Origin: Persicimonas caeni
Lineage (GTDB): Bacteria > Myxococcota_A > Bradymonadia > Bradymonadales > Bradymonadaceae
Assembly (NCBI RefSeq): GCF_006517175.1
Contig: NZ_CP041186.1
Location: forward strand, 2,507,001 to 2,571,000
DNA length: 64,000 nt
Direction of reading: 5' to 3'
Under the pieces are notes generated by a model that was not told the origin of the DNA, searched no databases, and saw nothing but the letters and a program-made list of their open reading frames with translations. The position numbers and the translations under genes are program-made. Below are positions 1 to 64,000 of this stretch, piece by piece (positions within the stretch are counted from its first letter, which is position 1; each line of letters opens with the position of its first letter).

Positions 1-945
1 ATGGCGGCCACCCCGCTGTTGTTCCGCCTGGCCGAGTGGCTCGCCGAGCGCACCGAGTTCGCCAAGCCATCGCGCCTCGAGCGGCTGCTCGCCCCGTCGC
101 GCCGCGTCGAGGCCGTCCACCACGATGGCACCGAGCAGGACCTCGAAGACCACGTCATCGTCGTGGGCTACGGGCTCAACGGCAAAAACGTCGCCCGCGT
201 GCTGCGGCGAATCGCGGTGCCGTACGTGATCGTGGAGATGAACTCGAAGACGGTGCGCGACAAGCGCGACGAAGAGCCGATCTATTTTGGCGACGCCGCC
301 CGCCAGCCCATCTTGAAGCACCTGGGCATCGAGCAGGCGCGCTCGTTGGTCGTGGCCATCGGCGACGCGCCCACCACCCGACGCATCGTCGCCCAGGCCC
401 GCCGCCTCAACCCCGAACTGTTCATCGTGGTTCGCACCCGCTACGAGCGCGAGGTCGACGACCTGTACGAGCTGGGCGCCTCGGAGGTCATCCCTGAGGA
501 ATTCGAGACCTCGCTCGAGCTGGTCGGCTCGGTGCTCGAGAGCTACGGCGCCTCACCGGTCGACATCCTGCGCGAAAAGGACCGCATCCGCCGCGAGGCC
601 TACGGCTTCTTGCGCATGCCGCGCGCCCCGGAGCAGTCGCGCACCCGGCTGACCCTCAAGCAACTCATCGGCCGCAGCGAGGCCGACATCATCCGCGTGC
701 CCCGCGGCGGCGCCGTCGAGGGCAAAACCCTGCGCGAGCTGAACCTGCGCGCCGAGACCGGCGCCTCCATCGTGGGGGTGGTCCGCCAGAACGACCTCGA
801 GATCAACCCGCCGGCCAACTGGATCCTGAAGGGCTGGGACGAGCTCGTCATCCTCGGCAAGGGCCCCCAGGTGGCCCGGGCGCGCGAGATGGTGTCGCGG
901 GTGGAGGAAGAGGTGGCAGCAGAGTCGAATTCGACGAACGAGTAG
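1..945 (+). CDS. C-terminal part of a KefB/YbaL-type cation:proton antiporter (CPA2), truncated by the window edge
   Basis: The visible 314 residues are the cytosolic regulatory end of a CPA2 monovalent cation:proton antiporter. An RCK_N (TrkA-N) Rossmann domain lies at about residues 48-165, with the nucleotide-binding motif VVGYGLNGKNVARVL. An RCK_C domain lies at about 215-300 (GKTLRELNLRAETGASIVGV). In the family these domains bind NAD(H) or other nucleotides and gate K+/H+ exchange through the membrane domain. The ATG at base 1 is probably an internal Met just after the last membrane helix (ATPLLFRLAEWL), so the membrane half lies upstream of the window. The reading frame is intact to its stop. 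The family call is firm; ion specificity cannot be read here. Confidence 0.85.
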   Translation: MAATPLLFRLAEWLAERTEFAKPSRLERLLAPSRRVEAVHHDGTEQDLEDHVIVVGYGLNGKNVARVLRRIAVPYVIVEMNSKTVRDKRDEEPIYFGDAARQPILKHLGIEQARSLVVAIGDAPTTRRIVAQARRLNPELFIVVRTRYEREVDDLYELGASEVIPEEFETSLELVGSVLESYGASPVDILREKDRIRREAYGFLRMPRAPEQSRTRLTLKQLIGRSEADIIRVPRGGAVEGKTLRELNLRAETGASIVGVVRQNDLEINPPANWILKGWDELVILGKGPQVARAREMVSRVEEEVAAESNSTNE

Positions 946-1053
946 GCCTTGCAGGGGAGTAACGCCGTCTATGAAGGGCGCCTGAACGGCGGGCAAAATC
1001 TCGGCACCGCCATCAGGGAAACGGCGAAGGATTCGTGTGCGGCGAAAACGCCC

Positions 1054-2199
<1,146 letters not shown>

Positions 2200-2283
2200 G
2201 ACGGCCTCGGGCGGGTGGCGTGATTGCTGCGGCCGAGTCTAGCAGAGGAGCGTGGGCCTTGCAGGTGCGTGACGTATGCGCCC

Positions 2284-2730
2284 CTACTTCCTCGCCGTAA
2301 TCCACCGATCGAGCGCATTGGCGAACGCTTGCTTTTGGCGGTCACCAAAGGCCGACGGCCCGCCGGTGTCGACGCCGATGCTGCGCAGGTGGTGGGCGAA
2401 GTCGCGGCGGCTGAGTCGGGCGCGCACGTTGTTGGCGTCGAGCTCCTTGCCGTGCGGGGTGATGACCACCGCGCCCTCCTCGACGGCGCGCGCGGCCAGG
2501 GGGATGTCGAAGGTGATGACGAGATCGCCCTCTTCGCACTGCTCGACGATATAGTCGTCGGCGACGTCCTCGCCGCTGGCGACGGTCACCACCGAGACGC
2601 GGCTCGACTTGGGCTTTTGCAGCCAGCGGTTGGCCACGAGCACCACGTCGACCTCGCGCTTGAGCGAGGCGCGCACGAGGATGTCTTTGCAGGCGTTGGG
2701 GGCGGCGTCGGCGTCTACCCAGATGGTCAT
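2284..2730 (-). CDS. yaiI: YaiI/YqxD (UPF0178) family protein
   Basis: A 148-residue protein of the usual family length. It starts MTIWVDADAAPNACKDIL and contains VTVASGEDVADDYIVE, DLVITFDIPLAARAVE and the conserved RLSRRDFAHHLRSIG segment. The family is a PIN-like (NYN/DUF188) predicted nuclease fold whose acidic residues (Asp6, Asp8 and the DD and D of later motifs) are retained here. Its biochemical role is not established. The start is the ATG at 2730, preceded by a purine-rich AGGACGAG. The gene runs in the same direction as its lipoprotein neighbour but is 85 bp away, so co-transcription is uncertain. Confidence 0.9.
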   Translation of the reverse strand: MTIWVDADAAPNACKDILVRASLKREVDVVLVANRWLQKPKSSRVSVVTVASGEDVADDYIVEQCEEGDLVITFDIPLAARAVEEGAVVITPHGKELDANNVRARLSRRDFAHHLRSIGVDTGGPSAFGDRQKQAFANALDRWITARK

Positions 2731-2775
2731 GATTTTTCTCGTCCTATTTGAAGCGCATCGGTTCTTGAAGGCCCG

Positions 2776-2904
2776 CTATTTGGGGCGAGGGCTAAACAGC
2801 GCCCTCGCGGAACGGCAATTTGAGTGTTCCCCAATCAAGCTCTTGTGGTGCATGAGGCAACACCCAAATCGTAGTTTGCGCCGCTGTTCAGGCGCCTCTA
2901 ATAG
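2776..2904. repeat. ERIC-like palindromic repeat, family A, copy 1 (decayed)
   Basis: A 129-bp intergenic element bounded by CTATTTGGGG and an inverted CTAATAG end. It aligns, in opposite orientation, with the 129-bp copy at 12057-12185. Both share the outer ends, a small GAGGGC...GCCCTC hairpin, the AATTTGAGTGTT arm and the block GTAGTTTGCGCCGC. The central stem is imperfect in this copy. It lies between yaiI and the ABC exporter gene. Confidence 0.75.
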
Positions 2905-2938
2905 CGGGCGCCAACCTCGCAAGGCGACCGCCTCCGGC

Positions 2939-4699
2939 TCACCCGCCCAATAGCTGCTGGCTCTCCACCAGCCGGCGGTACACGTCGTCGCCGCCCATCA
3001 ACTCCTGGTGCGTGCCCTTCTCTACCACGCGGCCGCGGTCGAGCACGACGACGCGGTCGGCGTTGGCGATGGTCGACAGGCGGTGGGCGATGATGATCGT
3101 GGTGCGCCCCTCCATCAACTTTTCGAGCGCGGCTTGGACGAGCGCTTCGCTCTCGACGTCGAGCGCCGAGGTCGCCTCGTCCAAGACCAGGATCGCCGGG
3201 TCCTTCAGGATCGCCCGGGCGATGGCCACGCGCTGCTTCTGGCCGCCCGACAGGCGCACGCCGCGCTCGCCGATGACCGTGTCGAGGCCGTCGGGGAAGT
3301 CGCTGACGAACTCCCAGGCGTTGGCGGCCCGCAGGGCGTCGACGACCTCGTCGTCACCGGCGCCGAGGCGGCCGTAGACGACGTTGCTGCGGATGCTGCC
3401 CGAGAAGAGGACCGGCTCCTGGGCGACCATGCCGATGGCGCTTCGCAAGACGTCGGGGTCCCAGTCGCGGATATCGTAGCCGTCGATGCGCACCCGGCCC
3501 TCTTGCGGGTCGTAGAAGCGGGCGACGAGGTTGGCCACCGTCGACTTGCCCGAGCCCGACGGGCCCACCAGCGCGACCTTCTCGCCAGGGCGCACTTCAA
3601 AGGAGACGTCGGCGAGGGCGGCGACCTCGGGGCGCGTCGGGTAGCGGAAGGTGACGCCCTCGAGGGCGACGTGGCCAGTCTTGGGCGCGTCGTGGCGCGG
3701 GTCGTCGGCCACATCGAAGTTGGGCAGGCGGTCGATGAGCTCGAAGACGCGCTCGCCTGCGCCCACCGCCTTCATGAAGTCGGTCCACAGACCGCTCAAC
3801 ACGCCCAGCGCCACCGCCACGAACAGCGTGTAGAGGATGTAGGCGGCGAGCTCGCCGGGGGTCATCTGGCCGTCGATGACCATCAGGCTTCCGAGCCACA
3901 AGATCACCGCGATGGTGCCGTAGCCCAAAAATGTGATCCCGCCGGTGAAAAAGGCGCCCAGCCGGGCGCGGATCTTGGCGATGTCGAAGGAGCGCTCGAT
4001 GTCGCGGTCGTAGTTTTCGCGCTCGTGCTCCTCGCGGGCGAAGCTTCGCACCGTGCGGATGCCCCCGATCGACTCTTCGGCGACCGAGGTCGAGTCGGCG
4101 ATGGCGTCCTGGACCTTTCGGGAGAGCCTGCGGAGCATGCGCCCGTAGAAGAACGCCGTGCCGATGACCAGCGGCACCGCCACGATCATCACCAGCGACA
4201 GTTTGACGGAGGTCACGAACAGGATGGCCACCCCGCCGATGGCCTGCGCGCCGTAGCGAAGCCCCATCGACACGTTCGTGGTCACCGCGCTCTGGATGGC
4301 CTGGGTGTCCGAGGTGAGCCGGCTGGTGAGTTCGCCTGTGCGATTGTCGTCGAAGAAGCCCATCTCCTGGGCGAGCAACGCCGAGAAGAGGCTCTTGCGC
4401 AGGTCGGCGACGATGCGGTCGCCGATAACGGTGAACAGGTAGTAGCGAAGCGCCACGAAGAAGGCCTGCACCGCGAAGATGCCGAGCAGGCCGAGCCCGA
4501 GCATCTTCATGTCGGTCGTCTGACCAGCCTTGATGACGTCGTCGATGGCGATGCGGGCGGCCTGCGGGTACAAAAGCGAGATGCCCGCGGCCACGAACAG
4601 GGCGAACGTCGCCACCGAAAGCCCCTTCCAGTGGGGCTTGATGAGGCTGAGCAAACGCTTGGCGTTCAGCGAGGTCTCTTCTGTAGGTCGTTTGGCCAT
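2939..4699 (-). CDS. ABC exporter, fused membrane and ATPase domains (MsbA/BmrA type)
   Basis: A 586-residue half-transporter. An N-terminal six-helix exporter membrane domain spans roughly residues 20-320. The C-terminal nucleotide-binding domain has Walker A GPSGSGKST, signature LSGGQKQRVAIARA, Walker B ILVLDEATSALD and a switch His (IIIAHRLST). As a homodimer it would flip lipids or drugs across the inner membrane; the substrate cannot be deduced. The start is the ATG at 4699. The gene overlaps the end of the arsC remnant and lies downstream of the leftward promoter and ArsR-like operator near 4873-4916, so it may now be partly under arsenic control (inference). Confidence 0.92.
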   Translation of the reverse strand: MAKRPTEETSLNAKRLLSLIKPHWKGLSVATFALFVAAGISLLYPQAARIAIDDVIKAGQTTDMKMLGLGLLGIFAVQAFFVALRYYLFTVIGDRIVADLRKSLFSALLAQEMGFFDDNRTGELTSRLTSDTQAIQSAVTTNVSMGLRYGAQAIGGVAILFVTSVKLSLVMIVAVPLVIGTAFFYGRMLRRLSRKVQDAIADSTSVAEESIGGIRTVRSFAREEHERENYDRDIERSFDIAKIRARLGAFFTGGITFLGYGTIAVILWLGSLMVIDGQMTPGELAAYILYTLFVAVALGVLSGLWTDFMKAVGAGERVFELIDRLPNFDVADDPRHDAPKTGHVALEGVTFRYPTRPEVAALADVSFEVRPGEKVALVGPSGSGKSTVANLVARFYDPQEGRVRIDGYDIRDWDPDVLRSAIGMVAQEPVLFSGSIRSNVVYGRLGAGDDEVVDALRAANAWEFVSDFPDGLDTVIGERGVRLSGGQKQRVAIARAILKDPAILVLDEATSALDVESEALVQAALEKLMEGRTTIIIAHRLSTIANADRVVVLDRGRVVEKGTHQELMGGDDVYRRLVESQQLLGG

Positions 4700-4866
4700 C
4701 TAGAGGCTAAGGCTGTGAGGCGCTGCTTTATTTCGTCTCGCCGCGCGCGAAGCCGCGCCAGCATCTGGTCGTCAGTCAGCGGCTCGTCGGTGTCGGGGTC
4801 TTCGAACGGCCAGTGATAGCGCGTCGCCTCACCCAAAAAGGCGTGGTCACGGTGGCTTCTTTGGGT
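4666..4866 (-). pseudogene. arsC: 3' remnant of an arsenate reductase gene (low-molecular-weight tyrosine phosphatase type)
   Basis: Reading leftward in the frame ending at the TGA at 4668-4666 gives an open stretch with no start codon. From about 4845 it encodes HAFLGEATRYHWPFEDPDTD, followed by LTDDQMLARLRARRDEIKQRL. This matches the C-terminal end of LMW-PTP-type arsenate reductases, whose consensus runs FPG...RxHWxFxDP...RxxRDEIxxRI. The P-loop CX5R and the rest of the enzyme are absent, and the homology begins within about 30 bp of a promoter and operator. The pattern fits an internal deletion that joined leader to gene end. Directly adjacent arsR and arsM support the identity. It was recognised by eye without alignment. 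Confidence 0.65.
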
Positions 4867-4872
4867 GTTAAG

Positions 4873-4916
4873 ATTATCGCATTTGCACGATTATATAAGA
4901 AGGCTCAAGATGTCAA
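4873..4916 (-). promoter_or_regulatory. Leftward promoter with putative ArsR operator
   Basis: Reading leftward there is TTGACA (4916-4911), a short 15-nt spacer and TATAAT (4895-4890). An ATAATCG-N8-CGATAAT motif (4894-4873) overlaps the -10 element. The same ATAATCG-N8-CGATAA arrangement is found before arsR on the other strand, which suggests that both are operators of the same repressor. Confidence 0.55.
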
Positions 4917-5169
4917 TTTGACGAGCTGCGACCCTTCCGAGGGTGCGCTCATCGAAGCGCCTTTTGGGCGCTTCGATGAGCGCACCCTCGGTGACGAGAA
5001 TATCGCGCAAGCGACCTCTACGGGCAAATGATTATCGAATATGCGACCAGATCAGCTCAGAGTGCAGCAAGGCTAGGCCCCCTCGTCACCGGGGGTAAGC
5101 ACAGTCGGGCGCGCTTCGCGCGTCCGACGAAGCGCACCCTCGGAAGGGTCGCAGTTCGACAGCTTGACA
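4911..5169. repeat. 259-bp inverted-repeat element in the ars promoter region
   Basis: The first 39 bases (4911-4949) and last 39 bases (5131-5169) are inverted repeats with four mismatches. The left arm continues into a perfect 25-bp hairpin (4937-4961 and 4967-4991, loop TTTTG). Both outer ends carry an outward-facing TTGACA that serves as the -35 of each divergent promoter. No reading frame inside is convincing. It resembles a non-autonomous transposable (MITE-like) element, but no target duplication was identified. Confidence 0.65.
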
Positions 5170-5208
5170 CTCATCGTAATATGACGATAATCGCAAAAGA
5201 ACGATAAA
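5164..5208 (+). promoter_or_regulatory. arsR promoter and putative ArsR operator
   Basis: TTGACA (5164-5169), a 16-nt spacer and GATAAT (5186-5191) form a strong sigma-70-type promoter. ATAATCG-N8-CGATAAA (5187-5208) overlaps and follows the -10, matching the motif on the leftward side. This is the expected layout for an autoregulated arsR gene. Confidence 0.6.
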
Positions 5209-5231
5209 GGCTCAACCCACAGGAACCCACA

Positions 5232-5570
<339 letters not shown>

Positions 5571-5623
5571 GACTCTTCGAGCTGCCTTTATGAAACGATA
5601 GACTCAAACCACAGGAGCCCAAA

Positions 5624-6427
5624 ATGAGCAAAACTGAAGAAATCAAAAAGCAAATTCGCAAGACCTACGGCGACGTCGCCAAGTCCGATCCCTCCAGCAG
5701 CGGTTGCTGCTCGGGTGGCCAAGCCGAGCGCGACATCGCCAACATCCACGCCGAGCGCCTGGGCTACTCCAAAGAAGAGGCCGAGTCGGTGCCCGAGGGC
5801 GCCAACCTGGGACTGGGCTGCGGCAACCCGACGGCCATCGCCGCGCTCACGCCCGGCGAGGTCGTGCTCGACCTGGGGGCCGGCGCGGGGTTCGACGCCT
5901 TTTTGGCGGCCGACAAGGTCGGCGATGAAGGTCTGGTCATCGGCGTGGACATGACCGCCGAGATGGTCGAGAAGGCGCGCGCGAACGCCGACAAAATCGA
6001 CGCGAAGAATATCAGCTTTCGGCTGGGCGAGATCGAGCACCTGCCGGTGGCCGACGCCACGGTCGACGCGATCATCTCGAACTGCGTGATCAACCTGTCG
6101 CCGGACAAGCCGCAGGTCTTCGCCGAGGCGCTGCGCGTGCTCAAGCCGGGCGGCCGGCTGGCCATCTCGGACGTGGTCGCCACCGCCGAGATGCCCGACG
6201 AGATCTTGGAGGACCTCGAACTGTACTCGTGCTGCGTGAGCGGGGCGAGCACCATCGACGACCTCCGGGCGATGCTCGAAGAGGCCGGCTTTGTGGACGT
6301 GACCATCGAGCCCAAAGACGAGAGCCGCGAGTTCATCCGCGAGTGGGCGCCCGGGGCGGTCGTCGACGAGTATATTCGCTCGGCGAGTATTGAGGCGAAG
6401 AAGCCCGGCAAGCAGTCGTGCTGCTAA
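5624..6427 (+). CDS. arsM: Arsenite S-adenosylmethionine methyltransferase
   Basis: A 267-residue class I methyltransferase of ArsM type. The SAM-binding motif is VLDLGAGAGFD (about residues 81-91), followed by GVDMTAEMVEKAR. The Cys residues that bind As(III) in the family are present: Cys66 (GLGCGNPT), Cys154 (ISNCVINLSPDKP) and Cys203/204 (YSCCVSGA). Extra CC pairs occur near both ends (SGCCSGG and a C-terminal SCC). The enzyme converts arsenite to methylated, often volatile, arsenicals in the cytosol. Its leader (AACGATAGACTCAAACCACAG) resembles that of arsR, suggesting an old local duplication of the control region. RBS AGGAG precedes the ATG. Confidence 0.95.
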   Translation: MSKTEEIKKQIRKTYGDVAKSDPSSSGCCSGGQAERDIANIHAERLGYSKEEAESVPEGANLGLGCGNPTAIAALTPGEVVLDLGAGAGFDAFLAADKVGDEGLVIGVDMTAEMVEKARANADKIDAKNISFRLGEIEHLPVADATVDAIISNCVINLSPDKPQVFAEALRVLKPGGRLAISDVVATAEMPDEILEDLELYSCCVSGASTIDDLRAMLEEAGFVDVTIEPKDESREFIREWAPGAVVDEYIRSASIEAKKPGKQSCC

Positions 6428-6462
6428 TGATTCGGTGCGGGTGCATCCTTGCTCTCGCCTAC

Positions 6463-6614
6463 GAGGGCAAGATGCCCACGCACCGATGAGTTCGAGGGCA
6501 AGATGCCCACGCACCGATGAGTTCGAGGGCAAGATGCCCACGCACCGATGAGTTCGAGGGCAAGATGCCCACGCACCGATGAGTTCGAGGGCAAGATGCC
6601 CACGCACCGATGAG
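6463..6614. repeat. 31-bp tandem repeat, five units
   Basis: Units begin at 6463, 6494, 6525, 6556 and 6587 with an exact 31-bp period; the last unit is truncated. Each contains the small palindrome GGGCAAGATGCCC followed by ACGCACCGATGAG. There are no variable spacers, so it is not a CRISPR array. It lies in the gap between arsM and the converging lipoprotein gene and may end transcripts from both sides. Related copies occur at 37761-37818. Confidence 0.9.
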
Positions 6615-6616
6615 TG

Positions 6617-8014
6617 TTACGGCGCGCAGGTCTCGCTGGGCGCGGCGCCCAGCCCGCTGAAGTCGTCTTCGGCGTGCGTCGTGTAGAACACGGCGGCGTC
6701 GAAGCTCGACACCCCGTCGAAGGGCGCGAAGTTACAGCGCTCGAGAGTGACGTCGGCCCACAACCTGCTCGAGGGCTCGCTGGCGAGCTCGCCGAAGGCG
6801 TCGACGACCGTGTCGACGCCGTGCTCGTAGGCGCCGCTACCGTCGTCGAGGTAGATGACGAAGCGGTCGTCGCCGTTGAAGCTGATGTTACCGGTGAGTT
6901 CGTCGCAGGCGGCGGCGTCTGAGATGCGGTCGTTGCACAACACCTGCACCGCGCCTGCGGCGAGGGTGCCGGTCAGGTCGTGGTCGCGCGAGCAGTCGGC
7001 GGTCCCGGTCGGGTCGGTCGAGTTGTGGGCGGCGCAGTAGCGGTAGTCGGTCAGGTCGATGGCTGCGCTGCCGCAGTTGTAGATCTCGATGGCCTTGTTG
7101 TAGCTGCTCCCCTCGACGTACTCTGAGATGATCAGGCAGTCGGCGCCGCCTCCGCCGGTATGTCCACCGCCGTCGTTGCCGCCAGTCCCGCCGTCATCCC
7201 CCCCGCCGCCGTCGTTGCCGCCGCCCTCGCCTACGCGCACCACCACCGAGTCGCTGCTGGTCAACTCGCCGTCGTCGACGGTCAATTCGAAGGCGTAGTC
7301 GCCCTCGACGCTGGGGGTGAACCGCGGGGTGGCCGAGTCGGAGCCGAGCAGCGCGGAGGTGTTGCCGGTGGGCTCGGCGATCATCGTCCAGCGGTAGGTG
7401 AGCGCGTCGCCGTCGGGGTCGCTGCTATTCGAGCCGTCGAGCGTCAGTTGGGTGCCCACGTCGGCGGTGATATCGGCGCCGGCGTCGGCCACGGGCGCGT
7501 GGTTGGGCCCGGCGTCGACCTCGTCGGAGGTATCCTGGCCGACGTCTTGGCCGGCGTCGGCAGTCGTGTCGATGGGGCTGTCGTCGACGGTGATGGTGAA
7601 TGTCTCGGTGGACTCGGCTTGGCCGTCGTCGACGGTCAGCTCGAGAAGGTATTGGCCGACGACGTCGGGCTGGAACCACGAGTTGGCGCTGCGGTCGCCC
7701 CAGATCACGACTTGGCTTCCGTCAGGTTTGCTCGCAAATCGCCAGACAAAGTCGAGCTCGTCGCCGTCTGGATCGACGCTCGCCGACGCGTCGAGGTCGA
7801 CTCGCTGGCCGACCGAGGCTTGGCTCGGCGCAGAGATCGACGCCTGCGGCGCCTGATTCGCGCCGTCGACGGTGTCGGCGCCGAGACCGGCGTCGGCGCC
7901 GGAGTCGGACGGGTTGTGGGCGGGACCTTCGCCGCCGGCGCACGCGCCGGCAAAGATGAGCAGCGAGGAGAGAAGACAGACAGACAACTGAGTTCGCGGC
8001 GCTTTCAACAACAT
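6617..8014 (-). CDS. Lipoprotein with two PKD-like domains and a C-terminal lamin-tail domain
   Basis: The ATG at 8014 gives 465 residues with a lipobox FAGAC (Cys25); a longer upstream frame to 8146 lacks a signal peptide in the right place. After an Asp/Ala/Gly linker come two Ig/PKD-like domains with the motif ASxSxDPDGDxLxFxW (about 50-140 and 170-265). A Gly/Asp-rich hinge follows, then a lamin-tail (LTD) domain (LIISEYVEGSSYNKAIEIYN, about 305-465). LTD domains of bacterial surface proteins often sit next to nucleases or adhesive modules; none is present here. It is probably a surface-exposed structural or adhesive lipoprotein. The gene ends three bases from the 31-bp repeat array. Confidence 0.85.
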   Translation of the reverse strand: MLLKAPRTQLSVCLLSSLLIFAGACAGGEGPAHNPSDSGADAGLGADTVDGANQAPQASISAPSQASVGQRVDLDASASVDPDGDELDFVWRFASKPDGSQVVIWGDRSANSWFQPDVVGQYLLELTVDDGQAESTETFTITVDDSPIDTTADAGQDVGQDTSDEVDAGPNHAPVADAGADITADVGTQLTLDGSNSSDPDGDALTYRWTMIAEPTGNTSALLGSDSATPRFTPSVEGDYAFELTVDDGELTSSDSVVVRVGEGGGNDGGGGDDGGTGGNDGGGHTGGGGADCLIISEYVEGSSYNKAIEIYNCGSAAIDLTDYRYCAAHNSTDPTGTADCSRDHDLTGTLAAGAVQVLCNDRISDAAACDELTGNISFNGDDRFVIYLDDGSGAYEHGVDTVVDAFGELASEPSSRLWADVTLERCNFAPFDGVSSFDAAVFYTTHAEDDFSGLGAAPSETCAP

Positions 8015-8263
8015 GGCCAAATCTCCGAGACGGAAGCTCGTTATTTGGCGCGGAGGATGGGGGTTTAGGCGACGCGATGCAACGAAAAAGGCCGATTTGC
8101 TACAGAAATGACACGTTGATGGAGAGGGATGAGCTCCGCTCCGCAATCCCGCCCGACAGTTCCTGTGATCGTGGTTTGCAGCTGTAGTGGTCGTTCACGG
8201 TTAAACTGCCGATCACGATCACGACGACGATCACGGTTTGCGGTGGACGTGGTTGCGGAGAGG

Positions 8264-9085
8264 TCAGTCCGGGAGGAACGCCTCGATATACCCCGGTTCG
8301 TGGTTGAATCGGGGTATTTCTGTATCGACCTCCCACGGGCGCCGCGTCACGACTTCGTCGGGGTCGTCGACGTGGCCCTTCTCGAGCAGCTCGTCTAGCT
8401 TGGCGGGCTCGAGGGCCTCTCGAAGCGGCAGCTCGCGCTCGACGCGGCGGATGCACACCCCGCGCTTCCATTTGGTGGCGATGTCGTTGGGGTTGACGCC
8501 GAACTCTTGGAAGATGAGCTCCTGGCGCTGATTGGTGCTCAGGCCTTGGAGCATCTCGTGGGCCTTGTTGGCGTCGTACTTCTTGCGAAGCTCCCAGTAG
8601 GCGTAAGTGCTCACGCAGTTTTTGAAGGCGTCGTTCTGGCGCCACAAAAAGTAGTTATTCACCTCGGCGTACGGCACGACGAAGGCGCGACAGTCGAACA
8701 TCGCCTCGGTCGGAATGCCGTAGGCGTTGGCGACGCGGTTGAACGTCACCGCCGCGCGCGAGGCGGTCAACGAGGCGAGCTTCTGGGTGCGATTGCCCAG
8801 GAACGGCTCGGTCTGCTCGGTGTGGTCGTTTCGAAGGAGCACCGAGATTTCGTCGGATTGCACGTAGGCGAGCTCCGCGCCCGAGCAAAACTCGAGCACG
8901 TCGGTCGCCGCGGCGTGCATCGCCTCCAAAAAGCGCTCGTCGAACGGCTTGTCGAAGTCCTCACGCTCGGTGAGCTTGCTGAAGGCGTGGCCGTCCATGC
9001 GCAGGATGACCGGCAAGCGCGGAGGCAGGAGCTGCTCGGAGGTGGATTCGTAGGCTTTGAAACGTGCGGCGAGTCGGTCGGTCAT
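8264..9085 (-). CDS. Thg1-like protein (tRNA-His guanylyltransferase family, 3'-5' polymerase)
   Basis: 273 residues starting at the ATG at 9085; upstream codons in frame are not protein-like. Metal-binding carboxylates of the Thg1 palm are present in RMDGHAFSKLT (Asp31) and QSDEISVLL (Asp78, Glu79). The fold marker EVNNYFLWRQNDAFKNCVS replaces the eukaryotic HINNLYNT signature, as in bacterial and archaeal Thg1-like proteins. These enzymes add nucleotides to the 5' end of tRNA in the 3'-5' direction, either G-1 of tRNA-His or templated repair. Most bacteria lack the gene. A PLP enzyme gene separates it from hisS, all three reading leftward. Confidence 0.92.
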   Translation of the reverse strand: MTDRLAARFKAYESTSEQLLPPRLPVILRMDGHAFSKLTEREDFDKPFDERFLEAMHAAATDVLEFCSGAELAYVQSDEISVLLRNDHTEQTEPFLGNRTQKLASLTASRAAVTFNRVANAYGIPTEAMFDCRAFVVPYAEVNNYFLWRQNDAFKNCVSTYAYWELRKKYDANKAHEMLQGLSTNQRQELIFQEFGVNPNDIATKWKRGVCIRRVERELPLREALEPAKLDELLEKGHVDDPDEVVTRRPWEVDTEIPRFNHEPGYIEAFLPD

Positions 9086-9236
9086 GGGTCTCTCGTCGGT
9101 GGTTCGGACATGCTCGGCGCGCCGGCGCCTTCTGCTTCTTCGGTGCGCGACGAACGGGTTGCGGCGCAATCCTCCGAGACAAGCCTCGGGGCTGCACGGG
9201 CGCTGGCTCCGCGGGCAGCAAGCAGCCGCTCCGCGT

Positions 9237-10463
9237 TCAGTACACCGGCAGCTCGCCCTCTTCGACGAGCTCTTGCCCGTCGAGGGCCTTCGGCAGCGCC
9301 TCGCACAGCGCCTCGTACTGCTCGAGGCGGTTGTAGAGGGCGCACGAGACGCGCAAGATGCGCTTGGGTAGCTCGGGGAACGCGGCCATGCGCACCTCGA
9401 AGCCGCCGCGGGCGAGTCGCTCACCCAATGGGTCAGTGAACTGGTTGGGCGGGAGCTTGTCGTAGGGGGCGTCGGGCAGCGGGACCGAGGCCATCGGGCC
9501 GAGCATCTCGTCGGGCGCAGGCGGGTCGATGTCGAGCGTGTCGCACAGTAGGTCGCGGGCTTGCAGGGCGAGCTTGTGGTTGCGCTCGTAGATAGCGGGC
9601 CAGCCGCCGGGCATCAGGCTGCGCAGGAACTTGATGGTCGTCGGTACGCACAGATACGGCGAGAAGTCGTGGGTGCCGGTCCAGTCGAACTCGTAGTGGA
9701 AGCGCTCCTCGGGCGGTGCGCCGGCGCCGTGACTGATGACCGCCGGGCGCACCTCGGTGCGCTTGCTCGGGTCGACCCACAAAAAGGCGGCGCCTTTGGG
9801 AGCGCACAGCCACTTGTGGCAGTTGCCCGTGTAGTACGTGGCGCCCAGGCTCTCCAGGTCGAGCTCGAGCATGCCCGGGGCGTGCGCGCCGTCGACGAGG
9901 ACGTCGACTCCGCGGGCCTGCAGCTCGTCGACGATCTTTTCGATGGGCAAGATGAGCGCCGTGGCGCTCGTCACATGGTCGATGAGCGCGAGCCGGGTGT
10001 TGTCGCCCACCTTGGCGAGAATCGCCTCGACCACCTCGTCCGGCGAGCTTATCGGAAAGGGAATATCGGCGACCACGGACTTGGCGCCGGCGCGCTCGCA
10101 GACGAAGTCGACTGCGTTGTTGCACGCCGGGTAGCCGTGGCTTGTCACCAAGATCTCGTCGCCCGCCTCGAGCGCGAGCGAGCGCAGCACCGAGTTGACG
10201 CCGGTGGTCGTGTTCGGCACGAAGACCAGATTCGCCGGATCTGCGCCCACGAACTCGGCGAACTCCGCGCGCGCTCGATCGAGCTCGCCCGGCAGATCGC
10301 GCATGAAGAACTGCATCGGCTGGCGCTCCATGCGCTTGCGAATCTCTTCCTGCTCGTGGAGCACGCGCTTGGGCGTGGCACCGAACGAGCCGTGGTTGAG
10401 AAACGTCACCGACGGGTCGATTGTCCAGTGGGCGGCGAAGTCGATCTTGGGATCCTCAGTCAT
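9237..10463 (-). CDS. Class V aminotransferase-fold PLP enzyme (isopenicillin-N epimerase-like)
   Basis: A 408-residue fold-type I PLP enzyme. The start FLNHGSFGATPKRVLHEQ is characteristic of the isopenicillin N epimerase / cysteine desulfurase-like subgroup. PLP contacts include NTTTGVNSV, DHVTSAT, LVDGAHAPG and the Schiff-base lysine in TGNCHKWLCAPKG (about residue 217). Family members act as epimerases, C-S lyases (for example in ergothioneine-type pathways) or desulfurases, so the substrate is open. The neighbours, Thg1 and hisS, do not point to a pathway. The Shine-Dalgarno sequence is weak, and a structured repeat precedes the gene. Confidence 0.85.
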   Translation of the reverse strand: MTEDPKIDFAAHWTIDPSVTFLNHGSFGATPKRVLHEQEEIRKRMERQPMQFFMRDLPGELDRARAEFAEFVGADPANLVFVPNTTTGVNSVLRSLALEAGDEILVTSHGYPACNNAVDFVCERAGAKSVVADIPFPISSPDEVVEAILAKVGDNTRLALIDHVTSATALILPIEKIVDELQARGVDVLVDGAHAPGMLELDLESLGATYYTGNCHKWLCAPKGAAFLWVDPSKRTEVRPAVISHGAGAPPEERFHYEFDWTGTHDFSPYLCVPTTIKFLRSLMPGGWPAIYERNHKLALQARDLLCDTLDIDPPAPDEMLGPMASVPLPDAPYDKLPPNQFTDPLGERLARGGFEVRMAAFPELPKRILRVSCALYNRLEQYEALCEALPKALDGQELVEEGELPVY

Positions 10464-10479
10464 AAGGTGTCTCGTCGTG

Positions 10480-10596
10480 CTATTTGGGGCGCCTGGCGGC
10501 TACAAACTACAATTTGAGGGTCGTTTCAATGCGCCTCATGTGGCTCATGTGGCTCATATACGCGACCCTCAAATTGTAGTTTGTCCGCCCAAATAG
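10480..10596. repeat. ERIC-like palindromic repeat, family A, copy 2
   Basis: A 117-bp element with outer ends CTATTTGGGGCG and CGCCCAAATAG and a perfect 22-bp inner stem (10502-10523 with 10563-10584). The 39-nt loop holds repeated ATGTGGCTC. It fills the gap between hisS and the PLP enzyme gene, starting 4 bp from the hisS stop codon. It shares ends and inner arm with the copy at 12057-12185. Confidence 0.9.
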
Positions 10597-10599
10597 GCC

Positions 10600-11985
10600 T
10601 CAAGAGCCCAAACGTTCTTTAAGCCAACCCGCAACGTCTTCACGCGCGACCTTCTCCTGGTCGCCCGACTTCATGTCCTTGAGCGCGACGACGCCCGCTT
10701 CGAGTTCGTCGGGGGCGAGGATGGCCACGAACGGGATATTGCGCTCGTCGGCGTAGCCGAACTGCTTGCCGTAGCGGTCGTTGTCCGGGTACAGGTCGAC
10801 CTTCAGGCCCGCCTCGCGAAGCTCGTTGGCCAGCCGGAAGCTGTTGGGCGTGAAGTCGTCGTTCCAAAGGGTCACGAGGACGTCGACCTCCGACTCGCGC
10901 TCGTCGAACATGCCGCGTTCTTCCATGAGCACGAGGATACGCTCGACGCCCAGCGAGAAGCCGCACGCCGGGATGTCTTGCTTCGAGAACATGCCGATGA
11001 GCTCGTCGTAGCGACCGCCACCGCCCAGGCTCCCCGAGAACTCGTCGCTGCGAATCTCGAAGATGGGACCGGTGTAATACGACAGGCCGCGCGCCAGGTA
11101 CGGGTCGATATACAGGTGGTCCGCAGCCGAGCCCGACGTGGCGAATTTGAGGAGCTTGTCGAGGTCGGACAGCGCCTTTTGGCCGCTCTCCAACTCACCG
11201 ACTTCCTCTCTCAACGCGGCGAGCGTCGCCTCGTTGTCGAACTCACCGGGGCTGGTCGGTTCGCTGGCCTGGTCCAACAGCGGCATCAGGCTGTCGATGG
11301 AGCCTTGCTCGATGCCGCGGTTTTCGAGCTCCTCGATGACGCCGTCGCGCCCGATCTTGTCGAGCTTGTCGATGGCGATGAGTGCCTCTTGGCGCATCTC
11401 GGGGGCGACGCCGGCCTTCTCCATCATCGCCGTCAGCAGCTTCCTGTGGTTGACGTGGATACGAAAGTCGGTGAACCCGAGGCGAACCAGTACTTCGGCC
11501 AGCGCCGCGGTGACCTCGGCCTCGACGGTCATCGCCTCGGAGCCGATGACGTCGACGTCACACTGGTAGAACTCGCGAAAGCGACCCTTCTGGGGCCGGT
11601 CTGCGCGCCACACCGGCGCGATCTGGTAGCGCTTGAAGTAGCGCGGCAGCTCGTTTTGGTATTCGGCGGCCACCCGCGCCAGGGGCACGGTCAGGTCGTA
11701 GCGAAGCCCCATGTCGGCCACATCGGTGTCCTGGGGCTCATCCTTGCGCAGCGCCTTGTCGAGCTTGCGCCCGCGCTTCATGACCTTGAACAAGAGCTTG
11801 TCGCCCTCTTCGCCGTACTTGCCCATCAACGTCGACAGGCGCTCCATGGCAGGGGTATCGAGGGGCTCGAAGCCGTAGGATTCGTAGACTTCGCGGATGA
11901 TATTGAAGACGCGATTGCGGCGCTGGACGTCCTTGGGCAGGAAGTCGCGCATGCCGCTCGCGGGCTTTGTCGAAACTTGACTCAT
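10600..11985 (-). CDS. hisS: Histidyl-tRNA synthetase
   Basis: A class II synthetase of 461 residues from the ATG at 11985 (MSQVSTKPASGMRDFLPKD). Motif 2 reads RPQKGRFREFYQCDVDVIG, the histidine-binding ARGLSYYTG motif is present, and motif 3 is GFSLGVERI. A C-terminal anticodon-binding domain follows (VDVLVTLW onwards). The motif 2 wording REFYQCD and an enlarged middle insertion resemble the eukaryotic/archaeal HisRS branch more than E. coli HisRS; this is a by-eye judgement. Its occurrence one gene away from a Thg1-like protein is notable, because both act on tRNA-His. Palindromic repeats flank the gene on both sides. Confidence 0.96.
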   Translation of the reverse strand: MSQVSTKPASGMRDFLPKDVQRRNRVFNIIREVYESYGFEPLDTPAMERLSTLMGKYGEEGDKLLFKVMKRGRKLDKALRKDEPQDTDVADMGLRYDLTVPLARVAAEYQNELPRYFKRYQIAPVWRADRPQKGRFREFYQCDVDVIGSEAMTVEAEVTAALAEVLVRLGFTDFRIHVNHRKLLTAMMEKAGVAPEMRQEALIAIDKLDKIGRDGVIEELENRGIEQGSIDSLMPLLDQASEPTSPGEFDNEATLAALREEVGELESGQKALSDLDKLLKFATSGSAADHLYIDPYLARGLSYYTGPIFEIRSDEFSGSLGGGGRYDELIGMFSKQDIPACGFSLGVERILVLMEERGMFDERESEVDVLVTLWNDDFTPNSFRLANELREAGLKVDLYPDNDRYGKQFGYADERNIPFVAILAPDELEAGVVALKDMKSGDQEKVAREDVAGWLKERLGS

Positions 11986-12056
11986 TGTTCTTCCAATTGA
12001 TGTTTGTTCAGAATTGCGTGTCGACGTTTTGGGGCGCTCTTCTTGTTCGGCGCTCG

Positions 12057-12185
12057 CTATTTGGGGCGCCTGAACTGCGGCGCAAACTACAATTTGAGTG
12101 TTCCTCCGATGCACCACATGTGGTTTTTCGCAGCAACACTCAAATTGTAGTTTGTGAGGGCGTCTTTTGCCCTCACCTCAAATAG
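12057..12185. repeat. ERIC-like palindromic repeat, family A, copy 3 (best preserved)
   Basis: A 129-bp element between the AmgK-like gene and hisS. Outer ends are CTATTTGGGG and CTCAAATAG. A perfect 20-bp stem (12083-12102 with 12135-12154) encloses a 32-nt loop. A second hairpin GTGAGGGC...GCCCTCAC (12154-12161 with 12169-12176) lies beside it. Same length and layout as the copy at 2776-2904, which is inverted. Confidence 0.9.
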
Positions 12186-12199
12186 CGGGCCTGAAAAAT

Positions 12200-13336
12200 C
12201 TATACGTCCCAGCTCGGCTCGATCTCTTCTAGAATCTGGGCCAACTCGTCCCACCCGGGCAGCTTGTCGAGCGCTTCGCGCACGTAGCGGATCGAGGAGT
12301 CGTAATACTGCAAGAAGCTCGGGTCGCCTTTGACGCGGTCGATGTAGACAAAGCGGCCAGCGTCCTTGAGCTTGCGTTGGATCGTCTGCAGGTGGAATGC
12401 CTCGTAGGCGCGGTCGCCGTCGGCGCACCACGGCAGGCCGACCTGTTGGCCGCGCGTGACGTAGTGGTCGAGCAGCGTGTCGACCTGGCTCGATTCGAGC
12501 TCGATATACGAGTCGCGCAACAGGGCGACGAGGTCGTAGGTGAACGGACCTTTGAGGGCGTCCTGAAAGTCGATCAGGTGCCACTGGCCTTCTTTGTGCA
12601 TCAAGTTGCGCGACTGGTAATCGCGCAACACGAGCGCCTGTTGGACGTCGAGCAGCTCGTCGACCACCTCGTCGAAGATGCGGTCGAGGTCGGCCTTTCG
12701 GGCGGCGACGCGCTCGGCGGCTTTGCCGTCGAGGCGCTCCTCGAGGCCCCACTCCAGGTAATGGTCGAGCTCCCAGCGCAACAGCTCCTTGTCGAAGCTT
12801 CGGCCGAAGGCGATGCAGTCGGCGTTGTCGACGTCGTCGTCGGTGGCCGACTGGAGCACGGCTTGCTGGAATTCGACCAGCAGGTCGATCGCTTCGCGAT
12901 AGAGGTCCAAGAAGGCCTCTTCGTGGTCCTCCGGCTCGAGGTCGTCACGACGGCGAAGCTCGAGGATCGACTCCTCGAAGGTCTGGTCGCCCAGGTCCTC
13001 GAGCAACAACACCCCGAGGTTCATGTCGACCAGGTCGATGTCGGGCACCGGCATGCCGATGCTGTCGAGGTAGCGATGCACGTTGACGAACGGGAGTTCT
13101 TTGGGCGCCTCGGCCCCGGAGGACATCCCCTCTTCGCTCTCGAGGATGTCGGCGTCCTGGGGCAGCACCATGGCCATCTGGGTGTACTCGCCGCGCGGCG
13201 CGCTGGCATGCGCGGGTAGCTGGACGCGCCAGTAGATACGCAGCGAGGCGTGCCCGCCGCGGTTTTCCAATTCGGCGGACTGCGCCACCTCGATGTCGAA
13301 CAGTTGAGTCAGCGCTTTGCGGATGCGCTCTTCCAT
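12200..13336 (-). CDS. Aminoglycoside-phosphotransferase-fold kinase, AmgK-like (MurNAc/GlcNAc 1-kinase)
   Basis: 378 residues from the ATG at 13336. The kinase-like fold shows the catalytic loop VLRDYQSRNLM and the metal-binding LIDFQDALKGPFTYDLVALLRDSYIE, wording typical of AmgK / COG3178 sugar 1-kinases of cell-wall recycling. The N-terminal lobe has the expected RIYWRVQL and FVNVHRYL segments. AmgK phosphorylates the anomeric position of MurNAc or GlcNAc in a salvage route to UDP-MurNAc; the partner MurU is not in the window. It is divergent from gluQ with 154 bp between the starts. The family call is firm, the substrate moderate. Confidence 0.8.
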   Translation of the reverse strand: MEERIRKALTQLFDIEVAQSAELENRGGHASLRIYWRVQLPAHASAPRGEYTQMAMVLPQDADILESEEGMSSGAEAPKELPFVNVHRYLDSIGMPVPDIDLVDMNLGVLLLEDLGDQTFEESILELRRRDDLEPEDHEEAFLDLYREAIDLLVEFQQAVLQSATDDDVDNADCIAFGRSFDKELLRWELDHYLEWGLEERLDGKAAERVAARKADLDRIFDEVVDELLDVQQALVLRDYQSRNLMHKEGQWHLIDFQDALKGPFTYDLVALLRDSYIELESSQVDTLLDHYVTRGQQVGLPWCADGDRAYEAFHLQTIQRKLKDAGRFVYIDRVKGDPSFLQYYDSSIRYVREALDKLPGWDELAQILEEIEPSWDV

Positions 13337-13413
13337 GTTTTTGATGGCCAAAACGAACCTCCCGTGGTCCGAAAATGATGAACAGTGCTGCACGATGCTC
13401 GACGGCTCCACGA

Positions 13414-13442
13414 TTGTCAAATGGTGGCGTATTGGGAAGAAT
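13414..13442 (+). promoter_or_regulatory. Predicted sigma-70 promoter of gluQ
   Basis: TTGTCA (13414-13419), a 17-nt spacer and AAGAAT (13437-13442), about 50 bp before the gluQ start. The similarity to consensus is moderate and rests on inspection only. Confidence 0.4.
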
Positions 13443-13490
13443 GGGCCGACGGGGTGCGCCAACAAGCAACTCTTACAACACTCGCGACCA

Positions 13491-14486
13491 ATGAACTTCG
13501 ACCAACTCCTCGAAAAAGCCAACGCGCTCAAGAAAGAACGCCCGCGCGGCCGCTACGCGCCCAGCCCCACCGGCCCCCTGCACCTCGGCAACGCGCGCAC
13601 GGCCCTTCTGGCCTGGCTGCAGGCGCGCCTGATGGGCGGGGCGTTCATCATGCGCAACGAAGACCTCGACCAACCGCGGGTGGTCGAGGGGAGCGCCGAG
13701 CAGATCTACGAAGACCTGTACTGGCTCGAGCTCGACTGGGACGAGGGCCCCGATGTGGGCGGCCCGGTGGGGCCGTACAACCAGTCGGAGCGCACCGCGT
13801 TGTACGAAGAGGCGCTTCGCCGCCTCGACGAGGCGGGGGTGGTCTTCCGGTGCTACTGCTCGCGCAAAGACGTGCGCGAGGCGGCCAGCGCGCCGCACGA
13901 CGACGGCCGGGTCATTTACCCGGGCACCTGCCGGTTTCTGAGCGAGGAGGAAGAAGCGCAGGTCAAGGCCGACAAGCCCAACCGCACCCCATCGTGGCGC
14001 TACCGCGTGCCCGCCCGAGACGTCTCGCTCGAGGACATCATCGCCGGACGCTACGCCCAGAACCTCGACACCGAAGTGGGCGACTTCCCCATTCGACGCG
14101 CCGACGCGCTCTTTGCCTACCAGTTGGCAGTGGTCGTCGACGACGCACTGATGGGGGTGACCGACGTGGTGCGCGGCGATGATCTGCTGTCGTCGACGCC
14201 GCGCCAGGTGGAGTTATTCGAGGCGTTCGGCTTCGACGTGCCGCGTTTTTGGCATGTGCCGCTGATGTGCGACGAGGAGGGCAACCGCATGTCGAAACGC
14301 GACGGCTCCGATTCGCTGCAGATGCTCCGCGAGCAGGGCAAGACGCCCTACGAGGTGGTCGGAAAGCTGGCGGCGTCGGTCGGTCTGGCCGAGCCTGGCG
14401 AGGAGATCTCGGCCGGAAGGCTCCTCGACCGACTTACGATCGAGGAGTTCGAGGAGGCGCTTCGCGCCCGGTCGCCTTACGGCTGA
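13491..14486 (+). CDS. gluQ: Glutamyl-Q tRNA(Asp) synthetase
   Basis: 331 residues, the length of the GluRS catalytic core without an anticodon-binding domain. The class I HIGH motif appears as HLGN in RYAPSPTGPLHLGNARTALL, and the KMSKS motif as RMSKRDGS. The zinc-binding group CYCSRK...YPGTC typical of GluQ is present. The enzyme attaches glutamate to the queuosine base of tRNA-Asp. The start at 13491 (MNFDQLLEKANALKKERPRG) was chosen because the upstream in-frame codons are not protein-like. Its 3' end overlaps the converging lipoprotein gene by 10 bp. Confidence 0.92.
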   Translation: MNFDQLLEKANALKKERPRGRYAPSPTGPLHLGNARTALLAWLQARLMGGAFIMRNEDLDQPRVVEGSAEQIYEDLYWLELDWDEGPDVGGPVGPYNQSERTALYEEALRRLDEAGVVFRCYCSRKDVREAASAPHDDGRVIYPGTCRFLSEEEEAQVKADKPNRTPSWRYRVPARDVSLEDIIAGRYAQNLDTEVGDFPIRRADALFAYQLAVVVDDALMGVTDVVRGDDLLSSTPRQVELFEAFGFDVPRFWHVPLMCDEEGNRMSKRDGSDSLQMLREQGKTPYEVVGKLAASVGLAEPGEEISAGRLLDRLTIEEFEEALRARSPYG

Positions 14487-15301
14487 CCGGCGTCGTCGCT
14501 CTGATTATTGCCGTTGTTCTGATTCTGGCCGTTGGTGCCCGGGTTGTTCTGCTGGGCGCTGCTGGCGATGGCCTGGCCCTTTTCGTTGGCGTCGAGGCGC
14601 CGGTTGTTGTTCTCGTCGCGGAACAGGCGCGCCGAGCGCTTGATCGAGGCCTTGAAGCTACCCATCATCTCGGGGTTCTCCTCCGATGAGATGACGATCG
14701 GGTCTTGGTCGCTGACGTTGTCGAGCTGCGACTCGTTGATCCACTCGTCGAGCGCGAAGCCCACGATCAAGTGCTGGTCACCGACCAACTCGAAGTCCTC
14801 GAGCACACCGCTCAAGTGGAATTTGTCGTCGAGGTCCGCCTCGATGCGGAACTCGACGCCGTCGGCCCGAGCCCCCTCGACGAACAGCGACAAACCGGCC
14901 AATTCACCCGGCGCCCCAGCGGGCAGCGCGTCGGCGTCGACCTGCGAGAAGCCGACGTCGAGTTTGCAGTAATCGCCGGCCGGCTTGGTGAACAGCGGCG
15001 CGTCGTAGGTGGGCTGGTCGGCCAGCAGATCGACGACCACCGGGTCGGTCACGTCGTAGGGAAGCGTCTCGTCTTCGCAATCATCGACGCTGCGGAAGCG
15101 GAACTGCGACAGCACGATCCACGCCGTGTCGATGCGCAGGCCGTCTTCCAAGGTCAAGGCGCCCGAACGGGTCTCGGTGTAGCCAGCAACCTCGAGTTCT
15201 ACGTTTGCCTGTTCGTCTTGCGGGTTGCCTACATCGGTGCCCACACACGAGGGCACCAAGAGCGCGACCAGGAGAAGGATATGGAGGGTGATGCGTTTCA
15301 T
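14477..15301 (-). CDS. Lipoprotein translationally coupled to a TIGR02147 protein
   Basis: 274 residues from the ATG at 15301, with lipobox VPSC (Cys19). The body resembles DUF4382-like proteins: LRIDTAWIVLSQFRF, DVTDPVVVDLLADQP, PAGDYCKLDVGF. Near the end is a calcium-loop-like RDENNNRRLDANE, followed by a Gln/Asn-rich tail. The start overlaps the stop of the upstream TIGR02147 gene by four bases (ATGA), indicating coupled translation. It is probably an envelope protein with a binding role; the specific function is unknown. The domain assignment is tentative. Confidence 0.7.
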   Translation of the reverse strand: MKRITLHILLLVALLVPSCVGTDVGNPQDEQANVELEVAGYTETRSGALTLEDGLRIDTAWIVLSQFRFRSVDDCEDETLPYDVTDPVVVDLLADQPTYDAPLFTKPAGDYCKLDVGFSQVDADALPAGAPGELAGLSLFVEGARADGVEFRIEADLDDKFHLSGVLEDFELVGDQHLIVGFALDEWINESQLDNVSDQDPIVISSEENPEMMGSFKASIKRSARLFRDENNNRRLDANEKGQAIASSAQQNNPGTNGQNQNNGNNQSDDAGQP

Positions 15302-16155
15302 TCGTCTGGGTTCTCCTCGCCCGGCACCTCGGTCAACGGGAACAACTGGAAGTTGATCTGGAAGACCGCCTCGGGATTGGCGTCGCGATCGCAAAAATCG
15401 AGCAAGCTCTCACGAAACGCGTGGATGCGCTCTTTGACTTCCGGGACCTTTTCGGAGTCGATGCACACGGTCAACGCGCTGATATCGCGAAGCTCGCGCG
15501 GCACGTTGACGATGGAGTTAGCCGCGCGCTCGAGCATCTGGCGATGGTAGTTGCCGATCGCCAAAGAGCGCACCTCGTGGCCGGTGGTCAGGCTCGGCTC
15601 GCCGCGCGAGATCGAACCATCCTCTTCCTCCACCAGAAGGCCCATGTCGAAGAGAAGATCCAGCGATGCCTCGATCTGCTCGACGGAGACCTCCGGGGAG
15701 AGCTTCCGGGCGATCCATTCGGGATCGCGGCGGAAATCGTCGAGTGCGGCCAACTCCCGGATCGCCGGGTGGTACCAGCGCGACAGGTACTCGAACATGC
15801 TGCTGTCGAGTCGGCGCGCGCGGCGAAACCGCCGGCTGGCGGCGACCCGCTCGAACGCCTCGTTGCGCTCCTCGACCGTCTCGGCCTGATCGAAAGCGAC
15901 CAGGTCGGCGAAGAAGCGCTTCTCTTCGCGGTCGAGTTTGAGCGCCTTGGCAAACTTGTTGATGCTGTCGTTGCTCAGGTTGCGATCGCCGTCCATCACC
16001 AACTTGAAAAAGTTGGGGGACGAGAAGCCTGCCAGGCGCGCCAAATATCGATACGAGAACTGCGAGACGTTCGCCTTGCCGGCGTCGTAGTAGTCGCGCA
16101 GATACTCGCGATAATCGACGTATTCGAAGATGTTGGGTTTCCAGTCGTCGCTCAT
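15298..16155 (-). CDS. TIGR02147 family protein (DUF4423), predicted regulator
   Basis: 285 residues from the ATG at 16155; an upstream TTG at 16167 is less likely because GGGACG sits well placed before the ATG. The N-terminal part IFEYVDYREYLRDYYDAGKA, then FSYRYLARLAGFSSPNFFKLVMDGDRNLS, is the hallmark of TIGR02147 and looks like a helix-turn-helix. SLTTGHEVRSLAIGNYHRQMLERA and the DISALTVCIDSEKVPEVKERIHAFR segment complete the family pattern. Members occur mainly in predatory and fibrobacter-like bacteria and usually neighbour lipoprotein genes, as here. DNA binding is inferred, not proven. Confidence 0.88.
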   Translation of the reverse strand: MSDDWKPNIFEYVDYREYLRDYYDAGKANVSQFSYRYLARLAGFSSPNFFKLVMDGDRNLSNDSINKFAKALKLDREEKRFFADLVAFDQAETVEERNEAFERVAASRRFRRARRLDSSMFEYLSRWYHPAIRELAALDDFRRDPEWIARKLSPEVSVEQIEASLDLLFDMGLLVEEEDGSISRGEPSLTTGHEVRSLAIGNYHRQMLERAANSIVNVPRELRDISALTVCIDSEKVPEVKERIHAFRESLLDFCDRDANPEAVFQINFQLFPLTEVPGEENPDE

Positions 16156-16268
16156 GAAACGTCCCAACGCGAAAGGTGGACCGTTAGAATACGTCTTTGC
16201 AAGCCAGCTTGCAAACGAAAGGAGCCACTTTTCGCGCTGGGAGGCGTCAAACGAAATGCGAGAGGCGC

Positions 16269-17333
16269 TCAGCCCTCGTTCTCCTGCTGGTCGTTGGTCT
16301 CCGAGGCAGGCCGCACATCGAAGGTGAACGTCTCGGTGATGCCGTTGCCGCCGTCGGCGCCCGGAATCGACACGTCGATCTCGCAGCTACCTTCGGCCTT
16401 GCCGGTCACCTTCAACACGTTGGGCTCGTACAGGTTGAACAACCCGTCGTCGGAGGTGCGCGCCTCGTAAGCGACCTCGCAGGTGTCGGAGGTGGTGGCC
16501 GTCGCCTCGATGGCGATGTCGCTCTGGCAGACCGGCACGGGCTCTTGGATCGCCGGCAGCAAGCCGCTGGCGGTGGGAAGCAGGTGCAAGGTGAGCGACT
16601 TGTCGACCTCGACGGGGAAATTGGACTCATCGAGGAAGTCCTGTTCGAAGATCTTCGCGCCGTCGATATCGCCCTGCTCGATGAGCGTGAGCGCAAAGGT
16701 CGTATCATCGACCTGCGACTTCACCGAGATCTCGCCGGGGGTGCTGGGCGTGCGCAGCGGGAGCAGTCCGTTGACCGTCGAGTCGCCCAACGTGGCGGCG
16801 TCGGCCGGCTCGAACTCGACCGGGTAGTGGCCGTAGCCCACCGCGATCTTGCCGCCGGCGCGCATGGTGTAGTGCAGGCTGATGTCGTGGTCGACCAGAT
16901 ACAGCGCCTCGGCGTCTTTGGCGCACGGGTTGTCGAACTCGAGAGCATCGACGGTCGCCGCCTCGAGCTCGAACGAGTCGGTCAGCGCCTCGCCATCGGG
17001 CGCGGTGGCCTCCACGTCGATGGTGGTCTCGCCGTCGGCGACGCCCTCGAGGGTCATCAGGCCGCCGTTGACGCCGTCGACGCGGATGATCTTGTCGTCA
17101 GCAGCAGTCGCCGAGTCGAAGGAGACCTTCTGCTCCTTGTTGCCGTTGACCATCGCCGAGTAGTCGAGCTTGGCGCCCACCGCCAGCGGTGACGAGCCGG
17201 TGGCTCCACCGATGGGTCCTTCGTTGTAGGTCAGCGTCAGGTTGCCCTCTTCGCCGCCAATCTCGGGGTTACAGGCGCTGGCAAAAAGTGCGGCGGCCGA
17301 CATCGTGAGCAAAATTTTCGTGGTCTGTCGCAT
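16269..17333 (-). CDS. Secreted lipoprotein with Ig-like beta-sandwich pattern
   Basis: 354 residues with lipobox ASAC (Cys21). The mature part consists of beta-rich segments with alternating hydrophobics, including a BIG2-like stretch (KQKVSFDSATAADDKIIRVD, then LEGVADGETTIDVEATAPDG). A later domain holds paired Cys (PVCQSDIAIE, SDTCEVAYE, GSCEIDVSI) and probably disulfides. No catalytic motif is seen. The RBS GAGGTG is well placed. It lies 113 bp upstream of the TIGR02147 gene on the same strand and may share its transcript. The function is unknown. Confidence 0.7.
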   Translation of the reverse strand: MRQTTKILLTMSAAALFASACNPEIGGEEGNLTLTYNEGPIGGATGSSPLAVGAKLDYSAMVNGNKEQKVSFDSATAADDKIIRVDGVNGGLMTLEGVADGETTIDVEATAPDGEALTDSFELEAATVDALEFDNPCAKDAEALYLVDHDISLHYTMRAGGKIAVGYGHYPVEFEPADAATLGDSTVNGLLPLRTPSTPGEISVKSQVDDTTFALTLIEQGDIDGAKIFEQDFLDESNFPVEVDKSLTLHLLPTASGLLPAIQEPVPVCQSDIAIEATATTSDTCEVAYEARTSDDGLFNLYEPNVLKVTGKAEGSCEIDVSIPGADGGNGITETFTFDVRPASETNDQQENEG

Positions 17334-17489
17334 TTCGACACCTCGTTATCTGAGTAAAAGCGTGCTCTCAATTTGTAGTCGGTGCGTAAGACTGCAATGG
17401 GTATGCCAGTATTCAAGGCGTGGCTTCGTGGAGTTTCTACCGCCCAACCCCGACACCCATGCCCCACCCGTGGACAAATGGTACACCAC

Positions 17490-17517
17490 TTGGCGTGCGT
17501 CAAATTGCGGTTAAAAT
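17490..17517 (+). promoter_or_regulatory. Predicted promoter of the aldehyde dehydrogenase gene
   Basis: TTGGCG (17490-17495), a 16-nt spacer and TAAAAT (17512-17517), 43 bp before the start codon. It was judged by eye; the wider gap from 17334 holds no other clear signal. Confidence 0.45.
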
Positions 17518-17560
17518 CGCCGCGTGCCAAAAATTGCTACCAACACCTGAGGAGACCCCC

Positions 17561-18922
17561 ATGAGCATCCGCTCCGTCAACCCTACCACCGGAGACGTCT
17601 TCGCCGAGTATCCGTACATGGACTCCGAGACGATCGACCAGACGCTGACGCGCGCCTGGGAGACCTACGAGAGCTGGAAGCAGACCGACTTCGACGAGCG
17701 CACGCGCCTGATGCACAAGGCGGCCCACATCCTGCGCGACCGAGTCGAGGAGTATGCTCGCCTGATGGTCAAAGAGATGGGTAAGCCCATCGAGCAGGCG
17801 CGCGGCGAGGTGCGCAAGTGCGCGTGGGCCTGCGAGTACTTCTCCGACAACGCGCGCGAGTTCTTGCAAAACGAGGAGATGCAGAGTGACGGGTCGCGCG
17901 CGTTCGTGCGCTTCGACCCGCTGGGGCCCATCTTTGCGGTGATGCCCTGGAATTTCCCGTTCTGGCAGGTCATCCGGTTTGCCGCCCCCAACTTGATGGC
18001 CGGCAACGTCGGCGTGCTCAAGCACTCCCATAACGTGGGTGGCTGCGCGGTCGCGCTCCAGGAACTCTTCGAGGAGGCGGGCTTTCCCGAGGGCGCCTTC
18101 CAGAGCATCTTTTTGTCCAACGACATGACCGACGAGGTCGTCGGCCACACCGCCATCCGCGGGGTGACGCTGACCGGCTCGGTGGGCGCCGGGCGAGCGG
18201 TGGCCAAGCTCGCCGGGCAGAACCTCAAGCCGACGGTGCTCGAGCTAGGCGGCTCGGACCCGTTCATCGTCCTCGACGACTGCAACCTCGACTACACCGT
18301 CGAGCAGGCGGTGCGCGGCCGGCTGATCAACAACGGCCAGAGCTGCATTGCCGCCAAGCGCTTCATCGTCGAAGAAGGTATCTACAACGACTTTGTCGAG
18401 AAGTTCCGCGACGCGTTGGCCGGCCAGACGATGGGAGACCCGATGGACGACGCCACCGACCTGGGCCCGATGGCCCGCCTGGATCTGCGCACCACCCTGC
18501 ACAAGCAGGTGCAGCGAAGCGTCGATCAGGGGGCCAAGCTGGTGCTCGGCGGCGAAATCCCCGAGCGCGAAGGGTTTTATTATCCCGCCACGCTCGTGAC
18601 CGAATGCGAATACGACATGCCGGTATTCGACGAGGAGACCTTCGGGCCGGTCGCTGCAGTGACCCGAGTCCAAGACGCTGACGAGGCCATCGACGTCGCC
18701 AACCACAGCCACTTCGGCCTGGGCGCGTCGGTCTGGACGAGCACCGACCGCGGCGTCGACCTCGCCGCGCGCATCGAGGCGGGCCACGTGTCGGTCAACG
18801 GCATCGTCAAGAGCGACCCGCGGCTGCCGTTCGGCGGCGTCAAAGACTCCGGCTACGGCCGAGAGCTGAGCCACCACGGCATTCACGAGTTCGTCAACAA
18901 AAAGACGGTGTGGGTGAAGTGA
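17561..18922 (+). CDS. NAD(P)-dependent succinate-semialdehyde dehydrogenase-type aldehyde dehydrogenase
   Basis: 453 residues from the ATG at 17561 with RBS TGAGGAGA; the in-frame upstream codons are not protein-like. The opening MSIRSVNPTTGDVFAEYP and the short length match the Sad/GabD1 subgroup, which oxidises succinate semialdehyde to succinate. Catalytic residues are visible: Asn in MPWNFPFWQV, Glu in TVLELGGSDPFIVLDD, and the nucleophile Cys in NNGQSCIAAKRF. The cofactor-binding TGSVGAGRAVA is intact. It is cytosolic. No GABA transaminase is nearby, so its pathway is uncertain. It converges on the FHA-GGDEF gene with one base between the stops. Confidence 0.9.
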   Translation: MSIRSVNPTTGDVFAEYPYMDSETIDQTLTRAWETYESWKQTDFDERTRLMHKAAHILRDRVEEYARLMVKEMGKPIEQARGEVRKCAWACEYFSDNAREFLQNEEMQSDGSRAFVRFDPLGPIFAVMPWNFPFWQVIRFAAPNLMAGNVGVLKHSHNVGGCAVALQELFEEAGFPEGAFQSIFLSNDMTDEVVGHTAIRGVTLTGSVGAGRAVAKLAGQNLKPTVLELGGSDPFIVLDDCNLDYTVEQAVRGRLINNGQSCIAAKRFIVEEGIYNDFVEKFRDALAGQTMGDPMDDATDLGPMARLDLRTTLHKQVQRSVDQGAKLVLGGEIPEREGFYYPATLVTECEYDMPVFDEETFGPVAAVTRVQDADEAIDVANHSHFGLGASVWTSTDRGVDLAARIEAGHVSVNGIVKSDPRLPFGGVKDSGYGRELSHHGIHEFVNKKTVWVK

Positions 18923-18923
18923 T

Positions 18924-19859
18924 TCAGTCTGCCTTCGTCGCCCGATTGCGCCCGTTTTGCTTCGAGGCATAAAGGGCGCGGTCGGCGGCGTCGATGAGTT
19001 CGGAGGCCGAGTCGACCTCCTGTTCGGGGTAGGAGGCGACGCCGGCGCTGATGGTCACCGCCAGCTCTTCGCCGTCGTGGGTGAACTCGTTCTGTTCGAC
19101 CAGCTTTCGCAGCCGCTCGGCGGCCTGCCATGCCTGCTCGAGGCTCGCGCCGCGGCAAATCATCGCAAACTCTTCGCCGCCGTAGCGCGCCACGAAGTCC
19201 TCGGTGCGCACCGTCTGGTTGAGCAGCGAGCCTAGCTTCTCGAGCACCGCGTCGCCGGCCAGATGGCCGTGGGTGTCGTTGACCTTCTTGAAGTGGTCGA
19301 GGTCGAACAAGATCAGCGCGATCTGGTCACCGTAGCGCGCCGCATAACCGAACTCCGAGTCGAATTTCTGGTCGAAAAAAGCCCGGTTGTGCACCTGGGT
19401 CAATGGGTCTTTGATGGCCGCGTCGAGCAGGCGCTGCTGGAAATCCTCGTCGAGGTGATCGTGGTAGGTGAACTTGAGGATGGTGTCGGTGCCCAACGTG
19501 ATCTTGTCGCCCTGCTCCAGGTGCGCAAATCGCTCGATGCGCTGGCCGTTGACGTACACGCCGTTGGAGCTGTTCAGGTCTTCGACGTACCCGCCCTGCT
19601 CGCGCAGGTAAAACCGCGCGTGGCGCCGCGAGACCCCTTCGTCGGTGATGACGAGATCGGCGTCGTCAGCGCGGCCCACCACTTTGGGTGACTCGGACAA
19701 GGAGACGGTGTGCCCCATGACCGGCCCCGATAAAAACACCAAGCAGGCGTTGCGCTCGGTCTCCTCGGCGAACGACTCCTCGAAGGCATCGGGGGGCACG
19801 TCGATAGTAATCTCGTCGTCTTCCGACTTGACCAACTCGAGATCAGACTTCTCAGCCAT
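18924..19859 (-). CDS. FHA-domain diguanylate cyclase (GGDEF)
   Basis: About 311 residues. An FHA domain (about 38-130) shows VGRADDADLVITDEGVSRRHARF and LNSSNGVYVNGQRI, the phosphothreonine-binding set. A GGDEF domain (about 150-310) has ALILFDLDHFKKVNDTHGHLAGDAVL and the active-site variant RYGGEEFAMI, so it should make c-di-GMP. The I-site RxxD is not evident at the expected position. There are no membrane segments, so a cytosolic enzyme would be recruited to phosphoproteins made by Ser/Thr kinases. Of two adjacent ATGs, the second (19859) has the better spacing to GGAG. Confidence 0.92.
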   Translation of the reverse strand: MAEKSDLELVKSEDDEITIDVPPDAFEESFAEETERNACLVFLSGPVMGHTVSLSESPKVVGRADDADLVITDEGVSRRHARFYLREQGGYVEDLNSSNGVYVNGQRIERFAHLEQGDKITLGTDTILKFTYHDHLDEDFQQRLLDAAIKDPLTQVHNRAFFDQKFDSEFGYAARYGDQIALILFDLDHFKKVNDTHGHLAGDAVLEKLGSLLNQTVRTEDFVARYGGEEFAMICRGASLEQAWQAAERLRKLVEQNEFTHDGEELAVTISAGVASYPEQEVDSASELIDAADRALYASKQNGRNRATKAD

Positions 19860-19951
19860 CATTGCTCCAAGAGCGAATCACAGAAACGGGTTTCGCCAGT
19901 GTAATTGATGACGGCTGTCGCGGCAAAGCACCGCATGGTGAATTCTCAGTA

Positions 19952-22048
19952 CTACGCCTTGATGGCGTGTGCGTTCAGGTGCTTGCTCCGCAAGCTGTCC
20001 GCCTCGGCTCGATTCTCGTCGTCGGATACGGCGACTGCCCGCTTGAAATTATCGATAAAATCTCGATCGTCGGGCGACCAGAGCACGTAATTATCGACCG
20101 TGCCTTGTCGCATGGTGACACCGAGGACTCCGTCGATGCCGGTCATGTCCTCTTTGCTCATCTCGAGAGTGGGGCCGTTGACGTCGACGAAGCGGTCGAC
20201 ATCGGCGCCGAGATCGTCGGCTCGGTTCATCAACCCTTCTACGGTCACCTCGCCGCTGGCCAGTTGTTGTTGCAACTCGAGCCCCGACTTGCCGAGCGCC
20301 TTTGCGAGTCCATGAAGATCTGTGATGGTCACGCCAATATTGGCGTCGATCTCCGATCGGCCGACCCTTAGCGTCATATCGACATCGTAGGTGACTCGAA
20401 TCGGCTGCTCGGCGCCGACCGGCGTATAGAACCCCACGGTCGCCTTCGGCTCGGCGGCGAGGTTGATGCCGACCGTCGGACCGTAGACCTCTTTGAACCC
20501 CTGGGGAATCTCGGGGGGAAGCTTTTCGAACATCTCGTCGAGGAGTGGATGGCCGACTTTCGAGCTCTCCAGCCACGGTCGAGCCAGGTCGTCGCCGATC
20601 TGCAGGCTTGGACTCTTCGCTTCGAACTTCAGCCCCACCGACGCGGTCTTTCCGTAGTACTTCTGCCCATCGATCGTGGTTAAGCTCGCGGTGCCCTCGA
20701 TGCCGACCTTCGCGCCGACGTCGAAAACCTCGACATCGAGATCGTCGGCGAAGCTACCCTCCGCCTCGCTCACATCGATATCGGTCGACGGTGTCTTGCG
20801 AAGCAGAGCGGCGAAGTTGCCATGAGGCGCCGTGGCCATCTGCGCGGCGCGCTCGGCGGCGCCCGGGCCAGATACTTCGACGACGATCTTCCCACCGAGT
20901 TCGACCTCATTGTCGCCGGTTGCTCCCTCACCGGCTGCCTCTACGCCCCCTCCCACTCCAACTGTTCCCTTCAGCGAAACTTCGACCTCGTATCGATCTG
21001 CGTCCAGCCGAGTGACACTCGACTCGACGCTGGCTCCTACAACTCCGCCGACTTTGGCGTGTGCCGACACCTCGAGTCCGCGTTGAATGACGTAGCTGTT
21101 GCCGACCTCGAGCGCCTCAATCTCGGGTTGCACGTCATTTGGGTCGAGGTCCTCGACGAGCATGCGCACCTTGTCGGGATGATCGATCAGGTCCTGGGCA
21201 AGTCCCGGAGCGCCCTTGGCACCACGCGCGAGGCCCAGCATGGCCGTACGCGAGAAGGATATCGCGAGGCCTACCGGGTCCAAACCCGCCTGCTTAAATG
21301 CATATGCTGCACGCTCGTTGTCGAGTACCTGCTCGACGAATTCGCCGGCGCCTTCGATCAGCTCACGATGCTCGACGATCGTGTCGGCACCCGTCAGAAC
21401 CATGCCGACGAGGGCATGCTTGGCATTCTCCGAGAGCGTCTCGGGCAGGCTCTTCAGCGGCTCGTAGACATCCTGCTCGACCGTTTCGAGCATCTCCCGT
21501 CCCAAGTTGACGGTACCGTCGAAGACGCGTTCGGCCGCCTCGTAGACTGCCTCTTCGGGCTGGCTCTCGAGGAAAGCTTCGACCTCGTCGGCCAATTTAG
21601 CACCCTGGTTCTCGAGGGTGCGATACAACTCCTCGCCGCCGGCGACGACGTCTTTGGGAACCTCGCCCATCTCGTGCAGCGCCTCGTGGGCGAGGTCGAG
21701 GACCTGCTCGAGCTCTTCGGCCGTCTCGACGGCGAAGTCGCTCGCCTCGTCGACCTCGTCCATCACCGAACGCTCGACCTCGTCGACGGCCTGCTGCGCC
21801 GCGCCGCTGACGCCGTCCCAGAATTCCTCGGCGGCCTCGCCAATATCCTCCTCGGCGTCGCCCACCGCGTCCTCGATCTGCTTCTGAGCGTCACCGATCG
21901 CATCACCGATCTGCTCGCCAGCGTCACCGACCGCGTCCTCGACTGACTTCTTGGCGTCGCTGGCCGCGCCTTCGAGCGTATCGAGCGCGCCATCGAACAT
22001 ATCAAAGCCCCATCGACTCGAATCGCCGCCATCAATTTTGTCTGCCAT
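19952..22048 (-). CDS. Large acidic protein with amphipathic helical repeats, function unknown
   Basis: 698 residues from the ATG at 22048, preceded by GAGGCGAGAAA. Residues about 15-100 are acidic 11-residue-like repeats (AVGDAGEQIGDAIGDAQKQI, then EDAVGDAEEDIGEAAEEF), predicted long amphipathic helices as in LEA or apolipoprotein-like proteins. More helices follow to about residue 330. The second half is beta-rich with alternating residues: YEVEVSLKGTVGVGGGVEAA, VELGGKIVVEVSG, ASLTTIDGQKYYGKTASVGL, PIRVTYDVDMTLRVG. There is no signal peptide and no family is recognised. A pore-forming, membrane-coating or secreted effector role would fit the shape but is speculation. A 280-bp AT-richer gap lies upstream. 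Confidence 0.7.
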   Translation of the reverse strand: MADKIDGGDSSRWGFDMFDGALDTLEGAASDAKKSVEDAVGDAGEQIGDAIGDAQKQIEDAVGDAEEDIGEAAEEFWDGVSGAAQQAVDEVERSVMDEVDEASDFAVETAEELEQVLDLAHEALHEMGEVPKDVVAGGEELYRTLENQGAKLADEVEAFLESQPEEAVYEAAERVFDGTVNLGREMLETVEQDVYEPLKSLPETLSENAKHALVGMVLTGADTIVEHRELIEGAGEFVEQVLDNERAAYAFKQAGLDPVGLAISFSRTAMLGLARGAKGAPGLAQDLIDHPDKVRMLVEDLDPNDVQPEIEALEVGNSYVIQRGLEVSAHAKVGGVVGASVESSVTRLDADRYEVEVSLKGTVGVGGGVEAAGEGATGDNEVELGGKIVVEVSGPGAAERAAQMATAPHGNFAALLRKTPSTDIDVSEAEGSFADDLDVEVFDVGAKVGIEGTASLTTIDGQKYYGKTASVGLKFEAKSPSLQIGDDLARPWLESSKVGHPLLDEMFEKLPPEIPQGFKEVYGPTVGINLAAEPKATVGFYTPVGAEQPIRVTYDVDMTLRVGRSEIDANIGVTITDLHGLAKALGKSGLELQQQLASGEVTVEGLMNRADDLGADVDRFVDVNGPTLEMSKEDMTGIDGVLGVTMRQGTVDNYVLWSPDDRDFIDNFKRAVAVSDDENRAEADSLRSKHLNAHAIKA

Positions 22049-22327
22049 TTTCTCGCCTCGTGATAGAAGTACCCTCCTATTACGGTTATCGGCAGAAGAG
22101 GCGATTTCGTTGCGTGTTCGGCATATATTTTTTTGTACGCCCACACACAAACCCCCACTAAACACTTGACAATGCAGACCTTTCTCTCGCACAATCCTTC
22201 GTGCCACTCAGGCCAATCTCTAAAAGCCAGCTAAAGCAAGTGGGGTCCCACTCGAAACTCGCTTCACCTAGCGAGGCCCGGCGCCTATGATGGCCGCCGA
22301 TGATGCATTTCTTGCCGAGAATTGCCT

Positions 22328-23002
22328 ATGTGCGGACGATTTACACTTTCTACGCCGCCCGATCAGATCGCCAAATTATTCGATGCGCCCGAGGTGCCGT
22401 CGATGGAAGCGCGCTATAACATCGCGCCCACGCAGGATGTGCCGGTGTGCCGTCGGCCCAATCCCGATGCCCCGCGCCAAATCGATCTGCTGCGTTGGGG
22501 GTTGGTGCCGTTTTGGGCCGACGACCTCAAGATCGGCAACCGGATGATCAACGCCCGCTCGGAGACGGCCTCCTCGAAGCCGGCATACCGAGCCGCGTTC
22601 AAGAAGCGACGCTGCTTGATCCCGGCGACGGGTTTCTTCGAGTGGAAAAAAGAAGGCGGAGGCAAGCAGCCTTACCTGTTTCGACGCGAGGACGGGGCCC
22701 CGTTCGCCTTCGCCGGCCTGTGGGAGCATTGGAGCGACGACGAGACCGGCGAGGTCGCCGAGACCTTCACCATCTTGACCTGTGCGGCCAACGAACTGGT
22801 CGCCCCGGTGCACAAACGCATGCCCGTCGTGCTGCGGCCGGACGATTTCGAGTTCTGGCTCGATCCCACCAACGTCGACGTCTCGGCGCTCGACGAGTTG
22901 GTCGGCCCCTGGGCTCCGGAGGGATTCGAGGCGTACCGGGTCAGTCGCGACGTCAACAGTCCCCGCAATGACAACCCCTCGCTGGTCGAACCACTGCAGT
23001 AG
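22328..23002 (+). CDS. yedK: SRAP-family DNA-protein crosslink shield (YedK/HMCES)
   Basis: 224 residues. The start must be the ATG at 22328, because processing needs Cys at position 2 (MCGRF); the in-frame TTG two codons earlier would bury it. Active-site residues match E. coli YedK in position: Cys2, Asn75 with Arg77 and Glu79 (INARSET), Glu105 (GFFEW) and His163 (PVHKRMPV). The protein forms a thiazolidine crosslink with abasic sites in single-stranded DNA, protecting replication forks. The histidine kinase gene starts 7 bp downstream, so the two may be co-transcribed, although no functional link is known. Confidence 0.95.
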   Translation: MCGRFTLSTPPDQIAKLFDAPEVPSMEARYNIAPTQDVPVCRRPNPDAPRQIDLLRWGLVPFWADDLKIGNRMINARSETASSKPAYRAAFKKRRCLIPATGFFEWKKEGGGKQPYLFRREDGAPFAFAGLWEHWSDDETGEVAETFTILTCAANELVAPVHKRMPVVLRPDDFEFWLDPTNVDVSALDELVGPWAPEGFEAYRVSRDVNSPRNDNPSLVEPLQ

Positions 23003-23009
23003 ACATCTG

Positions 23010-24236
23010 ATGCATAATCCGAAGCAACTCTTGCCCGTCGCCGTCTCGGCGTCCAAATCGCTGGAGCGCTCGCTACGTGCGATCGTCAATGGCTTGGACA
23101 TTGCCGGGGGCGCGCTTTACCTCGTCGACCGCAACAACGAGCTCAAACGCATCGTCGCCTCGGCGAACTACCCAGAACCGCTTCCCAACGAAGCATATCT
23201 GCTCGAAATGGTCGCCGCAGACCAAATCGAGCTCATCGCCGACGCGCATGCTCACCCCAAATTGTGCGAGCACCCGTGGGTCTGCGAGTCGCCTCGCTGG
23301 CGCAGCTTGGCCGTGGCCCCGCTGAAACTGGCGCGAGCCCAAGCACCGTTTGGCTATCTACTCATCGCCGATGACCAGCCCCAGCGCTTCGACGCATCGA
23401 CCCAGACTGTCCTCGAAGACGTGGCTCATCTGGTCACCGAGCGCCTCGAGTTGCAGCTGTCCCAGGCCGAAGTCGCCGGCGAAATGGATCGTATGATCAC
23501 CATTGGCATCCTCGCTGCCGGCGTCGCCCACGAGATCAACAACCCACTGTCCTTCGTTGGCGGCAACCTGCAATTTGCCCTGCGCCTGCTCGATAGCGAG
23601 TTCGATCGAGACGACCTGCCCTCGGCGGTCTCCGAGAGCCTGTCCGACATCAACGAAGCGCTGCGAGACGCGCTCGAAGGGAGCCGACGTGTACGCAACG
23701 TGGTCCGAGATCTTCGCCGATTGGCCGGCGGAAACGGCACCGACGACTACACCATCGAGCCGGTCGACGTGCTCGAGTCGCTCAAGAGTTCGCTGAGTAT
23801 CGCGCGCAAACATATCGAACAGCGCGCCAAGCTCGTCGAACAGCTCACCCATACCCCCATGGTCATGGGCAATGATTCGAAGCTCGGCCAGGTCTTCTTG
23901 AACCTGCTCATCAATGCCGCTCAAGCCATCCCCCGCGATAATACGGGGGACAATGAAGTGCGCGTGCGCACCTACGAGCGCGATGGGGATGTGGTGATCA
24001 GCATCACCGACACCGGAACGGGCATCACCGAAGAGGCGCTCGAGCATATCTTTACGCCCTTTTTCACGACCAAACCGACCAACGAGGGCACCGGGCTGGG
24101 CTTGGCGATCTCGCACAATATCGTGCGCAATCTCAGCGGCGACATCGAGGTCGAGACCGCTCTGGACGAGGGCACGACCTTTCGGGTGGTCCTGCCAAGC
24201 GTCGACAAGGTCGTCCAACAAATGCCTCGAACCTGA
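23010..24236 (+). CDS. Soluble GAF-domain sensor histidine kinase
   Basis: 408 residues starting at the ATG at 23010, seven bases after the yedK stop. Residues about 5-155 form a GAF domain (LDIAGGALYLVDRNNELKRI, VAPLKLARAQAPFGYLLIAD). The HisKA box is AAGVAHEINNPLSFV (His174). The HATPase domain has NLLINAAQAI, DTGTGITEEALEHIFTPFF and GTGLGLAISH. No membrane segment is present, so the signal is cytosolic or diffusible. Its kinase core is clearly paralogous to that of the REC-kinase hybrid at 26410-27651 (shared ALxDALEGSRRVRxVxRDLRxLAGG). It is the first kinase of a four-gene signalling run. Confidence 0.92.
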   Translation: MHNPKQLLPVAVSASKSLERSLRAIVNGLDIAGGALYLVDRNNELKRIVASANYPEPLPNEAYLLEMVAADQIELIADAHAHPKLCEHPWVCESPRWRSLAVAPLKLARAQAPFGYLLIADDQPQRFDASTQTVLEDVAHLVTERLELQLSQAEVAGEMDRMITIGILAAGVAHEINNPLSFVGGNLQFALRLLDSEFDRDDLPSAVSESLSDINEALRDALEGSRRVRNVVRDLRRLAGGNGTDDYTIEPVDVLESLKSSLSIARKHIEQRAKLVEQLTHTPMVMGNDSKLGQVFLNLLINAAQAIPRDNTGDNEVRVRTYERDGDVVISITDTGTGITEEALEHIFTPFFTTKPTNEGTGLGLAISHNIVRNLSGDIEVETALDEGTTFRVVLPSVDKVVQQMPRT

Positions 24237-24332
24237 GGCCCGAACGCGAGCGAGGCTGTCCGGAGTGCTTCGCGGCTTTTTAGTCGCTTAAAAAAGTGTT
24301 AAATTGAGCGCTGGTCTCTTGCCCCCGGAACC

Positions 24333-25946
24333 ATGCAGCGCTCCAACCGGTATCATCTTCTCGAGAATGCGCCGACCCAGGCGTTCCAGCGGAGCACGCG
24401 CCTCATTTTACGCCTGCTCGACGTGACCGGCGTGGCGATCTTTTTGACCGGTCTCGATGGCGACTGGAGGCTTGTCTTTCTTTCGGGGTGCCCTCGCAGC
24501 CAGGCTGCCGACATCGAGCCGTGGCTCTCCGCACTACCTGACGACGAGCCGTGGGTACTGAGCGACTCGTCGAACGCCCCCCTCTCTGCCGAACGCGCAA
24601 GCACTCCGCCGCCGTTTCTGGCCAGTGCCCCGCTTACTTGCCCGGAAGACGGCGCCAACTTGGGTTATCTGGTGGTGACCGGAACGAACTCGAGCCTCGG
24701 CGAACAAAGCCGGCAGACACGTCAGAACCTGCGAGACTGCGCAGATATGATCGTCGAGCAACTCGAACTGCGGCTCCAGGTGCGGCAAGCCGACATGGAT
24801 GTTCGACAACTCGAACAATACACCACCCAGCTCACCGAGAGTGAGCGACGCTTCGAGACGCTGGTCAACCTGCTCCCACTGTTCATCGTGGTCAAGGATT
24901 ACGACGGCCACATGTTGCTCTCCAACAAAGCACACGCCGAGTCGTATGGAAGCACGCCGGAAGAGATGGTCGGACGCCACTTCTTCGAGTTTCTCACACC
25001 TCGCGAGATTGCCGAGGCGGTCCTCGAAGCCGACCGCAGGGTCATCGACACCGGCGAAACGCTGCGCGCCATTCGTGAAGTCGATAACAACGGCTCGCAG
25101 TTCATTTTCGACGTGATGAAGATCAAGTACGACAACTGGGAGCCGGGGGTCGACGCCGTGCTCGGTGTGGTTACCGACGTCACCGAGCTCAAGGAGCGCG
25201 AGCGTGAATTGGCCGACCAGAGCCGAGAGCTCGAACATCTGGTCGAGGAGCTCAGCCGCTCGAACCGCCAGCTCGAACAATTCGCCTACGTGGCTTCGCA
25301 CGACCTGCAAGAGCCGCTGCGCATGGTCACGAGCTTTTTGACGTTGCTGGACGAGGAGTACGGTGGCCAGCTCGACGCCGATGCCGACGAGTATATCGGC
25401 TACGCCGTCGATGGGGCGCGGCGCATGAAGGCGATGATCAACGATTTGCTCGAATACTCGCGGGTCCGCCGCAGCGACGAGCCGTTCACCGACGTCGACC
25501 TGGATGCGCTCGTCGAGACAGTCGGCGCCGATCTCCAAGCGGCGCATCCGGACGTGGCCGTCAGCTTGACCCACGACCTCCTGGCGGAAGTTCGCGGCCG
25601 TCGCGGCCAACTCGAGCGCCTCTTCACCAATCTGTTCTCCAACGCCGTCAAATACGCCGGCTCGGGCTCCCCGCACATCCACGTCAGCTGTACGCGCCTC
25701 GACGACGAGTGGCGTATCGCCGTGGAGGATAACGGAATCGGCATCCCCCCGGACCAGCACGAGCGCATCTTCGACGTGTTTGTGCGCGGCCGCACTACCC
25801 GCCAGACTCCGGGTACGGGCATCGGGTTGGCTATCTGTGCGACCATCGTCGAAGAGCATGACGGGCGTATCTGGGTCGAGTCGGATTCAGCGCACGGCTC
25901 GACTTTTTACTTCACGTTGTCCCGTAACCACGCAGGAGCACCGTGA
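24333..25946 (+). CDS. GAF-PAS sensor histidine kinase (phytochrome-kinase-like core)
   Basis: 537 residues. A GAF-like N-terminal domain (about 20-150, VTGVAIFLTGLDGDWRLVFL) is followed by a PAS domain with PAC (about 175-290, IVVKDYDGHMLLSNKAHAES). A coiled linker leads to a HisKA box AYVASHDLQEPLRMV (His323) of the kind found in bacteriophytochromes. HATPase motifs are NLFSNAVKYAG, DNGIGIPPDQHERIFDVF and GTGIGLAI. It is cytosolic. Its stop overlaps the GTG start of the next gene, a phytochrome-type Rcp1-like response regulator, which is the classic partner arrangement. Its own phosphotransfer to that regulator is therefore the likely route. Confidence 0.92.
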   Translation: MQRSNRYHLLENAPTQAFQRSTRLILRLLDVTGVAIFLTGLDGDWRLVFLSGCPRSQAADIEPWLSALPDDEPWVLSDSSNAPLSAERASTPPPFLASAPLTCPEDGANLGYLVVTGTNSSLGEQSRQTRQNLRDCADMIVEQLELRLQVRQADMDVRQLEQYTTQLTESERRFETLVNLLPLFIVVKDYDGHMLLSNKAHAESYGSTPEEMVGRHFFEFLTPREIAEAVLEADRRVIDTGETLRAIREVDNNGSQFIFDVMKIKYDNWEPGVDAVLGVVTDVTELKERERELADQSRELEHLVEELSRSNRQLEQFAYVASHDLQEPLRMVTSFLTLLDEEYGGQLDADADEYIGYAVDGARRMKAMINDLLEYSRVRRSDEPFTDVDLDALVETVGADLQAAHPDVAVSLTHDLLAEVRGRRGQLERLFTNLFSNAVKYAGSGSPHIHVSCTRLDDEWRIAVEDNGIGIPPDQHERIFDVFVRGRTTRQTPGTGIGLAICATIVEEHDGRIWVESDSAHGSTFYFTLSRNHAGAP

Positions 25947-26395
25947 TCGAGCAAGCAAAGCGCGCCGGCCCTATCTGCGTCCTGCTCGTCGAGGACAACC
26001 CTGGCGATGTCCGGCTGACGCAAAAAGCCTTCGACAAAGCAAGCGTGCGCGCAGGTCTGCACGCCGTCGACAACGGCAAAGCGGCGCTCGACTTTTTGCA
26101 CCGCCGCGGCGAATACGAGGGCGGCCCGGGAGCAGATCTCGTGTTGCTCGACCTCAAATTGGGGGATTGCGAGGGCACCGAACTCCTCGAGCAGATCAAG
26201 AAAGACCCCGCGCTCAAGGCGATTCCGGTGATCGTGCTGAGCAGTTCGGCCGCCCCGGAAGATATCGCCCGGGCCTACCAGCATCACGCCAACGCCTACA
26301 TCACCAAACCGACCGACTTTCCGTCGCTCATCCAAGCCGTCCACTATCTGAACGACTTCTGGTTCGAACTCGCTTTGCTTCCTGCCCACTCGTGA
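25943..26395 (+). CDS. Single-domain response regulator (Rcp1-like)
   Basis: 150 residues starting at GTG 25943, which overlaps the kinase stop (GTGA) and has RBS GCAGGAG. It is a stand-alone receiver: VLLVEDNPGDVRLTQKAF, phosphoacceptor Asp in ADLVLLDLKLGDCEG, Thr/Ser in VIVLSSSAAPED and Lys in AYITKPTD. Length and sequence match Rcp1-type regulators paired with phytochrome-like kinases. There is no output domain, so it probably passes phosphate on or acts by protein contact. The coupled start makes the upstream kinase its cognate partner. Confidence 0.93.
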   Translation: MIEQAKRAGPICVLLVEDNPGDVRLTQKAFDKASVRAGLHAVDNGKAALDFLHRRGEYEGGPGADLVLLDLKLGDCEGTELLEQIKKDPALKAIPVIVLSSSAAPEDIARAYQHHANAYITKPTDFPSLIQAVHYLNDFWFELALLPAHS

Positions 26396-26409
26396 CGCAT
26401 CACCCAACC

Positions 26410-27651
26410 ATGACTTCTAGCCGTTCGCCACTCCCTACGCCTCCCGAAACGCTGCGCGTGTTGCTCGTCGAGGATAACCCCGGCGACGCGCGGCTCATCG
26501 AGCGAAGCCTTCAGAAATCGACGTACCGACTCTTGGAGTCGTCCGTCGAGCTCATCTGGAAGGAGAACCTGACCGACGCGCTGGAGTTTCTCGAGCAGGA
26601 CAACGCCGTCGACGCCATCTTGCTCGATCTGGGCCTGCCCGAAAGCAACGGCCTGCAGACGCTGGATCGGATGGTCGACTATATGAGCCACTATCCGGTG
26701 ATCGTATTGACCGGGCTCGACGCCCCCGAGATCGCCGTCTCGGCGGTACGCGCCGGCGCTCAGGACTACGTGCACAAGGACAAGCTCGTCGGCGAGCAGA
26801 TTGCGCGCACGCTGCGCTACGCACTCGAACGCCAGCGCGCTCAGCGCGAGCTGCAATTGCGCATGACCGAAGTGGACCGTGTGATCAACCTGGGTCTGCT
26901 CGCCGCGGGCACCGCCCACCAGGTCAACAACCCGCTGGCCTACGTGACCAGCAATGTCGAGTACGCGCTGAGCCTCTTGAGAAAGACTCATGTGTCGACA
27001 CTCGACGAGCCGTTGGCGACCCATTACCCCGAGGTTATCGACGCCCTGCAGGATGCCCTCGATGGGAGCCGACGAGTGCGAGACGTGGCCCGAGATTTAC
27101 GCAAACTCGCAGGGGGAACGCCGGAGATGAACAGCAGCACGTCCATCAACCTGGACGTGGCACCGGTGCTAAGGAGTTCGACCAAGCTCGCGCGCAAGCA
27201 TATCGTCGAATATGCCCGGCTCGTCGAGGAGATCGACGCCAACCTGCCCCACGTGATCGCCAGCGAGCCGAAGCTGGGCCAAGTCTTCCTCAACGTGCTC
27301 ATCAACGCCGCACAGGCGCTCGACCAAAGCACCTGCGACGATCCCGAAGTGCGGGTGCGAGCCTATGCAGACGACGTCTCGGTGGTCGTCGAGGTCTCCG
27401 ACACAGGGTGTGGGATTCCTCCCGAGAATCGCGCGCATATCTTCGAGCCGTTTTTTACGACCAAGCAAAGCGAGGAGGGCCTCGGTTTGGGCCTGACCAT
27501 CGCGCACAAGATCGTGACGAGCATGGAAGGTCGTATCGAGGTCGACTCGAAGGTGGGAGTGGGAACCAGCGTGCGCGTCATCTTGCCGACGAGTGAGGCC
27601 GTCTTGAGCGAAGACGCCCTCTACGAGCCGACGGACGTGATGGATTGGTGA
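26410..27651 (+). CDS. Receiver-histidine kinase hybrid with altered H-box
   Basis: 413 residues from the ATG at 26410, which has no visible Shine-Dalgarno and lies 14 bp after the previous stop. The N-terminal receiver has VLLVEDNPGDARLIERSLQK, Asp in AILLDLGLPESNG, VIVLTGLD and DYVHKDKL. A HisKA/HATPase core follows: AAGTAHQVNNPLAYV (His170), NVLINAAQAL, DTGCGIPPENRAHIFEPFF, GLGLGLTIAH. The residue after the phosphorylated His is Gln instead of the usual Glu, which normally acts in catalysis. The protein therefore looks like the receiving end of the relay, controlled through its own receiver. Confidence 0.92.
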   Translation: MTSSRSPLPTPPETLRVLLVEDNPGDARLIERSLQKSTYRLLESSVELIWKENLTDALEFLEQDNAVDAILLDLGLPESNGLQTLDRMVDYMSHYPVIVLTGLDAPEIAVSAVRAGAQDYVHKDKLVGEQIARTLRYALERQRAQRELQLRMTEVDRVINLGLLAAGTAHQVNNPLAYVTSNVEYALSLLRKTHVSTLDEPLATHYPEVIDALQDALDGSRRVRDVARDLRKLAGGTPEMNSSTSINLDVAPVLRSSTKLARKHIVEYARLVEEIDANLPHVIASEPKLGQVFLNVLINAAQALDQSTCDDPEVRVRAYADDVSVVVEVSDTGCGIPPENRAHIFEPFFTTKQSEEGLGLGLTIAHKIVTSMEGRIEVDSKVGVGTSVRVILPTSEAVLSEDALYEPTDVMDW

Positions 27652-27664
27652 ATGGCTCGAGAGT

Positions 27665-29536
27665 TCAAGCCGGCTGGGGAAGCCAAATCACAAACCCATT
27701 CTCCAGCAAGCTGGCAAGACTCTCCGGATCGACGTCGATGACCCATTCGCGTCGAAGCTCGCCCTCTTCGATAGCGTCGAAGATGCGCGCGGCGCCGCGC
27801 CCCACGACCGCGAGCCGAAGCTCGCCGCGCATGAAGATGCGGGCCATTTCGATCTCCTCGGCGTCGGCCTGGGCCAGCCCGGGATCATTGGTGACCTGAG
27901 CGACGACCATCGGCGAGAAGACTTCGCGGCTGAGCGTGGCGTTGAGACGTGTGCGCCCGGGCCGAAGGGCGTACTCGTCGAGGCTGCCGGGCAGGCACGC
28001 AAACAACTCGGCGTCGCGATCCTTCTTGGGAGGCGCCATCGCCCACGCCTCGAAGCGCGCCAACTCGGCGACCCGGCCGGGCACCTCGGTCGTGGCGAGC
28101 CAGTCGGCAAAGCGGTGGGCCAAACGCCCGTGCGAGGCGAACTCATCGGAGAGCGCGAACGCTTCGACCCGCTCGCTCAAGTCTTCGTCGAGTTGGTCGG
28201 CAGCCATCGGCACGGCCTGACTGACCCCCTCCTCGAGCAGTCCGTGTCCGGCCTGGACGAAGCGCTCGGGCTCGCACCAGGTGTAGCCGAGCGAAGGCAC
28301 CGCCTCGGCGACCTCGTCGGGGAAGAGGTGGCGCACCCGGTCGAACTCGAGAAGAAGGTCGAGCACGACGTCGCCGGAGAAGTCGCTCAGCTGAGCCTGC
28401 TCGTCGACGTGGTGGACGTGGTGAGCCGCCTGCTCGAGGGTCGGCATCAGCCGCTCCTCGGCCTCGCGCAACGTCTGGGTGCCGTCTTCGAGCCAGCCCA
28501 ACGCCAGGTAGAGCCGATAGGCGACGTCTTGAACGGCGCGCCTGCCGCGGTCGACCTCGAACTGGTCGGGATCGACGTCGAGATCGCCGCTGAGCAGCCG
28601 CTGTGTCGTCTTGGCCAAGTTGTTGGCGTAGCGCTCCAGCGAGCTGAAGTAGTCGACGCCGTCTTTGAGGAAGGTCTCCGCCCACACACCGAAGCTCCAG
28701 GCGGTCATGCGATTCCAGTGGCTGCGCATGTAGCCGATGGCGTCGCTCGACGCGTCGAGCCGGGCGCGCTCGACCGCGTGCACCTCGCCGGTGTCGATCT
28801 CGGCCAGGCACGCCTGCCACTCCTCGGCGAAATGGTCGAGCCCCTTGTCCGCCCAACGCACCGCCTGATCGCGGCGCTCGTCGCGCCAACTCTGAGGCTG
28901 CTTCCAATACGGCCGGGCGGCGTCCTCGCACGCCCCGCAGTACTCGCGGTAGAGCACCTCTCCCTGGTGTTCGTCGCAGCGCGGCCGAAAGATCTCGTCG
29001 AAGGCGTACCAGTGCACCACCGGCAACAGCTCGTTCATCCGCGCGCCCACATACATCTCGAAGCGGGTCATCTCCGGATGCCAGAAGAACTTGAGCGCGC
29101 CGTGCAACAGCTCGTGTGCGCGCCACTTGCGGCGATGGTTGGGGTTGAACGCCGGAAACGGCGCGTCTTGGAAAAACGAGAAGTACTTGGGCTCCTCGAG
29201 CACACCGTCTTGCCAGGTCGGCACGGTGCCCGCCTCCCAGACCGCCAGCTCGGGATGCTGGTCCTCGGGCATGGGCACGCGCTTGCGAAGCTCGTGGTGG
29301 AAAAAGGCGCGTCCGCCCTGGGCGGCCAGAAGCGAGGCACGCGCCGACAGCGGGGTGACGACCATGTCGAGCACCGGCGCGCCCATTCCCTCGAGCAGGT
29401 CGACCAACCCGTCGGGCTCGCCCGCAGCGGCCAGGTCGTCGCAGGCGTCGACAATGGCGTCCGGGGCGGGCAACCAGTCGCGCGGCGAGCCGGAGATGTC
29501 AGAGGCGGCGATGTCGGGAAAGTGCAATTTGGCCAT
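27665..29536 (-). CDS. Uncharacterised 623-residue protein with an HExxH motif
   Basis: The start is taken as the ATG at 29536 (MAKLHFPDIAASD); an ATG 24 bases upstream is also possible and neither has a clear RBS. Around residues 135-175 is RRKWRAHELLHGALKFFW, then a nearby MTRFEMYVGARMNELLPVVHWYAFDEIF. HELLH fits the zinc-binding HExxH of gluzincin-type peptidases, with downstream glutamates that could be the third ligand. A Cys cluster (RPRCDEHQGEVLYREYCGAC) follows. The rest is Asp/Glu-rich helical sequence. There is no signal peptide. No known family is recognised; peptidase activity is a hypothesis. Confidence 0.65.
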   Translation of the reverse strand: MAKLHFPDIAASDISGSPRDWLPAPDAIVDACDDLAAAGEPDGLVDLLEGMGAPVLDMVVTPLSARASLLAAQGGRAFFHHELRKRVPMPEDQHPELAVWEAGTVPTWQDGVLEEPKYFSFFQDAPFPAFNPNHRRKWRAHELLHGALKFFWHPEMTRFEMYVGARMNELLPVVHWYAFDEIFRPRCDEHQGEVLYREYCGACEDAARPYWKQPQSWRDERRDQAVRWADKGLDHFAEEWQACLAEIDTGEVHAVERARLDASSDAIGYMRSHWNRMTAWSFGVWAETFLKDGVDYFSSLERYANNLAKTTQRLLSGDLDVDPDQFEVDRGRRAVQDVAYRLYLALGWLEDGTQTLREAEERLMPTLEQAAHHVHHVDEQAQLSDFSGDVVLDLLLEFDRVRHLFPDEVAEAVPSLGYTWCEPERFVQAGHGLLEEGVSQAVPMAADQLDEDLSERVEAFALSDEFASHGRLAHRFADWLATTEVPGRVAELARFEAWAMAPPKKDRDAELFACLPGSLDEYALRPGRTRLNATLSREVFSPMVVAQVTNDPGLAQADAEEIEMARIFMRGELRLAVVGRGAARIFDAIEEGELRREWVIDVDPESLASLLENGFVIWLPQPA

Positions 29537-29614
29537 GGCGCTCGGGGGTGGAGACAACATTTATTGAAAAATTAGTAGCGCGCGGCGAATAGGCCAATGA
29601 TTTCAATTGTGGAT

Positions 29615-29642
29615 GCGGAGCCGGGGCAAGTCCCGGCTCCGC
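29615..29642. terminator. GC-rich hairpin downstream of parC
   Basis: GCGGAGCCGGG and CCCGGCTCCGC form a perfect 11-bp stem with a 6-nt loop, 8 bp past the parC stop in its direction of reading. There is no T-run, so it may be a transcript-stabilising or processing hairpin more than a classic terminator. Confidence 0.5.
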
Positions 29643-29649
29643 AATAGGC

Positions 29650-32154
29650 CTACTCCTCTTCGGACCCATCATCCTCCTCACCCTTCTGAATCTCGACCGG
29701 CGGGCGGTACGAGCGGATGAGGTGGCCGCGCTTGATGACCCAGCGGCCTTTGTTGCCGCGGGAGGTGGGCTCGAATTTGGACTTCGAGCGGCTGATGATG
29801 ATGTTGCGGCCGCGGTTGGTCTCGACCTCCAGGCCCTCGTAATAGCCGGTCGACAGGGTCCAATCGAGGACTTCGTCGTCGCCCTCCAGCCCGATCGTTT
29901 TGACGCCTTTGGCCGCGCCCTTGTACTGGCTGACCTCCCGGGAGTGGAAGGTGAGGCCGCGCCCCTCGCGCGAGGCGATGGTCACAAGCTCTTCCTCGTG
30001 ACAGGTGCACTGCTCGACGTTGACGACCTCGTCCTTTTTGCTCAGGCGCATGAACATGCGACCCTTGACCGTCGACGGCTCGTCGAAGCCCTCGAGGGTG
30101 AAGCGTACGCCCTGACCCTGGCGGGTGATGGCGATCATCTGCGGCTCGCCGTCTTCGACCTCGCTGTCCTCGACCAGGCTGGGCTGGTCGGGCGCCACGC
30201 TCTGCAGGACGCGCTTGTCGATGGTGATCACGCCGACGATTTTCTCGCCGTCGTCGAAGTCGAAATAAGCCTGAACCGGGTCGCCGTAGCCCGTCGTCGA
30301 CGGTACGTCGTCGATGCGCATCGTGTAGACGCGGCCCATATTCGAGAAGAAGAGCACGCATTCGGGCGTGCGGCCGGGCATGACCCAGCCGATCTCGTCG
30401 TTGTCGCGCACACGGATCGTGGACAGGTCGCTGTACGACTTCTGGCGCTTGAACCAGCCGTCTTTGGTGACCATCACCCACACGTCCTCATCGAGGATAT
30501 AGTCGGCCTCGGAGTACTCGAGCTGAGCGACGTTGACGTCGACCTTGGTGCGACGCGGGTCGCTGTAGACATCGCGCAGAGCGACGAATTCGTTGCGGAT
30601 GAACTCCCAGCGCTTCTCTTCGCTGAGGAGGAGCACCTGGATCTTTTCGGCCTCTTCGCGGCGCGCGGCCAGCTCTTCGCGGATATTCTCGATCTCGAGC
30701 TTGGCCAGCCGGTACAGCTTGGTCTCCAAGATGGCGTCGGCCTGGTCGGCGTCGATGCCAAAATAGTTCATGAGCTTGTCGGCGGCGTTCTTCTTGCTCT
30801 CCGAGGCGCGAATGAGCTCGATGGCCTTGTCGAGGTCGTTGAAGATGAGCTCGAAGGCCTCCAGGATGTGGATGCGCCCCAAGATCTTTTCGAGCTCGAA
30901 CAAAAGCCGGCGCACCAGAACTTCCATGCGGAAGTCACGGAACTGGGCCAGCATCTGCTTGAGATCGAGCGTCGCCGGGGTGGGCACCGACGGGTTCTCC
31001 TCGCCGACTTCGAATTCACGCAGGAAATCGAGCAGGTCGATGACGCGGACCTTGCCCTCTTTGCGCTTGGTCCACGGCTCGACGGTCAGCTTCTCGACCA
31101 TCTCGCGCAGCTCGGCGTTGGCCGTCAGCGGGTCGGTCTGCTCCTGGGGCACCAGGCAGGTGACGTTGACGTGGAAGCGATGCTCGAGCGGGGTGTGCTT
31201 GAACAGGTACGCCATCGCCGTTTCGGGGTCGGTGCCGCGCTTGAGCTCGAGCACCACGCGCACATCGGCGGTCGACTCGTCGCGCACGTCTTGGACCTGC
31301 GGCAAGTTGCCCTGGATGATGTGGTCGGCGATCTTTTCGACCAGCGTCGCCTTGTTGACCGTGTAGGGCAGCGACTTGATGATGATGAACTTTTTGTAGT
31401 CGCGCGACTCGACCTCCCAGGAGGCGCGCATGTTGATGGTGCCCGAGCCCTCTCGGTAGATCTCCTGGAGCTCTTCGACCGTGTTGAGCATCACCCCACC
31501 GGTCGGAAAATCGGGCCCCTTGATGTACTTGTCGACGAGGTCGTCGACCTCGAGCGAGGGGTCGTCGATCAGCGCGATGAGCGCGTCGAGACATTCGCCC
31601 AGGTTGTGCGGCGGGATATTGGTCGCCATACCGACCGCGATGCCCGTCGCCCCGTTGATCAGCAGGTTGGGCACCTGCGAGGGGAGCACGCCTGGCTCGG
31701 CCTCGGTGCCGTCGTAGTTGGGCCGGAAGTCGACGGTGCTCTTTTTGATCTCGTCGAGCAACTCCGACGACAGGTTGGTCAGCCGCGCCTCGGTGTAGCG
31801 CATCGCCGCGGCGCTGTCGCCGTCGAGCGAGCCGAAGTTGCCGTGGCCGTCGACCAGCGGATAGCGCACCGAGAAATCCTGCGCCATGCGCACCATCGCG
31901 TCGTAGATCGATTGGTCGCCGTGGGGGTGATATTTACCCATGACCTCACCGACGATACGCGCACTCTTCATGTGCTTGGCATCGTGGGTCAGCCGCAGGT
32001 TGCTGAACATCGCGTACAGGATGCGCCTCTGCACCGGCTTGAGCCCGTCGCGCACGTCGGGCAACGCGCGGCTGGTGATGACGCTCATCGCGTAGTTCAG
32101 GTAGCGCGCTTGCGCTGTTTCATGCAGCGGAATTTTTTCGATCTTGGCTGCCAC
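29650..32154 (-). CDS. parC: DNA topoisomerase IV subunit A
   Basis: 834 residues. It starts with GTG at 32154, preceded by AAGGAG at good spacing. The catalytic tyrosine is Tyr120 (AMRYTEARL). The winged-helix region shows [20 protein letters not shown], and the exit-gate coiled coil and beta-pinwheel C-terminal domain follow. No GyrA box (QRRGGKG) is visible in the C-terminal domain, and its [14 protein letters not shown] turn is ParC-like, so topoisomerase IV is preferred over gyrase. At the position of the quinolone-bridging serine (GyrA Ser83) there is Gln81. The partner parE is not adjacent. Confidence 0.92.
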
Positions 32155-32372
32155 GTCTTTTACTCCTTAGTTCCAACCGACAAATCCAAGCGTCAGTGGT
32201 GTATCACTGGATCTGTGCAAGCTCAACCACAGCAGGCCTTTGCGTCGATCCCGACACGATCAAAGTCGACTTCCACACGATCCCGAGACGCAACAGGTAG
32301 ACGAACGGCCGCGGTGCGCCCACCTTTGAAGTAACGCAAGGGGTATTTCATTCCGGCCTGGGGAGGCCAACA

Positions 32373-32846
32373 ATGCACAGGGGAAGCGCACCACGCGCTC
32401 GATTCGCTCGGTTCATGGTGCTGGCGCTCGTCGTCACGCTCGGGGCCGCCTGCGGCGAGGACACCGTCGAACCGCAGTCTGGGGACGCCGGGGCCGGCGA
32501 TGCGCAGGACACGCCCAACGCGGTCCTCGACGCCAGCCTACCCCAGAGCGAGGTGGTCGCCACCGTCGCCGACGCCGGCGACGCCAACACCGACACCGAC
32601 GACGCCGACGCCTACACCCTGCCCCCCAACAGTATCACGACTTGCAACGGCTTTTTCGAGTGCATCCAAACCTGCCCGCCCGACGTCGACTCGTGCGTGG
32701 GCGCCTGCCACGACGCGATGAACGAAGAGGCCGAATTCTTGGTGCGCCGGTTCATCGCCTGCGTCAACAGCTTCTCGTGCAGTGAGCCCGACTGCGTGCT
32801 GCGCAACTGCGGCCAAGAGGCCGAGGCGTGTTTTAAGGACGACTAA
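32373..32846 (+). CDS. Small cysteine-rich lipoprotein
   Basis: 157 residues with lipobox LGAAC (Cys27), an Asp/Ala-rich linker to about residue 85, and a C-terminal domain with ten cysteines (CNGFFECIQTCPPDVDSC, VGACHDAMNEEAEFL, IACVNSFSCSEPDC and so on). The spacing suggests five disulfides in a helical hairpin fold exposed on the cell surface. The pattern CxxFxECxxxCP recurs in lipoproteins of this type of bacterium, but no function is known. The RBS GGGGAGG is strong. It is divergent from parC, with 218 bp between the starts. Confidence 0.75.
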   Translation: MHRGSAPRARFARFMVLALVVTLGAACGEDTVEPQSGDAGAGDAQDTPNAVLDASLPQSEVVATVADAGDANTDTDDADAYTLPPNSITTCNGFFECIQTCPPDVDSCVGACHDAMNEEAEFLVRRFIACVNSFSCSEPDCVLRNCGQEAEACFKDD

Positions 32847-33077
32847 TTGGGGCGCCTGCTTCGAGGGAGGGCGGCCTTGCAGAAGTTGGGGCGCCTGCTA
32901 TTAAAGGCTAAGGCTATTAGAGGGTTGCGAGACTGTTACACCGGACGATACGCAACTCCTAGAGAGGTGGCCTTGCAGAAGTTGGGGCGCCTGCTATTAA
33001 GGAAATTAAGGATTTTGGGGCTGCGATTTGCGACGTATGGACGATTCGCAGCCCCTAAATCCTTAACTGCCCAAATA
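32847..33077. repeat. Composite family A repeats, direct copies plus a palindrome
   Basis: The block GGCCTTGCAGAAGTTGGGG with GCGCCTGCTATTAA occurs twice, 95 bp apart (from 32874 and 32969), and an incomplete TTGGGGCGCCTGCT starts at 32847. The last copy carries a 21-bp stem with one mismatch (33006-33026 with 33046-33066) and the family end CCCAAATAG (33069-33077). The stem sequence differs from that of the copies at 10.5 and 12 kb. Confidence 0.75.
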
Positions 33078-33141
33078 GAGGGAGCCCCGATCCCTGTAGA
33101 CCTACGCCAGCCCTGTCTTTCTCCCCCACGCCCACACGAAT

Positions 33142-33792
33142 ATGGCCATCCGACAAGACTTCATCCTGCGCATGATCGAGCAGCTCGCCGAGGCCTTCGG
33201 CCGCATCTTTGCGGGCGACAAGGTCGACGACGAGCAAAAAGCCCTCTTCGAGATCGAGGGGGCGCTGGCGAAGACCTTTCGCACCCGGCGCGAGCTGCTG
33301 TTCATGAATCCCGAGGACAATATCGAGGAGTTCGACCCGCGTCTGTCGGCCGAAGTGGGTCGGATGTTCCTCGAGCACGCCCGCCTGTCCGCCTCCCAAG
33401 GCCAATCGAGCGCCTCGGAGCGCTCGTACGCTCTGGGCATCAAGTGTCTGCGCAACGCCATCGGTGAGGATCTGTCCCACAGCGACCAGACCTCGACCGA
33501 TCTGATGCGCGAGCTTCTTCGGTCCCAGCGCATCACCACCGTGCTCAGCGCCGACGACATGGCCGAGACCTGGCGCGACATCTTCGAAGAAGAGGCACGC
33601 CTGCAACACTACCCCGCCGCCGAAGACGCGCTCTTCCACGCCATCGACCTGGCCGACGACCCCGCCGACCACGTACGCCGGGGCATCCGGTTCTTCGAAA
33701 ATCTGCTCAAATTGCCCGATGAAGTGCTCGACGAGGCCGATCTGCCGCGTGTCGAGGTCGAGGAAGCTCTCGATGAGTTGCGCGAGGAGTAA
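33142..33792 (+). CDS. DUF6483-like small helical protein
   Basis: 216 residues. The N-terminus IRQDFILRMIEQLAEAFGRI resembles DUF6483 proteins, which also begin with a D[FY]xxRMIEQL helix. Later helical repeats (AEDALFHAIDLADDPADHVR) look TPR-like. It has no signal peptide or membrane segment and is acidic. The ATG has no Shine-Dalgarno: the 25 preceding bases are almost free of G-rich purine tracts. It stands between repeats and a converging gene. The function is unknown; the domain name is given from memory and is tentative. Confidence 0.65.
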   Translation: MAIRQDFILRMIEQLAEAFGRIFAGDKVDDEQKALFEIEGALAKTFRTRRELLFMNPEDNIEEFDPRLSAEVGRMFLEHARLSASQGQSSASERSYALGIKCLRNAIGEDLSHSDQTSTDLMRELLRSQRITTVLSADDMAETWRDIFEEEARLQHYPAAEDALFHAIDLADDPADHVRRGIRFFENLLKLPDEVLDEADLPRVEVEEALDELREE

Positions 33793-33871
33793 TCACCACA
33801 GGGTGCACGGGGAGCACGGAGGATAAGAATTTCGCCCTGTGCTCTCCGTGGCCCCGTGGTGAAATCGCCCT
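33793..33871. terminator. Bidirectional terminator-like inverted repeat
   Basis: TCACCACAGGG with ACGGGGAGCACGGAGG faces CCCTGTGCTCTCCGTGG with CCCCGTGGTGA, an imperfect stem of about 25 bp between two converging genes. The position and symmetry suit termination from both sides. Confidence 0.5.
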
Positions 33872-34744
33872 TTACGAGGCGCCGGCGACCACTGCGAGTT
33901 GCGGCTCGCGGTGCATGTGCAGCTGCATGCCGCGGTCGACGGCCACGATTTGGCCGGGGACCATCTCTTGCCAGACGTTGTCGCCGCTGAGGGGCTCGCT
34001 CGAGAAGATCATGTGGTTGACCTTTCCCGAGTTGACCGCCATCTCGCAGATTTTGGAGAAGCTTGGGCAGACGTCGCGCTCGGGGCAGCTCGTCTTGTGG
34101 GTGCTGTAGTAGAGTTGCTTGCCGCCCTGGTGGGCGGCCATGACCTGGCCGTTGGTCAGCAGGAACGACAGGTACAGGTCGTCTTTGCCCGTCGAGCCGT
34201 AGCAGTTATCGCCGGTAAGCTTGTGGATGGTGTCGATCGTCTCGTCGATCGCCTCGGTGACGTGGTCGACCGACGGGCCGCGCTCGCACAGCTCGAAGCG
34301 CTCGGACATATGCGACAGCAGCAGGTAGAAGAGCACCTCGCTGTCGGTGTCGCCGAGTACGAACCGGCGAAGCTCGGGCATGATTTGGTCGAGCAGCGCC
34401 TCGCGGTGGTCGCCGAAGTCCGGGATCTGGCCGTTGTGGGCAAAAATCCAGTTGCCATACTGGAACGGATGGCAGTTGACCATCGAGATGTGGCCGGTGG
34501 TCGCCTTGCGAAGGTGGGCGACGACGGTTTGTGAGCTCACGATGCCCGAGACACGCTGGAACAGGCTGTCTGCGACCGCCGTGCGCGCGCTCTTGATGAC
34601 GTGCGGCACGTTGCGCACGTAATACGCCACGCCCCACCCGTCCGGGTGCCTCTCACTCTGGTGCACCAGCGCGTTCTCGCAATCCACCAGACTGCGGTGC
34701 ACCTGACTCGCGATCACTGAGCGAAATCCAAATAGCCGACACAT
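33872..34744 (-). CDS. Class II glutamine amidotransferase (YafJ/EgtC-like)
   Basis: 290 residues beginning MCRLFGFRS: after Met removal the N-terminal Cys is the Ntn nucleophile. Supporting motifs are HQSERHPDGWGVAYY, VAHLRKATTGH, NCHPFQYGNWIFAHNGQIPDF and DTDSEVLFYLLL, all typical of GATase type 2 domains. There is no synthetase domain, so it is a stand-alone hydrolase of the YafJ/EgtC group, acting on glutamine or gamma-glutamyl amides. Its substrate is unknown and no ergothioneine genes are adjacent. A hairpin (34824-34831 with 34841-34848) lies in its leader. Confidence 0.9.
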   Translation of the reverse strand: MCRLFGFRSVIASQVHRSLVDCENALVHQSERHPDGWGVAYYVRNVPHVIKSARTAVADSLFQRVSGIVSSQTVVAHLRKATTGHISMVNCHPFQYGNWIFAHNGQIPDFGDHREALLDQIMPELRRFVLGDTDSEVLFYLLLSHMSERFELCERGPSVDHVTEAIDETIDTIHKLTGDNCYGSTGKDDLYLSFLLTNGQVMAAHQGGKQLYYSTHKTSCPERDVCPSFSKICEMAVNSGKVNHMIFSSEPLSGDNVWQEMVPGQIVAVDRGMQLHMHREPQLAVVAGAS

Positions 34745-34860
34745 AGGTCCAACCTCTCGCGCACATACAGCGCGACCACTTTCAAAAAGCCGAAGCCGTT
34801 TCCAGTGGTGCTAAACGGCTGCCGCTGCCGAAGTATTCACTCGGCAGCGAACTCCCCCCA

Positions 34861-34888
34861 ATGCTACCAGATAAATCCTACCATTCAA
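34861..34888 (-). promoter_or_regulatory. Predicted promoter of the glutamine amidotransferase gene
   Basis: Reading leftward, TTGAAT (34888-34883), 16 nt and TAGCAT (34866-34861). The long leader to 34744 contains a perfect 8-bp stem GCTGCCGA/TCGGCAGC. It was found by eye, and similarity to consensus is moderate. Confidence 0.35.
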
Positions 34889-34910
34889 CTAGGATATTAA
34901 ACACGTGGTG

Positions 34911-35111
34911 GTGCAGGTGAATGGGGCGCCTCGATATCCAAAGGCCTTCTACATAAGCAATTAAGGACATAGGGGTTGCGAGTTGTGGTATTCCTCTTGT
35001 GCAGGTGAATGAGGCGCCTCGATATCCAAAGGCCTTCTACATAAGCAATTAAGGACATAGGGGTTGCGAGTTGTGATTTCCTTCCATCACGCAGCCCCTA
35101 TGTCCTTAATT
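34911..35111. repeat. 88-bp direct duplication carrying a family A-type palindrome
   Basis: Copies start at 34911 and 34999 and are nearly identical for about 77 bp (GTGCAGGTGAATG with GGCGCCTCGATATCC and so on). The second copy pairs with an inverted arm at 35087-35111: AATTAAGGACATAGGGG against CCCCTATGTCCTTAATT. The gap 34745-35144 holds no gene. Confidence 0.8.
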
Positions 35112-35144
35112 GCCTATTTAGATGGCGTCGCAACCCCGCAAGGC

Positions 35145-36002
35145 CTACCCCCTCGAAAAAGCCTCCCGATGATCCCCCACGAATTGCCGCATCGAAATGG
35201 GCGGCCGACCCAGCAGCCGTTCGAGATCGTTGGTCACCGTATCCGCCTTGCCCAGCCGGCATACCGTGTACAGCGCGGTCATCACGCCGACGAACGGCAG
35301 CGACATGCCGCGCTTTTTCATGCGCCAGGCAAACCGGATCGCCCCCGGCTTCGGGTAGGAGATCTTGCGGCCGAGCACCTCGCTAAAGATATCGGCCACC
35401 TGTCCGTAGCTGAGCGCCTCGGAGCCCGTCAGCGGATACGCTATATCGCGGTGAGCGTCGGGATCGGCCAAGGCCATCGCGGCGACCTCGCCGATGTCGC
35501 GCGCGTCGATAAAGCTCGTCTTGCCGTCGCCGGCAGGTACGAAGATCTCGTCGCGGTCGCGGATATCCTCGAGGTGCGTCGTGCTCAGGTTCTGCATGAA
35601 GAACGACGGGCGCAAAAACGTGTAGCTCATGGGTGACGGCACCAGCCAATCCTCGAGCTTTCGGTGCGGCACCACCGGGTTCTTCTCGGCGCCTAGCAGT
35701 GACAAGAGCACCACGTGCTCGACGCCGGCCTTCTGGGCGGCCTCGAGCGAGGGCAGCATGTCGCGCTCGATGTTGGAGATAGGCGGCGGGCGCATCAGAA
35801 ACATGCGGTCGACGCCATCGTACGCCGCCGCCCAGGTCGAGGGGTCGGTGAAGTCGAAGACGACCGGCTCGACGCCGTCGGGAAGACGCTCGGCGTCGTC
35901 GAGGTCGCGTACGGCGGCGCGCACGGGCTCGCCGGACTCGACGAGCGCTTCGACGGTGGGTTGGCCGACGTTGCCGGTAGTGCCTGTGATGAGAATGGTC
36001 AT
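35145..36002 (-). CDS. NmrA-like NAD(P)-binding oxidoreductase
   Basis: 285 residues of the atypical SDR / NmrA type. The dinucleotide motif is ILITGTTGNVGQPTVEAL, with MFLMRPPPISNIERDMLP, VVLLSLLGAEKNP and a C-terminal substrate lobe. Similar proteins act as quinone or azo reductases or as redox-sensing regulators; the activity here is open. The start overlaps nothing and lies 18 bp from the stop of the next NAD(P)-binding gene on the same strand, so both probably form a transcript from the operator region at 36685. Confidence 0.85.
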   Translation of the reverse strand: MTILITGTTGNVGQPTVEALVESGEPVRAAVRDLDDAERLPDGVEPVVFDFTDPSTWAAAYDGVDRMFLMRPPPISNIERDMLPSLEAAQKAGVEHVVLLSLLGAEKNPVVPHRKLEDWLVPSPMSYTFLRPSFFMQNLSTTHLEDIRDRDEIFVPAGDGKTSFIDARDIGEVAAMALADPDAHRDIAYPLTGSEALSYGQVADIFSEVLGRKISYPKPGAIRFAWRMKKRGMSLPFVGVMTALYTVCRLGKADTVTNDLERLLGRPPISMRQFVGDHREAFSRG

Positions 36003-36020
36003 TGTTGACTCCTCTTGTTG

Positions 36021-36650
36021 CTAATTCGTCACCATCGGCGCCTGACCAACCCACGTGTCGTCCTCGACCGAGTCGAGCATGAACGTGGCGAGGTCGGCGC
36101 GCGAGATCGTCGCCGACGGCCCGAGCTTCATGTAGCCCGCCTCGACCTTGCCGGTGCGCTCGCCGTCGGTCAGCCGCGGCGGTCGCACGATGACCCAGTC
36201 GAGTCCGCTCGCGCGCACCTTATCGGCGTGGTTCTGAGCGTCTTCGAGGATATGGCGCGCGAAGATTTTCATCAGCCCGAGCATGAACTTGCGTCCCAGT
36301 GAGGAGTAATCTTTGGGGTCGCTGACGCCGGCGCCCAAGAGCGTGACATAGCGGTCGACGCCATGCTCTTTCATCGCGGCGACGATGTGGTCGGCGGAGA
36401 CCGTCAGCAGGTCCTTTTGTGAACTCGGCGTCTGCCCGAGCGCGCTGATGACGGCGTCGGCGCCTTCGACCGCCTTCGCGACGGCCTCGGCGTCCTGCGC
36501 GTCGCCTTGGACCACGCGCACGCTCTCGGGGTCGACGGTGAGCTTCGACGGGTCGCGCACAAAGGCAGTGACTTCGTATCCTCTCTCGAGCGCCTGCTCG
36601 ACGACGTGTTTGCCGGTCTTTCCGGTGCTTCCAAAGATGGCGATACGCAT
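36021..36650 (-). CDS. NAD(P)-binding flavin/biliverdin-reductase-like protein
   Basis: 209 residues with IAIFGSTGKTGKHVVEQALERG at the N-terminus and VISALGQTPSS, RYVTLLGAGVSD and WVIVRPPRLTDGE, the signature set of BLVRB-like NAD(P)H-binding proteins. It is probably a small reductase using quinones or flavins as acceptors. It is the first gene after the LmrA-type operator at 36685-36702 and is followed by the NmrA-like gene. Control by the TetR protein encoded just upstream is likely. Confidence 0.85.
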   Translation of the reverse strand: MRIAIFGSTGKTGKHVVEQALERGYEVTAFVRDPSKLTVDPESVRVVQGDAQDAEAVAKAVEGADAVISALGQTPSSQKDLLTVSADHIVAAMKEHGVDRYVTLLGAGVSDPKDYSSLGRKFMLGLMKIFARHILEDAQNHADKVRASGLDWVIVRPPRLTDGERTGKVEAGYMKLGPSATISRADLATFMLDSVEDDTWVGQAPMVTN

Positions 36651-36684
36651 GGGGTACCTCTCGGTGATGGCGGTGTGCCGTAAT

Positions 36685-36702
36685 TAGACCAGTCTATATA
36701 AT
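36685..36702 (-). promoter_or_regulatory. LmrA/YxaF-type TetR operator before the reductase pair
   Basis: Read leftward the site is ATTATATAGACTGGTCTA. It matches, at every position, the B. subtilis LmrA/QdoR box as I recall it (AWTATAtagaNYGgTCTA). It lies 35 bp before the reductase start codon. Confidence 0.7.
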
Positions 36703-36710
36703 TTCGATGG

Positions 36711-36830
36711 TAAAAAAGTGAAGGAGTGAAGGAGCGAAAAAGTGAAGAAGCGAAAAAGCGAAAGAGTAAAAAGCGAAAGAGTAAAAAGCGAAAGAGTAAA
36801 AAGCGAAAAAGAAAGAGAGCGAAGGCGTTG
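36711..36830. repeat. Purine-rich microsatellite-like tract
   Basis: About 120 bases almost free of pyrimidines on the + strand, built of degenerate GAGTAAAAAGCGAAA units (15 bp, three near-exact copies in the middle) with GAAGGAGTGAAGGAGC variants at the left. It lies between the tetR stop and the reductase operator. A Lys/Arg-rich frame across it is low complexity, not a gene. Confidence 0.85.
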
Positions 36831-36839
36831 CGTAATTGG

Positions 36840-37406
36840 TCAGCGAGCGAACTCGAGCAGTTCGCGCAGCTCGGCGCCGGCGCGCTGGAGTGGCTCGGTG
36901 CTCTTGTAGGTGCGGCTCAAGATGATCGCGCCTTCCATCGTGGCAAGGACCAGCGTCGAGAGGCGCTCGGCCCTGATGCTGTCGATGCCATCTTTGCGGA
37001 TATACCGCTCGAAGGTGGCGCGCCACGACTCGTAGATCTCCTCGCAGGCGTTGTTCAGCCGCTCGTTTTGGCCGGCGGTTTCGGTCGCCACCGTCGTCAG
37101 CGGACCGCCGGCGCCAAAATTCGACGCTTCCATGGCCCGCGAGATGCCTTCGACTAACGCGGCGATGCCCTCGGCGGCCGTGTCGGCCTCCGACATCGCC
37201 CGGTCGATGCTCTTCTCGAGGCTGGCGCCCGACCGGCGAATCGCCTCCTCGCAGATCTCGTCCTTTCCGCCCGGGAAATAATAGTAGAGCGAACCTTTAG
37301 GCGCGCCCGACTCCTCGACGATCTGGTTGAGGCCCGTGGCGAAGTAGCCCTGCCGCTCGAGAAGGTCGCTGGTGGTGTCGATGATGTCGTCGCGTTTCTT
37401 GCTCAT
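36840..37406 (-). CDS. TetR-family repressor, LmrA/YxaF-like
   Basis: 188 residues. The HTH domain is LLERQGYFATGLNQIVEESGAPKGSLYYYFPGGKDEICEEAI; the wording KGSLYYYFPGGKDEL is characteristic of the LmrA/YxaF (TetR_C_36-like) subgroup. The ligand domain (about 80-188) has no special feature. A matching operator lies just upstream of its own start (37413-37430), and another before the reductase genes downstream, so it should repress itself and the pair. The ligand is unknown; relatives respond to antibiotics or flavonoids. Confidence 0.9.
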   Translation of the reverse strand: MSKKRDDIIDTTSDLLERQGYFATGLNQIVEESGAPKGSLYYYFPGGKDEICEEAIRRSGASLEKSIDRAMSEADTAAEGIAALVEGISRAMEASNFGAGGPLTTVATETAGQNERLNNACEEIYESWRATFERYIRKDGIDSIRAERLSTLVLATMEGAIILSRTYKSTEPLQRAGAELRELLEFAR

Positions 37407-37412
37407 GCGGCG

Positions 37413-37430
37413 ATTATAACGACTGGTCTA
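37413..37430 (+). promoter_or_regulatory. LmrA/YxaF-type operator before tetR
   Basis: ATTATAACGACTGGTCTA, differing from the box at 36685-36702 at two of the less conserved positions. It starts 7 bp upstream of the tetR start codon, where binding would block transcription of the gene itself. Confidence 0.6.
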
Positions 37431-37471
37431 TATATGGCAAGGATGAACGCCTTGCGGGGTTGCAACGCCCT

Positions 37472-37721
37472 CCCCAAGCTCCAGCGCAAACAGCGCGCTT
37501 GCGCATGGGGCTATCAAAAGGGTGGGTAACGCCCTTCGGGCTCGCAGTTCGTCGGCCCTGCACGATCTACCAAATGTTGTTATTGACGCGGTTTGCCAAG
37601 GAGATTCCGGTGGCGCAGGCCTTGCTCGAATCGAGGCCTACACCACCTGGAGCGCGTAGCGCGAAATCCCTCTTTGATAGCCCCATGCGAAGGGAGCGCG
37701 TAGCGCGACCGAAGCTTGGGG
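37472..37721 (-). repeat. 250-bp interspersed repeat, family B, copy 1
   Basis: Bounded by CCCCAAGCT and AGCTTGGGG with imperfect inverted ends of about 45 bp, each containing GGGGCTATCA or its complement. Its reverse complement aligns along the whole length with the copies at 53646-53894 and 56261-56510 (for example GATTTCGCGCT, GAGCAAGGCC, GATCGTGCAGGGC, GAGCCCGAAGGGCGTTACCC). It contains no gene and fills most of the tetR to dacB gap. Confidence 0.8.
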
Positions 37722-37760
37722 ATGGCGCGACGAACCTGCAAGGCGAACGCCCTGAATTAC

Positions 37761-37818
37761 GAGTGCAAGATGCCCTCGCACCGATGATTCACGAGGGCAA
37801 GATGCCCCCGCACCTATG
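37761..37818. repeat. Two degenerate units of the 31-bp repeat
   Basis: GCAAGATGCCCTCGCACCGATGA and a second variant ending at the dacB stop match the tandem units at 6463-6614 (GCAAGATGCCCACGCACCGATGA). They lie directly downstream of dacB. Confidence 0.8.
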
Positions 37819-39339
37819 TCATTCGTCGAACCCCGCGATCGCCTCGACGATGCGGTCTTGGACGGGGCGATAGCGCCACGCGCGTTTGGGAGGGTCGTTG
37901 AAGAGCACCGAGAACGCCACCAAGCGTCCCGACTCGGTGCGCAGGTAGCCCGAAAGCGCGGATACCTCGTTGAGGGTGCCGGTCTTGCCGCGCACGTTCG
38001 CGGTGGTTTGCTCGCCGGTCATGCGTCGCTCGAGGGTGCCGTCGACGCCGGCGACCGCCAGCGAGGTCATATACTCGGGGGCCCACTTGTGGCTGCTCAT
38101 GTAGCGCAAGAGCTGCACGAATTGCTTGGGCGAGACGAGGTTACCGTCGTAGAGCCCGCTGCCGTTGTGGATGGTGACCGTGCTGGTGTCGATGCCGGCC
38201 TTCTTCAAAAAGGCAGTCGCCTCTTGGCGGGCGGCGTCCCAGGTCGACGCGGTTTGGTCGTCGCCGCCCAGGGTGCGCATGACCTGCTCGGCCATGAAAT
38301 TGTTGCTCCACTTATTCATCGCCAACACAACGTAGGAGAGCGGCTGGGAGTTGTGGCTCACGACCACGTCGGCCCCGTCGGGCGCTTGGCCCGTCTTGAC
38401 CTCGCCGTCGAACGCGATGCCGACCATCTCGAGAGAGTTGGCGAGCACCGATCCGGCGAAGGCCGGCGGGTTGTCGATGCGCTTTCGGCGGCTGCGATAG
38501 GGGCTAGCCTGTGTGCCGATCTTGCCGGTGATGACGAGCTTGGTGCCCTCCTCCGTTGGCACGGATTTGACGCCGATGCGCCGGCGGCGTCCCTCGTAGG
38601 TCGTCGCCTGATTGACGATCTCGACGTGCTCGTTGGGCGGATACATCCGCACCTCGGGCTTCTCACCCGCCTTGCCGGCGGGCTCGACGATGGCGGTCAC
38701 CGCGTTGAAGTTGACCGACACCGCGCCGATGGGCGAGCGATACGAGGCGTCTTCGTTCTTCTGCTCGAAGCCCGGCGGCAGGTACGCCGCATTGAAGGCG
38801 GTGTCGTCGATGACGATGTCGCCCTCGATCTTCTCGATGCCCTTCTGGCGAAGCTGGCCGGCCCAGTCGAGCACGTCCTCGTGCAGCAAAAAGGCTTCGC
38901 CGTTGCCTTTGACGTACAACGAACCCTTGATGGTGCCGTCGTCGACCTCTTTGGCCATCAGCTTCGTGCCGAAGGTGTACTGCGGACCGAATTTGTCGAG
39001 CGCTGCGGCCGACGTGATCAGCTTCATATTACTCGCCGGGTTCATCGGCTCGTCGGCGCCCTGCGAGTGCAGGACCTGCCCGGTCGCCACATCGACGGCG
39101 TGGATGCCCACCTTGCCCGCGGTAACGTCGCTGCCTGCCAAGATCGCCTTGATCTGGCCGGCGAGCTTGGTCGCTTCGCGATCGAAGGCCGGATCGGCCT
39201 GCTGTTGTGCCTGCGGCGGCTGGCCGACCTGCGCTTCGGCGGTTTCGGCTTTGGCGGTGGGGGACTCTTGGGCGGCCAACGGAGTGGCCAGGCCCAAGAC
39301 GAGGGCGAGGGTGAGGACGCGAAACAGGCTTTTGGTCAT
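37819..39339 (-). CDS. dacB: D-Ala-D-Ala carboxypeptidase/endopeptidase, PBP4 type
   Basis: 506 residues with a signal peptide (cleaved near LAAQ). Peptidase S13 motifs are complete: SxxK as PASNMKL (Ser103, Lys106), SxN as KWSNNFMAEQ, and KTG as VRGKTGTLNEVSALSGY. The large insert between the first two motifs is typical of PBP4. The enzyme trims pentapeptides and cuts peptide cross-links in the periplasm. It lies 33 bp downstream of the anti-sigma gene, making it the third gene of an ECF-sigma operon, so its expression probably follows envelope stress. Confidence 0.94.
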   Translation of the reverse strand: MTKSLFRVLTLALVLGLATPLAAQESPTAKAETAEAQVGQPPQAQQQADPAFDREATKLAGQIKAILAGSDVTAGKVGIHAVDVATGQVLHSQGADEPMNPASNMKLITSAAALDKFGPQYTFGTKLMAKEVDDGTIKGSLYVKGNGEAFLLHEDVLDWAGQLRQKGIEKIEGDIVIDDTAFNAAYLPPGFEQKNEDASYRSPIGAVSVNFNAVTAIVEPAGKAGEKPEVRMYPPNEHVEIVNQATTYEGRRRRIGVKSVPTEEGTKLVITGKIGTQASPYRSRRKRIDNPPAFAGSVLANSLEMVGIAFDGEVKTGQAPDGADVVVSHNSQPLSYVVLAMNKWSNNFMAEQVMRTLGGDDQTASTWDAARQEATAFLKKAGIDTSTVTIHNGSGLYDGNLVSPKQFVQLLRYMSSHKWAPEYMTSLAVAGVDGTLERRMTGEQTTANVRGKTGTLNEVSALSGYLRTESGRLVAFSVLFNDPPKRAWRYRPVQDRIVEAIAGFDE

Positions 39340-39372
39340 CGGTGTGTCGGTATTGGGTAGTTGGGGGGCGAA

Positions 39373-39813
39373 TCAGTCCGTCTCCAGCTTCGGCGGGATA
39401 TTCGCCTCGGCCGTCTTCATGTTGCGGTCTTTGGGCACGCCCATGAGCATCCAGGCGGCGGCCATCACCGCGATCATAACCACGGCGATAGCTTCGTAGG
39501 GCATCCGGGTGCTGTACAGAAAATTCTCTGCAAAGAAGCGCCCTTTGGAGCGCTTGCGGATGCGGCCCTGGACCTTGTCGACGAAGTCGGGTGGGGCAAA
39601 CTCGAACGGCAGGCTCTGCACGCCGCCCATGATGTCGGCGAAGTCCTCGAAGTCGCGGCGCAACTCGGCGTCACGCTCGAGCTCGGCCTCGAACTCTTGG
39701 CGACGCTCGTCGGGCAGATCTCCTTCGAGAAATGCGATGAACAGAGCGTCTCGCTCATCGATCTCGGCAAGCTCGGGCTCCCCTCCCGGCGTCGATGTCG
39801 GGTGAACGTGCAT
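39373..39813 (-). CDS. Anti-sigma factor, single membrane span
   Basis: 146 residues. The cytosolic N-terminal half has the helical layout of anti-sigma domains (FIAFLEGDLPDERRQEFEAE) but lacks the His-x3-Cys-x2-Cys zinc motif. A single transmembrane helix at about 106-124 (YEAIAVVMIAVMAAAWMLM) and a short periplasmic tail follow. Its ATG shares one base with the sigma factor stop codon (TAATG), so the two are translationally coupled. It should hold the ECF factor at the membrane until a signal arrives. The call rests on position and topology. Confidence 0.8.
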   Translation of the reverse strand: MHVHPTSTPGGEPELAEIDERDALFIAFLEGDLPDERRQEFEAELERDAELRRDFEDFADIMGGVQSLPFEFAPPDFVDKVQGRIRKRSKGRFFAENFLYSTRMPYEAIAVVMIAVMAAAWMLMGVPKDRNMKTAEANIPPKLETD

Positions 39814-40418
39814 TACGATGCCTCCTCAGACGGCCCCTCGGAACTATACCGGGACTCGACGTACTCTTTCAATGTCACCCGGGCGCGGTACAACCGACTC
39901 TTGACCGTCCCCTCGGCGATCTCGAGCACCTCGGCGATCTCGGTGTAGGTCATATCTTCGACGTCGCGCAGCACGATGACGGTGCGATGTTCCTCGGAAA
40001 GCGCCGCCAAGCCTTCCTTGATGATGCCATGCAGCTCGTTGCCGAGCGCCTTTTCGTCGGGGCGGAAGACTCCGCCGCCGAAGGGGTTGGAGTTGACCTT
40101 CGACTCGGGGGTGTCGTCGATGTCCTGGTGTTTTTTCTGCGAGCGACGGGCCAGATACTTCACCCGGTTTTTGGCGCGGTTGGTCGCGATTCGGTACAGC
40201 CAAGTCGAGAATTTCGACTCTCCCCGAAACGAGTCGATGTACTTGAAGACCGCCACGAACACCTCCTGGGCGACATCTTCGGCTTCCTGACGATCGCCCA
40301 CGATGCGGTAGACGACGTTGAACACCTTGTGTTGATAGACGTTCACGAGCTCACTGAACGCATCTTCGTCGCGCCGTTTGAGCGCTCGAACGAGTTTTCG
40401 CTCGCGTCGCTTTCTCAT
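39813..40418 (-). CDS. ECF sigma factor, RpoE-like
   Basis: 201 residues. Region 2 reads DAFSELVNVYQHKVFNVVYRIVGDRQEAEDVAQEVFVAVFKYID, then FSTWLYRIATNRAKNRVKY. Region 4 is LSEEHRTVIVLRDVEDMTYTEIAEVLEIAEGTVKSRLYRAR. A Ser/Asn/Gly-rich linker joins them. The set matches the RpoE-like ECF02-type group, and the promoter just upstream has the GGAACTT/TCTG pattern those factors recognise. It is first in an operon with an anti-sigma factor and PBP4. Confidence 0.93.
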   Translation of the reverse strand: MRKRRERKLVRALKRRDEDAFSELVNVYQHKVFNVVYRIVGDRQEAEDVAQEVFVAVFKYIDSFRGESKFSTWLYRIATNRAKNRVKYLARRSQKKHQDIDDTPESKVNSNPFGGGVFRPDEKALGNELHGIIKEGLAALSEEHRTVIVLRDVEDMTYTEIAEVLEIAEGTVKSRLYRARVTLKEYVESRYSSEGPSEEAS

Positions 40419-40463
40419 CGAAATCCATCACCAGCAAAGACAATCGGCCACCGCCGTACTGTT

Positions 40464-40491
40464 ACAGACAAGCCCCTGCGACAAAAGTTCC
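40464..40491 (-). promoter_or_regulatory. RpoE-type autoregulatory promoter
   Basis: Read leftward: GGAACTT (40491-40485), exactly 16 nt, then TCTGT (40468-40464), 46 bp before the sigma gene. This is the known ECF/RpoE promoter form GGAACTT-N16-TCTG. Confidence 0.75.
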
Positions 40492-40496
40492 GCGGG

Positions 40497-40676
40497 TCAC
40501 TCAGATTTTTCGTCGGACTCCGCTTCGCGGCGAGCGCTGCGCTGGCGATACTCTCGCCACAGCTTAAAGACGAGATAAACGAAGATGAGCGCACCGATGC
40601 CCAAGACGATCAGGCCGAATTCGAGGCTCAGTGGGGCTTCGCCCGGTCCCGGATTTACGGTGTAGTCAGGCTCCAT
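40497..40676 (-). CDS. 59-residue single-pass membrane protein
   Basis: The ATG at 40676 opens a 59-residue frame: a short acidic/Pro N-terminus, a helix at about 20-38 (FGLIVLGIGALIFVYLVFKL), and a charged tail WREYRQRSARREAESDEKSE. Composition and topology (positive residues just after the span) look genuine, and it is outside any larger gene. It ends six bases before the -35 of the sigma promoter. The function is unknown. It could be a small envelope-stress accessory, which is inference from position only. Confidence 0.6.
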   Translation of the reverse strand: MEPDYTVNPGPGEAPLSLEFGLIVLGIGALIFVYLVFKLWREYRQRSARREAESDEKSE

Positions 40677-40742
40677 GGAGGGATAATGCAGGGAGGAGGG
40701 GTCGGCGTAAAGTCGTGATACTGCGTACGTGCACGTGCTCAT

Positions 40743-40776
40743 CCGTGAACGTGCACGTGCACGTGCATGTTCACGG
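40743..40776. terminator. 34-bp near-perfect palindrome at a gene end
   Basis: CCGTGAACGTGCACGTG is followed directly by its complement with one mismatch, built of ACGTGC repeats. It includes the stop codon of the gene ending at 40771. As RNA it could act as a terminator, although no T-run follows; as DNA it could extrude or bind a dimeric protein. Confidence 0.45.
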
Positions 40777-41967
40777 GGTCGACGAGCCGCCCGCATCGAG
40801 GATTCGGGTCTCACCTGCGACTCGAATACCCAACGCGATTTCGAAGTCGCCCTCGGGCACGTCGACCCACAAAATGTGGGTGCCGGGGCCGCGGCGTCCA
40901 CCGTCGCGCTCGAAGAGGCGCTCCGCGCCGTCGAAGCTCGCCAATTCGACGTGGACGTCGCGGCATCCCCCGTGCACCGAAATCTCCGCTTCGACGACAT
41001 CACCAGGGCGCACCATCGAAAGGTCGTCGGTTGGCGCCAACGTGCGACCGTCGCGGCGAATCCAGTAGGTACGCGCTTCGACGGGCGACTCGCAGCCTCG
41101 CCCGGAGGCCGGCTCGAGGCGCACGGTGCGTTGGCCGCGCGACGCCGCGGCGATCCCGAACCGACGAAGCCGGCGTTCCTCGAAGCTCGCAAAAGCGCCC
41201 GAGGCGTACTCGACGCCGTCGACCGCGGTAGCGCGGACGTCCACCGGTAAGATCGACCGGGGAAGTGCGATACACTCGGTCAGGGTCTTTCCGATCTGCT
41301 GGACCGAAGTGGGCTTGGCCGTGGTCGCGCGGCCGAGCTCGGTGCGAGCGCTCCAGCGAATGCGCAGATGGTCGCCCTCGGGGTCACGCGCGGTGGCGCA
41401 GACCTCGACGCGGTCGGTGCGTCGGTGGGTGGTGAGTTCGGCGACGGTGGGCGCGAAATTGAGCGCCCCGTCAACCATGGGAACGTCCGAGGGCATTTGG
41501 CCGCAGCGGGCGACCAGCAAGAAGTGGTGGTCGGTGTTCGGGCCCAGAGGCACGCGCGTCGTCTGGGTGGCCGCGCAGCCGTCGAGCGGCTCGCCGTTTC
41601 CGCCGAGCGGCTGGGCGGTAGCGTAGTAGCAACCTGCGTCGAGGTCCCAGCGCTCGCGCCCGAAGAAGTGGCCGCGCACGAACTCGACCGGTTTGTGCTC
41701 GAAGCCGCTCAGCTTGTCGAGTGAAGCGGAGGTAAAACCGACGCGTCGGCTGGAGACGGGCTCGGGCGAATCGCAACGATAGACGTCGATCCGCACGCGG
41801 GCGACGTCGCGGTCGACCGGCACGGCCGCCGCCAAGTGCAGCCGCGCCTCGCCGACCGTCTCGCCGACGCGCTGAGCCGAACCTTCCGCATCGGCACAGC
41901 TCACCCCTGCCATGACGAATGCACTCATGAGCAGAATTGTTGCGGTCGTCCCCATTTGCGCCCGCAT
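40771..41967 (-). CDS. Secreted lipoprotein-like protein, paralogue of the upstream gene
   Basis: 398 residues from the ATG at 41967 with GGGAGG upstream; a GTG two codons earlier is less well spaced. The signal peptide ends in a lipobox-like AGVSC (Cys near residue 24). It shares motif order with the neighbouring 42014-43312 product: CYYATAQPLGGNGEPLDGC, VCATARDPEGDHLRIRWSA, TYWIRRDGRTLAPTDDLSMV, then a GC..VHVELAS segment. The domains look like Ig/cadherin-type folds around a DPEGD motif. It is envelope-located; the role is unknown. The palindrome at 40743-40776 covers its 3' end. Confidence 0.72.
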   Translation of the reverse strand: MRAQMGTTATILLMSAFVMAGVSCADAEGSAQRVGETVGEARLHLAAAVPVDRDVARVRIDVYRCDSPEPVSSRRVGFTSASLDKLSGFEHKPVEFVRGHFFGRERWDLDAGCYYATAQPLGGNGEPLDGCAATQTTRVPLGPNTDHHFLLVARCGQMPSDVPMVDGALNFAPTVAELTTHRRTDRVEVCATARDPEGDHLRIRWSARTELGRATTAKPTSVQQIGKTLTECIALPRSILPVDVRATAVDGVEYASGAFASFEERRLRRFGIAAASRGQRTVRLEPASGRGCESPVEARTYWIRRDGRTLAPTDDLSMVRPGDVVEAEISVHGGCRDVHVELASFDGAERLFERDGGRRGPGTHILWVDVPEGDFEIALGIRVAGETRILDAGGSSTP

Positions 41968-42013
41968 GGCCACCTCCCGCTAAGCTCGCTCCTCGCCTAC
42001 GTCCAACTTCTGG

Positions 42014-43312
42014 TCATTGGTCGTCGGCCTCCTCACAGGCGGTGCGACCACCGGCAAACGAGTCGAGGAGCCTGTCGCCGTACGGACGCTCTTCGGCACG
42101 CTCGGCGGCCTCGAGCGGCGCGCCCAGGTGCAGGTCGGCGATGAACTTGCAGTCGGGGAGCACGTTCCACAAAAGGTGCGAGCCCTCGTCATAGCTACGG
42201 CTGAAGACCGACGCCTGCTCGGCGCGCGTCCTGCTTCCTTCTGATGTGCTGCCGGTATACGACGCGAAGGTGACCTGCGTGCCCGAGCAGCCCGGGGCGA
42301 CGTCGAACTCGACGTCGACCATGTCGCCCTCGCGCACTCTGCTCAGGTCGTCGGTGGGCTCGAGCAGCCGTCCGTTGCGCGTGATCCAGTAGGTGATGTC
42401 GGTGATACGCCGTTGGGGATCGTCGGGGCACTTCGTCTGTGAGCAGTGGGCCTCGAGGGGAAAGCTGCGGGTGTCGCGAGAGTGGGCGATCACGCCGTAA
42501 TTGCCCAGGTAGGCATCCTCGTAGGTGATATAGCGGCGGCCATCTTCGAGCTGGTCGCGCACCGTGACCTCGAAGTTCCACTTGCCCTTGCCGGGGGTGA
42601 TCTCGACGCATTCAGTCAGCTGGCCGCGCCCTTCGGTGCGCTTGGGAGCAGGAAGGTGCAGCGCGTTGCCCTCCTCGGCGGTGACCGACCAGTGCATCGT
42701 CATGACGTCGCCGTCGCGGTCGCGCGCCGTGGCGCAGATCTCGACGGTGTCGCATACGTTGTCGGCCCCGTGGCGATCGATGCGCACGTCGGCGACTCTC
42801 GGAGCATGATTGGGCTGGCCGGCGACCTCGATGGCGCCTTCACCAGGCGTATCGCAACTCGACACCAGCGCAAAACGCTGGGATTGCCCCGGGTCGAGGA
42901 AGGTGCTCGGCGTGCGCACCTGCGAGCAGCTCTCGAGGGGCTCGCCTGCGCGGTCGACCGGCTGGGCGGTCACGTAGTAGCACCCCTCGGCGAGCCCCCA
43001 ACTCATGTCGGCGAACCTGTGCTCGGCGCCCAGCTCGACCGACAGGTCGCCGAACGCGGCAAACTCCTCGAGGCTGGCCGCCTCGAAGGGCACGTCGACC
43101 TGCTCGGTGGGCTGGGTCTTGCCGCAGGCGTACAGCTCGACTCGCATCGCCCCGGCGCGCTCCCCGGCGGCGGCCCCCGCCGCCACGCTCAACCCCGTGT
43201 GACGCTCTTGGCCGAAGATTGTCGCCAAATTCAGGTCCATGCCATTGGCCACAAAGAAGACTCCGACCCCAAAGAATAAACCAAATGCAGAAAGCACCTT
43301 CCTGTCGATCAT
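42014..43312 (-). CDS. Secreted or membrane-anchored protein, paralogue of the downstream gene
   Basis: 432 residues from the ATG at 43312 (GGGG upstream). The N-terminal hydrophobic stretch VLSAFGLFFGVGVFFVANGM has no lipobox, so it may stay as a membrane anchor, unlike its lipidated paralogue. Matching segments include CYYVTAQPVDRAGEPLESC, ICATARDRDGDVMTMHWSV, TYWITRNGRLLEPTDDLSRV and a cysteine pair in the last third. The two genes are 46 bp apart and probably co-transcribed, a tandem duplication that has diverged in localisation. The function is unknown. Confidence 0.72.
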   Translation of the reverse strand: MIDRKVLSAFGLFFGVGVFFVANGMDLNLATIFGQERHTGLSVAAGAAAGERAGAMRVELYACGKTQPTEQVDVPFEAASLEEFAAFGDLSVELGAEHRFADMSWGLAEGCYYVTAQPVDRAGEPLESCSQVRTPSTFLDPGQSQRFALVSSCDTPGEGAIEVAGQPNHAPRVADVRIDRHGADNVCDTVEICATARDRDGDVMTMHWSVTAEEGNALHLPAPKRTEGRGQLTECVEITPGKGKWNFEVTVRDQLEDGRRYITYEDAYLGNYGVIAHSRDTRSFPLEAHCSQTKCPDDPQRRITDITYWITRNGRLLEPTDDLSRVREGDMVDVEFDVAPGCSGTQVTFASYTGSTSEGSRTRAEQASVFSRSYDEGSHLLWNVLPDCKFIADLHLGAPLEAAERAEERPYGDRLLDSFAGGRTACEEADDQ

Positions 43313-43595
43313 GTGATCCCCCGAGCAGGACCGCCCAAGGCGAGACGCCCCGCGGTCAGTTCCCCGATGTAGACACACCGCTGCCGCCGCGACGCCCCGT
43401 GGCGTTTCGCCACAGTGTCACTCTCCCCAAGCGACCGATGCGCCGCTGCAAGCGTGATGTCTGATTGCTCCTGGTACGACTACAAATGTGTACGCATCTT
43501 GAACTGCGTGAAGGGTGGAGACCCTTTCAGGGTTGACCTTCCTCGCCCGCGGGTGTGATCCTTCCGGGAGCATTTGCGGTTTTGGGCAGGAAACG

Positions 43596-46016
43596 ATGGC
43601 AGAGGAGACACGACAACTCGGGCGCTATGAGCTGATCAAGCGCATCGCCGTAGGCGGCATGGGCGTGATCTACCTGGCCAAGTCGCGCGGGGCGGCGGGC
43701 TTCGAGAAGACGGTGATCATCAAGAAGATCTTGGATCACCTGGCCGAAGAGCAGGAGTTCATCACCAAGTTCCTCGACGAGGGGCGCATCGTCGTCAACC
43801 TGACCCACGGCAATATCGTGCCGGTCTTCGACATGGGCGAAGAGGACGGCGAGTACTTCATCGCCATGGAGTATCTGCCCGGGCGTGACCTGCGCGACGT
43901 GCTCAAGCGGCTGCAAAAGCGCGAAGAGATCCTCCCGGTGCATCTGGCCGTGCACATCGTCACCGAGGTGTGCAAGGGCTTGGATTATGCCCACCGGCGC
44001 ACCGACGACGCGGGCAATTCTCTCGATATCGTCCACCGCGACGTCAGCCCATCGAATATCCTGATTTCGCGCGACGGCGAGGTCAAAGTCATCGACTTTG
44101 GCATCGCGCGGGCCACCAGCCGGGCGGCCAAGACCGTCAGCGGGCGCATCCAGGGCAAGATCTGCTACATGAGCCCCGAGCAGGCCAGCGGCCAGTCGGT
44201 CGACGCCCGCAGCGACATCTTTTCGGCCGGCGTGGTGCTCTACGAGATGCTCACCGGCAAGCGACCCTTCCAGGGCGAGAGCGACCTGCAGAGCCTCGAC
44301 CTGGTGCGCAAGTGCAACTTCCAGACGCCCAGCGAGCTCAACCCCGAGATCCCGCCCGAGCTCGACGCCATCGTCGAGAAGGCGCTCGAGCGTGAGCGCA
44401 ACGAGCGCTACCAGTCGATCGACGAGCTGCATGTCGACCTGCTCGAGTGGCTCTACAGCGGCGGGCGAGCGGTCACCAGCCAGCAGCTCTCCGAGTTTGT
44501 CCACCAGCTCTTTCCGGAGGGCTTCGAGCGCGAGGAGCTCCGAAAGGCGCGCGACGCCTCGAGCGCGCAGTCAGCCGATCGGCCGATGAACCTCGACGAC
44601 GCGCTCAACGCCGAGCTCGAGAAGCTCGAAAAAGAGACGCCCAAGCCCAATATCGATCCGCTGAGCACCACGGCCACCGAGCTGGCCGACGGGCCGGCCA
44701 ACCTCACGGGCGGCCAGACCTCGACGTTGAGCCAGCCCGTGGGCGCCGCCGGAACCCCGACGCATCCGCCCGAGACCGACTCCTCGCCGGATGTCGACAC
44801 CTCCAACACGAATACCGGCAGCTCGAACACCGGCAGGTCGAATACCGACGCCGGCTCACAGCCGTCGCTGTCTGGCGACACGCCGCTGCCCGCGCAGCCC
44901 ACCGGCACCGCCACCGGCGAGGCCCAGCGCGACGCGGATAAACCTACCGGATTCAAGCGATGGCTGGCCGTGGCGCTCGGGGTGGGTATCCTTGCCGGAG
45001 CGGCGGTCATCTACGCCTACGCCGCCACCGAGTACGGCAAGGTCGAGGTGCGCACCGAGCCGGCAGGTGCGTCCATCGAGGTCGACGGGGTCAAAGTCTC
45101 GGGAGCCAAGACTCCGCACACCCTCGAGCTCGAGACCGGCAACCGCGCCATCAGCGTCTTGCTCGACGGCTACGAGCCCCAGACGATCAAGCACAAGGTC
45201 AAGCGGGGCAAAAAGCAACTCCTCGACAACGGCACCATCGAACTCGAGCCCGTCGAGCCCGACGACGAACCGCGCCAGGCGTGGGTGACGGTGCGCCCGA
45301 CCGACGCGCTCATCAAGATCGACAACGGCGAGAAGAGCGCGCAGGGCAAGGCCAAGATCACCGTCGAGCCCGACAAGCAAGTGCTCGTCGAGGCGAGCCA
45401 CCCGAACTGCCAGACGGCCACCCGAGTGGTCAACTACGAGGGCGCCGCCCAGCCGATCACCTTCGAGCTCGAGTGCACCGAGCCCCAAATCGCCCAGGCC
45501 GACGCCGGGCCCGACGTCGGCTCGAAAGCGTCGGCCGACAACACCGAACAGGCCGCCGAGCGCCGCAACACCGAGCAGCGCGTGACCCACAAGGTCGTGC
45601 GTTTCTCGACGCGGCCCACCGGCGGCACGATCACCATCGACGGCGAGCCGACCGACGGCGCCGAGCGCCTCCGCATCGGCCAGAAGGTCGATCTTCACGC
45701 CGAGCTTCCCGGCTACGCCCCGGTGGACAAGCAGTTACGCGTCACTCACAATCTCCGTAGTCGCTATACGATCGAACTCGCCAAGCTCGGCTGCCTGCAG
45801 GTGCGCCACCCGCAAGGCCAGCTCTTCACCATTGCCATCGATGGTGGTAAAGCCGTTCGGTCGAACAATAAGAGGTTCTCTTTGGCGCCCGGCAAGCACC
45901 AGGTCCATCTCAAAGACCCACAAGGACGATCGAAGACGTACACGGTCGACATCACATCCGACGCCAACAATTGCGAGTGGCTGGGCCCCAACTGGCTCGA
46001 CGACGTACGCAATTAG
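43596..46016 (+). CDS. Membrane Ser/Thr protein kinase with PEGA repeats
   Basis: 806 residues from the ATG at 43596 (AGGAAAC upstream). The kinase domain (about 10-275) has IAVGGMGVIYLAK, the ATP-binding Lys in TVIIKKIL, HRDVSPSNIL, DFG and MSPEQ. The catalytic loop has Ser where most kinases have Lys (HRDxKxxN), as in many myxobacterial kinases. A Ser/Thr/Asn-rich linker with GSSNTGRSNT repeats precedes a transmembrane helix at about 455-476. The periplasmic part has three PEGA-type domains (VRTEPAGASIEVDG, VRPTDALIKIDNG, STRPTGGTITIDG). The FHA/sigma-54 gene follows at 70 bp and is a plausible phosphorylation target. Confidence 0.93.
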   Translation: MAEETRQLGRYELIKRIAVGGMGVIYLAKSRGAAGFEKTVIIKKILDHLAEEQEFITKFLDEGRIVVNLTHGNIVPVFDMGEEDGEYFIAMEYLPGRDLRDVLKRLQKREEILPVHLAVHIVTEVCKGLDYAHRRTDDAGNSLDIVHRDVSPSNILISRDGEVKVIDFGIARATSRAAKTVSGRIQGKICYMSPEQASGQSVDARSDIFSAGVVLYEMLTGKRPFQGESDLQSLDLVRKCNFQTPSELNPEIPPELDAIVEKALERERNERYQSIDELHVDLLEWLYSGGRAVTSQQLSEFVHQLFPEGFEREELRKARDASSAQSADRPMNLDDALNAELEKLEKETPKPNIDPLSTTATELADGPANLTGGQTSTLSQPVGAAGTPTHPPETDSSPDVDTSNTNTGSSNTGRSNTDAGSQPSLSGDTPLPAQPTGTATGEAQRDADKPTGFKRWLAVALGVGILAGAAVIYAYAATEYGKVEVRTEPAGASIEVDGVKVSGAKTPHTLELETGNRAISVLLDGYEPQTIKHKVKRGKKQLLDNGTIELEPVEPDDEPRQAWVTVRPTDALIKIDNGEKSAQGKAKITVEPDKQVLVEASHPNCQTATRVVNYEGAAQPITFELECTEPQIAQADAGPDVGSKASADNTEQAAERRNTEQRVTHKVVRFSTRPTGGTITIDGEPTDGAERLRIGQKVDLHAELPGYAPVDKQLRVTHNLRSRYTIELAKLGCLQVRHPQGQLFTIAIDGGKAVRSNNKRFSLAPGKHQVHLKDPQGRSKTYTVDITSDANNCEWLGPNWLDDVRN

Positions 46017-46086
46017 GCGCGGCCCCCAACGACCTGCCGAGCCCAAAACCCCCAAAACCCTAAACCCCCAACCCCCTAACAAACCC
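46017..46086 (+). other. C/A-only leader before the sigma-54 activator
   Basis: From about 46043 the 44 bases before the ATG hold only C, A and T with one G-free run (CCCCCAAAACCCTAAACCCC-like, period 6-7). There is no Shine-Dalgarno sequence. The region should be unstructured in RNA. The sequence resembles telomeric CCCTAA arrays by chance composition. Confidence 0.6.
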
Positions 46087-47472
46087 ATGACCGACGTCAC
46101 ACGCACAGTTTATCTCGACAGCGGCGAGCAGAAGCTCGAAATGCAGAAGTACCGGCTCGCCGTCATCGAAGGTGACAATGAGGGAGAAACGGGCACCTTC
46201 GAGGAGCGCCAGGTCGAGATCGGCAGCTCGCCGGACAACGACATCGTGCTCGACGACGCGGCGGTCAGCCGGTTTCACGCCATGATCGAGGTCGACGAGC
46301 GCGGCTACCTGCTGCGCGATCTGGGCTCGAAGAACGGCACCTTCGTCGGGGGCTTGGGCGTGCGCGAGGTCTACCTCGAAGACGGCACGACCTTTCGGAT
46401 GGGCAAGACGCGCATCCGGTTCAACATCACCGGCGAAGAGGCCGAGGTCCACTTCTCGAACAAGACGAAGTTCGGCGACATGCTCGGCGAGAGCCTGGCG
46501 ATGCGCGAGATCTTCTCGCTCTTGGAGCGCGTCGCCCCCACTGACGCCACCGTGCTTGTCGAGGGCGAGTCGGGCACGGGTAAGGAACTCGTGGCCGAGG
46601 CGATTCACAACCACAGCCCGCGCAAGGACAAGCCGTTTATCGTGGTCGACTGCTCGGCCATCCCGCGCGATCTAATCGAGTCGGAGCTCTTCGGCCACAT
46701 CAAAGGGGCGTTCACCGGCGCCACCGGCAACCGAAAAGGCGCCTTCGAGGCCGCCCAGGGCGGCACCCTCTTCCTCGACGAGCTCGGCGAGCTCGACCTC
46801 GACCTGCAGCCCAAGCTTTTGCGCGCGCTCGAAAAGCGCGAGATCAAGCCGGTGGGCAGCAACGACACGATCAAAACCGACTGCCGCGTGGTCGCCGCGA
46901 CCAACCGCAACCTCATCCACGAGGTCAAAGAGGGCAATTTCCGCGAGGACCTCTACTACCGCTTCGCGGTCATCAAGATCGAGCTGCCGCCCTTGCGCGA
47001 CCGCCCCGAGGACATCCCGGTGCTCGTCGAACACTTCCTCAAGTCGGCCAACAAGATGGCCGGCCGCGACGGCGTCGACGTAAGCTACAAGACGATGGAG
47101 AAGCTCAAACGCCACCGCTGGCCGGGCAACGTGCGCGAGCTCAAGAACTTCGTCGAGCGCGCCGTCTTGCTCACCCAGGGCGACGAGATCGAGACACGAT
47201 TTTTGCAGACGACCGAGCCGACCCCGGAGAACCCCGAGGCCGCCCAAGAATCAGCCGCCTCCATGGCCGACCTGGCCATCGAAGAGGGCCTGCCGTTCAA
47301 GGACGCCAAAAACCGGCTGATCGAGGAGTTCGAAAAGAGCTACTGGATGCGACTGCTGGAGGGGACCGACGGCAACGTCAGCAAGGCCGCGCGGATTGCC
47401 GGGGTGCATCGAAAGAGCGTGGAGTATATTTTGAAGAAGTTGGATCTTTCTCGGGAGGATATTGTTTCTTAG
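46087..47472 (+). CDS. FHA-domain sigma-54-dependent transcriptional activator
   Basis: 461 residues from the ATG at 46087. An N-terminal FHA domain (about 25-115) shows IGSSPDNDIVLDDAAVSRFHAMI and LGSKNGTFVGG. The AAA+ domain has Walker A GESGTGKE, the sigma-54 contact loop GAFTGA, Walker B GTLFLDELGELD and R-finger region RFAVIKIELPPLRDR. A Fis-type HTH closes the protein (GNVSKAARIAGVHRKSVEYI). FHA replaces the usual receiver domain, so control is by Ser/Thr phosphorylation, fitting the kinase gene just upstream. This pairing is known in myxobacteria. Confidence 0.95.
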   Translation: MTDVTRTVYLDSGEQKLEMQKYRLAVIEGDNEGETGTFEERQVEIGSSPDNDIVLDDAAVSRFHAMIEVDERGYLLRDLGSKNGTFVGGLGVREVYLEDGTTFRMGKTRIRFNITGEEAEVHFSNKTKFGDMLGESLAMREIFSLLERVAPTDATVLVEGESGTGKELVAEAIHNHSPRKDKPFIVVDCSAIPRDLIESELFGHIKGAFTGATGNRKGAFEAAQGGTLFLDELGELDLDLQPKLLRALEKREIKPVGSNDTIKTDCRVVAATNRNLIHEVKEGNFREDLYYRFAVIKIELPPLRDRPEDIPVLVEHFLKSANKMAGRDGVDVSYKTMEKLKRHRWPGNVRELKNFVERAVLLTQGDEIETRFLQTTEPTPENPEAAQESAASMADLAIEEGLPFKDAKNRLIEEFEKSYWMRLLEGTDGNVSKAARIAGVHRKSVEYILKKLDLSREDIVS

Positions 47473-47652
47473 GACTCCCAGCCAGGCTGACCGGCCCCCG
47501 GGGCGGCCTTCGCCGCCCCGCCCCCCGCGCGGAGCAGCGGGGGGCTATATGGTTGCTCTGGCAGACGTGGTTCAGAGACGAATATTCGAGACTGAACCAC
47601 GTGTGATAGGCCGACCATAAAGGCCCCCGCCGCTTCGCCCACTCGATTCGGA

Positions 47653-49839
47653 TCACCTATTCGCCTTGTTTTGAAAGGGGGGATCCGATGCGGGGGTATT
47701 TGCCTCCGGTAAAAGACGTGCGGCAGTTAAGGGGGCTCTGATGGCGATTGTTATGTTGGCCTGCTGGGGCAGGCTGTTCCACTGTAGCCGCTCGTCCCAG
47801 GTTTTCCGGCGTCGCTGGCGACGTGCGGCGGTCATCGCCAGATAGTCTACGTGGCGAGTTGAGGAATCCGGTGGAGATTTTGTCACCTCGACCTTGAGGC
47901 TTCGAGCAGCTTTTCGAAAGGCGTTGCGAAAGGTGCTTGCGACCAGTACCGGCTGACGCATGTGGAGGTCGCCGGGTTCGGGCAAGTCGTCAGGAATCGA
48001 CAGTCTAAGCCCTAGCAGGGCCGTTGAGGGCGACGCCTTATCAGCGGGATCACTGCCATGCGTCGGCGCGTCAGCGGCCTTATCTTGGCCTTGGATCGCA
48101 GCTGGCTCGTCGTGCGCACCCAGCGTGGCTGGCGGCGGCATGTGAATCTCGATCTCTTTTCTGTAGGTCGGCGACGTCGACGAGGTGCATTCGCGGCGGA
48201 AGGGGCAGCCCTGGCAGGCTTGTGGGGAGCCGATGCGGAATCTGACGATCACACGGCCGCCGCGCTGGCGCATTCCGGACAGGCCCAGATAGGCGCCTTT
48301 CGCACAGCCGATCTGGCGGGTTTGAGCGTCATAGCTGAATCCATCGAGCCCACCGATGCGCTGCTCGACCTTTCGGGTGACACCCTGCCACCAGGCGTGC
48401 GATGCCTCGAAGCCGACGGCGAGCGAGGCCGGCTCCGGACGGCCTGCCGCTGGGGCTGCGTGGGGTGCGGGGGCACCGGTCGGCGCGAGCGGCAGCGTGT
48501 CGGCCGATTCGAGCTTGCGCGGCGCAGCCTCGACGTCGATAGGCTCGAGCTCGCCGAAGAGCTCGGCGCCCCTAATGGCCCTGAAATTGTGTAGCCAAAC
48601 CCCCAGCGCCATCATGACCTGCTGGCCGGGCGCGCAATCCGAGTACATCTTCTCCAGATCCATGTGCCGATCGAGTCGGGCAAAGCCGTTTTCCTGGCGG
48701 CCGGCCCGGGCGTAGTAGGTGGTGACGACTTCTGCGGCCGGATAGGCCGTCGGGTCGAGATCGCAGGCGTAGACCTCGTACTGAAGCCCGTCGACAAAGC
48801 ATCCGGCGCCGCGCTTCTTGCCGTCGGTCGGCTCAAAGCAGCTGACCACCAGCCTGGCCCGAGCGTCACCAAGCCAGTAGTCGCCCATTTCGGTCGCCCA
48901 GCGCTGGGGGCCGCTTCGGGAATCGTCGACCTTCTGCCATGTCTGCTGGGCCAGCTGAGCGCGCACCGCAGGATCTTTGAGCGGCTCGTAGTAACGAAGC
49001 CGGGTCAAAAAGTGCACCGGCGAGCGAAGCGCCGCGCGCAGCTGGGCAAACCCTCCCTGGTGGCCGTCGATGGCCAGAAAACACCGGCCGGGCTCGAGCC
49101 CGCGGGCGTTGGCCCATCGCTCTATCAGTGCCAGGCCCTGCGCAAAGTCATCGCTGAGCTGGCCGTTTCCGGCCGCATAATTCATCGCCAGATAAAGCCC
49201 GCTTCCCAGATGCTCCAAGATCGACGTCTCCATCTGGACGTCGGCGCGCTTTCGGCCCGAATAGCCCGGTTTGGCGCCCAAGCTGTCGACCCGACGGCGG
49301 GCGGGCGGGTACTCCTCGCCCTCGCACAGCGCCCGGCGTCGAAAAGGCTGCACGCGCCCATCGATGGCGAAGCCGTGCCAGGACTGCCCGGTGCAATCGC
49401 GCCACAGCACAGCCTCGTAGGCCGAAAAAGGCGCCGCCGGGGTCCATGCTCCGAGCAACTGCTCTTTGAATCGACACGCCATCTCCTCGGGAATGTCGCC
49501 CAAAACGCGCGACATCGATGCCTGGCTGCAAAGCCTGTCTCGCCCCCCTGCCGCTGCCAGGGCCTGCGACCACCCTCGGCCATTGACTTCGTCGAGCATC
49601 CCACGAAGCCCCGAGTACGTGGGCTGGGCGCTAAAAAAGGCCAGCCCCGCCAGCACCGCGTCGATAAACTGGTAGCCGCTTCGGTCGAGCCGAAACTGCT
49701 GCTCGATCTCGTCGAAAATGCCCTCACCGCGCAGATGCTCGCAGGCTACGATATACTCGTTGAAGTGAGCGGGCACTGCTCGCTGCGGCTCGGAACGCTC
49801 GTGATTTTGGAGGCTGACATTGAGGCGAGTGTCTGGCAT
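47653..49839 (-). CDS. DDE-type transposase (IS1182/IS1380-like)
   Basis: About 728 residues if started at the ATG at 49839, which has GGAG six bases upstream; an ATG at 49905 is an alternative. The frame stays open to 50082, but that would leave the element and run into the next gene. RNase-H-fold candidates are Asp in WRDCTGQSWHGF, Asp in FLAIDGHQGGFAQL and Glu in YYARAGRQENGFARLDRH. A C-terminal Cys group (CQGCPFRREC) resembles the zinc-ribbon end of IS1182 transposases. The frame is intact, so the element may be active or recent. Confidence 0.8.
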   Translation of the reverse strand: MPDTRLNVSLQNHERSEPQRAVPAHFNEYIVACEHLRGEGIFDEIEQQFRLDRSGYQFIDAVLAGLAFFSAQPTYSGLRGMLDEVNGRGWSQALAAAGGRDRLCSQASMSRVLGDIPEEMACRFKEQLLGAWTPAAPFSAYEAVLWRDCTGQSWHGFAIDGRVQPFRRRALCEGEEYPPARRRVDSLGAKPGYSGRKRADVQMETSILEHLGSGLYLAMNYAAGNGQLSDDFAQGLALIERWANARGLEPGRCFLAIDGHQGGFAQLRAALRSPVHFLTRLRYYEPLKDPAVRAQLAQQTWQKVDDSRSGPQRWATEMGDYWLGDARARLVVSCFEPTDGKKRGAGCFVDGLQYEVYACDLDPTAYPAAEVVTTYYARAGRQENGFARLDRHMDLEKMYSDCAPGQQVMMALGVWLHNFRAIRGAELFGELEPIDVEAAPRKLESADTLPLAPTGAPAPHAAPAAGRPEPASLAVGFEASHAWWQGVTRKVEQRIGGLDGFSYDAQTRQIGCAKGAYLGLSGMRQRGGRVIVRFRIGSPQACQGCPFRRECTSSTSPTYRKEIEIHMPPPATLGAHDEPAAIQGQDKAADAPTHGSDPADKASPSTALLGLRLSIPDDLPEPGDLHMRQPVLVASTFRNAFRKAARSLKVEVTKSPPDSSTRHVDYLAMTAARRQRRRKTWDERLQWNSLPQQANITIAIRAPLTAARLLPEANTPASDPPFQNKANR

Positions 49840-49849
49840 GATCGTCTCC

Positions 49850-49912
49850 GGATGTAATGATTTCCAGGCTTTGTGCCCGGTTTGTTTTTGGTCGAACAAA
49901 ATCATTACATCC
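49850..49912 (-). promoter_or_regulatory. Hairpin in the transposase leader
   Basis: GGATGTAATGATTT (49850-49863) and its exact complement (49899-49912) are 14-bp arms around a 35-nt loop. The downstream arm abuts the GGAG ribosome site of the ATG at 49839, and the upstream arm contains the alternative ATG at 49905. Transcripts entering from outside could fold and mask both starts, as known for IS10 and IS50. Confidence 0.55.
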
Positions 49913-50048
49913 TTTTTGTTTTCTTGACGATCCTCCCGATCGGTCGCCCCCCACGCCTCCTCGCTGATTCGGATCGAGTGGGCTTCGCGCGGGGGCCGGG
50001 GGCGCGAAGGCGTCCCCGGGGGGCCGTTGCGAACCTGCAATGCCCCCA

Positions 50049-50750
50049 TCACACCTTGAACCGAATCTTCCACACCCGCCACAACGCCTCCGCCGCAATA
50101 TCCGGCGTCATCTTCGACTCGCCGGCGATGCGATCCGGGAAGACGATGGGGACTTCGAGAATGCGGTAGCCCTTTTTGTGGGCGCGGTACTTCATCTCGA
50201 TTTGGAACACGTAGCCCGAGGCCTCGACGTCGCTCAAATCGAGGCTGGCGAGCGCTTCGGCGCGCCAGGCCACGAAGCCGGCGGTCAGGTCCTGGACGTC
50301 GAGCCCCAAGATCGCGCGCGAGTAGATGCCCCCGCCGCGTGAAATCACCTTTCGCAAAAGACCCCAGTCCTCGGTGCCGCCGCCGGCGACGTAGCGCGAG
50401 CCGACGACCACGTCGAAGTGGTCGAGCTGGCCGATCATCTCGGGCAGGTATTTGGGCTGGTGGCTGAAGTCGGCGTCCATCTCGACCACGCGCTCGTAGT
50501 CGTGCTCGAGCGCCCAGCGAAACCCGGCGATATATGCCTTTCCCAGCCCTGCTTTCTCGGTGCGGTGCAGCACGTGGATGCGCTCGTCGCGCTCGGCCAA
50601 CTCGTCGGCGATGTCGCCGGTGCCGTCGGGCGAGTTGTCATCGATGACGAGGACGTGCACCTCGGGGACCACCGCGTGGATGGCCTGGATGATCGGCCGA
50701 ATATTCTCGGCCTCGTTGTAGGTGGGCATACAGATGACAGTGCGCGGCAT
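50049..50750 (-). CDS. Polyprenol-phosphate mannosyltransferase-like glycosyltransferase (DPM1/Ppm1 type)
   Basis: 233 residues, a GT-A family 2 domain alone. Motifs are VICMPTYNEAENIRPII, VLVIDDNSPDGTGDIAD, GLGKAYIAGFRWAL and metal-binding VVEMDADFSHQPKYLPEMI. The segment GSRYVAGGGTEDWGLLRKVISRGGG matches dolichol-phosphate mannose synthases. It transfers a sugar from a nucleotide donor to polyprenyl phosphate on the inner membrane face. There is no C-terminal membrane part. Mannose is the usual donor sugar, but this is not provable here. Confidence 0.9.
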   Translation of the reverse strand: MPRTVICMPTYNEAENIRPIIQAIHAVVPEVHVLVIDDNSPDGTGDIADELAERDERIHVLHRTEKAGLGKAYIAGFRWALEHDYERVVEMDADFSHQPKYLPEMIGQLDHFDVVVGSRYVAGGGTEDWGLLRKVISRGGGIYSRAILGLDVQDLTAGFVAWRAEALASLDLSDVEASGYVFQIEMKYRAHKKGYRILEVPIVFPDRIAGESKMTPDIAAEALWRVWKIRFKV

Positions 50751-50828
50751 GATGGCTCCCGAACTTCAATATTGGGCAAAATCGGGAGGATTATTGATGG
50801 GCTTGGATCGGAAAGCAAGGCCGGCGGT

Positions 50829-52721
50829 TCAGGTCAACGGCAGGCGCACGAAGAAGGTCGTCCCCTCGCCGAGCGCGGTCTCGAATGAGATGTCGCCGTC
50901 GTGCATCTCGACGAGCTTTCTCGACAGGGCCAGACCCAGGCCGGTGCCCTGGTAACTGCGCTCCATGGGAGTGTGCGCCTGGGTGAATTTGTCGAAGACG
51001 TAGGGTTGGAACTCCTCGGCGATCCCCTCGCCGTAATCGCGCACCTGGATCTCGGCCTGGCCCTCGTCGCGCACCAGGTTGATCTCGACGCGGCCACCCG
51101 GCTTGGAAAACTTGGCCGCGTTGGAGATGAGGTTGGTCAGCACCTGCACGATGCGCCGCCTGTCGACGCGCGTGCACAGCGGCTCCTCGGGCAGGCCCAA
51201 CGCATACGACAAGCTGCGTCCGAAGAAGAGCGCTTGATTCTCGGCGATGGAGTCATCGATCGCCTCGCGCAGGTCGCACGGCCTGCGCTCGAGCTCGATG
51301 CCCTCCTCGCTGGTGAGCCGGCGCAGGTCGAGCAGGTTATTGACCACCTCGAGCAGACGGTGGGTATTCGAATGCGCCAGCTCGACCATGCGGCGAAGGC
51401 GCGGCTGCTCGTCGGCGTCGATCTCGCGCTTCATCACCTCCAGCAGCCCGTCGAGCGGCGTCAGCGGGGTGCGCAGCTCGTGGCTGACCAGCCCCAAGAA
51501 GGCGTCCTTGAGCCGGTCGACCTCCTCGCGGGTGCTCGTATCCTCGATGATGGCGACAAAGACCGGCTCGAGATCGAGCCCCGAGTACAGCAACTGCACC
51601 GACACCGGATACTTCGAGCCGTCGGATCGCTTGGCCGACGTGTCGAAGCGCACCACGTCGCGCCCCTCCTCGCGGACCTCGCACAGACGCTGCTCGAAGC
51701 GTCGTCGCGGCGAGGACGGGAGCACGTCGAGGATGCTCAACTCTTCGAGCTCGTCGGCCGAGTACTCCAGATTGTGGCGGCTGGCCTGGTTGGCTCGAGT
51801 GATCTGCAGGCTCTCCGCGTCGAAGACGAGCACCTCGGTCGACGAGTGCTCCAGGATGCGCCCCAGGCGACGATGCAGCGCCTCGACCCGGCGAAGCTCG
51901 GTGACATCTTGGACCGTGCCGCGCACCTTGTAGGGCGTACCGTCTTCGTCGCGCATCACCTCGATCTCGGCGTGGAGGATGCGCGGCTCCCCGGTCGGAA
52001 GCACAAAATATTGATTCATCGCATGCCTGTCGCCGCTCTCCAGAAGCCGCACCGCCGTGGCTTCGATTTCGGGGACCGATTCTTCGGGCAACAAACTCAA
52101 GAATTTGTCGTAGGTCAGCTCCATCGACTGCGGGGCGAGCCCGAAGATGCGGTAGCACTCGTCGGACCACTCGATCTCGTCGGTCTCCAAATCCCACTGC
52201 CAGTCGCCCACGTGGGCGATCCGCTGGGCGACGGCGAGCCGCTCGCGGTTTTCCTCGAGGCGAAGCACGGCCTCTTTACGCTCGGTAATGTCGATGAAGA
52301 CGCAGCGCAGCCGGTCGGGCTCGCCGTCGCACGGCACGTACGTGGCAATATCGCGCACCCAGCGCACCTCGCCGCCAGCTTCGAGCATGCGATACTCGAG
52401 CTGGTGCGAGCGCCCGTGACGGGTGTGCTCCAAGCAGGTGTCGACCACCCGCTCGCGGTCGTCGGGGTGCAAGAGCTCCTTCCACAGATTCGGCTCCTCG
52501 TAGACCTCGTCGACGGTGTAGCCGAGCATCTGCTCGATCTGGGGCGACACGTAGGTCGTGCTCAGCTCGGTGGCGTCGAACTCCCAGATGATGACATCGA
52601 GAGAGTTGACGATCGCCGCCAATCGCTCGCCGGGATGATCGCCGCCGGAGGTCTCGTGCGCCTCCGACGGAGGCCGCGGCGCCGAGTCCTCCGCCTCCTT
52701 GGGTCTGTGCGGTCGAGCCAT
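50829..52721 (-). CDS. Soluble sensor histidine kinase with three PAS domains
   Basis: 630 residues from the ATG at 52721 with AGGAGAGG upstream; the longer frame to 52922 has no protein-like sequence at its start. Three PAS/PAC units lie at about 35-150 (VNSLDVIIWEFDATELSTTY), 165-275 (AHVGDWQWDLETDEIEWSD) and 285-400 (EHSSTEVLVFDAESLQIT). HisKA has FLGLVSHELRTPLTPLDG, and HATPase has NLISNAAKFSKPG, DYGEGIAEEFQPYVFDKF and GTGLGLALSRKL. It is cytosolic and an orphan, with no response regulator beside it. Confidence 0.93.
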   Translation of the reverse strand: MARPHRPKEAEDSAPRPPSEAHETSGGDHPGERLAAIVNSLDVIIWEFDATELSTTYVSPQIEQMLGYTVDEVYEEPNLWKELLHPDDRERVVDTCLEHTRHGRSHQLEYRMLEAGGEVRWVRDIATYVPCDGEPDRLRCVFIDITERKEAVLRLEENRERLAVAQRIAHVGDWQWDLETDEIEWSDECYRIFGLAPQSMELTYDKFLSLLPEESVPEIEATAVRLLESGDRHAMNQYFVLPTGEPRILHAEIEVMRDEDGTPYKVRGTVQDVTELRRVEALHRRLGRILEHSSTEVLVFDAESLQITRANQASRHNLEYSADELEELSILDVLPSSPRRRFEQRLCEVREEGRDVVRFDTSAKRSDGSKYPVSVQLLYSGLDLEPVFVAIIEDTSTREEVDRLKDAFLGLVSHELRTPLTPLDGLLEVMKREIDADEQPRLRRMVELAHSNTHRLLEVVNNLLDLRRLTSEEGIELERRPCDLREAIDDSIAENQALFFGRSLSYALGLPEEPLCTRVDRRRIVQVLTNLISNAAKFSKPGGRVEINLVRDEGQAEIQVRDYGEGIAEEFQPYVFDKFTQAHTPMERSYQGTGLGLALSRKLVEMHDGDISFETALGEGTTFFVRLPLT

Positions 52722-52940
52722 ATCGCCTCTCCTCGACAAAATCGGGCACTCCATCGTCCCTCTCCACATAAATCGTAGGGATATTGTGCGTGGCTTCCAC
52801 GCCGAAGTGAGGCTCCGGCAGGCCTGCACCGGATCTGCACAAATGATGTGCACCCTTTGCACCTCCCGGTCATCCCCGGCGCAAACGACTGTGGACAATC
52901 GAAAGTGTCGAATGGACGACACCGACTTCGGAGGTTCTCA

Positions 52941-53639
52941 ATGAAAACGCTGCTGGCTACTCTCGCGCTTCTCATCGCCCTGCTCCCCACCACCGCCGGC
53001 GCGCAGACTCCGGACGCCGATACGCGCCCCCACATGCGCACCGTCGAGCGCGCCGGCTGGACCATCGAGTACTCCTCGACCTGGTTCGAGGCGACCAAAG
53101 ACGGCCAGACCGTCTCGATGGACGACTTTCTGTACCGCGACTCGATGGACTGCATGGAGTGGACCGAGTCGGGCAAGCTGCTCTCGATCGTGGGCACGGT
53201 GGTCACCTTCGAATGGTCGATGTACGCCTACTGCGGCGGCGCCCACGGCTGGGCCGACACCAAATTCATCTCCATCGACCTGAGCCGGGCAGGCAAGGCC
53301 GTCACCCCGGCCGACCTCTTCGGCAAAAAGACCGTCCAAACCGCGCTCGAGCGTTCCCCCGAGTGGAAGCAATCGCGCAACGAGGGCGGCGTCTACCAAT
53401 GTGTGCTCCTGCACGAAGACAACACCATCGGCGGCCCCTTCGCCTTCCACCGCCTCGACGACAACGCCGTGGCGGTGCGCATCGGCGTCGGCGAGCACCT
53501 CTCGGAAGCGTGCCGCGGCACGTTGGTCGAGGTCGAGTTGTACCTGCCCGTACCCGACAAATTGGCCGCCGATTTGCGCCGGGCGGATGAGGAGGGGACC
53601 TTGATGGAAGATCTGTATGAGCCGGTGGAGGGGTGTTGA
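52941..53639 (+). CDS. Secreted DUF3298-like protein
   Basis: 232 residues with a cleavable signal peptide (MKTLLATLALLIALLPTTAG, cut near AGAQ) and RBS CGGAGG. The middle shows SMYAYCGGAHGWADTKFISIDL followed by AVTPADLFG, the pattern of DUF3298 domains (GGAH...fDl..G..l...dlF), found in anti-sigma RsiV and lysozyme-binding proteins. Cysteines may form disulfides (DCMEW, YCGGAH, YQCVLL, EACRG). It is periplasmic; the binding partner is unknown. It is divergent from the triple-PAS kinase gene, whose start lies 220 bp away. Confidence 0.8.
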   Translation: MKTLLATLALLIALLPTTAGAQTPDADTRPHMRTVERAGWTIEYSSTWFEATKDGQTVSMDDFLYRDSMDCMEWTESGKLLSIVGTVVTFEWSMYAYCGGAHGWADTKFISIDLSRAGKAVTPADLFGKKTVQTALERSPEWKQSRNEGGVYQCVLLHEDNTIGGPFAFHRLDDNAVAVRIGVGEHLSEACRGTLVEVELYLPVPDKLAADLRRADEEGTLMEDLYEPVEGC

Positions 53640-53645
53640 GGCCTC

Positions 53646-53894
53646 CCCCAAGCTACGGCGCATAAGGCGCGCCTTCGCATGGGGCTATCACTTCGGGGAT
53701 TTCGCGCTCCGCGCTCCTGGTGGCGTAGGTGTTGGGTTGGAGCAAGGCCTTCGCCATTTTAGAATGTCTGGGCAACGCGCATCGAATGCGACATGTGGTG
53801 GGTCGTGCCGGGCCGCCGGACTGCAAGCCCGGAGGGCGTCACCCGAACTGATAGCCCCCTGCGTAGGGAGCGCATAGCGCGACCGAAGCTGGGG
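53646..53894 (+). repeat. 250-bp interspersed repeat, family B, copy 2
   Basis: 249 bp with ends CCCCAAGCT and AGCTGGGG, inner GGGGCTATCA and TGATAGCCCC. Directly follows the DUF3298 gene. It aligns end to end with 56261-56510 (same strand) and the inverse of 37472-37721. Confidence 0.9.
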
Positions 53895-53983
53895 GACTGG
53901 GGGATGGATGATTGAGTCGCGCCCGCGCAACGCGTACACTCCCAAAGGAATCACCCACCACGCCCACCTTTGGGGGATGTCGT

Positions 53984-56041
53984 ATGCGCACCCACGTCGT
54001 ACACCTCGCCACGATCTCGATGCTCGCCCTGCTCGTGGGTTGCAGCGACGACGCGCAGCCGAATCAGACCGACGCCGATGGCGGCGATACCTGGGAGGTC
54101 GACGGCGCGCTCGACGCCTCCGACACCGCCGACGCGCCCGCCGACGCCGATCCGTCCGACGCGCCTGACGTGACCGATGCCGAGGCCGACGCCGATACCG
54201 ACGCCGACACCGACCAATGCGGCGACGATCCGACCGCCGACTGCGACTATGACGGGTTGCTCGACTGCGAGGAGGAGCTTCTCGGCACCGAGGTCTGCAA
54301 CCCCGACACCGACCTCGACGGGTTGACCGACCTGCAGGAGCGCCTGCGGGGGACCGACCCGAACGACCCGGACACCGACGACGACGGCCTCGACGATGGC
54401 TTCGAGGTCGATATCGGCCTCGATCCCACGAAGCCGGATACCTTCGGTGACGGCACCATCGACTCCGATCGATGGGTCGCCACGGCCTGCGAATCACCGC
54501 AGTCCGAGCCGCTCGCCGTCTACGTCTCGCAGCCGGTCACGAGTGACGACCCCGACGTCGACGGCCGCAACTTCGGCGATTGGCGGCTCGCGCTGCCGCC
54601 CGCCGTCTCCGAGTTCGCCGACCTGAGCATCGACGGCCTCGAGGTCGACGCCAACGGCCTGCCCGTCAACCGCAAGGACGCCGCGGTCTACGCCTCCCAA
54701 CACGTGGCCGGCTTCTTGCTGTCGTACACCCCGAGCGCCTCGTCGCCCGACCCGTCGGCCACCGTCGACGGCTTTCGTACGGCCCTGGCCGGGCTGGGGA
54801 CGCTCGACGACGCGCAAATCGGCACGAGCTTCCGAACGCACGACCACCAACTCGCCAGCATCGGACGCTTCCGGCTCTCGTCGACCGCGCCGCGCTCGAC
54901 AGACGCGTTTCGCAACGACGTGCTCTTCGCGCTCGCCCCGTTCGGCGTGGACGAGGTCAGCGGGCTGCCGCAGGCTGCCAGCGGCCAGCATACCGCGTTC
55001 GACGTCCAGATCGCCGCCATCGAGCGCGAGCACCATTCGGGCGAGCACCAGACGCTGGTGACCGCGGCGGTGGCGCCCTCCTCGCTCTACGACGCCGAGG
55101 CGCGAGTGCGCCGGCGCATGAAGGACCTGACCGACGCGACGGGCGTGGCCGAGATTACCGACGGCCGATCCACCCGCTGCTGGCTATTTGCGCCGCGCGA
55201 GCGGCCGCAGACCGACTTCTACTGGGTCGTCGATCACAGCAGCTCGATGGACGACGATTACGCCCAACTGCGCACCAGCGCCGAGAAGCTCTTCGACGAC
55301 CTCGCCCACGTCGACATCGACTACCGCATGGGCGTGACCACCATGGAAGGCGCTCGCGGAGGTCGCCTGACGAACGCGGGCTGGACGACCGACGAGGCCT
55401 CCTTTCTGGCCGCGCTCGACTCCGTAACCGTCGCACCGTCGGCCGAACCGAGCCGCGGGCTCGAAGCCGCCCGCGAAGGCCTCGAGTTCATGAACGGCCA
55501 AGCAAGCTCGCCGCCCCCGCCGGACGAGAAACTGCGCCCCGACGCCCAAGTCGTGACAATCTTCGCCACCGACAACGAGGCGTACACCTTCGAGCAGACC
55601 GACCTCGACAGCACCGCCGGCCAACAGGCGTTGAGTGACTACGAAGACTTCTTCCGCTCGACCTCCTACGTCTATGCGCTCGTCGGCGACGGCAGCCAAT
55701 GCGGCGCGGCCGACGGCGCCTCCTACCGCCGACTCTCCCAGGCCACCGGCGGCGCGCACCACTCGCTCTGCAGCACCCCCAACTTTTTGGGCGAACTCAT
55801 CGTCGACGCCGCCGGAGGTCGAGAGGTCTTCCGGCTGCCCAACACCCCAATCTCGAGCAGCTTGAGGGTCTACGTCGACGGCCGCTGGGTCCCCCGAAGC
55901 CGCCAGGACGGCTTCGAGTACTTCCCGTCGAGCAACGCCATCGCCTTCTTCGGCGAGTACGTCCCCGAGATCAAAGAGAGCGGTGAGCCGGAATTCGTAG
56001 CGGTGCACTACGACCATTTCAGGGATCGCACCCACCCCTGA
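53984..56041 (+). CDS. Lipoprotein with calcium-binding TSP3-like repeats and a VWA domain
   Basis: 685 residues from the ATG at 53984 (GGGGGAT upstream). Lipobox LVGC (Cys20) is followed by an Asp/Ala linker of about 60 residues. Residues about 85-150 are thrombospondin type 3-like calcium loops ([20 protein letters not shown], then [18 protein letters not shown]). A von Willebrand A domain starts near residue 405 with the MIDAS motif DHSSSMDD and later FATDNEAY. Such lipoproteins are surface anchored and bind proteins or matrix in a metal-dependent way. The gene lies between two family B repeat blocks. Confidence 0.88.
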
Positions 56042-56050
56042 CGACACGAG

Positions 56051-56510
56051 CCCCAAGCTACGGCGCGTAAGGCGCGCCTTCGCATGGGGCTATCAATTCG
56101 GGGCTTTCGCGCTCCGCGCTCGTGGTGGCGTAGGGATTGGGTTCGCGACGTCTATCCCCAAGCTTTGGCGCGAACGGCGCGCCTTCGCATGGGGCTATCA
56201 ATTCGGGGCTTTCGCGCTCCGCGCTCCTGGTGGCGCATGTTTTGGGTTCGCGACGTCTATCCCCAAGCTTCGGCGCATAAGGCGCGCCTTCGCATGGGGC
56301 TATCAATTCGGGGCTTTCGCGCTCCGCGCTCCTGGTGGCGTAGGTGTTGGGTTGGAGCAAGGCCTTCGCCATTCGGAACGTCTGGGCAACGCGCATCTAA
56401 TACGACATGTGGTGGATCGTGCAGGGCCCACGAAAAGCGAGCCCGGAGGGCGTTACCCGAATTGATAGCCCCCTGCGTAGGGAGCGCGTAGCGCGACCGA
56501 AGCAGGGGGG
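56051..56510 (+). repeat. Family B repeat block: two truncated 105-bp units plus one full 250-bp copy
   Basis: CCCCAAGCT starts at 56051, 56156 and 56261, an exact 105-bp period. The first two units hold only the left part of the element; the third (56261-56510) is complete with the right end TGATAGCCCC. The truncated units end in GGGTTCGCGACGTCTAT, a sequence not found in the full copies. Confidence 0.9.
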
Positions 56511-56523
56511 AAGGCGTCGCGAA

Positions 56524-57795
56524 TCAGAAAAACACCCGCAACTGCGTAAACACAAACCCCCCGTACGTCCCATACTCGCTATTGACGTCCGCCCCGCCCC
56601 CGAACAGGTCGACCTCGGGGTCCTCGCCGAACCCTTGAAACGCGCCGACGTTGATGTCGGCCTCGTCGGACAAGATGTAGCGAAAGTTGGGGGCCACGAT
56701 GAACGACGGGTCGCCCACGTTCGAGATGACGCTCAGCGACAGGTTCGTGCGCTCGAAGCCCGAGTACGACAGCAGCCCGCCCACGTAGTGGCGGCCCAGA
56801 AAATACGACTCGCCGCGGGTGAACACGTCGCTCTGGAGTTGCGCGAGGTAGCCGTCGGGGGAGTCGGCGCCGGCGCCGTTGAAGTGGTATTCGAGGGAGA
56901 GCTGCATGTCGGCGGCGATATAGTCGCCGCCTACGGTCACGCGCGGCAGGTCGAAGTCGCCTTCGTCGATGTCGTAGGGCTCGGCGGCCTCGAGGCGGCC
57001 GCGGAAGTGGTCTTTGGTCGCCGAGATGCCGGCCATGACGATGAGCTCGTTCCAGAATTTTCCGCCGGCGACGAAGACGTCGCCGAAGTCGAGGGTCTTG
57101 CCCCAGCGCGCGCCGCCCGACAGGTCCTCGAGGCTCCCCTTGTCGGCGACGATGAAGTCGAGCTCGGTCGAGAAGTCGGGGTAGGCGAGCACGCGCACCG
57201 CGTCGGTGCCGCGCTTTTGAGTCTGGTCGAGCTCGAAGGGGCTGAACCGGGTCCACAGGTCGGCGACCGGAAAGATCATCGCCCGGCCCCAGGTGATGCC
57301 CTGGCGGCCCACGGTGATGTCGGCGGCGTCGGTGTAGACGGTGACCGCGGCGCGGTCGATGTCGTGGTCGAGCAAGAGCCCGGCGTCGTCGCGATCCTCG
57401 ATGAGGCCGTCCTCACCGATGAGGCTCGTCGACAGGTCGAGGGTGCGGTCGGGCTGGGCGGTCGCGCCCAGGCCGACGACGTTGCCGGTGCCCAGCGCGC
57501 CCTGCCCGCTCATCGTCTGGAAGAAGAGGCGGTTGTGCACCTCGAAGTGCACCTTGTCGGTGAGCTGGCCCGACCACTCCAAGCGGATGACCTCGGAGTT
57601 GAGCCCGCTCGAATCGTCGAACGGCTCGGGCAGGTCGTAGGTGCGGTATTGCACCCCGGAGACCGACTGCACGTAGCCGCCCAGCTCCAAAAAACTCGTG
57701 TCCTCGTCGGCGTCGCCCACCACCGGGATGCGCGCGAACGCTGCGGCCGGCGACGCCAACAAGAGCGAGACAATCAACAACTGTAGATACTTCAT
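56524..57795 (-). CDS. Outer-membrane beta-barrel protein of the lipid-trafficking cluster
   Basis: 423 residues from the ATG at 57795, with signal peptide MKYLQLLIVSLLLASPAAAF. The body is a run of amphipathic strands (LELGGYVQSVSGVQYRTYDL, AAVTVYTDAADITVGRQGIT, VHFEVHNRLFFQ) and the last residues are LRVFF, ending in the aromatic residue of the Bam signal. GRQGITWGRAMIFPVADLWT resembles DUF1302-like barrels. It follows the ATPase gene by 32 bp on the same strand and is the last gene of the operon. It probably passes or accepts material at the outer membrane. Confidence 0.82.
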   Translation of the reverse strand: MKYLQLLIVSLLLASPAAAFARIPVVGDADEDTSFLELGGYVQSVSGVQYRTYDLPEPFDDSSGLNSEVIRLEWSGQLTDKVHFEVHNRLFFQTMSGQGALGTGNVVGLGATAQPDRTLDLSTSLIGEDGLIEDRDDAGLLLDHDIDRAAVTVYTDAADITVGRQGITWGRAMIFPVADLWTRFSPFELDQTQKRGTDAVRVLAYPDFSTELDFIVADKGSLEDLSGGARWGKTLDFGDVFVAGGKFWNELIVMAGISATKDHFRGRLEAAEPYDIDEGDFDLPRVTVGGDYIAADMQLSLEYHFNGAGADSPDGYLAQLQSDVFTRGESYFLGRHYVGGLLSYSGFERTNLSLSVISNVGDPSFIVAPNFRYILSDEADINVGAFQGFGEDPEVDLFGGGADVNSEYGTYGGFVFTQLRVFF

Positions 57796-57827
57796 AGTCG
57801 CTACTTCATGCCCTCGAGGGGCCACCT

Positions 57828-58543
<716 letters not shown>

Positions 58544-58547
<4 letters not shown>

Positions 58548-59770
58548 TCGTAGAACCTCATTGCTTCTGCCGGGGCCATTTGCGAGGCGCGCCAGGCGGG
58601 ATAGGCCGCGCTGAGCATCACGGAGAGGAACACCGTGGCGGTCGCGCCGAGCCACTTAACGGGGTTGATTTCGCTGCGCATGATCATGTCGCTCATATTG
58701 ACGCCGGCGAGCTCCATGTCGACGCCGTACATCTCGGCCGTGTTGATGCCGACGTCGGCGATATACAGGTGGATGCCCAGCCCGATGCCAAAGCCGATGG
58801 CGATCGAGATGGTCGCCATCAGGGCGGTCTCCCAGAAGATCAGCTTACCCACCCGCCCCGGCGTCATGCCGATGGCGTTGAGCAGGCCGAACTCGCGCAC
58901 GCGCTCCATGACCGCCATCAAAAACGTGTTGGCGATGGCGAAGACGACCACGATGAAGACCACGATCATGTAGATGTAGCCGAAGGCCTCATCCATCTGG
59001 ATAAAGCCGACCATCTCGGGGACGGCCTCCTGCCAGGTGAGCACCTCCAAGCCCCGGCCCTCGAGGGCGGTCTTGGCGCGCTCGGCGACCTGTTCGTGAG
59101 CCACCGCCTCGTCGGTGAGCAGGCCGAATTGGGTCAGCTGGCCCTCCATGCTCACCGCCTTCTGGGCGGCCGCCAGGGTCGTGTAGGCCATGCTCTCCCC
59201 CATGCCCGCCGCGTCGAGGATGCCGTCGAGGCGAAAGAGGGCTCGCGTCACCTCGCCGTCGGGCGTCGAGGCGGTCAAGACGACCTTGTCGCCGCGCTCG
59301 AGGCCGAGTTTGTCGACGAGCTTCTCGCTCAGCACGATGGGATGGTCGAATTCGTCGGAGAAGAACTCGCCGCTGTCGAGGTCCTCGGTGAGGTCGGCGA
59401 GCTTCGCCTCCTGGTCGAGGTCGACGCCCATCAGGCGCACCGGCTCGTTGCCGCGTGAGCTCGTGGCCAGGCCGTTGATGACCACGCGCGGGATGACCGC
59501 GTCGATGCCTGCGACCCCTTCTAGCGCCTTTTGCGCGGCCTGGGGTCGTTCGATGACGATGTCACTCGACTGGGTCTCCCACCAGCCGTCGCCGTGCACG
59601 AGCACTTCGCCACCTGCGCCCTCGGCGGCGGCGTCGAGCATCTTGGTGTAGGTGTCCTCGCTGATGCCCATCGACACCAGCATCAGCGCGTAGCTCAGGA
59701 TGATCGCCGAGCAGATGATCAGGGTACGGGGGCGATTGCGCCACAAGTTGCGCCAGGCTAATTTCAGCAT
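58544..59770 (-). CDS. FtsX/LolC-like permease, second of pair
   Basis: 408 residues from the ATG at 59770 (GGAGGA upstream). There is one N-terminal span (RTLIICSAIILSYALMLVSM), a periplasmic domain of about 230 residues and three C-terminal spans, the FtsX/MacB topology. The C-terminal part has MERVREFGLLNAIGMTPGRV, the cytosolic coupling helix of the family. It differs in sequence from the upstream permease, so the two probably form a heterodimer like LolC/LolE. The start is one base after the upstream stop. Confidence 0.9.
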
Positions 59771-59771
59771 T

Positions 59772-61037
59772 TTAGTTCCTCCCCGCGATGGCCGAGGTGA
59801 TATCGATCCCGATGGCCTTGGCCGCCGGCCACAGCCCACACAGAATCGCCACGCCGAGCATGACGAGCAGCGGCTCGAGCACGATCTCGGCGTTCAATCC
59901 GAAGTAGAGGCGCTCGGAGAACGAGATCCCCATCCAGGTAAAGTCGGTGTTGGTGGCAAAGGCGGTCATGTCGAGCCCGTTGACGGCGTGGTGCCAGGCC
60001 AGCCCACCGCCCAGGGCGGTGCCGACGAGCGCGCCGACGAAGCTCAACAGGAGCGTCTCGGCCAGAATCACCATGAACAGGCGCCGGGGCGTCACCCCGA
60101 TGGCCATCATCACGCCGAATTCGCGGCGCCGCTCCAGCGCGCTCATGCGCTGGGTGTTCAAAAGCCCCAGGCTGGCGAGCAGGTAGAGGATGAAGAACAT
60201 CGCAATATTGCTGGCGTCGCTCAGCTCGAGCATCTGGGCGATCTGGGGGCGCGCCTGTTGCCAGGAGCGCACGACCAGGTCGTGTTCGTCGGTGTCGTAC
60301 GCGTCGATTTTGGGGGCCATCTGGGCGACGACCCCCTCGGCCTCGGCCGGGTTGTCGGTCTTGACCACGATCTCGTGGACCTGCCCGTCGAGCGCGCCCA
60401 CGTATTGGGCGTCCTCCAGGTGGACGTAGGCCGCCTGGCGGTCGACCATGGAGTTGCCGGTCTTGACGACGCCGACCACCTTCAAAAGATCGTTGCCCAG
60501 CGAGCCGTCGGAGGCCTCCAAAAAGACGACCAGCTCGGCGCCCAGATCGACCTCGAGTTGGCGGGCCAGCCCCTCGCCCAAGACCACCTCGCGCGGAGCG
60601 GGCGGCGGCTCGGGGTCGTCACTGAGCCACTCACCTTTGACGACGGCGTCGGTGATGGGCGTGGCGGCCGCCTCAGCCTGCGCGTCGACGCCCAGAAGCT
60701 TCGAGACCTGCGAGCGCTGCTCGTTGCCGATCAGCCCGTACAGGTTGATGCGCGGGGCGGCGGCGCGCACGCCTTCGGTCTGCTCGACCTCTTCGAGCAT
60801 GCCCTCTTCGAGGGCGAACGCCTCGTAGATCGACGGCTCGTCGACGTAGGCCTTGCGCTGGATGAGCGCCTGGCCGGTGTCGAGCGCGGTCGCTCCGCGC
60901 ACCATCGCCCCGAAGAAGCCCTCCATATAGGCCATCGTCCAGACCATCAGACCCACGGCGACGGCCACGCCCGCGGCGGTCAGAATGCTTCGCCAGCGGT
61001 TCCTGGCGAGGTTTCTCCAAGCTAATTTCGTAATCAT
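59772..61037 (-). CDS. FtsX/LolC-like permease, first of pair
   Basis: 421 residues. MITKLAWRNLARNRWRSILT is the typical N-terminal amphipathic start before the first span. A periplasmic domain (about 45-270), then three spans around SALERRREFGVMMAIGVTPR and a last helix near LLVMLGVAILCGLWPAAKAI. With its partner it would form the membrane unit of a type VII-like ABC machine acting on periplasmic lipids, lipoproteins or peptides. It lies 39 bp downstream of the LolA-like gene in the same operon. Confidence 0.9.
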   Translation of the reverse strand: MITKLAWRNLARNRWRSILTAAGVAVAVGLMVWTMAYMEGFFGAMVRGATALDTGQALIQRKAYVDEPSIYEAFALEEGMLEEVEQTEGVRAAAPRINLYGLIGNEQRSQVSKLLGVDAQAEAAATPITDAVVKGEWLSDDPEPPPAPREVVLGEGLARQLEVDLGAELVVFLEASDGSLGNDLLKVVGVVKTGNSMVDRQAAYVHLEDAQYVGALDGQVHEIVVKTDNPAEAEGVVAQMAPKIDAYDTDEHDLVVRSWQQARPQIAQMLELSDASNIAMFFILYLLASLGLLNTQRMSALERRREFGVMMAIGVTPRRLFMVILAETLLLSFVGALVGTALGGGLAWHHAVNGLDMTAFATNTDFTWMGISFSERLYFGLNAEIVLEPLLVMLGVAILCGLWPAAKAIGIDITSAIAGRN

Positions 61038-61076
61038 GTCGGACTTCCTTAGCGCCTGCTGGCTGAGCGTCTTGGC

Positions 61077-61904
61077 TTAGCGGCGACGCGCCACGCGACG
61101 CAGCCCGCGCTTGGTGAACATGCCTTTGTCCACGTCGGCGCCGAACTCCATCTCCTTGTACTCCACGCGTGTCTTCTCGCCTTTGTCCTCACCAGTCTGG
61201 GGCAGAAGCTCCATGACGGTGGGGATTCTGCGCCCGCCGAGTTCCTTGATGTTCGAGAACTTCATGACACGCACGACCTTGCCGTCGTCGAAGTACGAGG
61301 CCTCGACGGGCAACCACTCGTCGGCGGTCATCAGGTACTCGATCTTCTCCCAGACCACCGGCGCGCCCTTTTTGGGGGTCAGCGTCTCCTTGAGGTAACG
61401 CGTGCCGTCGACGGTCGCCCACGACAGCTTCGTCTCGTAGTCCTCCTCGAAGCTCGTCTCGCGCATCAGGTCGTCGTTGGTGAAGTGGCTGCCCATCCAA
61501 CTGTCGCTCAAAAGGCCCGAGGGGATGCGGATGAGCCGGTCGGCGCGCGGGGCGTAGTTCCACAGGCCGTCGTCGTTTCGCAGCGTGGCCGTGCCCGCCT
61601 CGCGGGTGGGCTTGCGGATGACCATCAAGGCCTGATCGTCGCCGCGGGTCCACTGCTCGATCTGCAGGGTGCGCTTGCCGCGGTCGGTCACCACGGTCAT
61701 CTCGATGGTGCCGTGCGACGAATCGGCGCGGTACAGATCATCGAGCTTGTCAGTCACCTCCTCGACCGACGGCAGCTTTTGTTCCTTCGCCTTCTGCGCT
61801 TTGGCGGTTTTGGCTTTGTCGCCATCGTCTTGAGCCAGCGCCGGCGCACCCAGCGCCAGCATCAGGCCTACGAGCAACAGGCTTTTCAGTTTCATTCGTT
61901 TCAT
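61077..61904 (-). CDS. LolA-like outer membrane lipoprotein-sorting protein
   Basis: 275 residues from the ATG at 61904, which overlaps the tetR stop (ATGA) and has GGAGG upstream. A signal peptide (cut near ALAQ) is followed by a Lys/Ala linker. The domain SVEEVTDKLDDLYRADSSHG, MVIRKPTREAGTATLRNDDG, LWNYAPRADRLIRIP and FTNDDLMRETSFEEDYE matches the LolA/LppX-like fold of outer membrane lipoprotein-sorting proteins. In comparable clusters it partners with RND/MMPL or ABC exporters and an outer-membrane barrel. It probably carries lipid across the periplasm. Confidence 0.9.
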   Translation of the reverse strand: MKRMKLKSLLLVGLMLALGAPALAQDDGDKAKTAKAQKAKEQKLPSVEEVTDKLDDLYRADSSHGTIEMTVVTDRGKRTLQIEQWTRGDDQALMVIRKPTREAGTATLRNDDGLWNYAPRADRLIRIPSGLLSDSWMGSHFTNDDLMRETSFEEDYETKLSWATVDGTRYLKETLTPKKGAPVVWEKIEYLMTADEWLPVEASYFDDGKVVRVMKFSNIKELGGRRIPTVMELLPQTGEDKGEKTRVEYKEMEFGADVDKGMFTKRGLRRVARRR

Positions 61905-62545
61905 TGCGTTACCTCCACGTTGGATGCGGGGCTCAATAGTCTCTTCATCGCGTCGATATGTTGCTCCATGAGCTCTTGGAGTTCCTCCTCGCTGCACTCG
62001 CCCCAACGCTCCAAGAGCCAGTGGTCGAAGACCGAGTCGACCGCGATGGCCAACTGGATCAGAAAGTCGATGGACAGGTCGGTGCGCACCCGGCCGAACT
62101 CGCGTCCGCGCTCGAGCAGTTCACGCATGACCTGCTTTCCCCACTCCATCGTCTCGGCGCCGGGCGCCTCGGGATCGTTGGGCTCCATGACCTGATGGAA
62201 GCTCTTGGCCAGCCGGATATACAGCTCGTTGTTGCGAAGCTGGTCGAGCGAGCGCCGGCTGTAGTCCTGCAGGTACTCCCAGAAGTTCTCGGCGGTGATC
62301 GCGTCGACGTCGAACCCGCCGGTCATGGCGAGCATGCGCTCGGTAGCGTAGCGCAGGGTGGTGTCGAACAGGTCACGCTTGTCCTCGAAGTAGTAGTACA
62401 TCGAGCCTTTGCTGATGCCGGCCTTCTGGATGATCTGGTTGATCGAGGCGGCCTCGTAGCCCTTCTCGCCGAACTCCTCGGCGGCGGCGTCGAGGATTTG
62501 GCCCTGCTTGTCAGGGTCCAGGTTGTCGAATCGGGACGTTGCCAT
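61901..62545 (-). CDS. TetR-family repressor of the trafficking operon
   Basis: 214 residues. The HTH is AAAEEFGEKGYEAASINQIIQKAGISKGSMYYYFEDKRDLFD. The ligand domain is helical with HWLLERWGECSEEELQELME near the end. It is the first gene of the operon: its stop overlaps the start of the LolA-like gene. The start at 62545 lies six bases from an array of six 13-bp-spaced half-sites (62551-62633), an unusually extended operator, so autoregulation is very likely. No Shine-Dalgarno is seen. The ligand is unknown; fatty acids or other lipids would fit the regulon. Confidence 0.92.
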   Translation of the reverse strand: MATSRFDNLDPDKQGQILDAAAEEFGEKGYEAASINQIIQKAGISKGSMYYYFEDKRDLFDTTLRYATERMLAMTGGFDVDAITAENFWEYLQDYSRRSLDQLRNNELYIRLAKSFHQVMEPNDPEAPGAETMEWGKQVMRELLERGREFGRVRTDLSIDFLIQLAIAVDSVFDHWLLERWGECSEEELQELMEQHIDAMKRLLSPASNVEVTQ

Positions 62546-62550
62546 CTTGG

Positions 62551-62633
62551 GTAGACCTCATGGTTAGACTTTCGAGTTGGACCAGCCAGTTAGACCTTAG
62601 GGTTAGACTGACAGGTTAGACCAGCTGGTCTAA
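62551..62633 (-). promoter_or_regulatory. 13-bp-period operator array with terminal palindrome
   Basis: Half-sites begin at 62551 (GTAGACC), 62564 (TTAGACT), 62577 (TTGGACC), 62590 (TTAGACC), 62603 (TTAGACT) and 62616 (TTAGACC), each exactly 13 bp apart. The last is half of the perfect palindrome TTAGACCAGCTGGTCTAA (62616-62633). The half-site TAGACC also occurs in the operator of the other TetR gene at 36685. Confidence 0.8.
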
Positions 62634-62639
62634 AGGCGA

Positions 62640-62908
62640 CGATACAGAGATATTCGGGGGTGTCAAGCAATGAAAATCGAAGGGTTTGAAAAAGCGAGGG
62701 TCTCCTCTCCGCCTGCAGCGAAGCGGAAGGAAGGAGAGGATTAAGGAGAGGCGTCCTCTTCCACGTAGCGTAGCGAAGTGGAGGAGGACTCAGGAGGAGG
62801 CCCCTCCCTGTGCTCCCTCTCCACTACGCTGACGCTTCGTGGAAAGGGACGCCCCACCTCGCTCCGCCCCTCGCTATCGCGGGGGAGGAAGATGTCACTC
62901 GACTGGAC
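62640..62908. other. Non-coding gap with serial hairpins
   Basis: No gene is seen. It contains at least three stem-loops: TCCTCTCC with GGAGAGGA (62703-62710, 62733-62740), CCTCTTCCAC with GTGGAGGAGG (62755-62764, 62778-62787), and CCAC...GTGG around 62821-62842. The loops share AGCG-type sequence. They lie downstream of the aldehyde dehydrogenase gene and before the tetR operon, so they may terminate or process its transcript. Confidence 0.5.

Positions 62909-64000
<1,092 letters not shown>

Follow-up and report, generated by a model that had tools for sequence, protein, structure and literature searches.

A polarised row of overlapping dyads at 13-bp steps as the probable operator of a TetR-family gene in Persicimonas caeni

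Introduction

Few bacterial switches are in wider use than the TetR repressors, which bind DNA as symmetric dimers at operators commonly depicted as a single dyad or a pair of dyads. QacR places a pair of dimers on overlapping dyads, its IR1 site reportedly carrying TAGACC/GGTCTA arms. MtrR, the TetR repressor of an efflux pump, is said to have an operator of pseudo-direct repeats, and SlmA, another TetR-family protein, has reportedly been proposed to spread along the DNA, starting at specific sites. The operator of EthR, described in mycobacteria, lies between divergent genes; it is said to span 55 bp, which would amount to about 14 bp per dimer, and it is not known to be a regular 13-bp array.

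Available structural and biochemical reports include DarR, a pair of dimers on overlapping dyads that interleave with their centres about 3 bp apart; its recognition helix (K-G-x-x-Y-Y) contacts, through Lys, a G four bases from the dyad centre and, through Gly, a T (PMC10636190). For FadRSa the operator decides whether one dimer or two are bound (PMC6449355), and cooperative operator binding of EthR from Mycobacterium tuberculosis by several dimers, as a homo-octamer, is mentioned in PMC5403819, citing Engohang-Ndong 2004. A search of open-licence papers returned pair-of-dimers operators and the EthR octamer, and no array comparable to the one described here. Multi-dimer TetR operators are already known, while a polarised, cross-phylum 13-bp array of variable length appears to be undescribed. 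The array reported here from Persicimonas caeni is, on comparative sequence evidence and with a probability of about three in four, the autoregulatory operator of the adjacent TetR protein, in which six overlapping dyads follow one another in a polarised row, one per 13 bp.

The tetR operon

The window is the whole stretch of 64,000 nucleotides that was analysed (positions 2507001-2571000 of an 8.05-Mb single-contig genome), and all coordinates below are those within it. The nearest relative with a name that was found is Lujinxingia vulgaris (Bradymonadales). The genes concerned are as follows.

61901-62545, minus strand: tetR, 214 aa, with a TetR_N HTH domain (PF00440, E 1.5e-17) and recognition helix SKGSMYYYF; presumed binder of the array
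61077-61904, minus strand: lolA-like gene (PF17131, LolA_like, E 1.3e-42), with an ATGA overlap with the tetR stop
59772-61037, minus strand: MacB_PCD/FtsX-type permease 1
58544-59779, minus strand: FtsX-type permease 2
57828-58541, minus strand: ABC ATPase, LolD/MacB-like

The AF2 model of the TetR protein (mean pLDDT 91) has an all-helical TetR fold that matches TetR structures in the PDB, and MtrR of Neisseria gonorrhoeae is found among both its nearest sequence relatives with a structure and its structural neighbours. A preliminary description of this DNA had spoken of a lipid-trafficking operon; the LolA_like match agrees with that designation, whereas the ABC proteins stay below the curated LolC/D/E cut-offs (110.6 and 110 bits against 362 for lolCE, and 210 against 308 for LolD), so that a role in lipid trafficking or lipoprotein transport is a family-level guess. 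The order lolA-permease-permease-ATPase is kept in a large share of related loci, as far as the contigs reach, and other related loci carry an ABC ATPase, a cytochrome P450 or IucA/IucC after tetR. Since the cargo genes vary among loci, the array belongs to the TetR subfamily.

Sequence and geometry of the array

A consensus promoter scan of 62500-62920 returned one promoter against 0.1 expected in shuffles, and transcription is expected to start near 62630-62633. The elements of the promoter and of the array are listed in the order in which they follow one another on the tetR strand.

62661-62666, minus strand: -35 hexamer TTGACA of the tetR promoter (consensus scan)
62639-62644, minus strand: -10 hexamer TATCGT, 16-bp spacer (consensus scan)
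62616-62633, minus strand: candidate operator site 1, promoter-proximal, perfect palindrome TTAGACC-AGCT-GGTCTAA; a palindrome of like kind is present in 73/83 loci
62603-62620, minus strand: candidate operator site 2, TCTAACC-TGTC-AGTCTAA, in 13-bp register
62590-62607, minus strand: candidate operator site 3, TCTAACC-CTAA-GGTCTAA, in 13-bp register
62577-62594, minus strand: candidate operator site 4, TCTAACT-GGCT-GGTCCAA, in 13-bp register
62564-62581, minus strand: candidate operator site 5, TCCAACT-CGAA-AGTCTAA, in 13-bp register
62551-62568, minus strand: candidate operator site 6, TCTAACC-ATGA-GGTCTAC, placed by sequence and spacing

Read along the tetR strand, TTGACA (62666-62661) is followed by 16 bp, TATCGT (62644-62639), 5 bp and the palindrome, after which come CCTGTCA-GTCTAA, CCCTAAG-GTCTAA, CTGGCTG-GTCCAA, CTCGAAA-GTCTAA, CCATGAG-GTCTAC and then the ATG. 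The six TTAGAC-type units, exact 13-bp period and 18-bp palindrome of the preliminary description were verified in both sequence and spacing: GTAGAC at 62551, TTAGAC at 62564, TTGGAC at 62577 and TTAGAC at 62590, 62603 and 62616, all steps being 13 bp and two of the six units bearing a single substitution. The perfect 18-bp palindrome TTAGACCAGCTGGTCTAA (62616-62633) is made up of the unit at 62616 and an inverted TTAGAC. The array had been said to end in this palindrome; as tetR lies on the minus strand, the order is the reverse with respect to transcription, the palindrome being the promoter-proximal first site from which the array runs toward the ATG (62545). Units 2-6 occupy the leader as far as the likely ribosome-binding site, and the GAGG of site 6, about 10 bases 5' of the ATG, may double as that ribosome-binding site. 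The six dyads span 83 bp, a length sufficient for several dimers, as in an EthR-like operator.

When a run was defined as six 6-mers with at most one mismatch to the first and a constant period of 8-30, such a run was found in none of 40 shuffled windows, against three starts in the real window; together with the conservation described below, this rules out a chance repeat. Within the 8.05-Mb genome the palindrome with 0-1 mismatch occurs nowhere else, its two-mismatch matches show no excess over a reversed control, and four of the five best matches to the two-unit pattern are this array itself. With no other strong site in its own genome, the array looks local and does not look like a genome-wide regulon. 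Viral contigs contained no exact match.

Other repeats are also present in the window. A self-match scan detected strong short-period tandem repeats at about 6462 (period 31) and at 36700-36760 (period 15), and imperfect inverted repeats lie at 62700-62900, between the tetR promoter and an aldehyde dehydrogenase gene.

Conservation among TetR orthologues

A TetR protein search of 58 related genomes, in which each gene was read in its own direction, found relatives in 17, and the closest orthologues (34-48% identity, same class) carry an array of the same layout upstream of tetR. A profile from twelve TetR relatives yielded 80 loci out of 84,980 species genomes; most of these 80 relatives, from several phyla, share the array upstream of tetR, the same layout being found at orthologues in Myxococcota, Gemmatimonadota, Chloroflexota, Acidobacteriota and one Paenibacillus. 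The preliminary description had proposed a search of related genomes for the array upstream of orthologous tetR genes and had named loss of the 13-bp spacing in relatives as the outcome that would speak against it; the layout was found, and the spacing turned out to be conserved across phyla. As bacteria of several phyla, only distantly related, share the layout, the array looks like a multi-repressor docking strip and not like a chance repeat.

A palindrome above the 99% shuffle level is present in 73 of 83 upstream regions, its spacer being 4 bp long in 65 of them and 3 bp in 8. At the orthologous loci (n=73) the best promoter-like -10 mostly ends no more than a few bases from the first base of the palindrome, and in most loci a sigma-70-like -10 element touches or overlaps the start of the palindrome. 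In the 4-bp class the averaged GGTC match peaks at +13 (0.82) and +26 (0.65) over a background of 0.26. In a non-redundant set of 43 loci with a 4-bp spacer (one representative per 55% identity TetR cluster), a GGTC-like unit, counted as present at 3 or more of the 4 letters, occurs at +13 in 36/43, at +26 in 22/36, at +39 in 7/31 and at +52 in 4/22 loci, against a background of about 6% and a median of 3% over offsets. A promoter-side mirror site at -13 was observed in 10/43 loci, and farther ones in 0-3/43. The repeats thus extend toward the gene and mirror sites are scarce, which makes the array polarised. The number of dyads per locus varies from 1 to 7 (mean 2.5), and the six found here are the second highest number among the 65 loci with a four-base spacer. 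The palindrome stands alone in 7/43 non-redundant loci, so the extra sites are not essential; from the fourth site onward conservation is lower, and such sites could bind weakly or go unused.

A minority of orthologues (L037, L055, L068, L091, L099, L102 and L109) have a 3-bp dyad spacer, often with a 12-bp step. Of the 3-bp-spacer loci, L055, L099 and L109 step 12 bp, and L044 and L068 mix 13 and 12; the 13-bp step is therefore not universal. A strict rule by which the period equals 9 plus the spacer fits the N4 loci (13) as well as L055, L099 and L109 (12), is broken by the N3 loci L044 and L068, and is kept as a tendency.

Each repeat as part of an overlapping dyad

Alignment of the units gave the consensus (G/A)GTC(T/G)AACC-RNNY. 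Lone half-sites would be expected to keep ACC and the ends of the spacer alike in every unit; if each unit forms a dyad with the next, both should be lost in the last. AC at unit positions 7-8 was found in 74% of 100 internal units against 23% of 60 last units (Fisher 4.6e-10), a difference to be read with the caveat that the last unit is frequently close to the ribosome-binding site, whose presence alone could alter the sequence of that unit. Within loci of the non-redundant set the comparison was 23 against 2 in the expected direction (Wilcoxon 3e-5), and R-N-N-Y spacers are confined to internal units. Since the ACC arm is kept only where another repeat follows, the comparison indicates that the repeats are overlapping ACC-N4-GGT dyads and not lone half-sites, neighbouring dyads sharing a 9-bp GGTCTAACC element. 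The units had previously been taken for plain half-sites, and this has to be revised, as each unit makes a further, imperfect dyad with its neighbour; the accompanying idea of a phased TetR operator array with ordered dimers sharing half-site DNA is favoured by the same retention of ACC before a following GGT. Adjacent internal units are alike in 78% of their core letters, against 30% (near chance) for the two middle letters of the spacer, which points to selection and not to recent tandem duplication.

Comparison with described operators

The recognition helix SKGSMYYYF resembles the K-G-x-x-Y-Y of DarR, and the G at +4 from the dyad centre, which is invariant in the units, fits the DarR Lys-guanine contact. 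With QacR, DarR and FadRSa as a class the array shares the presence of more than one overlapping dyad, as indicated by the last-unit ACC test. Theirs, however, are two interleaved dimers on one site of about 20-28 bp, whereas here the dyads do not interleave and up to seven of them follow one another end to end at a centre-to-centre distance of 13 bp, all on the same side of the promoter. The likeness to EthR lies in the multi-dimer operator and is one of description. SlmA differs in that it acts at scattered single chromosomal sites in division control, with no known operator array, and for MtrR no multi-unit 13-bp array is described in PMC8053128.

Arrays found by DNA pattern

A search for the pattern TAGACC-N4-GGTCNAACC-N4-GGTC, allowing a single mismatch at most, covered 379 genomes of the phylum with no protein reference. 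The pattern was found at 24 places against roughly 16 for the reversed control pattern; the bare number of one-mismatch matches is thus not telling, and it is the position that tells. A TetR gene on the same strand, of the subfamily or a more distant branch, adjoins 21 of the 24 places, in 19 of which the tetR start lies 40-182 bp downstream. Two of these, the divergent tetRs of L181 and L190, encode distant TetRs (E about 1e-14) and carry TTGACC-N4-GGTCAAACC-N4-GGTCAAA with a 13-bp step. At L191 (position about 1499-1530) the array comes after tetR and directly before a lolA-like gene (PF17131), which ties it to the operon and not to tetR alone, and at L195 it precedes a gene with Cu2_monooxygenase domains. 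These arrays before non-tetR genes, lolA-like and copper monooxygenase, suggest that the array marks regulon members.

Arrays of other kinds were also encountered. Upstream of another tetR of the genome of the window (L133, G000:C1 at about 6107.7 kb, minus strand) lie two head-to-tail operator-like palindromes TAAACACGTTTAA, 13 bp apart and of a different motif, which suggests that 13 bp may be a distance at which TetR proteins pack more generally. At L023 (G023:C668), some 30-100 bp before a tetR paralogue, there are four tandem 16-bp units TGACYAAAYRGTCAYA, each a dyad in itself, which constitute a non-overlapping, different TetR-type array.

Alternative explanations

It is improbable, on balance, that the palindrome is the one working operator and that the other units are decoys, buffering repressor locally or scarcely binding it. 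The fall in conservation with distance (36/43, 22/36, 7/31, 4/22) and the seven loci with the palindrome alone would suit such an arrangement, but across phyla 84% of the non-redundant loci retain the second site, exactly in register and with both arms under selection, and an idle second site is hard to explain in view of this. Direct-repeat half-sites read singly by subunits, or a one-orientation GGTC filament with no dyad per repeat, would account for the appearance of the units by eye and for GGTC being stronger than ACC at every repeat; this is nevertheless very unlikely, as ACC and the RNNY spacer are present before the next GGTC and mostly gone in the last unit, and TetR proteins bind as symmetric dimers.

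The location of the array in the expected 5' leader, over the likely ribosome-binding site, would also be compatible with repeats that act in the leader RNA, through hairpins or translational control of tetR, and not as DNA sites. Predicted folding is ordinary (z -1.28), however, the letters and not pairing alone are kept across phyla, and the first site is a canonical TetR-type palindrome, all of which render an RNA role highly improbable. An Rfam search of 62543-62633 gave no family match; the low-scoring Rfam miRNA matches at 62701-62893, below gathering, fall in a separate inverted-repeat stretch and are chance matches. Scarcely credible is a functionless minisatellite grown by slippage, such as head-to-tail copies of one period, differing in number between species, might suggest: it is contradicted by the unrelated spacer middles of adjacent units (30% against 78% core identity) and by a register conserved across phyla at a fixed place beside one gene family. 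A generic trait of all TetR genes was likewise rejected, as 41 others in four genomes gave mostly codon-like 12/18-bp signals. Among these 41, 13-bp operator-like tandems were seen at L133 and L147 only, in an untargeted periodicity scan that is itself weak (p<=0.05 in only 32/83 test loci, 16 of these with period 13).

Proposed mechanism

On the preferred reading of the array as the autoregulatory operator of the adjacent TetR protein, one dimer would occupy each site. The first dyad, the perfect palindrome, overlaps the expected transcription start just 3' of the -10 and is presumed to be the high-affinity nucleation site, from which dimers, placed end to end, would fill the row toward the gene. 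At 10.5 bp per turn a 13-bp step would set adjacent dimers 44 A apart and turn them by about 86 degrees; by geometric estimate the dimer centres would be about 60-70 A apart if they lie 30-40 A off axis, a distance at which contact is possible and no clash is obvious. The row of bound repressor would block RNA polymerase at initiation and in early elongation of the tetR-lolA-like-permease-permease-ATPase operon, and some ligand would release it. Filling would be cooperative, and the switch steep, only if neighbouring dimers touch or help one another via the DNA.

For the widespread TetR subfamily at large a further proposal is offered tentatively, with the odds judged to be somewhat against it: end-to-end dimers, each taking up 13 bp, would assemble into an ordered helical row that nucleates on the palindrome at the transcription start and grows mainly downstream into the leader, and the length of the array (2-7 sites) would tune repression and the slope of the response gene by gene. 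Furthermore, 13 bp per dimer could be a general TetR packing rule; the other-motif cases L133, L181 and L190 also step 13 bp.

Significance

The loci, conserved over several phyla, form a natural series in which the operators differ in having 1 to 7 phased dyads and are otherwise alike; the relation of operator copy number to cooperativity and switch slope is directly testable in it, and the loci provide ready-made parts for steep or graded switches. The array also serves as a DNA signature for finding the targets of this TetR subfamily, such as lolA-like ABC operons, P450s, siderophore-type genes and other ABC exporters. In addition, comparison of the recognition helices of the 3-bp and 4-bp classes could show how half-site spacing is set in TetR proteins.
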